DNA from: Pseudobdellovibrionaceae bacterium
GTDB lineage: Bacteria > Bdellovibrionota > Bdellovibrionia > Bdellovibrionales > Bdellovibrionaceae
Reading direction: 5' to 3'
NCBI GenBank assembly: GCA_021731025.1
Contig: JAKFYD010000066.1
Location: 1-33,789, forward strand
Length of the DNA: 33,789 nucleotides
Below the pieces are notes generated by a model. That model had not been told where the DNA came from. It did no database searches and was given only the letters and a program-made list of their open reading frames with translations. The position numbers and the translations under genes are program-made. Of the stretch, positions 1-33,789 are shown one piece after another (positions within the stretch are counted from its first letter, which is position 1; every line of letters starts with the position of its first letter).

Positions 1-8
1 CGATACAA

Positions 9-497
9 TTGGAATTTTCCAATATCAAAGACAATTATCAACAGATCGCTGAATTTAAATACGAAGAAGCTTGCGAGTGGAATAAGGAAAGGGCACGCGC
101 GGAATATGAGTTAGATCTGCATATCGCTCGCGTTCGTTGCGGCGAGCTTTATTGGTTAAGGACTACATTTGAAGGCATTGATTTGGTTGATCTGTCTTTG
201 GCTATAGCTCAAGAGCTTTATCCGGAACGCAAGTGGGAAATTTTGGAAAATGACGAAGACGCCATTGTTACAGATCGCAAAAGGCAAATCGTTTTTGACA
301 TCAAGAACTTTGATAAACTGTCTGCGCGTGGGTCTTTATTCTATTTGGGTGATCGATATTTACCTCTGACTGAAGCCGTCGTTCATGAGGTCGAAGAATT
401 TCGAAAAGAAAGAATTCGATTTTTCGAAAACACTTTAAATATTATAAAAAATTGCTTGGCTAATTCTGGCGAGATCGATCCTGGGCAAAGCCATTAG
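9..497 (+). CDS. Hypothetical protein, possibly 5'-truncated by the window edge
   Basis: Open frame of up to 162 residues that I do not recognise. The first usable start in the window is a TTG at position 9, but the frame is open back to the window edge, so the gene may begin outside. The protein is soluble-looking and strongly charged, with no signal peptide and no membrane segment. Residues 15-45 are rich in Glu, Lys and Arg and are probably helical; the C-terminal third has a second charged helical stretch (around EVEEFRKERIRFFENTL). It ends 21 bases before the stop of the convergent antitoxin gene. No function is assigned. Confidence 0.55.
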   Translation: MEFSNIKDNYQQIAEFKYEEACEWNKERARAEYELDLHIARVRCGELYWLRTTFEGIDLVDLSLAIAQELYPERKWEILENDEDAIVTDRKRQIVFDIKNFDKLSARGSLFYLGDRYLPLTEAVVHEVEEFRKERIRFFENTLNIIKNCLANSGEIDPGQSH

Positions 498-518
498 CTT
501 TACCACCAAGAATTAAAA

Positions 519-824
519 TCACTTAGCAATCTTTCTGGGTACAAGCGAGATATGTAATTCACAGCCAACAACGGAGGCGGCCTTTGTCAAAGTATCAAGC
601 GAAGATGAAGTGTAGTCTTCATCAAAAACACGCGTCGTCGTTGTTGGACTGCCTAGAGCCTTTCGGACTTTGTTCTTATTCGTCTTAGTTGCAATCATTC
701 GCTTTTCAAGTTGATAAACGAAAGTTTTTTTTGCGGCTCTTGCAGCTACCTCAACTTCTATACCTTCTTTCTTAAGAAAATCATTGAAGCTTGAACCTGT
801 GTTCGGATTACTTTTCTTGCGCAT
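519..824 (-). CDS. higA: HigA-like antitoxin, XRE-type helix-turn-helix protein
   Basis: Small 101-residue protein with the pattern of antitoxins paired with Gp49/HigB toxins. It has a short acidic N-terminal segment (FNDFLKKEGI-EVEVAARAAKK), then a helix-turn-helix region at about residues 35-85 that ends in SLDTLTKAASVVGCELHISLVPRK, a typical C-terminal end of this family. The gene overlaps the 3' end of the toxin gene by 17 bases, so the toxin is first and the antitoxin second, as in higBA. The expected role is to bind and neutralise the ribosome-dependent mRNA interferase and, together with it, repress the shared promoter. The family call rests on motif pattern and gene order. Confidence 0.8.
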   Translation of the reverse strand: MRKKSNPNTGSSFNDFLKKEGIEVEVAARAAKKTFVYQLEKRMIATKTNKNKVRKALGSPTTTTRVFDEDYTSSSLDTLTKAASVVGCELHISLVPRKIAK

Positions 825-1257
825 GATTTCTATTTCCTTTCTTTAACTGCTGATCAATTTGCTTTTCAGCGTGAACCCACTTCTTCATTCGTTCCCAACC
901 CAAATCAAGATCACGTTTTGGTGCTTTCTGGCTGGTCTTTTTGAAAAAGTGAACCAAGACCATTTTTGAATTTGAGACAAAGAACAGTGTTCGATATTCG
1001 ATATTGATAACTGTATGCCTAACCTCGTAAAGAGTTTTTTCAAATTCTCCTCGACCAGATCTCAATCGATCCACATAAGGCCTATCAACTCTCCAATTCA
1101 GTTCAACAAACCGAATGTCTTCGCCAACAATCGTTTTTGCCGGCCGACCGAGTTTAAGTAAAACCTCTTTTACGGGCTCGTTACCTAATTCGGATTTATA
1201 GAAGACAGCGTGAATGCGCTTGGTATGTACAGGCGCTGTAATTGGCTTCGATATCAT
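808..1257 (-). CDS. higB: HigB/RelE-like toxin (phage-derived Gp49-like family)
   Basis: A 149-residue basic protein. Its core matches the Gp49-like/HigB toxins: an N-terminal strand (IHAVFYKSELGNEPVKEVLLKL), the segment VDRLRSGRGEFEKTLYEVRH, then YRTLFFVSNSKMVLVHFFKKTSQKAPKRDLDLGWERMKKW, which is the diagnostic C-terminal pattern with its Lys/Thr/Pro-rich loop. These toxins cleave mRNA on the ribosome. About 15 residues precede the usual first strand, a little longer than average. The start ATG sits only 3 bases downstream of a candidate -10 element, so the message may be leaderless or begin within the first codons. It is followed by the antitoxin with a 17-base overlap. Confidence 0.82.
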   Translation of the reverse strand: MISKPITAPVHTKRIHAVFYKSELGNEPVKEVLLKLGRPAKTIVGEDIRFVELNWRVDRPYVDRLRSGRGEFEKTLYEVRHTVINIEYRTLFFVSNSKMVLVHFFKKTSQKAPKRDLDLGWERMKKWVHAEKQIDQQLKKGNRNHAQEK

Positions 1258-1260
1258 TTA

Positions 1261-1289
1261 ACTGTACTCCACAGCGTACTTAATGTCAA
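1261..1289 (-). promoter_or_regulatory. Candidate sigma-70 promoter of the HigBA pair
   Basis: Reading the minus strand, a perfect TTGACA (1284-1289) is separated by 17 bases from TACAGT (1261-1266), which matches the -10 consensus at 4 of 6 positions. Two GTAC words frame the spacer and -10 region and could be part of an autoregulatory operator. The distance to the toxin ATG is 3 bases, unusually short. Confidence 0.45.
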
Positions 1290-1394
1290 GTGCCTAATTT
1301 TGAGATTTAGTAGCCTGTTTTGGCGTAATCCTATTCAAAGGAAGGGCCGTCTTTAAAACGAAAGAATGTTATATTTAAAAAGTTTTAATTCTTG

Positions 1395-2567
1395 CTACGA
1401 AGAATGAAATACAAATCCAAGTCCTGCAGCAATTAAAATTAACCAGGTGGAATTTATTTTAAATTTCACCAACAGAGCAAGACTCAACAAGAAAATTACT
1501 CCGCCGTAGAGGTTGCTAACAGTATCTTTCGCTAAAATAAGAGCAGCACCAGCCATCAGGCTAAGCGACGCTACGTTCAGTCCATCAAGCAGAGTTGCTG
1601 TCCATTTTGATTTGCGAAGAACAGGAATAAATGGAGCACTCAGCGCAACAAACAGAAATGCAGGAGCAAAGATACCGACGGTTGCAAACAGAGCTCCTTC
1701 ATGGCCCGAAATCAAATAGCCAATGAAAGTTGCCGTTGTAAAAACTGGCCCTGGAGTGAGCTGCCCAACGGTAATCGCATCAATGAGTTGTTGCTGAGTG
1801 ATCCAATGATACTTTTCAACCAGATCATTTTGTAAAAATGCGATCAGTACGTAACCACTGCCAAAGAGCACAGATCCTACTTTTGCAAAATACCAAAACA
1901 AATGAGCAGCAGCGACTTTACTCTGTTGAGTTAATTGTGCCCAGGCTCGCGTTAATGGGGACACTTGCAAAATAAGAAATGAAAACAATAAAGATTTACC
2001 CGGGGGCTTCGGTTTAATTCGAAGAACCAAATTCAAAATCGCAACAAGGAATAAAACTAAAATTTCCTGCCCCGACATTAAATATAAAATTAAAGCCAGC
2101 GCAGCACAGAAGCCAAGAATCCAATCTTTGATCGCAGTTCGAGATAAACTCCACACGGCCTGAGCAATGATCGCTAAGATCACCGGCTTCACTCCAAGAA
2201 AAACAGATTGAAGCTCTGGAAGAGAACCGAATTTAACATAAAATACGGCGATGGCCCAAACGATCAAGAAAGCTGGAGCAATGAAGCTTGTACCTGCGAC
2301 AAGCAGCCCCTTCCATCCTCTCGTTTTGTAACCAATATGGATGGCCATTTCTGTCGAGTTAGGACCCGGAATCAAATTGATAGCTCCAAGTAGATCCAAG
2401 AATTCTTCCTGTGAAATCCATTTACGACGACGGACAATTTCTTCATCGATCATGGCGAGATGAGCCGCAGGACCGCCGAAAGCTGTTGCTCCGATTCGAC
2501 CGAAGACAAGAGCCAACTCTTTGAGGCTGGGTTTTTCGTGGGCTAAAAGTTTTTGCTCAATAGGCAT
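1395..2567 (-). CDS. chrA: Chromate transporter, CHR family, long two-domain form
   Basis: A 390-residue polytopic membrane protein with two homologous CHR halves, the usual size of the long form. The first half has FGRIGATAFGGPAAHLAMI followed by LGAINLIPGPNSTEMAIHIGY; the second has FAKVGSVLFGSGYVLIAFLQ and ITVGQLTPGPVFTTATFIGY. The paired G-G/S-G and PGP motifs are the family signature. Known members export chromate at the inner membrane and confer resistance; some relatives have other roles, so the substrate is inferred. Its ATG directly follows the TAA of the upstream P-type ATPase with no spacer, so translation is probably coupled. The C-terminus has several short hydrophobic helices. 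Confidence 0.88.
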   Translation of the reverse strand: MPIEQKLLAHEKPSLKELALVFGRIGATAFGGPAAHLAMIDEEIVRRRKWISQEEFLDLLGAINLIPGPNSTEMAIHIGYKTRGWKGLLVAGTSFIAPAFLIVWAIAVFYVKFGSLPELQSVFLGVKPVILAIIAQAVWSLSRTAIKDWILGFCAALALILYLMSGQEILVLFLVAILNLVLRIKPKPPGKSLLFSFLILQVSPLTRAWAQLTQQSKVAAAHLFWYFAKVGSVLFGSGYVLIAFLQNDLVEKYHWITQQQLIDAITVGQLTPGPVFTTATFIGYLISGHEGALFATVGIFAPAFLFVALSAPFIPVLRKSKWTATLLDGLNVASLSLMAGAALILAKDTVSNLYGGVIFLLSLALLVKFKINSTWLILIAAGLGFVFHSS

Positions 2568-4976
2568 TTAACTTTTCCTTGCCACTAATTTTCTTAACTC
2601 TACTAAAGTGATTGTTATTAGTGAAAATGGCAATATGAAGGTCAGGTCGTCCAATGACAGTGGTTGTAAACCAAATATTGTTTGCGAAAGAGGTATGTAG
2701 TGAAGGCTAAGTTGCAAAATACCAGTTAGAAATACAACACCTAATAACCAAAAGTTGCTGAATGCACCGACCTCCCAGAAAAGACGCGTGCTAGATCTTG
2801 CGCCGAATGAACGAAAAAGTTGGCTGAAGACAAGACCTGTGAAGACATAGTTTCTGGATTGAGCGACATCGTTTGTACGTAGCAAATACCAATAGAGTCC
2901 TAGAGAAACTGTAGCTTCAAGGCAACCGACAACAATAACTTGAATCCATTCTTTGCGTCTCATAATTTCTTCGGAAATCGCCCGCGGTGCTTTTTTCATA
3001 AGGTTCGGCGATAAAGGATCAGCAATGAGCGTGAGTGCTGGCAGTGCGTCTGTCACAAGATTAATCCAAAGTAAATGCGCCGCCAGCAGCGGAAGAGGCA
3101 AACCCATTGTTACTGCCCCGAGAACAAGTAAGATCTCTGCGAAATTTCCTGTTAAAAGATAAACAATGGCTTTACGAATATTCTGAAAGATCCCGCGACC
3201 TTCACGAACTGCCGCAACAATAGTGGCAAAATTATCATCTGCAAGAACAATATCAGCTGCTTGCCGAGTGACCTCTGTCCCTGTGATACCCATAGCAATC
3301 CCAATATGAGCTTCACGCAAAGCGGGAGCATCGTTAACACCATCACCTGTCATTGCGACGATAGCCCCTTGGCTTTTCCAGTGGCGTACAAGCTTCAGCT
3401 TCTCTTCTGGTGTCGCCCGCGCGTGGACTCTGGTATCGAGCGACTCGCCCTCGAGAACAAGTCCAAGTTCACGAGCAATCGCCGCCGCAGTTTGCGGATG
3501 ATCACCTGTAATCATGATTGGCATAATTCCTGCGTTTCTTGCTTCGCGAATTGCGAGCATGGCTTCGGTTCGTGGCGGATCGGCCAAGCCAAGTAGTCCT
3601 ACAAGTGAAAGATCCTTTTCTTCAGCACTAAAACTTTTGGCAACTGCTAAAACCCGTAGGCCACGACCTGACATTTCACTGGCGATTTTTAATGCGGATT
3701 GCGCTACTGGGTCATCTCTTTTGCAAAGAGCAACTAAACTTTCGACCGCACCTTTGAGGTAATTAACTCCATCTTTTCGAAATATCGACATTCTCTTACG
3801 ATCTGAATCAAAGGGCTCAGATGAGACCCTCGGATTATTGGTCTCAATTTCTTCCTTGCGAAATCCTTTTTCAAAGGCCGCAATCAAAATTGCTATTTCC
3901 GTTGGATCGCCAGTCCCTGAAATTTTATCAGTTCCAAGTTCAGCGTCGCAGCAAGAAGCGGCCACACGAATTAACTCGACTTGATCATCTCCCCAGAGTT
4001 CTCGGACACGCATCTGACCCGTCGTCAGAGTTCCAGTTTTATCCGTACAAATAACAGAAACACTGCCAAGAGTTTCGACGCTGGGAAGTTTTCGAATCAA
4101 TGCATTTCTAGAAGCCATTCGTTGAACTCCTAAGGCGAGCGCGACAGTAACAATAGCAGGCATGCCCTCAGGAACAGCTGCTACGGCAAGAGAAACTGAG
4201 AAAATCATAATCTCTAGCCAAGAGGTGCCTTGCAGAACTCCAATGCCCGCAACAAGGACCACGACGGCAAGAGAAATTACAAGCAACACTTTGCCAACCC
4301 GAGCTAACTGCATTTGTAATGGAGTCGGTTCTGTTTGCGCAGTTGAAATCAAATGAGCGATCTTGCCGAGCTCGGTTTTCATTCCTGTTGCAACAACCTT
4401 AGCCTCTGCAGTCCCTGTGACAATAGAAGTTCCCATAAAAACGCGTCCTGTTTGCTCAGATAACGCAGGTCCATTCGACACAGAATCAGTCGACTTTGCA
4501 ACGGGCATACTTTCACCGGTGAGAATAGCTTCGTTCACTTGAAGCTTTGAAGCATTCTTGATGTCGGCGTCTGCAGCGACGATATCCCCGGCCTCTAGTA
4601 AAAGAACATCGCCAGGAACAATTTCATGAGCCAAGATAACAGCTTGGTGCGCATCACGCAGGACTCGCGCCCGGGGTGAGGTCATCTCTTGAAGAGCAGC
4701 AATAGCATTTTCTGCTCGGTATTCTTGAAAAAAACCAATCAGAGCATTGATGATAAGAATTGCACCGATAGCGATAGCCTCAATTTTTTCACCCAGAGCT
4801 AGAGAAACAATGCAGGCAAAAATCAGAATGATAACTAAATGGCTTTTAAATTGTTCTGCAAAGAGCTTCCAGGTGGGCCGGGTTTTTTCTTTTTGAATTT
4901 CATTCAAACCATGCACTTTGAGAAGACATTTTGCTTCTTCATCAGATAATCCCGTTAAAGAATTTAGTTTAGTCAT
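2568..4976 (-). CDS. P-type cation-transporting ATPase, P2A (calcium-type)
   Basis: An 802-residue P-type ATPase with every core motif. TGES (residues 153-156) is the actuator loop, PEGMP (269-273) is the break in M4, CTDKTGT gives the phosphorylated Asp at 312, KGA lies near 409, DPPR near 467, and TGDGVND spans 543-549. Membrane motifs NFAE in M5 and NLVTDALPAL (from 639) in M6 resemble SERCA/PMR1 calcium or manganese pumps. The N-terminus has the cation-ATPase N-domain (GLSDEEAKCLLKVHGLNEI). It should pump a divalent cation out of the cytoplasm. It is the first gene of a two-gene unit with the chromate-type transporter. A GAAGGA ribosome site precedes the ATG. The exact ion cannot be read from the sequence. 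Confidence 0.93.
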   Translation of the reverse strand: MTKLNSLTGLSDEEAKCLLKVHGLNEIQKEKTRPTWKLFAEQFKSHLVIILIFACIVSLALGEKIEAIAIGAILIINALIGFFQEYRAENAIAALQEMTSPRARVLRDAHQAVILAHEIVPGDVLLLEAGDIVAADADIKNASKLQVNEAILTGESMPVAKSTDSVSNGPALSEQTGRVFMGTSIVTGTAEAKVVATGMKTELGKIAHLISTAQTEPTPLQMQLARVGKVLLVISLAVVVLVAGIGVLQGTSWLEIMIFSVSLAVAAVPEGMPAIVTVALALGVQRMASRNALIRKLPSVETLGSVSVICTDKTGTLTTGQMRVRELWGDDQVELIRVAASCCDAELGTDKISGTGDPTEIAILIAAFEKGFRKEEIETNNPRVSSEPFDSDRKRMSIFRKDGVNYLKGAVESLVALCKRDDPVAQSALKIASEMSGRGLRVLAVAKSFSAEEKDLSLVGLLGLADPPRTEAMLAIREARNAGIMPIMITGDHPQTAAAIARELGLVLEGESLDTRVHARATPEEKLKLVRHWKSQGAIVAMTGDGVNDAPALREAHIGIAMGITGTEVTRQAADIVLADDNFATIVAAVREGRGIFQNIRKAIVYLLTGNFAEILLVLGAVTMGLPLPLLAAHLLWINLVTDALPALTLIADPLSPNLMKKAPRAISEEIMRRKEWIQVIVVGCLEATVSLGLYWYLLRTNDVAQSRNYVFTGLVFSQLFRSFGARSSTRLFWEVGAFSNFWLLGVVFLTGILQLSLHYIPLSQTIFGLQPLSLDDLTFILPFSLITITLVELRKLVARKS

Positions 4977-5139
4977 GGTTCCTTCAGTTTTTGCTCTGCA
5001 TTTTAGATTTACTCGTAAAAAGTCCTATCATGGTTTTAGAATAATTTTAACGGGATGAAACTGCGTCATAAGAAATTGACAAAACAGTTTAATAGCCATT
5101 GTGATAGTGTTTATAGGAAAAGCTACAAAAGGGAAGTGC

Positions 5140-6510
5140 ATGAAAGTTCAATTTTTTGGAGCCACCGGAACGGTTACGGGCTCTCGGTATCTGGTAACAC
5201 ATGGGAAAACTAAAGTTCTTGTTGATGCTGGTCTGTTTCAGGGCTTTAAAAATCTACGTTTAAAAAATTGGGATTCATTTCCAGTTAATCCCGAAGATAT
5301 TGATGCTGTTTTGCTGACCCATGCACATCTCGATCACAGCGGCTATCTCCCTCTCTTGGTGAAGAATGGTTTTCGTGGTTCTATCTTTGCTACGGCTGCA
5401 ACGATTGACCTTTGTCGAATTCTTTTGCCTGATTCCGGTTATCTTCAAGAGGAAGAAGCAAAATTTGCAAATAAACGTGGCTATTCAAAACACAAACCAG
5501 CTTTGCCACTTTATACGGTTGAAGACGCAAAAGCTTGTCTTGACCTTTTTGTTCCTGTGCCTTGGAAAGAGCCGAAGAGTCTAGCTAAACAAGGGCTTGG
5601 AGAAATCACTTTTGAGTTTCACCCCGCAGGACATTTGCTTGGGGCCGCAAGCATATTGATTCGTGCTGATGGCAACTCTATTTGCTTTTCGGGAGATGTC
5701 GGTCGAACTAATGATCCTCTCATTCGAAGTCCTGAGTTTCATAAAGGCTGCAATAATCTTGTTATCGAATCTACCTATGGAAATCGCACACATCCTGCGA
5801 GTGAACCCCAGGAAGAACTAAAAGATGTCATTTTGCGAACACTTAAAAGAAATGGAATTTTATTGATTCCGTCTTTCGCAATTGGCCGGGCACAGTTAAT
5901 TTTATATTTCTTGCTTCAGCTTAAACGCAAGAATGCCATTCCAAAAGATTTGCCAATATATTTGAATAGCCCAATGGCATCTCAGGCAAATAAGACCTAT
6001 GCAGCCCATCTTGGTGAACTCAAAATAAAACCCACAGAATTCCAAGAAATTTCTTCGATGGTTCAGATCGTGGGTTCGCCCGAAGAATCCCAAGCTCTGA
6101 ATGAAAAAGGCGAACCGGCCATCATCATTGCCGCAAGTGGAATGGCGACTGGGGGACGGGTTTTACATCATCTGAAATCATTGGCACCAAACCCCAACAA
6201 CACAATTCTTTTTGTGGGCTTTCAAGCCGGGGGCACGCGGGGTGATTTGATTGTGCGCGGGGCTGAAGAAATTAAAATTCATGGTGAGTACTGGCCAGTT
6301 CGGGCCGAAGTCGTCAATATGGAAACTTTATCTGCTCACGCAGACGCAAACGAAATTATCGGCTGGATTAAAGGTCTCGAAAATAAACCTAGACGTGTTT
6401 ATGTCACACACGGGGAACCCGCAGCTGCAGATTCACTTCGACGTCGAATCGAGGAAGAGCTTCGGATTCCGGCTTTAGTGCCTGAATATGGGCAAGAGTT
6501 TAGTTTGTAA
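5140..6510 (+). CDS. MBL-fold metallo-hydrolase with beta-CASP domain (RNA-processing type)
   Basis: A 456-residue protein of the metallo-beta-lactamase/beta-CASP class. The zinc motif THAHLDH is at residues 60-66 (His61, His63, Asp65, His66); further metal ligands are in HPAGHLLGA and the Asp of FSGDVGR. Beta-CASP motifs follow: ESTYGNRTH, SFAIGRAQ, IIAASGMATGGRVLHH and LSAHADANEI. The C-terminal RMMBL-like segment is VYVTHGEPAAADSLRRRI. Known relatives are ribonucleases or 3'-end processing factors of the CPSF73/YSH1 type. I chose the ATG at 5140, not an in-frame GTG at 5101, because AAGGGAAG lies just before it and the protein then starts MKVQFFGATGTVTGS, the usual family start. It is divergent from the P-type ATPase and 15 bases upstream of the YdeI-like gene. 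Confidence 0.93.
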   Translation: MKVQFFGATGTVTGSRYLVTHGKTKVLVDAGLFQGFKNLRLKNWDSFPVNPEDIDAVLLTHAHLDHSGYLPLLVKNGFRGSIFATAATIDLCRILLPDSGYLQEEEAKFANKRGYSKHKPALPLYTVEDAKACLDLFVPVPWKEPKSLAKQGLGEITFEFHPAGHLLGAASILIRADGNSICFSGDVGRTNDPLIRSPEFHKGCNNLVIESTYGNRTHPASEPQEELKDVILRTLKRNGILLIPSFAIGRAQLILYFLLQLKRKNAIPKDLPIYLNSPMASQANKTYAAHLGELKIKPTEFQEISSMVQIVGSPEESQALNEKGEPAIIIAASGMATGGRVLHHLKSLAPNPNNTILFVGFQAGGTRGDLIVRGAEEIKIHGEYWPVRAEVVNMETLSAHADANEIIGWIKGLENKPRRVYVTHGEPAAADSLRRRIEEELRIPALVPEYGQEFSL

Positions 6511-6525
6511 TCAGAGGAAGTTATT

Positions 6526-7104
6526 ATGAACACGGACGTCACCAAATTTATTAACACTTCAAAACAATGGCAGGAAGAAATCACCAAGCTCCGAACTGTT
6601 ATTCTGCAAACAAAGCTCGAAGAAAATTTTAAATGGCGTTTGCCCTGTTACAGTCACAAGGACAGCAACATTGTCATCATTCAACCTTTTAAAGCTTGTT
6701 TAGGGTTGATGTTCTTCAAGGGAAGTCTTCTCAAAGATAAGAAAAAAATACTCATCAACAATGGTCCAAATTCTCAAGCCGCAAAAAGACTTGAATTTAA
6801 GTCAGTGAAAGAAATCACTCAGCAAGCTTCAACGATTAAGGAATACATCAAAGAAGCCATCTCCATTGAAGAGTCTGGACAAAAGGTCGAGTTCAAGAAA
6901 AAGCTCGACTCGATTCCGGAGGAGCTGAAAAAAATGTTCGTGAAAAAACCGAAACTAAAAGAAGCATTCAATTCACTTACACCTGGACGTCAGCGAGCTT
7001 ACCTTCTCCATTTCTCAGGCGCAAAACAATCGTCGACTCGTCAGTCCAGAATCGAAAAGTGCATTCCGCGCATTCTGCAGGGAAAAGGGATGAACGACCG
7101 ATAG
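6526..7104 (+). CDS. YdeI/OmpD-associated family protein (DUF1801)
   Basis: A 192-residue soluble protein with a DUF1801 fold at the N-terminus (residues about 15-110, including the pattern EENFKWRLPCYSHKDSNIVIIQPFKACLGLMFFKG) and the C-terminal YdeI-type region (IPEELKKMFVKKPKLKEAFNSLTPGRQRAYLLHFSGAKQSSTRQSRIEKCIPRILQGKG). The last motif, with Gly-Arg-Gln-Arg-Ala-Tyr and Lys-Gln-xx-Thr-Arg-xx-Arg-Ile, is typical. Some homologues are linked to stress or antimicrobial peptide resistance, but the biochemical role is not settled. AGAGGAAG precedes the ATG. It lies 15 bases downstream of the beta-CASP gene and is probably co-transcribed with it. Confidence 0.85.
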   Translation: MNTDVTKFINTSKQWQEEITKLRTVILQTKLEENFKWRLPCYSHKDSNIVIIQPFKACLGLMFFKGSLLKDKKKILINNGPNSQAAKRLEFKSVKEITQQASTIKEYIKEAISIEESGQKVEFKKKLDSIPEELKKMFVKKPKLKEAFNSLTPGRQRAYLLHFSGAKQSSTRQSRIEKCIPRILQGKGMNDR

Positions 7105-7171
7105 GTTGCAGCAACTCATTTCTGGCGTACATCTTGCATTTTTAATTCCCCAAATCTTAAAAGGGGGAAGT

Positions 7172-7399
7172 ATGGCTCATGTTATATCTTCAAAATCGCA
7201 AGTGAAAAGACAAGGACAAATGAACAAGGGTGATTTCTTTAAAGCCACACCAACGTCTGCAGCTCGAGATGATCTGCGTACAGCTTATAGTGGCGATGAA
7301 AATCATGGGCCTGCGCGCAAACAAAAAACAAGCACTGCAGGAGAGCACACTAAAGGCCGAAGATTGAGTAAAGGTTCGGGTAAGACGCCGGTACGGTAG
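7172..7399 (+). CDS. Small basic hypothetical protein
   Basis: A 75-residue Lys/Arg/Ser/Gly-rich protein starting at an ATG with a strong AAGGGGGAAG ribosome site 1-10 bases upstream. It has no hydrophobic segment, is very low in aromatic residues, and looks intrinsically disordered, with segments such as ARKQKTSTAGEHTKGRRLSKGSGKTPVR. I do not recognise the family. The composition would fit a nucleic-acid or ribosome associated peptide, but that is only inference. The good ribosome site and the sharp start argue that it is real. It converges on the XRE-cupin regulator with 16 bases between stops. Confidence 0.6.
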   Translation: MAHVISSKSQVKRQGQMNKGDFFKATPTSAARDDLRTAYSGDENHGPARKQKTSTAGEHTKGRRLSKGSGKTPVR

Positions 7400-7415
7400 G
7401 TTTGTCGGGTTGCTG

Positions 7416-7985
7416 TTATTGATCGACAGAGAAAAACACGACGCTAATTCCGACGGCATTGGTTCTACCTGAATTTTTATAAGAGTGTGGTTTGTCCCCG
7501 GGGAAAGTTAAGACATCTCCCTTTTCAAGGTGATGAACCTCACCCAATACTCCAATAGAAATTTGTCCACTTATACAGGTAAAATATTCCCTTGTTCCTT
7601 CAACATGGGGTGATCCTGTCATTGTGGATCCTGGCTCAAGGTGCAATTCATCCATTTCCGTCGAGGGAATTTTGTCTGGTAATAATTTTCGTAAAAGAAT
7701 TCCATTTCGTGATTTTCTGTCAAGAGGAACATCTTTAGCCTTGATGTGTCTACACTCCGCTCTTGGCGAAGAAATCAGTTCATCAAAGGAAACCCCTAGA
7801 CCTTGAGAAATTTTTAACAGTACGTCAAGAGTTGGGTTTGAGCTTCCAGATTCCAGAAGCGCAATAGACGCGCGAGTCGTTCCAGAAATCTTTGCTAATG
7901 AAACTTGAGAGATTCCTCTCTTCTCGCGAAGAGAGACAAGATTTTTCGCAATGTTCTGTCCTGCTTTGTCCTTCAAAATAACCAT
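7416..7985 (-). CDS. XRE-family transcriptional regulator with C-terminal cupin domain
   Basis: A 189-residue two-domain regulator. Residues about 14-68 form a lambda-repressor type helix-turn-helix (IAKNLVSLREKRGISQVSLAKISGTTRASIALLESG, then PTLDVLLKISQGLGVSFDELI). Residues about 105-185 form a small cupin (LEPGSTMTGSPHVEGTREYFTCISGQISIGVLGEVHHLEKGDVLTFPGDKPHSYKN), with His and Glu residues in the cupin positions. Such proteins sense a small ligand through the cupin and repress nearby genes. It is transcribed away from the VOC gene cluster; the 68-base gap contains a perfect 9-bp inverted repeat that is the obvious operator candidate. The most likely targets are itself and the divergent run beginning at 8054. 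Confidence 0.9.
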   Translation of the reverse strand: MVILKDKAGQNIAKNLVSLREKRGISQVSLAKISGTTRASIALLESGSSNPTLDVLLKISQGLGVSFDELISSPRAECRHIKAKDVPLDRKSRNGILLRKLLPDKIPSTEMDELHLEPGSTMTGSPHVEGTREYFTCISGQISIGVLGEVHHLEKGDVLTFPGDKPHSYKNSGRTNAVGISVVFFSVDQ

Positions 7986-7992
7986 ATGTCAC

Positions 7993-8016
7993 TTTAATAA
8001 CACTTTGGTTATTAAA
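7993..8016. promoter_or_regulatory. Perfect 9-bp inverted repeat, operator candidate
   Basis: TTTAATAAC at 7993-8001 and GTTATTAAA at 8008-8016 are exact reverse complements separated by 6 bases. The element sits 8 bases upstream of the XRE-cupin start and about 37 bases upstream of the VOC start. On the plus strand it overlaps a candidate -35 (TTGGTT, 8005-8010) with a T/A-rich -10 near 8029-8034, so a bound repressor could block both directions. Confidence 0.6.
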
Positions 8017-8053
8017 ATGTCCATAAGCTTTTATATCTAGTTCAGGAGGAAAA

Positions 8054-8482
8054 ATGAAAATAAAATTAGATCACATCAATTTGACAGTTCAGGATATTAA
8101 AGAAAGCATAACTTGGTACCAGAAAGTATTTGGATTTAATCTAGTGGAATCCGGAATTGGCAGCCGAGGTCAGCCTTGGGCTATTGTTGCGGCTGATGAC
8201 TCCATGATAGTTATGAGTCAGGACAAGGATAGGGGTAAAGCTAGTAAGCACCAAGAAGCGAATTTTCATAAAATATATCATTTTGGAATTCGTGTATCCG
8301 ATGCAAATACATGGGAAACAAAAGTGAAAGAAAACGGACTCCGTTTAAATTACGGCGGTGTTATAAATTATCCCTTTTCACGCTCCTGGTATATTTACGA
8401 TCCCTCAGGACATGAAATTGAAGTTTCGCACAGTGAGCAGGAACATCTTCAATTTCCTAAGCAGGAGGGCCAATGGACCTAA
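8054..8482 (+). CDS. VOC-family (glyoxalase/dioxygenase-fold) protein
   Basis: A 142-residue vicinal-oxygen-chelate protein. It opens with LDHINLTVQDIKESITWYQKVFGFNLVE, the first beta-alpha-beta module with a metal-ligand His; the second module contains HFGIRVSDANTWETKVKENGL and ends SWYIYDPSGHEIEVSH, where the Glu before VSH is the usual C-terminal ligand. This size and layout fit glyoxalase I-like or fosfomycin/bleomycin-resistance-like enzymes; the substrate is unknown. GGAGG lies 5 bases before the ATG. It is the first gene of a rightward run and shares a divergent promoter region with the XRE-cupin regulator. The next gene overlaps its stop by 10 bases. Confidence 0.9.
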   Translation: MKIKLDHINLTVQDIKESITWYQKVFGFNLVESGIGSRGQPWAIVAADDSMIVMSQDKDRGKASKHQEANFHKIYHFGIRVSDANTWETKVKENGLRLNYGGVINYPFSRSWYIYDPSGHEIEVSHSEQEHLQFPKQEGQWT

Positions 8483-8778
8483 TAATCTTCCTTTACAGGT
8501 GGAAAATTAAATCGGGGAAAGAAAATCAATTTGAAAAAAGTTGGGCGGTGGTGACGAAGGCCATGAGAGACCTGTGTGGAAGCTATGGATCGCGGTTGCA
8601 CTTATCGGAAAGCGGAGAATATTTGGGCTATGCACAATGGCCAAGTATCGAGGCAAGAAATAAGTGCGAACTTGATTCGAGGTCATCACTTGCGCGGGAC
8701 TTGATGCGTGAGGCAATTCAATTTTCTTACCAGGTTGAACAGCTAGAAGTAAAACTTGATCTTCTTATTGCGAAATAA
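8473..8778 (+). CDS. Small ABM-like (antibiotic biosynthesis monooxygenase fold) protein
   Basis: A 101-residue protein with the dimeric alpha-beta barrel pattern: an N-terminal strand and Lys-rich turn (IFLYRWKIKSGKENQFEKSWAVVTKAM), a central strand (SRLHLSESGEYLGYAQWPSIEARNKC) and a C-terminal helix-strand (YQVEQLEVKLDLLI). That matches ABM or NIPSNAP-like proteins, which may be heme- or quinol-active enzymes or have no known role. The ATG overlaps the end of the VOC gene by 10 bases, and GGAGGG lies a few bases upstream, so it is translationally coupled. No catalytic residues can be assigned. Confidence 0.7.
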   Translation: MDLIIFLYRWKIKSGKENQFEKSWAVVTKAMRDLCGSYGSRLHLSESGEYLGYAQWPSIEARNKCELDSRSSLARDLMREAIQFSYQVEQLEVKLDLLIAK

Positions 8779-8836
8779 ATAAGTTCAATGCTTTGGCTTG
8801 TTCGAATCCGGAGTGGCTGTTAGTCTCGATACCATT

Positions 8837-9235
8837 ATGAAAGATGAACAAAAAATAAGAAATCTCGTCAAAAAATGGATGGAATCCACCAAAGAGGGCG
8901 ACACAGAAACCGTTCTGTCTTTAATGACAGATGACGTTGTCTTCCTCGTTGCTGGGCAAAAGCCTTTCGGAAAAGAAGTATTTGCTCAAGCAGCAACCCA
9001 AATGAAATCCGGTCAGCAAAGTGCTGTGCGATTCGAAGGCTCAAGCGATATTGAAGAAATAAAAATCTTAGGTGACTGGGCCTTTGCACGCGCAAAACTC
9101 AAAGTTAGTACTGTTCCCATTAATGGCGGAGAAATCACACATCGTTCTGGGTATACTCTCTCGATCTTTCAAAAAGGCCAAGACGGCGAATGGCGTTTAT
9201 CTCGTGATGCGAATCTTTTGACGGTGGATAAGTAA
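8837..9235 (+). CDS. SnoaL-like / DUF4440 (SgcJ/EcaC family) protein
   Basis: About 132 residues with an NTF2-like cone fold. The opening KDEQKIRNLVKKWMESTKEGDTETVLSLMTDDVVFLVAGQKPFGKEVFA is the classic SgcJ/EcaC start; the closing strands are RSGYTLSIFQKGQDGEWRLSRDANLL. Members bind small ligands or act as isomerase-like enzymes, and many are uncharacterised. The start is uncertain: the ATG at 8837 gives the family-like N-terminus but has no clear ribosome site; in-frame TTG 8798 and GTG 8813 would add 8-13 residues. It follows the ABM-like gene by about 58 bases in the same direction. Confidence 0.8.
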   Translation: MKDEQKIRNLVKKWMESTKEGDTETVLSLMTDDVVFLVAGQKPFGKEVFAQAATQMKSGQQSAVRFEGSSDIEEIKILGDWAFARAKLKVSTVPINGGEITHRSGYTLSIFQKGQDGEWRLSRDANLLTVDK

Positions 9236-9244
9236 GGAGTGGTT

Positions 9245-9655
9245 ATGCAAAAAACAATGACCTTTCTAATGTTTGTTGGCGATAAAGCTGGTAAGGCTGA
9301 AGAAGCTATTAAGTTTTACACGTCACTCTTTGAAAATTCTCGCGTTGATAAGATTGTAAAACGCGAGAAGGACGAACATGGAGAGAAAAAAGGAACGGTT
9401 TACTCGGCGACTTTTACAATCCAAGGACAGCAGTACATGGCCATGGATAGTTCTATTGGACATCCATTTAACTTTACGCCAGCAATGTCGATCTTTGTTC
9501 ACTGTAGCAGCGAAAATGAGATTGATCAGCTTTACAAAAAATTTATGGATGGTGGACAAGCTTTGATGGAACTAGGTAATCACGGTTTCAGCAAGAAATT
9601 TGCTTGGGTCAGTGATAAGTACGGAGTTTCTTGGCAATTTAATCTTCAGGAATAA
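9245..9655 (+). CDS. PhnB-like VOC-family protein
   Basis: A 136-residue protein of the PhnB/3-demethylubiquinone methyltransferase-like branch of the VOC fold. Typical signatures are MTFLMFVGDKAGKAEEAIKFYTSLFENSRVDKI at the start, SIFVHCSSENEIDQLYKKFMDGGQALMELGNHGFSKKFAWVSDKYGVSWQFNL at the end. Most members have no confirmed reaction, and the methyltransferase name is historical. I prefer the ATG at 9245 over the GTG at 9239 because AAGGAG lies exactly 5 bases upstream. It starts 9 bases after the SnoaL-like gene and 20 bases before the MazG-like gene. Confidence 0.88.
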   Translation: MQKTMTFLMFVGDKAGKAEEAIKFYTSLFENSRVDKIVKREKDEHGEKKGTVYSATFTIQGQQYMAMDSSIGHPFNFTPAMSIFVHCSSENEIDQLYKKFMDGGQALMELGNHGFSKKFAWVSDKYGVSWQFNLQE

Positions 9656-9675
9656 AAATCAGTTAAGGAGTTGTA

Positions 9676-9978
9676 ATGAATCTCAATGAAATTTCGGAAA
9701 AATTGGGTCAAGTTAGCGACGTCTACGCTGAAAAGTTTGGAATTCGTCGTGACGATGATTGGTTCGTTTTAAAGATTCAAGAAGAGCTTGGGGAGTTGTC
9801 CTCAGTCTATTTAAAACTTACGCAAAGAGCACGGGTTGGTGAGGCTACTAAAAATGAGCTTGATAAAAATCTTCGAGACGAAATTGCTGATGTAGTGGCA
9901 ATGACACTGCTGTTCGCGAAACATCGAGGTATTGATGTTGAACAAGCGATTGAGGATAAGTGGTTTCGGTATCTATAA
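9676..9978 (+). CDS. MazG-like nucleotide pyrophosphohydrolase
   Basis: A 100-residue all-alpha protein. The metal-binding pattern of the MazG superfamily is present: KIQEELGELSSVYLKL (EExxE) in the first long helix and RDEIADVVAMTLLFAKHRGIDVEQAI (ExxD) in the second, with a C-terminal DKWFRYL tail typical of single-domain members. These enzymes hydrolyse non-canonical or excess nucleoside triphosphates to monophosphates, or act in related house-cleaning steps. AAGGAG lies upstream of the ATG. It closes the rightward run from the VOC gene, and its stop is 31 bases before the deacetylase start. Confidence 0.85.
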   Translation: MNLNEISEKLGQVSDVYAEKFGIRRDDDWFVLKIQEELGELSSVYLKLTQRARVGEATKNELDKNLRDEIADVVAMTLLFAKHRGIDVEQAIEDKWFRYL

Positions 9979-10009
9979 AAAAATATGTAGGTCTAGAAAA
10001 AGGTATTTA

Positions 10010-10912
10010 ATGAAGTTAACTTTACTGTCCGTATTTGCATTTTTAAATTTATTTAAACCGACAATAGCCCTAGCTAAAGAAATTGCTCTTACATTTGACG
10101 ATGCCCCTGGGGAAACAACTCTTCACTTCACACCTGAGCAAAGAACTGACACACTGATTCAAAAGTTGAAATCAAACAATGTACCTCCAGTTATTATTTT
10201 TGCGAACCCATGCAATGGGGGCGACCAGCCTTACATTTTAAAGCAAATCAGAAAGTTGTCTGAAGGCGGTCATATCATTGGAAATCACACCTGCAGTCAT
10301 CCTCGTTTAGATAAAGTTGGTTTCGAATATTTTACTCAGGATGTAAAAAAAGCGGAATCACTTATGGGTCCCACTCTTTCATTTCCAAAATTATTTCGTT
10401 TTCCCTTCTTTAATGAAGGAACTAAGTCCAAACTGCGTGATCAGATCAGGCAATGGCTGAAAGATCACTCTTACAGAAACATTCCAAGCTCCATTGATAA
10501 CGAAGATCCCATTTTTTCGGCTAAGATTAATGAAGCTAAGGCTAAAGGCAAAAATGTTAATTATGAAAAACTTAAGCCTTTGTTCATTGAGCATATTCTG
10601 GCTGGAGCTGAGTATGGGGAACGATTAGCTTTAGAAAATTTAGGCTATTCGCCCAAACATATTATTTTGCTTCATCAGAAAGATGCGACCGTACTCTTTA
10701 TAGACGATTTGGTTAAAGAACTTAGACAACGGGGGTGGACTATAGTCTCTGCTGTCGATGCGATCGAAGATCCTTTGTACAGAATGGAGCCAAAAAATAC
10801 ACTCTCAACTTTTGGTATACTGGCTCAGATCGTAAAAGAGAAGACCGGAGAATTCCAACCGTCTTATGACTTTGTTCGACTTAGCAAAGAACTCGATAAA
10901 GTTTTAAAGTAG
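10010..10912 (+). CDS. Secreted polysaccharide deacetylase (NodB-fold)
   Basis: A 300-residue protein with a signal peptide (MKLTLLSVFAFLNLFKPTIALA, then KEIALTF). NodB motifs are seen in order: TFDDAP with the catalytic and metal-binding Asp pair, HTCSHPRL giving the two metal His, RFPFFNEG in the position of RxPY, and ILLHQKD as the last motif. Members remove acetyl or formyl groups from sugar polymers such as peptidoglycan or chitin; the periplasmic location points to peptidoglycan or another wall glycan. I set the start at the ATG at 10010, because upstream in-frame residues carry no export signal. The C-terminal extension (about 45 residues after the fold) is unexplained. Confidence 0.88.
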   Translation: MKLTLLSVFAFLNLFKPTIALAKEIALTFDDAPGETTLHFTPEQRTDTLIQKLKSNNVPPVIIFANPCNGGDQPYILKQIRKLSEGGHIIGNHTCSHPRLDKVGFEYFTQDVKKAESLMGPTLSFPKLFRFPFFNEGTKSKLRDQIRQWLKDHSYRNIPSSIDNEDPIFSAKINEAKAKGKNVNYEKLKPLFIEHILAGAEYGERLALENLGYSPKHIILLHQKDATVLFIDDLVKELRQRGWTIVSAVDAIEDPLYRMEPKNTLSTFGILAQIVKEKTGEFQPSYDFVRLSKELDKVLK

Positions 10913-11037
10913 CGTGAGGGAACTAATTAATGGAGTATGTCGTGGACAACAAAAGTTCAGAAACACTCAAAGACTTCTTGAAAATTTTTGTGGAAGTATA
11001 GACACATTCAGGATCCTTAAGGTTGAGAGGGCTAAAG

Positions 11038-11469
11038 ATGGAAAAAAGAATTTTTACAGTCAATGGCAAAAATGATCTCGAGCGATGTTATCCGGTTATG
11101 AAGGAGCTACGTCCTCAGCTTACGTTTGAAGATTACCTTTCAATTTACGAACAATCGCATTCTGCGGACGGGTATGAGATCGTTGCTATCGAAAATGAAA
11201 ATCGAATTCGTGCAGTTATGGGGTATCGATTTTTGTCGGATTTTGTTCGTGGTAAACACGTTTATATTGATGATCTCGTGTCTACAGAAAGCGCTAGGTC
11301 TCAGGGGCTAGGTGCGGAGCTATTGAAGTTCGCCGAAGAATTAGCTCGAACTAATGGATGTAAAAGTCTAAGACTCTGCACTGGGCTAGAAAATGAAGGC
11401 GGAATGAAGTTCTATGATCGCAATGGATGGAAGAAACGTTCATTTGCTTATGTTAAGAAAATAACTTGA
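11038..11469 (+). CDS. GNAT-family N-acetyltransferase
   Basis: A 143-residue single-domain GNAT enzyme. The acetyl-CoA binding motif A is clear: IDDLVSTESARSQGLGAELLKFAEELARTNGCKSLRLCTG, with the R-x-x-G-x-G-type loop as RSQGLG; motif B follows as EGGMKFYDRNGWKKRSF. The N-terminal part (LRPQLTFEDYLSIYEQSHSADGYEIVAIENENRIRAVMGYRF) supplies the substrate-side strands. The substrate is unknown. GAGAGG lies upstream of the ATG at 11038, which I prefer to the in-frame TTG at 11023. It stands between the two secreted wall-type enzymes. Confidence 0.88.
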   Translation: MEKRIFTVNGKNDLERCYPVMKELRPQLTFEDYLSIYEQSHSADGYEIVAIENENRIRAVMGYRFLSDFVRGKHVYIDDLVSTESARSQGLGAELLKFAEELARTNGCKSLRLCTGLENEGGMKFYDRNGWKKRSFAYVKKIT

Positions 11470-11647
11470 AGAGGTAGATTATGGATAGATTGTAATTATC
11501 CAGGGAATCACAAAATTGAAATTTTGCATTCATTTGAAGCGGAGCACACTCGTGGGTCAAACTAAAGAACAGTTGCAGAAATTAAAAGATGGCAGGACTA
11601 ATGGGATTACACCTATAAAATTTCAACTTGTTCTCATTAGGAGAGAA

Positions 11648-12457
11648 ATGAAAATACTAGGTTTACTTAGTTCATCTCTTATCTTCTTTTCATTCACACA
11701 TGCAAAAGACATTTCACTTATGAACACTTGGAAGCCAACAAATACTTTCTGCGAAATTGGAAATCGTTTGAGCTGTCCAGGAAATACTATTTGCTCTAAG
11801 ATTGATGCATCAAAAGAAACAAAATGTGGAGAGTTACTGGAAGCACCTCCGATAATTTTTCTTTTTCCATTTGACAGAAATACCTCAGTTATTTGCACGC
11901 AATCTCCAGAAAACCCAAATGGCACGCATGGGTTTAAAAATATGCTTTTTGCTATTGACCTCGCTACTCCATATTCGAAACCTGCTTCAACAGTTCGTGC
12001 TTCAGCAGACGGTAAGGCATTTGTTTTTGATCAATGTAAAATTCCGAAGGGGAAGCCCGCAAAGTCTGAGCTTGATGATTGTGGGCTTGGTTTGGGAAAT
12101 CACATTCGAATATTACATGAAGGTGGATACGTCAGTTTCTATGTACACTTGGAAAAGTCTCTTGTGAAGACAGGTGATAATGTTAAAGCAGGACAGGGAA
12201 TTGGCGTTGAAGGATGGACTGGTCAAGCTGGTCATCGACACCTCCATTGGGATGTGAATAAATTAGGTGGAAATACTCAAGCAGATTGGGAAAAGATTCT
12301 ATCAAATCCGGGCTGGGGTGGGATAAGTGTTCCTTACTATTTTCGTGTGGTTATTAATGAAAAGGAACAAGTCGTGAATTCAAAAGATATTAAGTGTAAA
12401 CATGATGACATGAATCAAAAGCCCTGGAAGGGCGCTCAAGTTCTAAAAAAAGAATGA
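11648..12457 (+). CDS. Secreted M23-family (LytM-type) metallopeptidase
   Basis: A 269-residue protein with a signal peptide (MKILGLLSSSLIFFSFTHA). Between it and the peptidase lies a Cys-rich segment of about 60 residues (FCEIGNRLSCPGNTICSKI and CGELLEA). The M23 core then shows HGFKNMLFAIDLATPYSKPASTVRASADGKAF (first His/Asp metal ligands), VSFYVHLEKSLVKTGDNVKAGQGIGVEGWTG, and HRHLHWDV, the HxH motif with the third ligand. M23 enzymes cut peptidoglycan cross-bridges or stems. The start at 11648 is fixed by AGGAGAG and by the signal peptide. It ends 32 bases before the sigma factor ATG at 12490 and could share its transcript. Confidence 0.88.
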   Translation: MKILGLLSSSLIFFSFTHAKDISLMNTWKPTNTFCEIGNRLSCPGNTICSKIDASKETKCGELLEAPPIIFLFPFDRNTSVICTQSPENPNGTHGFKNMLFAIDLATPYSKPASTVRASADGKAFVFDQCKIPKGKPAKSELDDCGLGLGNHIRILHEGGYVSFYVHLEKSLVKTGDNVKAGQGIGVEGWTGQAGHRHLHWDVNKLGGNTQADWEKILSNPGWGGISVPYYFRVVINEKEQVVNSKDIKCKHDDMNQKPWKGAQVLKKE

Positions 12458-12489
12458 ACCTTTACTGAACTTCGTTGTTATATACCCTA

Positions 12490-13011
12490 ATGCATCTTGG
12501 GGATAAAGAATTAGAAGAAGCCTTCGTGAAAGCACCTGAAAAATACCTTCAGGCTGTTTACGATCGCTATTCTTCCTCACTCTTTAGGTTCCTGTACCGT
12601 TTCACAGCTAATAATCAATCTTCTGAAGAGATTATGCATGATATCTTTTTAGAACTTCTTAAAGAACGATTTAAATCTTCAGAAAATGGTACACTTAAGT
12701 CTTGGCTTTTTACGGTCGCAAAAAATCGTGGTCTTAATTATCGAAAAAGATCAGCGAGAGAAACAAAAGAAGATATTTCTAGCATTTCATCTGATAGAAA
12801 CCTCGAAGAAGAGACCATTCAGTTAAGTCTGTTATCGCGCTTAAAGGAAGTTGAAATCAATCTACCTAATGACCTCAAAGAAACTTGGGGGCTTAGAAAA
12901 AGGGGCCACGATTATCAGGAAATTGCTAAAACTCTCGCAATTCCAGTGGGTACTGTTAAATCGCGTTTTTCACGTCTGGTAGAATTGCTAAGAAAGGAAT
13001 TTGAATCATGA
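12490..13011 (+). CDS. ECF-type RNA polymerase sigma factor
   Basis: About 173 residues with the two ECF domains. Region 2 covers about residues 17-85 (YLQAVYDRYSSSLFRFLYRFTANNQSSEEIMHDIFLELLKERF, then GTLKSWLFTVAKNRGLNYRKR), and region 4 about residues 120-170 (LPNDLKETWGLRKRGHDYQEIAKTLAIPVGTVKSRFSRLVELLRKE), with the GTVKSR recognition helix. The start is uncertain: ATG 12490 or TTG 12475, neither with a good ribosome site. The stop overlaps the next start as ATGA. It should direct transcription of a small regulon under control of the adjacent membrane anti-sigma protein. Confidence 0.92.
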   Translation: MHLGDKELEEAFVKAPEKYLQAVYDRYSSSLFRFLYRFTANNQSSEEIMHDIFLELLKERFKSSENGTLKSWLFTVAKNRGLNYRKRSARETKEDISSISSDRNLEEETIQLSLLSRLKEVEINLPNDLKETWGLRKRGHDYQEIAKTLAIPVGTVKSRFSRLVELLRKEFES

Positions 13012-13382
13012 GTCCTAAAAATCTTCTTTTATCATTCTATTTTGGTTCATTGAACGAAGATGAAAGACTGCATATGGAGCGCGAGCTTCTAACAGATGCA
13101 GAAGTTCTTACTGATTATTTAGATCTAAAACGTGAGCTCGAAGCCGTAGATCTCGCCACCAAGGCGCCTTCCAGCTCATTGTGGGAAAAGTTAAAACCAA
13201 AGACACAAAGGGAAAAGCGCCTTTATCTGTCGATCTCTCTCGGTGCAGCTGTAGCAGCAGGAATCGCAATTATTTTTGTTCTTCAGTTGCAAACAAAACC
13301 TACAGAATTTATTCAACCGCCGATCTCAAATGTTTTATTTGATTCGAGTTCTGAACTTCCTGCGAGTTCAGGTGTTCTCTAA
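13008..13382 (+). CDS. Probable membrane anti-sigma factor
   Basis: A 124-residue protein starting in an ATGA overlap with the sigma factor stop. The N-terminal 50 residues (LLLSFYFGSLNEDERLHMERELLTDAEVLTDYLDLKRELEAVD) resemble the helical sigma-binding region of anti-sigma factors. There is one transmembrane segment at about residues 75-95 (LSISLGAAVAAGIAIIFVLQL) and a short 30-residue periplasmic tail. It has no zinc-binding HxxxCxxC motif, so it is a non-ZAS type if the role is right. The call rests on position, size and topology more than on a firm family match. It is followed 12 bases on by an S41 protease. Confidence 0.72.
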   Translation: MSPKNLLLSFYFGSLNEDERLHMERELLTDAEVLTDYLDLKRELEAVDLATKAPSSSLWEKLKPKTQREKRLYLSISLGAAVAAGIAIIFVLQLQTKPTEFIQPPISNVLFDSSSELPASSGVL

Positions 13383-13394
13383 TTGGGAGGATTT

Positions 13395-14606
13395 ATGAAA
13401 AAACAAATTAGTGTTTTATTTTTTATCTTAGGGCTTTCGCCATTTTCTTTCGCAGTGACGCCCGAAAAGTATGCTGAGTGGAAAGAGCGTCCGCAAGAAC
13501 AATTCACAAGTGCTGAAGAGAGCTTCAAAATGGCAATGGATAAAATTTTACAGAAGTATGTGGACAAAGGTCTTACAAAAGAAGATCTCTACCGAGCCGC
13601 CACCGCTGGAATGTTGGAGACTCTTAATTCTGACGAACATTCTTGGAATACCCTATTGAGTCCTCGAGAGCTTCAAGAAATTCAAAATGACCTTTCGGGA
13701 CAAGTCAGCGGAATTGGAATCGAATTAAAATTCGATGATACAACTGGATATGGTCAAATTTTAAGTGTCATTCCGAACTCACCCTCATCAAAAGCGGGAA
13801 TTCAACGAGATGATCAAATCTTGAGCGTGAACGGACAACGCTATAAGGGAAAGCAATTCAAAGATATAGTCGCCGCTATCAGAGGAAAAATTGGTGAAAA
13901 GGTTTCTTTGAAAATCCTTCGCGACGATAAAATAATTTCTCTAAATATTAAACGCGAAGTAGTCCCTTGGACGCCTGTTGAACTTTCGAAAGTGAACGGC
14001 TCTACTCAGTTGTTAACAATTGGCTATTTCACTGGTGATACACCCAAACTTGTCGAAGAAAAAATAACTGCGATTAATAATAACAGTGTAAAAAATCTTA
14101 TTATTGATCTGCGGAATAACTCTGGAGGTAGCTTTGAAAAAGCGGTGCAAACAACAGAGCTTTTTGTCCCAGAGGGAAAAGTGATTGTTTCAACCAAAGA
14201 TCGTGAAGAAAAAATCCGAAGTTTCACCTCAAAGAGAAGTCTCCTTCGTAAGGATATTAAGGTCATAATGCTTACAAATAACCAAACCTCTTCAGGAGCT
14301 GAGCTCTTTACTGGCGCACTCAAGGATATCCTGGGCGCTAAAATCGTCGGTGAAAAAACTTTAGGTAAATGGAATGCTCAGATGATTGAAACTCTGCCAA
14401 ATGGTTATGCGATCAAGTTTACGACTCAGGGCTTTCAATCGCCAAATGGGCATTCTTACCAGCATATAGGTTTAAAGCCAGATGTTGAAGTTATGCTTCC
14501 AAAAAATATTGATCCGAAAGAGCTGCGAATTAAACATGATATCCCTCAAAGATTTGAGCATGATACTCAATTAAAGGCTGCAGTAGAATTGGTTAAGGGG
14601 ATATAA
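13395..14606 (+). CDS. Periplasmic S41 C-terminal processing protease with PDZ domain
   Basis: A 403-residue protein with a signal peptide (MKKQISVLFFILGLSPFSFA). A PDZ domain lies at about residues 100-185 (SGIGIELKFDDTTGYGQILSVIPNSPSSKAGIQRDDQILSVNGQ). The S41 catalytic region follows: the loop TSSGAELFTGALKD carries the predicted nucleophile Ser300, and GEKTLGKW the general base Lys325, at the 25-residue spacing seen in CtpA proteases. The opening NNSGGSFEKAV is also typical. It trims C-termini of periplasmic or membrane proteins. GGGAGG precedes the ATG. It shares an operon with the sigma and anti-sigma genes, so it is either their output or part of the signal path. Confidence 0.92.
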   Translation: MKKQISVLFFILGLSPFSFAVTPEKYAEWKERPQEQFTSAEESFKMAMDKILQKYVDKGLTKEDLYRAATAGMLETLNSDEHSWNTLLSPRELQEIQNDLSGQVSGIGIELKFDDTTGYGQILSVIPNSPSSKAGIQRDDQILSVNGQRYKGKQFKDIVAAIRGKIGEKVSLKILRDDKIISLNIKREVVPWTPVELSKVNGSTQLLTIGYFTGDTPKLVEEKITAINNNSVKNLIIDLRNNSGGSFEKAVQTTELFVPEGKVIVSTKDREEKIRSFTSKRSLLRKDIKVIMLTNNQTSSGAELFTGALKDILGAKIVGEKTLGKWNAQMIETLPNGYAIKFTTQGFQSPNGHSYQHIGLKPDVEVMLPKNIDPKELRIKHDIPQRFEHDTQLKAAVELVKGI

Positions 14607-14623
14607 CAAGAACTTAGAGGAGT

Positions 14624-15091
14624 CTATCGTCCCGAAGCGGGCTTTTCCGGCCCGGCGGGGGAGCCTCCAAAAAATTTGATTACCGTTGGCGATGGAATGA
14701 TATCGGCTTTAACCACTTTGCATTTCATCTTAGTTGACGGAATAAGTGTGAGCATTCTTTCGCCAGCGTGAAGTACTCCCTCTTCAATAACTTTTCCATT
14801 TCTATTAGTAACAGTATATTTAACTTGTTTTGATTGAGTTTCATCACTGGTGTCTTTTCTAAAATTGATCTGTTCGCCCTTGCCTAATGGATGCGATGCT
14901 TTCGCTATTTTGCTATTATCAATTTCGAGAGGAATATAAAGAGTTTCTTTGCGATAGTCATCAACCTGGAGGGTGCAAGTCATCCGATGCCTATCAAGTT
15001 TTTTTTCATTTCCAGAAGTTTCGGTAGCGTCAGCAAAGGCATTAGAACAGACGAGAATAAATAAAAAGAAAGCATAGTAATGTAGTTTTAT
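14624..15091 (-). CDS. Hypothetical secreted protein with a probable AUA start codon
   Basis: From the first ATG the frame gives only 119 residues (start 14983) and lacks a leader. Reading the same frame upstream adds 36 codons to 15091: AUA-AAA-CTA-CAT, giving (M)KLHYYAFFLFILVCSNAFADATETSGNEKK, a good signal peptide with cleavage after AFA. No ATG, GTG or TTG lies in this added stretch; an in-frame TAG is 4 codons farther up. GGGGG ends 4 bases before the ATA. The mature part (about 135 residues) is polar with mostly beta-like segments (TLYIPLEIDNSKIAKA, VKYTVTNRNGKVIEEGV). Its 3' end is GC-rich and Pro/Gly-rich. I do not recognise the family. A point mutation of ATG to ATA in a decaying gene is the alternative. 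Confidence 0.55.
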   Translation of the reverse strand: MKLHYYAFFLFILVCSNAFADATETSGNEKKLDRHRMTCTLQVDDYRKETLYIPLEIDNSKIAKASHPLGKGEQINFRKDTSDETQSKQVKYTVTNRNGKVIEEGVLHAGERMLTLIPSTKMKCKVVKADIIPSPTVIKFFGGSPAGPEKPASGR

Positions 15092-15157
15092 AGAGCCCCC
15101 GGTCTAATAAAATCCTATTTTAAAGCCTAAAGAATCTCAATCATAAATTTTATAGAC

Positions 15158-15907
15158 TCAAAACCCCTCGGGACCCGAGCGATGACGACCCTTCCAATCA
15201 AACTGAAACTCTTTAGGAATAAAAACGCATTGAGAAGGGAAGAGTTCAGGATAAAATATAAAGCTATGACTAGCCCCATAAATAAGTATGACATCTCTTT
15301 GACCTTTGTTCTGTGAAAAATAGCTTTGGATTTTTAAAAGCGCAGCTCTTTCTCGAGCGCCGTAAACAAGAGCTCCAATTTCGGGCGGGTAAGGAACATC
15401 AAGAGAGGGCTGCGTTTCATACCAGCGATTGATTGATTCGAAAATTTTCTTCATCGACGTCGGGTCTTTCACCACGCCGTGAATTTTTTTAATCTTTCCG
15501 CGCACTAGCTGTACAAATTCTCCACCGTGATTTATCAGTTTTTCCTTCTGAGCATCCGTTAAGGCTTTAGGGTCTTCCGGCAGCCCATCGGGGAATATTT
15601 GATCAAAATGCTTTTTCAAGGAAGGGATTTCGTCTTTTGGAACTGCATCAAGAGTAAAATCCTCTCCGACTTGTTCACTAAATACGGGCACGTTGGATAA
15701 ATGTTCAAAGTAGTTTGCAATTTTTAATTGTGACTCAGCGATCTTATCGTTTTTCGCTTCAGAAGTTTGAGAACCTGGCAATTCTTTAATATTATGCATT
15801 TGGGGCAAAAAGATAATTCTATGTTTGCACTCGGCCGCTTTCGCAGCCGGAAGTACAAAAAAAATTGGTAAGAGTAAAATTAAAAATGGCTTAGGTTTTA
15901 AATTCAT
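15158..15907 (-). CDS. Secreted protein, TraB/ChaN/EreA-like (TIKI-superfamily) candidate
   Basis: A 249-residue protein with a signal peptide (MNLKPKPFLILLLPIFFVLPAAKAAE). The spaced motifs resemble the EreA/ChaN/TraB superfamily: LPQMHN (His38) early, VFSEQ (Glu78) next, GARERAALL (Arg185/Arg187) and IYGASHSF (His214) near the end. Those families use such His/Glu/Arg residues for metal binding or hydrolysis. The match is by pattern only; the middle section with DPKALTDAQKEK is divergent. Two Cys, at about positions 27 and near the C-terminus, could form a disulfide. It is followed by the AUA-start gene 66 bases downstream, so they may be one transcript. Confidence 0.55.
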   Translation of the reverse strand: MNLKPKPFLILLLPIFFVLPAAKAAECKHRIIFLPQMHNIKELPGSQTSEAKNDKIAESQLKIANYFEHLSNVPVFSEQVGEDFTLDAVPKDEIPSLKKHFDQIFPDGLPEDPKALTDAQKEKLINHGGEFVQLVRGKIKKIHGVVKDPTSMKKIFESINRWYETQPSLDVPYPPEIGALVYGARERAALLKIQSYFSQNKGQRDVILIYGASHSFIFYPELFPSQCVFIPKEFQFDWKGRHRSGPEGF

Positions 15908-15969
15908 AATTTGCGAATTTTAGGGGCTCAGCTAAAGAGAGTAAAGCATTACCACCAAGTTTTTAATAA

Positions 15970-15993
15970 AATCTCCTTTATCTGTCGGAGATT
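15970..15993. terminator. Weak hairpin downstream of the TetR gene
   Basis: AATCTCC at 15970-15976 pairs with GGAGATT at 15987-15993 over a 10-base loop. On the minus strand the second arm runs into a T-rich run, so it might end the TetR transcript, which stops 120 bases upstream. The stem is AT-rich and the loop is long, so support is weak. Confidence 0.25.
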
Positions 15994-16113
15994 AAAGCAA
16001 TTTCGGAACTTCGCTAAAAATGTGTTTAAATTGAACCAAAGATAAAAAAGTGTCTAAGTCTTTGAATTGGGGTCATTGATAGTCACCCGTCAAAAAGTTA
16101 AACAGCAATTAAA

Positions 16114-16722
16114 TTAAGCTTCAACCGAATCAATATGCCTCTTAAACTGCTTATACATTGACTCGAAAATCTTCCGATCATTCATCGCTTTTCCCATAGC
16201 GAAAGTTCCTTCTTGAAAAGTTACGATGAACTCCGCTAGCTCTTGAAGATTTACTTTTTTATCTAAATATCCATTGTCTTGGGCGCGTTTCAAATGTTCT
16301 TTAGTTTTTGCAATCCAATCAGAGAGAACAATTTTCGCACGAGCTTTGATAGATTCATCTGAAGATGAAAGTTCTTGAGTTAAATTATTCAAGGGACAGC
16401 CCAAAGAAACCAGTTCATCAGGCCAATTATCGAAAGTGTTTTTGAAGCACTTTAAAATTCCTTGCAATGGGTTCTTGTAAGCGGCGAGGGGCTTAATCCA
16501 TCGATCCATAATTCCCGTATGAATAATTTCATCGATAATTGCGTAGGCCACTTGGCTCTTGGTCGGAAAATAATGAAAGAAAGCGCCTATGGTGACGTCA
16601 GCTTTTTTTGCCAGGTCACGAACACCCACACCGTTGTAGCCATGACGATAGATCTCCATGAACGCTGCGTTCAGGATATGGGCGCGTGTCTTTTGGGGAT
16701 CCCGGGTTTTGGTCTTGGCCAT
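16114..16722 (-). CDS. TetR-family transcriptional regulator
   Basis: A 202-residue regulator. The N-terminal helix-turn-helix (residues about 12-58) is textbook TetR: TRAHILNAAFMEIYRHGYNGVGVRDLAKKADVTIGAFFHYFPTKSQVAYAIIDE. The C-terminal ligand and dimer domain resembles the TetR_C subfamily of YxaF/LmrA-like regulators (CPLNNLTQELSSSDESIKARAKIVLSDWIAKTKEHLKRAQDNGYL, then LAEFIVTFQEGTFAMGKAM). It is divergent from a DoxX-like membrane protein, with a 140-base gap holding three palindromes. It probably represses itself and the rightward run; its ligand is unknown. Confidence 0.92.
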   Translation of the reverse strand: MAKTKTRDPQKTRAHILNAAFMEIYRHGYNGVGVRDLAKKADVTIGAFFHYFPTKSQVAYAIIDEIIHTGIMDRWIKPLAAYKNPLQGILKCFKNTFDNWPDELVSLGCPLNNLTQELSSSDESIKARAKIVLSDWIAKTKEHLKRAQDNGYLDKKVNLQELAEFIVTFQEGTFAMGKAMNDRKIFESMYKQFKRHIDSVEA

Positions 16723-16731
16723 AAAATTAAG

Positions 16732-16745
16732 ATATCACATGATAT
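16732..16745. promoter_or_regulatory. Palindrome near the TetR start
   Basis: ATATCA (16732-16737) and TGATAT (16740-16745) are reverse complements with a 2-base spacer. The element lies 10 bases upstream of the TetR ATG and could be an operator half or an accessory site. Confidence 0.35.
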
Positions 16746-16752
16746 ATTAAAA

Positions 16753-16769
16753 ATACAGTATTACTGTAT
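16753..16769. promoter_or_regulatory. Likely TetR operator (17-bp palindrome)
   Basis: ATACAGTATTACTGTAT is a perfect palindrome with 8-base arms around one central base. The size and symmetry fit a TetR-dimer operator. It lies 31 bases upstream of the TetR ATG, and on the plus strand its right half includes TTACTG, a candidate -35 for the DoxX-like gene. Confidence 0.6.
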
Positions 16770-16803
16770 AAAAATGAGATATGCATTAAAATTTAAGTTT
16801 ACA

Positions 16804-16821
16804 ACATATCAGTCGATATGT
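16804..16821. promoter_or_regulatory. Second intergenic palindrome upstream of the DoxX-like gene
   Basis: ACATATC (16804-16810) and GATATGT (16815-16821) are exact reverse complements with a 4-base spacer. It lies 42 bases before the DoxX-like ATG, where a second repressor site would block elongation or initiation. Confidence 0.4.
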
Positions 16822-16862
16822 ACTCTGGTTCGAGAATGCAACCAGCAGAAACGGAGTTTGAA

Positions 16863-17267
16863 ATGAATAACAATAGTCTTTCTAAGAAAGCAGTGTGGAC
16901 GGGCCGAATCCTTAGTGGCATGGCTATTCTCTTTCTTTTGTTTGATGCGACTCTTAAATTCTTTATGGATAAACTTCCACCAGAAGCATTGAAGGCGGGT
17001 GAAGCTCTTCAATGGCCAATGGAATTAATGCCTACCGTGGGAACTATTCTTTTGGTTTGTACAATTCTCTATATAATCCCACGAACCTCAGTTCTTGGAG
17101 CGATCTTATTAACAGGGTATTTAGGCGGGGCTATTGCCAGTCATGTTCGTGTCAGTAATCCGCTTTTTACTCACACCTTATTTCCTATTTATATAGCTCT
17201 ATTAATTTGGTTAGGTCTTTACTTAAGGGATAACCGGGCTAAAATAATTCTTTCGAAAAGTATATAA
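16863..17267 (+). CDS. DoxX-like integral membrane protein
   Basis: A 134-residue protein with four membrane helices: AVWTGRILSGMAILFLLFDATLKFF, LMPTVGTILLVCTILYII, TSVLGAILLTGYLGGAIASHV and TLFPIYIALLIWLGLYL. The LTGYLGGAIASHVR pattern is typical of DoxX-like proteins often found beside SRPBCC genes. No biochemical function is known for this branch. GGAG lies 8-10 bases before the ATG at 16863. The stop overlaps the AAGGAG of the next gene (10 bases between), so they are co-translated. Confidence 0.85.
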   Translation: MNNNSLSKKAVWTGRILSGMAILFLLFDATLKFFMDKLPPEALKAGEALQWPMELMPTVGTILLVCTILYIIPRTSVLGAILLTGYLGGAIASHVRVSNPLFTHTLFPIYIALLIWLGLYLRDNRAKIILSKSI

Positions 17268-17277
17268 GGAGAAATTT

Positions 17278-17688
17278 ATGTCTAAAATCACTATTGAATC
17301 TGTGGTTGCCGCAAGCCCAAAAAAAGTTTGGGATGCTTGGACTGAACCTCAACACATCATGAAGTGGAATTTCGCTAATGATGATTGGCAGTGCCCAAAT
17401 GCCTCTAATGATCTAAAAATCGGTGGGAAATATGCGGCCCGTATGGAGGCCAAAGACGGCAGTTTCGGTTTTGATTTTGAAGCGATTTATGATGAGGTTA
17501 TTGATCAAAAGAAAATCACTTACACTATGGGTGACGGTCGTAAAGCTACAACTCAATTCGAAGACCTAGGCGGCAAAACAAAAGTCACTACGATCTTTGA
17601 TGCCGAAAAAGAAAACTCCGAAGAAATGCAGAAGCAAGGCTGGCAGGCCATTCTGAATAACTTTAAAAAATACGTCGAACAAGCTTAA
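17278..17688 (+). CDS. SRPBCC / AHSA1-type START-like protein
   Basis: A 136-residue soluble protein of the AHSA1/CalC branch of the SRPBCC fold: ITIESVVAASPKKVWDAWTEPQHIMKWNFANDDWQCPNASNDLKIGGKYAARMEAKDG is the standard opening, and EMQKQGWQAILNNFKKYVE the C-terminal helix that closes the cavity. These proteins bind hydrophobic ligands; most have no assigned partner. It has AAGGAG in front, lies between the DoxX-like gene and a membrane-anchored SRPBCC gene, and is probably under TetR control. Confidence 0.9.
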   Translation: MSKITIESVVAASPKKVWDAWTEPQHIMKWNFANDDWQCPNASNDLKIGGKYAARMEAKDGSFGFDFEAIYDEVIDQKKITYTMGDGRKATTQFEDLGGKTKVTTIFDAEKENSEEMQKQGWQAILNNFKKYVEQA

Positions 17689-17702
17689 GGAAAGGCGGAA
17701 TA

Positions 17703-18221
17703 ATGAAAAAGATTTTAAAAGTTGTAGGAATATTGATTTTGATTCTCATGATACTACCAGTGTTCCTTCCCTCAAAATTTTCGATGTCACGTTCAATTGA
17801 AATCAATGCACCCGTAAGCCTTGTCTTTATGAAACTGACTGATTTAAATGAGTACGTGAAATGGAATCCCTTTCCTGAAGGAGATCCAACTAACACCGCT
17901 GAGGTTTCAGGTACTGGCGAGGGTTCGTTTTTGATTTGGAAAGGTGATAAGACCGGTGAAGGCAAAATGACGATCACTAGTGTTGAGCCCGAAAAAAAGA
18001 TTGCCGTTAAAATGGATTTCTACAAACCCATGAGTGGTGAAGGTATGGTTCATTGGTTAACAACTGCAAAATCAGAAGCGACCACAGAATTGGTGTGGAC
18101 ATTTGACCAAAATCTCACCTATTTCACTCGGTATTTTGGATTGGTGATGGATAAAATGATGGGCAAACACTTTGAAAAGGGTCTCGCGAATTACAAGGCG
18201 CTTGTTGAAGGGTCAAAGTAG
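17703..18221 (+). CDS. Membrane-anchored SRPBCC protein (polyketide cyclase-like)
   Basis: A 172-residue protein with an N-terminal membrane segment (residues about 3-23, ILKVVGILILILMILPVFLP) followed by an SRPBCC domain: SMSRSIEINAPVSLVFMKLTDLNEYVKWNPFPEGDP, then VWTFDQNLTYFTRYFGLVMDKMMGKHFEKGLANYKALVE. It probably faces the periplasm or stays attached to the inner membrane, where it could bind lipid-like ligands. It follows the AHSA1-type gene by 14 bases with a GGAAAGGCGG ribosome site. The pairing of a soluble and an anchored SRPBCC protein is notable. Confidence 0.88.
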   Translation: MKKILKVVGILILILMILPVFLPSKFSMSRSIEINAPVSLVFMKLTDLNEYVKWNPFPEGDPTNTAEVSGTGEGSFLIWKGDKTGEGKMTITSVEPEKKIAVKMDFYKPMSGEGMVHWLTTAKSEATTELVWTFDQNLTYFTRYFGLVMDKMMGKHFEKGLANYKALVEGSK

Positions 18222-18225
18222 TTGA

Positions 18226-18411
18226 ATGGAAGAATCTGATTTTGAAGGAACTTTAGTTCTCGAAAAGCTAGCAGAGATTGGGAAGGTCGATGCTTTTTTT
18301 GAAGCCATCGATGTGGATGATTTTGGAAAGGCGAAATCCTTGATGATGCGAGCTTCAGTGAGTGATGAGACTATCGAGATGGTGCTGAAGAAGATGAGAG
18401 ATGCAGATTGA
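18226..18411 (+). CDS. Small acidic hypothetical protein
   Basis: A 61-residue acidic, helical protein (FEGTLVLEKLAEIGKVDAFFEAIDVDDFGKAKSLMMRASVSDETIEMVLKKMRDAD) with no membrane segment. The pattern xDDFxKAKxLMxxAxVxxETIxxVLKKM looks like a conserved small-protein signature that I have seen beside acetyltransferase-like genes, but I cannot name a family. The start lies 4 bases after the preceding stop, and the stop overlaps the next gene's ATG by 11 bases, both signs of a real coupled gene. Confidence 0.65.
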   Translation: MEESDFEGTLVLEKLAEIGKVDAFFEAIDVDDFGKAKSLMMRASVSDETIEMVLKKMRDAD

Positions 18412-18895
18412 AAACGAAATATTTATGAAAGATAAATTTTCTCCACAAGAATTCGATTTAAAATACGGCTATGATCCTTCATGGCTTCAGCCAATGCTCG
18501 AGATTTTTAATAAAACTGAAATGAAGCGCGATAAAAAGCGGGCTGCTAAAATTAACCAAGCATTTCTCAATAGCCAAGTTGTAACCTCATGCTGGTTAGA
18601 CTCGAAATTGGTAGCTATTGGACGAATGATCACCGACTTCGAAATGTATTCTGCAATCTTCGATGTGGTTGTGGATCCCGGATTTCAAAAACAAAATCTA
18701 GGTCGAAAACTCATGATAGCCTTGATCGAGAAAGCGCCAGAAACCTGTATTCATCTCACTTCAACTTTTGGGAATGAAGCCTTTTATCATAAATTGGGTT
18801 TCAGATTTCATAAAACAGCAATGGCTCTTTATCCCGAGCGTTTTGGTCAGACTCCTTATCTTGATTGGGAGAAAGTTCCCAATTCTAAAAGCTGA
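18401..18895 (+). CDS. GNAT-family N-acetyltransferase
   Basis: A 164-residue protein. The acetyl-CoA motif is FDVVVDPGFQKQNLGRKLMIALIEKAPETCIHLTSTFGNEAFYHKLGFRFHKTAMALY, with the QxxxLG loop in the usual place and the YHKLGF motif B. The N-terminal part contains SQVVTSCWLDSKLVAIGRMITDFEMYSAIFDVVV. This arrangement is common in GNAT enzymes annotated by fold only; the substrate is unknown. The ATG at 18401 overlaps the previous gene; an ATG at 18425 is an alternative that would remove 8 residues. The stop is 10 bases before the AraC-type start. Confidence 0.85.
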   Translation: MQIENEIFMKDKFSPQEFDLKYGYDPSWLQPMLEIFNKTEMKRDKKRAAKINQAFLNSQVVTSCWLDSKLVAIGRMITDFEMYSAIFDVVVDPGFQKQNLGRKLMIALIEKAPETCIHLTSTFGNEAFYHKLGFRFHKTAMALYPERFGQTPYLDWEKVPNSKS

Positions 18896-18905
18896 AAGTT
18901 TGCCT

Positions 18906-19793
18906 ATGAAAAAAAGAAGTCAACAAAGTCAATTTCATCGATCTCAAGTCGGGCGAGCTCAAAGATATATTCGTATGAACCTAAATGGAACACTGACTTT
19001 AACAAATATAGCTAAAGAGTCAGGTTCCTCCTCCTATCACTTTGCTCGTCTCTTCGTAGCATATACAGGTGAAACTCCATTTGATTTTCTTCGACGAATT
19101 CGCCTGACTACGGCCTTAAAGATGTTGCAAGAAGACCCAGAGGGGCCGATTACAGAAATTGCCTTGAGCGTCGGTTACGAAACTTCGTCGGCCTTTAATA
19201 AGGTCTTTAAAAAAGTTTTAAATATGAGCCCCAGTGATTTTCGCAATATTGGAAAAGAAGCTCAGTACGATGTGATCTATGATCTCAGTAAACCAAGGCA
19301 ACAAAAGGAGATCGCTGTGAATCTGAGCTCAAAATATGAAATCGTCACTCGTGCTGCAACCCACTTCGTATTTCTACAAAATCATGGACCCTTTGCTGAA
19401 ATTGCACCGCCAACTTGGAATGAAATGTTCCCCTTGGTTTTTGGTCAAGTTGATCAAAAGAAAATCGTTGAGTATCTAGGTCTAAGCACCATTGATAAAA
19501 CAAAAATGGGTGAAGAGGCGATGATCTACGAGGCCGGTGTGGCATTGAATACTGCTCCCGATAAAATTTTAAAAGGATTAGAATATAAGAAGATTAAGAG
19601 TGGAAAATATGCGAAATTCTTACTGATAGGACCCTACGCGCAAATTTGGATCGCCTTTGGTCAGATATTCAAAACTCTTGCCGAAAATAAAGTACAACTT
19701 CGCCAAGAGTTTTGTATCGAAAATTATATTAATGATCCTAAAGAAACCCCTGAAGATAAATTACAGACCGAGTTGCTGATTCCAGTCATGTAA
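18906..19793 (+). CDS. AraC-family regulator with C-terminal GyrI-like ligand domain
   Basis: A 295-residue protein. The double helix-turn-helix is at the N-terminus (about residues 17-115: AQRYIRMNLNGTLTLTNIAKESGSSSYHFARLFVAYTGETPFDFLRRIRLTTALKMLQ, then ITEIALSVGYETSSAFNKVFKKVLNMSPSDFR). The rest (about 137-295) is a GyrI/SOUL-like ligand domain (YEIVTRAATHFVFLQNHGPFAEIAPPTWNEMF, then GKYAKFLLIGPYAQIWIAFGQIF). This order is as in Rob. Such regulators sense drugs or small hydrophobic molecules. The ATG at 18906 gives the usual length; an upstream in-frame start at 18768 would run through the acetyltransferase gene and is unlikely. Confidence 0.9.
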   Translation: MKKRSQQSQFHRSQVGRAQRYIRMNLNGTLTLTNIAKESGSSSYHFARLFVAYTGETPFDFLRRIRLTTALKMLQEDPEGPITEIALSVGYETSSAFNKVFKKVLNMSPSDFRNIGKEAQYDVIYDLSKPRQQKEIAVNLSSKYEIVTRAATHFVFLQNHGPFAEIAPPTWNEMFPLVFGQVDQKKIVEYLGLSTIDKTKMGEEAMIYEAGVALNTAPDKILKGLEYKKIKSGKYAKFLLIGPYAQIWIAFGQIFKTLAENKVQLRQEFCIENYINDPKETPEDKLQTELLIPVM

Positions 19794-19902
19794 TTTTATT
19801 TGGAGATCATGTCGCTAATGAGTTAAGAAATAATTTGATACTTTTCGTCGAGGCAATATGTCGCCATCTCTACCAGAAGTCGTACATGAATCGGTCGCGC
19901 TG

Positions 19903-19931
19903 TTGCGACTTCAACGAATATAAAATATAAT
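19903..19931 (+). promoter_or_regulatory. Sigma-70 promoter upstream of rtcB
   Basis: TTGCGA (19903-19908), a 17-base spacer, and a perfect TATAAT (19926-19931) lie 23 bases before the rtcB ATG. Both elements and the spacing match the housekeeping consensus, leaving a leader of about 17 bases. This suggests rtcB is expressed on its own, not from the AraC gene. Confidence 0.7.
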
Positions 19932-19954
19932 TAAGTAATTCAAAGGCTATTAAA

Positions 19955-21157
19955 ATGGCAAACTATAGTCACGAAACCATAAAAAGCGAAACCGGCGGCC
20001 TAATTAAAACATGGACCAAAGGTGTGGCCTTTGAAGCCGAGGCACGCGAACAACTTCAGCGGGTAGCTCAGCTTCCCTTCATCTATAAATGGGTTGCAGC
20101 AATGCCCGATGTGCATTTAGGTATTGGTGCTACCGTAGGAAGTGTTATTCCCACTCTTGGTGCAATTATTCCTGCCGCGGTGGGAGTCGACATTGGTTGT
20201 GGAATGATTGCGGTGAAGACTTCACTCATGGGCAAGGATCTTCCTGATTCCTTGAGCAGCATTCGCTCTGACATCGAACGAGTTATTCCAGTGGGGCGAG
20301 AGGCTCATCAGGGCTTACCCAAATCTGTAGGAACAGAATGGTCTAAACTTGTGAAGGGTTACGAATCCATCGTTGAAAATCATCCTCAAGTGAAAAACAC
20401 GAAAAGAGAATACCAATTAGGAACTCTTGGCGGAGGAAATCATTTTATCGAAATTTGTCTCGATGAAACTTCCCAAGTTTGGATTATGCTTCACAGTGGA
20501 TCTCGCGGCGTAGGAAATCTGATTGGTCGCTATTTTATTGAACTTGCAAAAAAAGATATGGAAAAGGTTTCCATCCATCTTCCTGACCAGGACCTTGCCT
20601 ATTTTTCTGAAGGAACAGAACATTTCACGGATTACATCGAAGCTGTCCATTGGGCCCAAGAATATGCTCGAGTTAATCGTGAATTGATGTTGGCTCACGT
20701 AATTGAGTCCTTAAGGCAGAATAAAAAAATTCCTCCATTTATGATTGTGGATAAGGCTGTGAATTGCCACCATAACTATGTCGAGCTGGAAAATCACTTT
20801 GGTGAAAATGTCTATGTCACCAGAAAAGGCGCAGTTCGCGCTCGCAAAGGAGAGCTTGGAATCACTCCAGGAAGTATGGGTGCCAAAACCTACATCGTTC
20901 GCGGTCTAGGAAATGAAGAAAGTTTTCAGAGCTGCTCCCATGGTGCGGGTCGAGTAATGTCTCGGAAGAAAGCTAAAGAGAGTATCACTTTGAAGGAGCA
21001 TCGAGAGGCCACTCGGGGAGTGGAGTGCCGAAAAGACAAAGATGTGATCGATGAATCACCTAAAGCCTACAAAGACATCGATGCGGTGATGGAAGCTCAA
21101 AAAGATTTGGTTGAGATTATTTCGACTTTGAAACAAGTCGTTTGTGTTAAGGGATGA
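19955..21157 (+). CDS. rtcB: RtcB-family RNA ligase
   Basis: A 400-residue RtcB protein, the normal bacterial size. Active-site blocks are all present: MPDVHLGIGATVG, GVDIGCGM with Cys82 as a manganese ligand, GGGNHFIE, MLHSGSRGVGN, NCHHNYVE, GSMGAKTYIV and SCSHGAGRVMSR, where His329 is the predicted guanylylated residue. RtcB joins 2',3'-cyclic phosphate or 3'-phosphate RNA ends to 5'-OH ends, using GTP and manganese; it repairs or splices tRNA and other broken RNAs. No RtcA or RtcR lies beside it. The start is the first ATG of the conserved N-terminus (ANYSHETIKSETG). It converges on the DUF4143 ATPase, with 4 bases between stops. Confidence 0.95.
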   Translation: MANYSHETIKSETGGLIKTWTKGVAFEAEAREQLQRVAQLPFIYKWVAAMPDVHLGIGATVGSVIPTLGAIIPAAVGVDIGCGMIAVKTSLMGKDLPDSLSSIRSDIERVIPVGREAHQGLPKSVGTEWSKLVKGYESIVENHPQVKNTKREYQLGTLGGGNHFIEICLDETSQVWIMLHSGSRGVGNLIGRYFIELAKKDMEKVSIHLPDQDLAYFSEGTEHFTDYIEAVHWAQEYARVNRELMLAHVIESLRQNKKIPPFMIVDKAVNCHHNYVELENHFGENVYVTRKGAVRARKGELGITPGSMGAKTYIVRGLGNEESFQSCSHGAGRVMSRKKAKESITLKEHREATRGVECRKDKDVIDESPKAYKDIDAVMEAQKDLVEIISTLKQVVCVKG

Positions 21158-21161
21158 AGAC

Positions 21162-22292
21162 TTATACGACAACTTTATGAGACCAAAGGTTTTTTAAAAA
21201 TTCTTGATAGTTCATATATTCGAAATTTTTAGTCTTTCCACCAGTGGGAAACCGGCCAACGACAATGAACCGTTTAATCTGACTGTCTGTGCTTAATGCC
21301 TTTAATCCTTTCATGTGTTCATCTTTAAAATTTTTGCTGAATTTGATTTCGACAGCTACTTCATCACCAATAATTAGATCCACTTCAAAATCCTTAGATC
21401 GCCAATAATGCAGATCTTTCTTAATTCTGTTATATGATAAATAGGCCTTAACTTCATTGATAATGAATTGTTCAAAATTAACTCCAATATCTGTACTATT
21501 TTCTGCCAAGGGCAGCCTTCGTGAAAAATAATTTGAGACGCCACAGTCAAAAAAGTAAAATTTTGATTTTGTGCTCGCTTTTCTCTTCTTTGTTTTTCTG
21601 TAGGGCAACAATTCAAAACCAATCAATGTATCTTTTAAAACCTCAAGATGCCCTTCAATAGTACGAGCAGGCACACCCGAGTCACTTGATAACGCCTGGT
21701 AATTAAGTTCTTGTCCATTAGATAAGGCCATAATTTCCATGAAACGCACGAAGCGTTCATAGTTTCGAACTGCAGCTTCAGCCTTTATTTCTTCAGCTAA
21801 GTAAATACGTCCATAAGCTTCAAGATCTTCCATCGGCTCCTCAGAATTCCAAATCAACGGAAGACCACCAAAATTTAAATATTTAATTAAGTCAAAATCA
21901 GTAATTTCAGCAAAGGTTAATGGGAACAACTGAGCTTCTCTTGCTCGGCCACCCAACATGTTGATTCCATCTTTTTTAAGCTTTCTGACGGAGCTCCCTG
22001 TTAATAAAAATCGAATCTTTTTCTTTTCTATTAAGCGATGCACTTCATCCAATAAGCTTGGAAGTTTTTGGATTTCATCAATCACAATTATCTTATTTTT
22101 GTCCTGTATTTTTTCTTCCAAAGATTTAGGACGACGTAAAAAATCTTCGTAAACATCCGAATCTAGCAGATCAAACACTTGTGCATTTTTTAATAATCTA
22201 ACAAGGGAGCTTTTACCTGTGGCCCTAGGACCAAATAAAAAAAAGTTAGCCTTATTCAAGAGGGCTGTAAGATCGAGTTTCCTTTTGTACAT
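21162..22292 (-). CDS. AAA-14 / DUF4143 ATPase with C-terminal nuclease-like motif
   Basis: A 376-residue protein from the ATG at 22292. Walker A is GPRATGKSSL (residues 21-30), Walker B is IIVIDEIQKLP, and LLTGSSVRKLKK is the sensor-like strand. The helix-rich middle contains a winged-helix-like segment (ALSSDSGVPARTIEGHLEVLKDTLIGFELLPY). The C-terminus has FEVDLIIGDEVAVEIKFS, the D-x(n)-ExK pattern of PD-(D/E)XK-like nuclease folds, though no activity is proven in this family. A longer start (22355) would run through the inverted repeat and is unlikely. A TATAAT on the minus strand lies 7 bases before the ATG, so the message is probably leaderless. Function is unknown. Confidence 0.88.
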   Translation of the reverse strand: MYKRKLDLTALLNKANFFLFGPRATGKSSLVRLLKNAQVFDLLDSDVYEDFLRRPKSLEEKIQDKNKIIVIDEIQKLPSLLDEVHRLIEKKKIRFLLTGSSVRKLKKDGINMLGGRAREAQLFPLTFAEITDFDLIKYLNFGGLPLIWNSEEPMEDLEAYGRIYLAEEIKAEAAVRNYERFVRFMEIMALSNGQELNYQALSSDSGVPARTIEGHLEVLKDTLIGFELLPYRKTKKRKASTKSKFYFFDCGVSNYFSRRLPLAENSTDIGVNFEQFIINEVKAYLSYNRIKKDLHYWRSKDFEVDLIIGDEVAVEIKFSKNFKDEHMKGLKALSTDSQIKRFIVVGRFPTGGKTKNFEYMNYQEFLKNLWSHKVVV

Positions 22293-22299
22293 AATCTTC

Positions 22300-22305
22300 A
22301 TTATA
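22300..22305 (-). promoter_or_regulatory. -10 element of the DUF4143 ATPase gene
   Basis: On the minus strand TATAAT ends 7 bases before the ATG at 22292. This places the transcription start at or next to the A of ATG, predicting a leaderless message. The -35 region would fall inside the inverted repeat just upstream. Confidence 0.55.
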
Positions 22306-22308
22306 CCT

Positions 22309-22364
22309 AAATCGGCAATGAGTTGCCATTTTTTTATATAAAATCGGCAACTCATTGCCGATTT
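22309..22364. repeat. Perfect 19-bp inverted repeat over the DUF4143 ATPase promoter
   Basis: Bases 22309-22327 and 22346-22364 are exact reverse complements with an 18-base AT-rich spacer. Each arm is itself built around GGCAA-nnnn-TTGCC, so the site is two copies of one small palindrome facing each other. The promoter-proximal arm is just upstream of the -10. This is the arrangement expected for a paired operator, or for a recognition site of the encoded protein. Confidence 0.75.
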
Positions 22365-22420
22365 TGATGAAATAAGGTAAGTATATGAAATAATGTGATA
22401 TTTTACGGCGACTCGAGACG

Positions 22421-22452
22421 ATTCTTAAAGAATCCTTTAACCCTTTAAGAAT
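22421..22452. repeat. 10-bp inverted repeat between the ATPase and SEC-C genes
   Basis: ATTCTTAAAG (22421-22430) and CTTTAAGAAT (22443-22452) are exact reverse complements with a 12-base spacer. ACTCGA occurs as a direct copy on both sides, at 22411-22416 and 22460-22465. There is no U-tract, so a terminator is unlikely; it may be an operator or RNA hairpin upstream of the SEC-C gene. Confidence 0.5.
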
Positions 22453-22543
22453 GACGGCACTCGAATGAACTAAATCACTATTGATTCTGGTCTAACTGCA
22501 AACTATGAACTAGAACGATCACATAAATTAATGGGAGCAAAAT

Positions 22544-23989
22544 ATGCAAAGCATAGGTCGAAATGAAGCTTGCCCATGTGGAAGTGGGAAAAAGTATAAA
22601 AAATGCTGTTTAATTACTCTGCTACCAACAATAGATGATTTGGCCTGGCAGCGAGTTCATAACATGCATCGACAGTTGGTTCGTAAACTGATGGAATTTA
22701 CGGCAAAGAAGTACGGTGTAACCGGCTATAACGAAGCTTGGGATGAGTTCAATCTCTGGAGTAACGAAGAAGCGTTTGACCCTGATTCTCAACTCCATCA
22801 AATATTTGGCCCTTGGATGTTTTATCATTGGTCTCCTGATCCAGAAGAGACAGAACTGGGTGATGAAATTACAGCCGAAATGACACCTGCCGAAATATTT
22901 TTAGAGGAGTTTAGAGATCAATTAAGCGATCTTGAAATAGAGGATCTTGAAGAAAATCTACGCCGGCCCTTTAGCTTTTATGACGTCCTAGAATGTAAAC
23001 CTGGATCATGGGTCAAAGTCCAGGACATCTTAACAGAAGAATACTTCACCGTTATCGAGAAGATGGGATCTCAATCAATGACAACGGGAGACTTGTTGTT
23101 CGGCAAAGTTGTGACGGTAAGAAATGTTACGATGTTTGATGGCCTAGCGCCAATTGTGTTTCCGCCACAGTATAAAATTGCGGTGATCAATGAAAGAGAG
23201 AATTACAGGAAAGGAGGCGGCCAAATAACTGCCCAAGGATTACGTGAATTTAATTTGGAATTACTGGAAATTTTCTGGGACATTTATGATTCGGTTACTA
23301 ATCCCCGAGAACCTGTAATTACCAATACCGATGGTGATTTAATACAACAACACAAAATGACTTTTTTGATCGATAACATCGATGAAATATTTGAGGCTCT
23401 ACACAGTCTAGATTTCAATGATTCTAAGGAAGACTTATTAGAAGATGCCGATTTCTATAAAAATGGAAAATTAAAGTCTATTGAATTTCCATGGCTAAGA
23501 AAGGGCAACAAAGCCCATAAACACTGGGACAACACCATGCTTGGGCATATTCGGCTCGAGAAAAATAAAATGATCGTTGAAGTGAACTCTAAAGAAAGGT
23601 CAAAAAAATTTCTATCGGTTTTAAAGAAAAGAATGCCAAAGGGTTGGCAGCTTAAAACAACAGTTATCGAAAATTCGGTAGCAAAGGCCGGCAAGGAAAA
23701 AAAGTCTTCAAGAGAAATAGAACAAGCACAGAAATTAAAGGAGCTGAATGAAAGCCCTGAAGTCCAAGAACTTTTAACCAAAACAATAGAGAACCACTGG
23801 AAAAGCTGGCCAATGACTCCACTTCCCGCGCTTAATGGCAAAACTCCAGTCGAAGCTATTAAGTCAAAGGATGGCCGAGCCAGAGTTGATGCCTTGATCA
23901 CTCAATTTGAGCGTACTGTTAAGCAAAGATCAGTTCCGGGGCAAACGATCGAAACATTCCAGAAATTGCGAGAGCGTCTTGGATTGTGA
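22544..23989 (+). CDS. SEC-C zinc-motif protein
   Basis: A 481-residue protein beginning with a SEC-C zinc finger: GRNEACPCGSGKKYKKCC at residues 5-22, with Cys10, Cys12, Cys21 and Cys22 as ligands. The long middle region (WFNLWS-type helices, acidic stretches such as EETELGDEITAEMTPAEIFLEEF, and a beta-rich part GSWVKVQDILTEEYFTVIEKMG) is not a named fold to me. The last 60 residues (TPLPALNGKTPVEAIKSKDGRARVDALITQFERTVK) follow a pattern common in SEC-C proteins. SEC-C motifs bind ribosomes, SecB or nucleic acid partners in different proteins, so the role here is open. GGGAG precedes the ATG. Confidence 0.8.
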   Translation: MQSIGRNEACPCGSGKKYKKCCLITLLPTIDDLAWQRVHNMHRQLVRKLMEFTAKKYGVTGYNEAWDEFNLWSNEEAFDPDSQLHQIFGPWMFYHWSPDPEETELGDEITAEMTPAEIFLEEFRDQLSDLEIEDLEENLRRPFSFYDVLECKPGSWVKVQDILTEEYFTVIEKMGSQSMTTGDLLFGKVVTVRNVTMFDGLAPIVFPPQYKIAVINERENYRKGGGQITAQGLREFNLELLEIFWDIYDSVTNPREPVITNTDGDLIQQHKMTFLIDNIDEIFEALHSLDFNDSKEDLLEDADFYKNGKLKSIEFPWLRKGNKAHKHWDNTMLGHIRLEKNKMIVEVNSKERSKKFLSVLKKRMPKGWQLKTTVIENSVAKAGKEKKSSREIEQAQKLKELNESPEVQELLTKTIENHWKSWPMTPLPALNGKTPVEAIKSKDGRARVDALITQFERTVKQRSVPGQTIETFQKLRERLGL

Positions 23990-24271
23990 TGTATTTTTCC
24001 TTATAACTAAAATCACATATTTTTTGGTTTAACGTCTTAATCGAAAAATTAAAGAGTTAACTGGTGTTATTTTGTCATTTGTACGAATCAACTTCGAGTG
24101 ACATTCTTCTGTGCAACGAAGCCCTTAAGTATTGAAATTAGAATTGAAATCATAAACATCTTCCTCGAAAAGTCATTCATTTTTTACATTCCGAAATATT
24201 TTGGACTTCGCTTTGCTTTATAGACTGATGAAATCAAAGTGGTGTCACTTTGGTTCAAGTTAGGGGGGGCG

Positions 24272-24907
24272 ATGGTATTAAGCATGGAGAGCGTGAACAC
24301 CAATAAGATCACTTCAACAGTTATTTCGGTTATCGCTCATGTCATTATTTTTGGTTTGATTAAGACAGTAAACTTTAGTTCAAGCGCGCCGATAATCGCC
24401 GAAGAAAATTACATCGACTTAGGTTACCAAGAATTTGAAGAAGTTCCTGAAGTTGTTAATGGGCCCACACCTGTTGTTAAAAATGAACCTGTTATTGAAG
24501 ATAAGGCAGATCCTGTTCGTGCACCTTCTCAAGAGATGCAGGATCAATCTTCTGAAGTTTCTGGACTTCAAAAAGAAGTGACGAAACCAACGGCCACTGC
24601 TTCAGTGAATACCAATACGACCACTGTTCCTTACTATAAGATCAAACCCAAATACCCACGCGATGCTTTAGAATCCAATATCGAAGGTCACGTTCTTTTA
24701 AAAATCGACATCCGTGAAGATGGCAGCGTTGAAAATATTCACGTTGCTGGCGGCGAAAAGACTTCGCTGTTTGAAACGGCAGCCACGCGAGCGGTTGCAA
24801 AATGGAAGTACCAGGTCGAGGCCGACGAATTCGGTAAGCCGAGACCCAAAAAAGATTATTTAGTTCGGGTTGATTTTAGAATTCAAGACGCAATTGAAAC
24901 ACAATAA
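24272..24907 (+). CDS. tonB: TonB-family energy transducer
   Basis: A 211-residue protein from the ATG at 24272. One N-terminal membrane helix (residues about 13-32, ITSTVISVIAHVIIFGLIKTV) contains a His in the position typical of TonB proteins that couple to ExbB/ExbD. An acidic, Pro/Val-rich linker (about 33-120) spans the periplasm. The C-terminal TonB domain is clear: KIKPKYPRDALESNIEGHVLLKIDIREDGSVENIHVAGGEKTSLFETAATRAVAKWKY, with the YP motif. It transmits proton motive force to the outer-membrane receptor encoded three genes on. The ribosome site is a run of Gs right before the ATG; the frame also opens at 24239 (GTG), which I reject. Confidence 0.9.
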   Translation: MVLSMESVNTNKITSTVISVIAHVIIFGLIKTVNFSSSAPIIAEENYIDLGYQEFEEVPEVVNGPTPVVKNEPVIEDKADPVRAPSQEMQDQSSEVSGLQKEVTKPTATASVNTNTTTVPYYKIKPKYPRDALESNIEGHVLLKIDIREDGSVENIHVAGGEKTSLFETAATRAVAKWKYQVEADEFGKPRPKKDYLVRVDFRIQDAIETQ

Positions 24908-24933
24908 CGCTTTTAAAAAAGAGGGGAAAGAAT

Positions 24934-25560
24934 ATGGAATCACTTTATAAAATCGCAGAGGCCAGCGCAAACTTCATTCTGTACTTAATGGCCTTCTTAA
25001 GTATTGTCAGCTTGGCGATCATCATAGAGCGCTTACTGACTTTAAGAAAGATATCTTCTGATAGTAAGAAAATTGGAGTTCAGTTTCGCCAGGTGATTGA
25101 AACTCAAGACTCGAATTTAATTTTAAAAATGTCGGAACACGATCAAACGGTCGAAGGTAAAGTTTTAAAATATGGATTGAACTACTTGTCCAAAAATAGC
25201 GTCGATGGATTGGATGAATTATTTAATTCTTACAAAACCATGGAAAAGCCAAAGCTCGAAGGAAATCTCTACATTCTCGGAACTATTGCTTCCAACGCTC
25301 CTTATATTGGTCTTTTAGGTACAGTGATGGGGATTATGAAAGCCTTCAATGATTTGGGCGTAAACCCAGGTCAAGGGAACGAAGTCGTCATGACTGGTAT
25401 CGGTCACGCTCTGGTATCAACAGCCGTAGGCCTAGCCTTAGCGATTCCCGCTGTTATTGCTTTCAACTTTTTTTCGAAAAAAGTTTCTTTAATCTTATCG
25501 AACATCGACGCCACTAAAGATCTTTGCTTGATGTTTTCTAAAAGTAAAAAGGAAGTTTAA
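24934..25560 (+). CDS. exbB: ExbB/TolQ-family proton channel subunit
   Basis: A 208-residue inner-membrane protein with three helices: residues about 14-32 (FILYLMAFLSIVSLAIII), and the conserved pair in the C-terminal half (YILGTIASNAPYIGLLGTVMGIMKAFNDLG, then VMTGIGHALVSTAVGLALAIPAVIAFNFF). The APYIGLLGTVMGI and ALVSTAVGLALAIPAV blocks define ExbB/TolQ/MotA-type channels. It forms a pentameric proton channel with ExbD and drives TonB. GAGGGGA precedes the ATG, 26 bases after the tonB stop, and the exbD start follows its stop by one base. Confidence 0.93.
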   Translation: MESLYKIAEASANFILYLMAFLSIVSLAIIIERLLTLRKISSDSKKIGVQFRQVIETQDSNLILKMSEHDQTVEGKVLKYGLNYLSKNSVDGLDELFNSYKTMEKPKLEGNLYILGTIASNAPYIGLLGTVMGIMKAFNDLGVNPGQGNEVVMTGIGHALVSTAVGLALAIPAVIAFNFFSKKVSLILSNIDATKDLCLMFSKSKKEV

Positions 25561-25561
25561 T

Positions 25562-25975
25562 ATGGCCGCAAAAGCAGGTTCCAACGACAGCGAAACTATT
25601 GCCGAGATTAACATTGTTCCTTTGGTTGATATCGTTCTGGTTGTGCTGATCATTTTCATGGTCGCTGCGCCTTTAGTGATGCAACCTAAAATTGATATCT
25701 CATTGCCAAAATCATCGTCGACCGATCTTGATAAATCGAAAAAGCCGTTGAAGATTACAGTGGGTGGCCAAGGTGAAATATTCGTCGGCAGCCGATCGCT
25801 CAGTCTTGATGAATTGAAAGTCGAATCTCAAGAACAAGTTAAAGTTAATCCAGAAGTCAGTGCGATTTTAGTCGCCGATAAAGCGGTAACTCTTGAAATG
25901 GTTACAAGCATTATCGACACCGTGAAATCTCAAGGTTTAAAAAAGATTGCCTTTAGTATTCAAAAGAAAAACTAA
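25562..25975 (+). CDS. exbD: ExbD/TolR-family protein
   Basis: A 137-residue protein with one membrane helix (residues about 19-40, VPLVDIVLVVLIIFMVAAPLVM). Asp23 within VPLVDIVLVV is the conserved proton-carrying residue. The periplasmic domain includes ISLPKSSSTDLDKSKKPLKITVGGQGEIFVGSRSLSLDEL and ends in VKSQGLKKIAFSIQKK, as in ExbD. It completes the TonB motor. It starts one base after the exbB stop, so translation is coupled, and the receptor follows 24 bases on. Confidence 0.93.
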   Translation: MAAKAGSNDSETIAEINIVPLVDIVLVVLIIFMVAAPLVMQPKIDISLPKSSSTDLDKSKKPLKITVGGQGEIFVGSRSLSLDELKVESQEQVKVNPEVSAILVADKAVTLEMVTSIIDTVKSQGLKKIAFSIQKKN

Positions 25976-25999
25976 AACCAGGTATTCAGAGGGGGAATT

Positions 26000-28501
26000 A
26001 TGAAACACCAAAAAGTTTTAAATTTAGTGCTGGCTCTACTCATCAGCCAACAGGCCTATACTCAAGAAGCACCCGCTGAAAATCCTGAAGACAAAAAAAT
26101 TGAGCGTGTCGAAGTCGTCGGCAGTCGTATCAAACGAATCGCGAAAGAGGGCGCTTCGGCTGTAAAGTCAGTCTCTAAAGAAGCGATGTCAAATTCAGCG
26201 AACACATCAGCATCAGATACTCTGCGTGATTCAACGATGGCTACTTACGGTGTCAGTCGCGAGCAATCAGGAAGTAATGCGGCTGCCACAACAACAATTG
26301 GGCTACGAGGTTTAGGCGATACACGCACACTAGTGTTGTTGAATGGTCATCGCTTGCCTAAAGATCCTTCAGCAGAAGCGGTCGACTTAAATTTAATTCC
26401 ACAGATCGCTATCGAGCGCATTGAAGTTTTAAAAGATGGAGCTTCTGCTCTCTACGGCTCTGATGCTTTAGGCGGTGTCATCAATATCGTCACAAAAAAG
26501 AATTTTTCAGGTAGCGAAGCCTCAACAAAATTATCTGGAGCAGAAAAGCCAGGTGGAGCTACTTATGATGTTTCTCTCTTAAATGGGCGACAATTTGAAA
26601 AAGGGGATCTGACACTTGTTTTGAACTACAATCACACTGATAAAATTTTAGGTAAAGATCGTGAAGCCACAAAAGATGGCTTATCAGCCATTGGTGCAAC
26701 GGGAGCTTGGAAAGATGCCGGCACTCATTGGACTGTTCAGCCGGGTTGTCCTGCTGATCTGACATTGCCAGTAACATCAGGTACGGGCAGTCGCTGTTAT
26801 TTCCGTTACAATGAATTGGCGTCGACTCGTCCTTCTATTTCACAATTAAGTTTACTCACTGACTTTAATTATCGCTTAGATTCAGGTTTAAAATTTTACA
26901 ACCGCAATATCTTAGTCGGAAAAGATATTGATTGGAATTACGCTCCAACTCCTGGAAGTTTCGCAACGGCTTCGGGTACAGCAAGCCAGCCAACGGCAAG
27001 AACTGTAGCTTACCGTTTTATGGAAGCGGGCAATCGCGATAATAAAGATAACGAAAGAAATTTCAGTACACTGGTTGGAGTCAAAGGCAATTTCACCAGC
27101 ATCTGGGAATATGATCTTTCGGCAGGCTACAGTCGCATTCGCCGCGAAGCTAAAGGTGAAAGTGGTTACTTGAATGGAACGACATTAAATACACTGATTC
27201 AAAACGGAACTTTTGATCCACTAGCAGCACCTGGAGCTCGAGGAGACTTATCTTCCGCAATCACAAAAGTTTACCAAATTTCAGAAACAGATCTCTCAAC
27301 AGTTGATTTTGTGGCGACTGGTGAGCTTGGCGAAATGAATGGCGAGGCTATCGGCATTGCCTCGGGTGCAAGCTTTATTGACGAACGTTTGATGCAAAAG
27401 ACGGATGACCTTTCTGCAGCGGGTGAAGTTTTAGGTTCTGCGGGGTCAAACGACAATGGTCGAAGAAATATCATGTCAGCCTTCGTTGAAAGCTCATTGC
27501 CAGTTATGGAAAAAACAGAATTATCATTAGCTGGTCGAGTCGATAAGTACTCTGATTTTGGAACAACTTTTAATCCAAAAGTTTCAGCAAAGTACACCAT
27601 CAGTGAAAACCAATTGGTGCGTGCTTCTGTTGGAACAGGATTTAAAGCTCCGACACTTTCGCAACTTTATGGAGCTTCATCAGAAGGTTACATTACATTT
27701 ATTGATCGCAGACTTTGCGCTTCAAACCCAGCGGCTTGTACAGCAGATCAGTTTTTGGTCAAAGGCGGTGGAAACCGCGATCTTAAGGAAGAAAAAGCCT
27801 TCACCGCAAGTCTAGGGACAGTGATGCAGCCTAGTGGCAGTCTTTCACTTTCCCTGGATGGTTGGTATACAAAAGTCAGCAATTTGGTCGGTATTGATTT
27901 CGAAGAATTAACTCAAGCTGAATTAAACGGTGTAGATCCTACCAAATATGGAGTCACGATCACTCGTGATAATACGGGCGCCATTGAATCGATTTCGGCT
28001 CCTAATTTGAATCTGCAAGAAGAAGAAATTTCTGGAATTGATTTAAATGCGGAATTTCTTGTGTCAGAAAGTTTATGGAAACACCGATTGAGTGTTGAAA
28101 ACGATTTCTCCTATATCGTATACGATAAAATGGAAGGATTCCCAGGCGCGGGTAAACGAGATGTTGTTGGTGAGTGGGAAAAACCAAAATGGAGAAACGT
28201 TTTAGGGCTTGCACTGAAAAATGATCGAACGTCTTATCGCTTAACGATGCGTTCAATTCCAGGCCAAAATGTTCAAGATCGTCATATTAATCGGAAAGTT
28301 TCTGACTTGAATGAATATGATCTCTCGGCGTCTTATAAACTGTCGAAAGACAGCGAGATAGCTGGAGGAATTAAAAATATCCTGAATGCCGCGCAACCTA
28401 TGGATGTCGGTGGCGGAACTGGTGGCGCGAATGTTGTCAGTAATGCACTCTATGATGTGAATGGCCGTAAGTTCTTTATTTCTTATAATCAGAAATTCTA
28501 A
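26000..28501 (+). CDS. TonB-dependent outer-membrane receptor
   Basis: An 833-residue receptor with a signal peptide (MKHQKVLNLVLALLISQQAYTQ). A TonB-box-like segment (IERVEVVGSRIKR) leads into the plug domain (about residues 45-155: DTLRDSTMATYG, GLRGLGDTRTLVLLNGHRLP, LNLIPQIAIERIEVLKDGASALYGSDALGGVINIVTKK). The 22-strand barrel follows and ends in KFFISYNQKF with a terminal Phe. Short Cys pairs in two loops (CPADLTLPVTSGTGSRC and CASNPAAC) probably form disulfides in extracellular loops. The imported ligand cannot be read from the sequence. The GGGGG ribosome site and operon place it under the same promoter as tonB-exbB-exbD. Confidence 0.93.
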   Translation: MKHQKVLNLVLALLISQQAYTQEAPAENPEDKKIERVEVVGSRIKRIAKEGASAVKSVSKEAMSNSANTSASDTLRDSTMATYGVSREQSGSNAAATTTIGLRGLGDTRTLVLLNGHRLPKDPSAEAVDLNLIPQIAIERIEVLKDGASALYGSDALGGVINIVTKKNFSGSEASTKLSGAEKPGGATYDVSLLNGRQFEKGDLTLVLNYNHTDKILGKDREATKDGLSAIGATGAWKDAGTHWTVQPGCPADLTLPVTSGTGSRCYFRYNELASTRPSISQLSLLTDFNYRLDSGLKFYNRNILVGKDIDWNYAPTPGSFATASGTASQPTARTVAYRFMEAGNRDNKDNERNFSTLVGVKGNFTSIWEYDLSAGYSRIRREAKGESGYLNGTTLNTLIQNGTFDPLAAPGARGDLSSAITKVYQISETDLSTVDFVATGELGEMNGEAIGIASGASFIDERLMQKTDDLSAAGEVLGSAGSNDNGRRNIMSAFVESSLPVMEKTELSLAGRVDKYSDFGTTFNPKVSAKYTISENQLVRASVGTGFKAPTLSQLYGASSEGYITFIDRRLCASNPAACTADQFLVKGGGNRDLKEEKAFTASLGTVMQPSGSLSLSLDGWYTKVSNLVGIDFEELTQAELNGVDPTKYGVTITRDNTGAIESISAPNLNLQEEEISGIDLNAEFLVSESLWKHRLSVENDFSYIVYDKMEGFPGAGKRDVVGEWEKPKWRNVLGLALKNDRTSYRLTMRSIPGQNVQDRHINRKVSDLNEYDLSASYKLSKDSEIAGGIKNILNAAQPMDVGGGTGGANVVSNALYDVNGRKFFISYNQKF

Positions 28502-28504
28502 AGT

Positions 28505-28529
28505 AAGGGCCCACTGTCTGTGGGCCTTT
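28505..28529 (+). terminator. Rho-independent-like terminator after the TonB receptor
   Basis: A 10-bp stem (28505-28514 with 28520-28529, one G-T wobble) with loop TGTCT follows 3 bases after the receptor stop and ends in TTT. It closes the tonB-exbB-exbD-receptor unit; the U-tract is short. Confidence 0.65.
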
Positions 28530-28545
28530 GAATCAATTCTACAAA

Positions 28546-29079
28546 TTAATGAGCTCTCTCGACTAAAAGCTGCATTTTATCAATCGAAGTACTCCATCCA
28601 CTAACACAATCATCATGCATGGATTTAGGGAGTCCCGAATGGGTCAAAGTCATCTTCGTTTGTTCGCCTTTAGATTCAAAATCGACAGTGACATAAGTCA
28701 ACCCTTCTCCCGGCCAATTAGGCATCCCAGCTTCTTCGGGTGTTATCGGATTTCCGTTTTCGTCAGAGAACTGATCGGTGTAAACAATTTTTTGATGAGG
28801 AATTATTTCTTCATAAGTGCCCGCACTCCACAGGACTTGTCCTTGCGGAGATTTCATGGCGAAAACGTATTGGCCACCTTCTTTAAAATCTGTTTTTGCG
28901 CTAGATGCCGTGAATTCTCTGGGACCCCACCATTGTTTAATCATTGAAGGATCTGACCAGGCCTTCCAAACTTCTTCGATTGGGGCGTTAAAGGTCCTTT
29001 TTATTTCAACTAGGGGAGAATTGTCAGTGCTTGTTTTATACTCGTTCGTTTTTGGGGATTGAGATGCTTTCTGTTCCAT
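28546..29079 (-). CDS. AHSA1/SRPBCC-type START-like protein
   Basis: A 177-residue soluble protein of the CalC/AHSA1 branch. A polar N-terminal tail of about 20 residues (MEQKASQSPKTNEYKTSTDN) precedes the fold: VEIKRTFNAPIEEVWKAWSDPSMIKQWWGPREFTASSAKTDFKEGGQYVFAMKSPQGQ. The C-terminal helix is GWSTSIDKMQLLVERA. The Trp-Trp-Gly-Pro turn (QWWGP) is typical of this subfamily. The ligand and partner are unknown. AAGGAG lies 5-10 bases before the ATG. It is divergent from the DUF1579 gene. Confidence 0.9.
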   Translation of the reverse strand: MEQKASQSPKTNEYKTSTDNSPLVEIKRTFNAPIEEVWKAWSDPSMIKQWWGPREFTASSAKTDFKEGGQYVFAMKSPQGQVLWSAGTYEEIIPHQKIVYTDQFSDENGNPITPEEAGMPNWPGEGLTYVTVDFESKGEQTKMTLTHSGLPKSMHDDCVSGWSTSIDKMQLLVERAH

Positions 29080-29208
29080 ATGAACTCCTTATGAAAATTT
29101 GCTTCTTAAAAGTGCAAAACACAGACCCATTGGCGAAAAGTTCTAGACTGAGACCTAAAATTGCGTTTTCATTTTGATTCCATAATAACTGACTAAAGGA
29201 GTCACAAA

Positions 29209-29811
29209 ATGATGAAGCAAATTTTATTAGTAAGTGTTTTTGCGAGCGTGTTTTCGACAGTGGCCATTGCTGCAAATAAAGATCAAACGGCGATGGACCC
29301 AAAGATGCAAGAAATGATGAAGAAATATCAAGAGGCCGCAACTCCTGGTGAACAGCACAAAATGTTAGCGGATTTTGCGGGAACTTGGAAATACAATTCA
29401 AAAATGTGGCCTGCTCCAGAAGCTAAACCTCAAGAATCCAAAGGTAAAAGCACATTTAAAATGATTTTGAATGGCCGTTGGTTAGAACAAACTTTCACTG
29501 GCGAAGCGATGGGCCAAAAATTTGAAGGCCGTGGTCTGCTTGGTTATGACAAAGTTAAAGGAAAATTCCAAAGCATCTGGACCGACACCATGAGCACAAG
29601 TGCAATGCAAGGTGAAGGCACTTTCGATCCCACAACAAAAACCATTAAAGAGAGCGGCACAATGAGCAGTCCTGTTGCTGCAGATAAAACAGAAGAGTAT
29701 CGCACGGAATGGCAAATGGTTGATAAAAAGAAAATGGTTTTTTCAATGTTTGGAAAAGGTCCTGCTGACGGTCCCGAATACAAAATGATGGAAATCACAT
29801 ACACAAAGTAA
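29209..29811 (+). CDS. Secreted DUF1579-family protein
   Basis: A 200-residue protein with a signal peptide (MMKQILLVSVFASVFSTVAIAA). The mature part is a DUF1579-type beta barrel: HKMLADFAGTWKYNSKMWPAPEAKPQESKGKSTFKMILNGRWLEQTFTGEAMGQKFEGRGLLGYDKVKGKFQSIWTDTMSTSAMQGEGTFD. The repeated Gly-x-Gly-Leu and W-D-T patterns are characteristic. No function is known for the family, although the barrel may bind a small ligand. GGAG precedes the ATG. It ends in a strong terminator hairpin. Confidence 0.88.
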   Translation: MMKQILLVSVFASVFSTVAIAANKDQTAMDPKMQEMMKKYQEAATPGEQHKMLADFAGTWKYNSKMWPAPEAKPQESKGKSTFKMILNGRWLEQTFTGEAMGQKFEGRGLLGYDKVKGKFQSIWTDTMSTSAMQGEGTFDPTTKTIKESGTMSSPVAADKTEEYRTEWQMVDKKKMVFSMFGKGPADGPEYKMMEITYTK

Positions 29812-29820
29812 ATTTGATTT

Positions 29821-29854
29821 CGTGTAACCAGAACATTCTGGTTACACGTTTTTT
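29821..29854 (+). terminator. Strong Rho-independent terminator
   Basis: A perfect 13-bp stem (29821-29833 with 29836-29848) is followed by six T residues at 29849-29854, the classic intrinsic terminator. The loop is very tight (CA, with the flanking A-T probably open). It ends the DUF1579 transcript and isolates the PepSY gene. Confidence 0.85.
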
Positions 29855-29871
29855 ATCCGAGGAAATAAATT

Positions 29872-30435
29872 ATGATTCTTCCACGCAAGACTTTGATGAA
29901 TCTTCATCTGATACTGGGCAGTTTTTTACTGCCGATCATGTTTATGTTTGCAATCACTGGTTCTTTGTACACTTTTAAAGTTACTGGTCAGTATGAAACC
30001 AAAACAGAAGTGGTTCCAGTGAACGATCCTCTAGAGCCTCATCTCGAGTCTATGACTGCTTTTGCTGAAAAACTTTTACAAGAAAGAGGGCTGCTGAAAC
30101 CGACAGGTGGGACAGGCATCAAAAAGGCAGGAACGTCTTGGCAATTCGAGTGGACAGGTAGCAGAATGGATTTAATTATTGATCCCACGGATAATCCATT
30201 GGAAGTCAAAGCGACCTTTAAACACACAACTTGGCATCGGCTTTTTGTACAACTTCACAAAGCTAAAGGTGGATTTGCCTTCAAGGTGCTCGCAGCATGT
30301 CTTGGTGTTGGGCTGATTAGTTTACTGATCAGTGGTTGGTTTTTGGGACAAGCTTCAGCGGAAATGCGCAAAGTGCGACTCATCGCTACTCTTGCAGGAT
30401 TTGTTGCTTTTATTTTAGCCGCCTACTTTTCATAG
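29872..30435 (+). CDS. PepSY-type transmembrane protein
   Basis: A 187-residue inner-membrane protein of the PepSY-associated TM family. The N-terminal helix (LMNLHLILGSFLLPIMFMFAITGSLYTF) has the LH..LG..L...F..TG pattern of the family; the periplasmic middle holds a PepSY-like region (TSWQFEWTGSRMDLIIDPTDNPLEV), followed by TTWHRLFVQLHKAKGG and two more helices (AFKVLAACLGVGLISLLISGWFLG and IATLAGFVAFILAAYF). Related proteins such as PiuB occur in siderophore or iron loci, which fits its place after the TonB system. The two His pairs could bind heme or metal, but that is inference. GAGGAAA precedes the ATG. Confidence 0.82.
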   Translation: MILPRKTLMNLHLILGSFLLPIMFMFAITGSLYTFKVTGQYETKTEVVPVNDPLEPHLESMTAFAEKLLQERGLLKPTGGTGIKKAGTSWQFEWTGSRMDLIIDPTDNPLEVKATFKHTTWHRLFVQLHKAKGGFAFKVLAACLGVGLISLLISGWFLGQASAEMRKVRLIATLAGFVAFILAAYFS

Positions 30436-30451
30436 CTTTAAGTTGAAAAGA

Positions 30452-31726
30452 CTAATTGGAACGGCGACGATCACGAATGTAAAATAGAACTATCATCAAT
30501 AAAAGAAATCCACCGCTGATCAAATAGGTCTGCTGATCAAATTGAAAAATTAAAATAAATGAAAATAATGCGCCAAGAGTCGAGAGAATAGGAACCTTCC
30601 CTACAGACAGCGGAACTCGAAAAGGCCTTTTTCGCTTTTCATCCGAGAAGCGAAGGGAAATCAAAGCTAAGTTCACTAATAGAAAAACAAACATTGTTGT
30701 TAAAGAGGCTACGCTAGCAATAGTCTCTACTTTGGATAACGGAAGAAGAACTAAAGCCGCTGCAGTAATAACTAAAGAAGCAACCCAAGGGGTTTTTCTT
30801 TTTGGTAAAATTTTACTCAGAGCTTTTGGCAAAGCTTTCTCCTTGCTCATGCCATACAAAATACGACTTGCTCCAACCATGGAAATCAAGGCCGTGTTGG
30901 CCGTTGAAAAAAGAGCGATTCCACCTAAAATTCTTCCCATATTTTGAGAACTGGTTTGTGCTGCCGTCATCAATGCAGCGCCACTGGCTGCTAACTTTTC
31001 GCTGGGCAACAAAGCAAGAGCTGCAAGACTAACTAATATATAAAGCGCCGTTGAAATCGCAAGGCTTAGAAAAATCGCCGTCGGAATTTTCTTCTCTGGA
31101 TCTTTTGATTCTTCAGCCAAAGTCACAATATTTTCAAAACCGAAAAAGGAAAAAATAATTAATGCCGTTGCCGACAAAGTACCCATATGAGGTGTGGCTG
31201 ACAAAGCATTGCCAAAACTTTCACTCTGCCAACCTAAATAAATAATTAGGGCAAGACCACCGATCTCGATCAGTGTGAAAAGTATATTGGTCCATCCCGT
31301 GGCTTGAATTCCAATAATGGCGACTAATGTAAAAACAGTTAAAAGTGATATAGAGATTCCAATTCCACTGCCCGAAAAAAATTGATTGAAGTAACCTGTA
31401 AATGCAACGGCAACAGTTGCGGCCGTCGCTGCTCCTGAAAAGGCCATGACAGTTGCGGCAGATTCCGCAAGCCACTTTCTTTTCTTAAAGGCCTGCGAGA
31501 GATAATGAAATTCAGCACTGGCCGAAGGAAACATCGAAGCTAATTCGGCATAGGAAAAGGCAGTCAGTAAGGCCACAACTCCTGCACAAATAAAACTGAT
31601 CCACAGAGAATCGCCGGCTAGACCGGCAGCCTTGCCAATAATGGTGTAAATTCCTGCACCCAGAATCATACCGATTCCGTAGAACATCAGCATAGGAATA
31701 CCGAAAACACGTTTTAATTCTGGCAT
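30452..31726 (-). CDS. APC-family amino acid permease
   Basis: A 424-residue polytopic permease with 12 predicted helices. Signatures at the start: LKRVFGIPMLMFYGIGMILGAGIYTIIGKAAGLAGDSLWISFICAGVVALLTAFSYAELASMFPSASAEFHYL, including the GxGIYxxxG region; later FFGFENIVTLAEESKDPEKKIPTAI, the typical FxGF(D/E) loop. The C-terminus ends RDRRRSN. It resembles the cationic amino acid or general APC branch; the substrate is not determined. I chose the ATG at 31726, after GAGGAGAC, rather than an in-frame start at 31819, because it matches the family N-terminus. Confidence 0.9.
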   Translation of the reverse strand: MPELKRVFGIPMLMFYGIGMILGAGIYTIIGKAAGLAGDSLWISFICAGVVALLTAFSYAELASMFPSASAEFHYLSQAFKKRKWLAESAATVMAFSGAATAATVAVAFTGYFNQFFSGSGIGISISLLTVFTLVAIIGIQATGWTNILFTLIEIGGLALIIYLGWQSESFGNALSATPHMGTLSATALIIFSFFGFENIVTLAEESKDPEKKIPTAIFLSLAISTALYILVSLAALALLPSEKLAASGAALMTAAQTSSQNMGRILGGIALFSTANTALISMVGASRILYGMSKEKALPKALSKILPKRKTPWVASLVITAAALVLLPLSKVETIASVASLTTMFVFLLVNLALISLRFSDEKRKRPFRVPLSVGKVPILSTLGALFSFILIFQFDQQTYLISGGFLLLMIVLFYIRDRRRSN

Positions 31727-31744
31727 GAGTTTGTCTCCTCGTAA

Positions 31745-31761
31745 ACTTTCCATTGGAAAGT
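31745..31761. promoter_or_regulatory. 17-bp palindrome between the permease and YeiH-type genes
   Basis: ACTTTCC (31745-31751) and GGAAAGT (31755-31761) are exact reverse complements around ATT. The site lies 19 bases upstream of the permease ATG and just before the candidate promoter of the divergent transporter. Confidence 0.5.
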
Positions 31762-31767
31762 ATGACA

Positions 31768-31797
31768 TTGTCGAGCCTCTTGCAAATTGAGTATAGT
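31768..31797 (+). promoter_or_regulatory. Candidate promoter for the YeiH-type transporter
   Basis: TTGTCG (31768-31773), an 18-base spacer, and TATAGT (31792-31797) resemble a sigma-70 promoter and lie about 65 bases before the ATG at 31863. The upstream palindrome at 31745-31761 is close enough to influence it. Confidence 0.45.
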
Positions 31798-31862
31798 GAC
31801 GGAACTTGATCTTGCCCACAAACTTTTCACAGATTATGGTCAGTGGCTTAGGAGAATCGCAA

Positions 31863-32813
31863 ATGCATCTTCAAAAAATTATGATCTTTCTTGGTGCTGC
31901 TTTCGCACTTTCTCCTTGGTCCAATTCAGCTTTCGCTCTTTTTGCTGGAGTGTTTGTCGCACTGTCCGTAGGTAATCCCTTTCAGATTATAACTTCGCGG
32001 CTTTCACAAAAATTATTGATGTATTCCGTTGTTGGTCTTGGCGCAGGAATGAATTTAATGACGGTTGCTTCGGCGGGGGTCAGTGGCTTTGGTTATACAG
32101 CGATCAGTATTTTTTTAACTCTAGTACTAGGACTTTTTTTAGGTCGACTTTTTAAAACTGAAAGTGAGACAAGCTGGCTGGTCTCTTTCGGGACTGCCAT
32201 TTGTGGAGGAAGCGCTATTGCCGCATTAGCACCCGTGGTGAAAGCTAAACCTCAATCAATAACAGTATCTTTGGGGGTTGTGTTTTTGTTGAACTCAATT
32301 GCTCTGCTTGTTTTTCCCTCGCTAGGGCATAAATTCGATTTTTCTCAAGAGCAATTTGGTTTATGGGCTGCGCTGGCTATTCACGACACTAGTTCTGTTG
32401 TCGGTGCAAGTCTTCAATATGGAACGACGGCCTTGCAGATAGGGACCACAGTGAAATTAGCTCGCGCACTTTGGATTGTGCCAGCCACTTTTCTAATTGG
32501 GTTTATGTTGTCTCGCAGACAAAAGACAGTTGATCAAAATCTTAAAATTAAAAAGCCTTGGTTCATTTTGGGTTTTGTTATCTGTGCGGCTATTTTTACT
32601 TGGATTCCTCAGCTGAATGAAATTGGCCATATGGTAGAAATGCTAGCTCGCAAAACATTGGTACTGACCTTGTTCTTAATTGGTTCGAACTTGAGTTTGG
32701 GTTCCTTAAAAGCTGTTGGAATCAGACCGCTCCTGCAAGGGGTTATTCTGTGGCTAGTCGTAGCTTCAGTAACTGCTTTTTTGATTTACAATTCAGTTAT
32801 AAGCTATTCATAA
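31863..32813 (+). CDS. YeiH-type (UPF0324) putative sulfate/sulfite exporter-like membrane protein
   Basis: A 316-residue polytopic protein with about ten helices. Family signatures: LMYSVVGLGAGMNLMTVASAG, TSWLVSFGTAICGGSAIAALAPVVKAKP (the GTAICGGSAIAA motif is diagnostic), and LWAALAIHDTSSVVGASLQYGTTALQIGTTVKLARALWIVPATF. The UPF0324/YeiH family is predicted to export sulfonates or sulfite or act as a permease; the substrate is unproven. I set the start at ATG 31863 after AGGAGA; an in-frame start at 31806 has no ribosome site. It is divergent from the APC permease. Confidence 0.9.
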   Translation: MHLQKIMIFLGAAFALSPWSNSAFALFAGVFVALSVGNPFQIITSRLSQKLLMYSVVGLGAGMNLMTVASAGVSGFGYTAISIFLTLVLGLFLGRLFKTESETSWLVSFGTAICGGSAIAALAPVVKAKPQSITVSLGVVFLLNSIALLVFPSLGHKFDFSQEQFGLWAALAIHDTSSVVGASLQYGTTALQIGTTVKLARALWIVPATFLIGFMLSRRQKTVDQNLKIKKPWFILGFVICAAIFTWIPQLNEIGHMVEMLARKTLVLTLFLIGSNLSLGSLKAVGIRPLLQGVILWLVVASVTAFLIYNSVISYS

Positions 32814-32837
32814 TTTACAAATAATTGAGGAGGCCTC

Positions 32838-33194
32838 ATGAGTCGTTATGTCGATGGATTTCTTATTCCTATTAAGAAAAAAAATCTGAAAAAGTACCAA
32901 AAGATGGCTACACTCGGCCGCAATGTCTGGATGAAATACGGCGCGTTGGATTATTACGAATGCGTGGGTGACGATATTAAAAAAACCTACGGATTGCCGC
33001 TGGCAAAACTTTGTAAATTGAAACCGGACGAGACACTCATTTGGGCTTACATTGTGTACAAATCCAAAGCCCATCGCAACCAAGTGAATGCCAAAGTGAT
33101 GAAAGATCCGCTTATGAATCCAGAGGAACATATGGGTCTTTTCGACATGAAAAGGTTTTCAGTCGGTGGATTTAAAGTCTTAGTTCGATCTTAA
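32838..33194 (+). CDS. DUF1428-family protein
   Basis: A 118-residue protein with the standard DUF1428 pattern: SRYVDGFLIPIKKKNLKKYQKMATLGRNVWMKYGALDYYECVGDD, then DETLIWAYIVYKSKAHRNQVNAKVMKDPLM and ending MGLFDMKRFSVGGFKVLVRS. It is a ferredoxin-like dimeric alpha-beta barrel of unknown function, often found singly. GAGGAGG precedes the ATG, 25 bases after the YeiH-type stop. It converges on the macro-domain gene, with 8 bases between stops. Confidence 0.92.
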   Translation: MSRYVDGFLIPIKKKNLKKYQKMATLGRNVWMKYGALDYYECVGDDIKKTYGLPLAKLCKLKPDETLIWAYIVYKSKAHRNQVNAKVMKDPLMNPEEHMGLFDMKRFSVGGFKVLVRS

Positions 33195-33202
33195 GTAGTG
33201 TA

Positions 33203-33763
33203 TTAGATGTCTAATTCTAAATCAGCAGCTGCCACATCTTCTTTGCGACTAGGAGAAGATGAGTTAGGCTTTTTATTGTTATCTAATTTCTCTGAAGCGG
33301 ATAAAGGTTCATAAACATAAACTTCAAGATCACTTAAAGATCCTAAGTATTTCTCAATCAAAAGCTTCACATCGTCCCAATTGAGCCCGCCAAGCCCACA
33401 ACCTAGGGGGGGAAGTGCAAGGCTCTGGATGCCCATTTCTTGATAATGATTAGCCAAATAGCTCAAACCATCTTCGATATCCTTGAGCAAGGATTTATCT
33501 TTCCAGTGACGTTTGGTTGGGAAATTCAAAATCTGAACTTCGTTATTTTCCCAAAGATAAGGTTTTCCAGCTATAACCTCTCTTTTTTGACAACGAATTT
33601 TATAATCATTGAACATTTTCGGAAATTTTTTTTTGAAATCTAAAGCGAGCCCAGCCCCCATTACGCCAACACAGTTCACAGTGTTGGTAATAATTTGAGC
33701 AGAAGATTCAAAAATATTTCCCTGAATAAAAGTTACCAATTGAACCTCATTTTTTGGGTACAT
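33203..33763 (-). CDS. darG: DarG-like macro-domain protein (predicted ADP-ribosyl-DNA hydrolase, antitoxin)
   Basis: A 186-residue protein whose first 150 residues are a DarG-type macro domain: VTFIQGNIFESSAQIITNTVNCVGVMGAGLALDFKKKFPKMF, then QILNFPTKRHWKDKS and SLALPPLGCGLGGLNWDDVKLLIEKYLGSL. The NTVNCVGVMGxGLA and NFPTKRHW blocks are those of DarG; Lys84 in the latter corresponds to the residue needed to remove ADP-ribose from DNA thymidine. The last 35 residues are Ser/Lys/Asp-rich and disordered; the larger C-terminal domain found in longer DarG proteins is absent. The start overlaps the upstream gene by 17 bases, and that gene ends like DarT. A TTG farther in (LVTFIQG) is a possible alternative start. 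Confidence 0.85.
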   Translation of the reverse strand: MYPKNEVQLVTFIQGNIFESSAQIITNTVNCVGVMGAGLALDFKKKFPKMFNDYKIRCQKREVIAGKPYLWENNEVQILNFPTKRHWKDKSLLKDIEDGLSYLANHYQEMGIQSLALPPLGCGLGGLNWDDVKLLIEKYLGSLSDLEVYVYEPLSASEKLDNNKKPNSSSPSRKEDVAAADLELDI

Positions 33764-33789
33764 AGTACCATCCAGGATTGGCTTCCACA
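33747..33789 (-). CDS. darT: 3' end of an upstream gene, probably the DarT toxin (partial)
   Basis: On the minus strand the window edge contains an open frame ending in a TGA at 33747-33749. The last residues read VEANPGWYYVPKK. DarT DNA ADP-ribosyltransferases commonly end in a motif like PxWYY or PxWYF, so NPGWYY, followed by a short VPKK tail, is what one expects if darT precedes darG. The frame overlaps the macro-domain start by 17 bases, which also fits an operon with coupled translation. The rest of the gene is outside the window, so the identity rests on this short tail plus the neighbour. Confidence 0.55.
   Translation of the reverse strand, partial: VEANPGWYYVPKK

Follow-up and report, generated by a model that had tools for sequence, protein, structure and literature searches.

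The 33,789-nucleotide stretch analysed here (the window), which is an entire contig (C39) of a Bdellovibrionales genome of 81 contigs, 3.49 Mb and 99.95% completeness, ends within what is very probably a chromosomal toxin–antitoxin operon of the DarTG2 type, in which the macrodomain protein DarG neutralizes the toxin DarT chiefly or only by repair of its product. The type assignment follows from the presence of a complete DarT beside a DarG macrodomain, which identifies the pair as a DarTG2-type DNA ADP-ribosylation toxin–antitoxin. The initial annotation, which had proposed a DarTG-type system, was right on this point and overlooked that the C-terminal domain of DarG is missing. Judged by its sequence, the pair is a member of a DarTG2 clade with a predicted macrodomain-only antitoxin.

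The final 126 bases of the window (33664–33789) are an exact repeat of positions 19762–19887 at the end of contig C58, the only further copy of this stretch found in a search of the genome. A join between the two contigs is very probable, if not perfectly clean: C58 runs three bases past the 126-bp overlap and reads CTG there versus TAA in the window. The neighbouring gene upstream of darT encodes a RadD-type helicase (NCBIfam) and the neighbour downstream of darG is a convergent DUF1428 gene (Pfam). In another genome of the same genus (G001) RadD and DUF1428 share a contig, 5.4 kb from each other and oriented relative to one another as in C58 and C39, which mildly supports the join. An empty site was sought between these two genes in G001, where other genes intervene and no clean empty site is present. 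The DUF1428 gene of the window (32838–33194) has a second DNA match, 63% identical, at G000:C37:1445–1773.

The window contains the 3′ end of darT (33747–33789, minus strand), encoding 13 residues (VEANPGWYYVPKK) with a TGA stop codon at 33749–33747, in exact overlap with C58. The remaining 199 codons are located on C58, where the whole reading frame (G000:C58 19166–19804 in the ORF list, corresponding to positions 905–1543 of locus L002) is complete with 212 aa and ends in VEANPGWYYVPKK like the truncated frame of the window. The toxin had earlier been proposed from gene order and the 13 residues of a truncated same-strand frame ending NPGWYYVPKK, together with the expectation of a darT gene of about 200 codons to the right of the window; that frame does continue on C58, as a same-strand darT of 212 codons with an aligned catalytic glutamate (E161), and is neither short nor of a different family. 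The protein matches Pfam PF14487 (DUF4433) over profile positions 2–201 of 201 (E = 9.6e-44) and the PADLOC DarT profile (E = 1e-44), and scores 142.8 bits against the NCBIfam equivalog NF048013, just below the cut-off of 150. As read off the alignment to 7omv, 7yk3 and 7omu, Arg60, Tyr79 and Glu161 occupy the positions of the catalytic Arg, Tyr and Glu of Thermus sp. 2.9 DarT (7omv; residue roles from PMC9967889 and PMC5179494), and Asn118 aligns with His119 of 7omv, a position that is also Asn in the Mycobacterium tuberculosis and Thermosipho proteins. A model of a relative at locus L044, whose DarT is 66% identical to that of C58 (pLDDT 91.7), superposes on Thermus DarT with a TM score of 0.83 and more weakly on Escherichia coli DarT1 (8baq; TM score 0.64), a pattern in the predicted fold that is as expected of a DarT2.

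The darG gene (33203–33739, minus strand) lies directly downstream on the same strand and is predicted by Pfam, PADLOC and AlphaFold to encode a macrodomain antitoxin of the thymidine-ADP-ribose hydrolase type, with 178 aa from a conserved TTG codon; the open reading frame from ATG 33763 (33203–33763, minus strand) has 186 aa. The start is probably TTG 33739 instead of ATG 33763, as relatives mostly start at the equivalent codon of the alignment (TTG, GTG or ATG) and a GAGGT (33744–33748, minus strand), the probable ribosome-binding site by direct reading, is located upstream; a similar GAGGT precedes the TTG in the relative G034. With this start, the two genes are separated by seven bases with no overlap, and thus the 17-base overlap previously described, correct when counted from ATG 33763, is likely to be a start-codon artefact. 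The three DarG sequence blocks on which the antitoxin had been recognized (NTVNCVGVMG, NFPTKRHW and PPLGCGLGG) are all present. DarG matches Pfam Macro (E = 2.7e-15) and, restricted to profile positions 1–160 of 329, PADLOC DarG (E = 1.5e-64); its score of 223.5 bits against the NCBIfam equivalog NF048014 is below the cut-off of 250 for a model of 338 positions that includes the C-terminal domain missing here. The AlphaFold model (pLDDT 84.3) displays a confident macro fold, with low confidence from about residue 159, and its best PDB matches are the DarG macrodomains of Thermus aquaticus and M. tuberculosis. DarG also aligns in sequence with 5m31 and 5m3i. The predicted catalytic lysine, Lys84 in ATG numbering (codon 33512–33514, minus strand), aligns in 5m31 with Lys80 of T. 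aquaticus DarG, which is essential (PMC5179494). The equivalent of Lys29 of the T. aquaticus protein is Ala37, and both Lys and Ala are found at this position within the clade. The NADAR domain, which would indicate DarTG1, has no match in the antitoxin in Pfam or NCBIfam.

Canonical DarGs are 345–460 aa in length versus 178–186 aa for the window DarG. At the position where other DarGs carry a DarT-binding domain of ∼190–230 aa, the window protein has a tail of ∼32 residues (33206–33301, minus strand) that ends in EDVAAADLELDI and is predicted to be disordered (pLDDT below 50 for residues 159–176); the DNA-mimic domain that binds DarT is absent. A profile built from 69 long-DarG tails matched nothing in the window, in C58 or in any locus of the short-DarG clade, no separate gene for the domain is present near any short DarG, and the sole match in the window's own genome is weak (27.6 bits; contig C24, inside a 1195-aa frame). 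The DarTG2 subfamily is defined by the macrodomain antitoxin, with the C-terminal domain as the usual DarG component (PMC11543638).

The one short-looking DarG with a DarT neighbour that falls outside the clade, in a Nostocaceae genome (L087), was rejected as a further case since its C-terminal domain is in the next open reading frame. The canonical C-terminal domain (L066:4448–5143 and L102:4433–5074) faintly resembles the SocA/Panacea antitoxin domain, below threshold (E of 0.1–0.13). Two macrodomain proteins, one of 313 aa (L027 in G009) and one of 331 aa (L029 in G059), come from genomes of the family to which the window genome belongs. Their C-terminal halves lack a match to the usual DarG C-terminal domain or to any Pfam family; a search for DarT at E ≤ 0.001 gave none in either genome, and these proteins possibly have another toxin partner. 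In a Verrucomicrobia locus (L065:2953–4332) the iterated DarT profile also matches residues 264–459 of the long DarG frame, which could reflect an artefact of the profile or an unusual fusion.

The short-DarG alignment, used to search 84,980 genomes, retrieved 80 loci. Those with both DarT and DarG form two sets, the nearest 11 with DarG frames of 175–213 aa (174–184 aa from the first residue of the macrodomain) and nearly all others with 345–460 aa, which are not an unbiased census because the loci were picked by similarity to the short form. In the maximum-likelihood DarT tree, all 15 toxins with a short DarG, that of the window included, form one clade (99/97; 100% of 200 bootstrap trees), and the C-terminal domain is absent in all 15 of these pairs and present in the other 55, an arrangement that fits loss of the domain here or its gain elsewhere alike. 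The tree of DarG macrodomains again contains the short-DarG clade, with weaker support (88/58). The two genes are adjacent on the same strand in at least eight relatives, as they are across the contig overlap here. About 15 of the 369 genomes of the phylum have a short DarG and a few have a longer macrodomain protein. The named short-form records are mostly from Bdellovibrionota (Bdellovibrionaceae, Bacteriovoracaceae and Oligoflexia); the other labels, one Aenigmatarchaeota MAG and three records given just as 'Proteobacteria' or 'Deltaproteobacteria', may be a matter of binning or naming. Some pairs in relatives adjoin AbiEii or AAA_21-type defence-like genes; that of the window adjoins RadD and DUF1428.

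In the DarGs studied so far, the macrodomain reverses the DNA modification and the C-terminal domain occludes DarT via single-stranded DNA mimicry (PMC11481870, PMC12170906, PMC11543638). The macrodomain of T. aquaticus DarG alone is a sufficient antitoxin if Lys80 is intact (PMC5179494). By the chemistry of these homologues, DarT would transfer ADP-ribose from NAD+ to thymidine in single-stranded DNA, the modification would stall replication and the DarG macrodomain would remove the ADP-ribose from thymidine. Since the C-terminal domain is absent and the T. aquaticus macrodomain suffices as an antitoxin, the short DarG would neutralize DarT as a type IV antitoxin does, through hydrolysis only. 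Other DarTG systems are known to defend against phages, and by analogy the operon may act in phage defence or growth control. DarG is described as braking DarT in two ways, by repair of the DNA and by plugging of the toxin; a clade that keeps the repair brake alone would demonstrate that nature can do without plugging, and allows a test of how a phage frees a toxin that is never sequestered. In the part of the literature that was covered, a search for DarTG together with Bdellovibrio returned no paper.

It is rather unlikely that DarG still blocks DarT by direct binding, via its short tail or the macrodomain, and is thus an ordinary type II/IV hybrid antitoxin. The tail is 31–34 aa long in 17 of the 18 distinct short DarGs, with a semi-conserved end and one alanine that is invariant in alignment A5; this near-constant length and the conservation at the end suggest that the tail is probably under selection. 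However, the tail is predicted to be disordered, is variable in sequence and is far below the length of a C-terminal domain, that of the window DarG is nearly neutral (seven acidic and five basic residues), and the K80A mutant of the T. aquaticus macrodomain showed neither rescue nor inhibition of DarT (PMC5179494).

The end of the tail provides a lead to another role. A motif resembling those that bind the β-sliding clamp, Q[LMPQA][SDNG]L[FILMP], is present within the last nine residues of six of the 18 distinct tails versus 0.005 expected from shuffles, a pattern chosen after the tails had been viewed and with four of the six matching tails from close relatives; a slightly wider pattern matches three further ORFs among 3,447. 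The C-termini in question are QQSLF (three times; the form of the Bacteriovoracaceae copies), QQSLI, QLDLI and QPSLPL (L045, L046, L049, L050, L051 and L020), which may be compared with the clamp-binding consensus QL(S/D)LF (PMC9690074) and with QTSLF and QLSLF in the two DnaE-type polymerases of the window genome. We regard a clamp-binding tail as a lead only. It is doubtful that, in this Bdellovibrionota lineage, DarG gave up toxin binding and rides the replication clamp, stripping ADP-ribose from DNA at the fork. The tail of the window DarG (AADLELDI) does not contain the motif and misses the key glutamine, and the ISARQPEA group is likewise without it; if DarG did ride the clamp, the terminal DLELDI would represent a clamp peptide that is weak or has decayed. 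Should the clamp tail be real, this would be a toxin–antitoxin system with an antidote recruited to replication forks.

Decayed copies of darT or darG in some relatives (L013 in G092, L014 in G119 and L187 in G201) suggest turnover of darTG pairs. That the window pair is itself such a remnant, non-functional after mutational loss of the C-terminal half of DarG, is nevertheless highly improbable given the identical short length across the whole clade, the intact active sites, the lack of any remnant of the C-terminal domain nearby and the window pair being free of internal stops. Phages commonly encode solo macrodomains of ∼150 aa (identity of up to 48.6%), but the proposal that DarG sits beside a non-toxin gene as an unrelated macrodomain protein, whether a house-keeping ADP-ribose hydrolase or an anti-DarT macrodomain of phage origin, is largely refuted, as an intact DarT lies next to it, toxin and antitoxin are co-inherited as one clade in both trees, and phage-type solo macrodomains are mostly without a tail and score less than 200 bits versus more than 250 for the short-DarG group. 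A phage macrodomain was also considered as the origin of the short DarG, for which the DarG tree gives no support.

A DarTG2 pair with a DarG that would act chiefly or only by repair can be placed among the known systems as follows. It shares with the DarTG2 systems of T. aquaticus and Thermus sp. 2.9 (5m31 and 7omv) the DarT fold and catalytic positions, the catalytic lysine of the macrodomain and the gene order darT–darG, whereas the Thermus DarG has a DarT-binding C-terminal region in place of the ∼32-residue tail. Both enzymes and the DGNA motif of DarT (Asn118 in the C58 protein) are common to the M. tuberculosis system (Rv0059–Rv0060; 5m3i and 7yk3), whose DarG, as Deep et al. (2023) are cited in PMC12170906, inhibits DarT by C-terminal mimicry of single-stranded DNA through a domain that is absent from the window DarG. 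DarTG1 (DarT1–NADAR) is related through a paralogous toxin fold (the L044 model superposed on 8baq) and differs in its NADAR antitoxin and guanosine target (PMC11543638), the antitoxin here being a macrodomain. The Thermosipho africanus DarTG (7omu) also combines DarT with a DarG macrodomain, in a chain of 406 aa that is too short for a canonical C-terminal domain; it is one fused polypeptide, as opposed to two genes here, and its long branch in the DarT tree falls among the long-DarG toxins, and it is a precedent for the state without the C-terminal domain.
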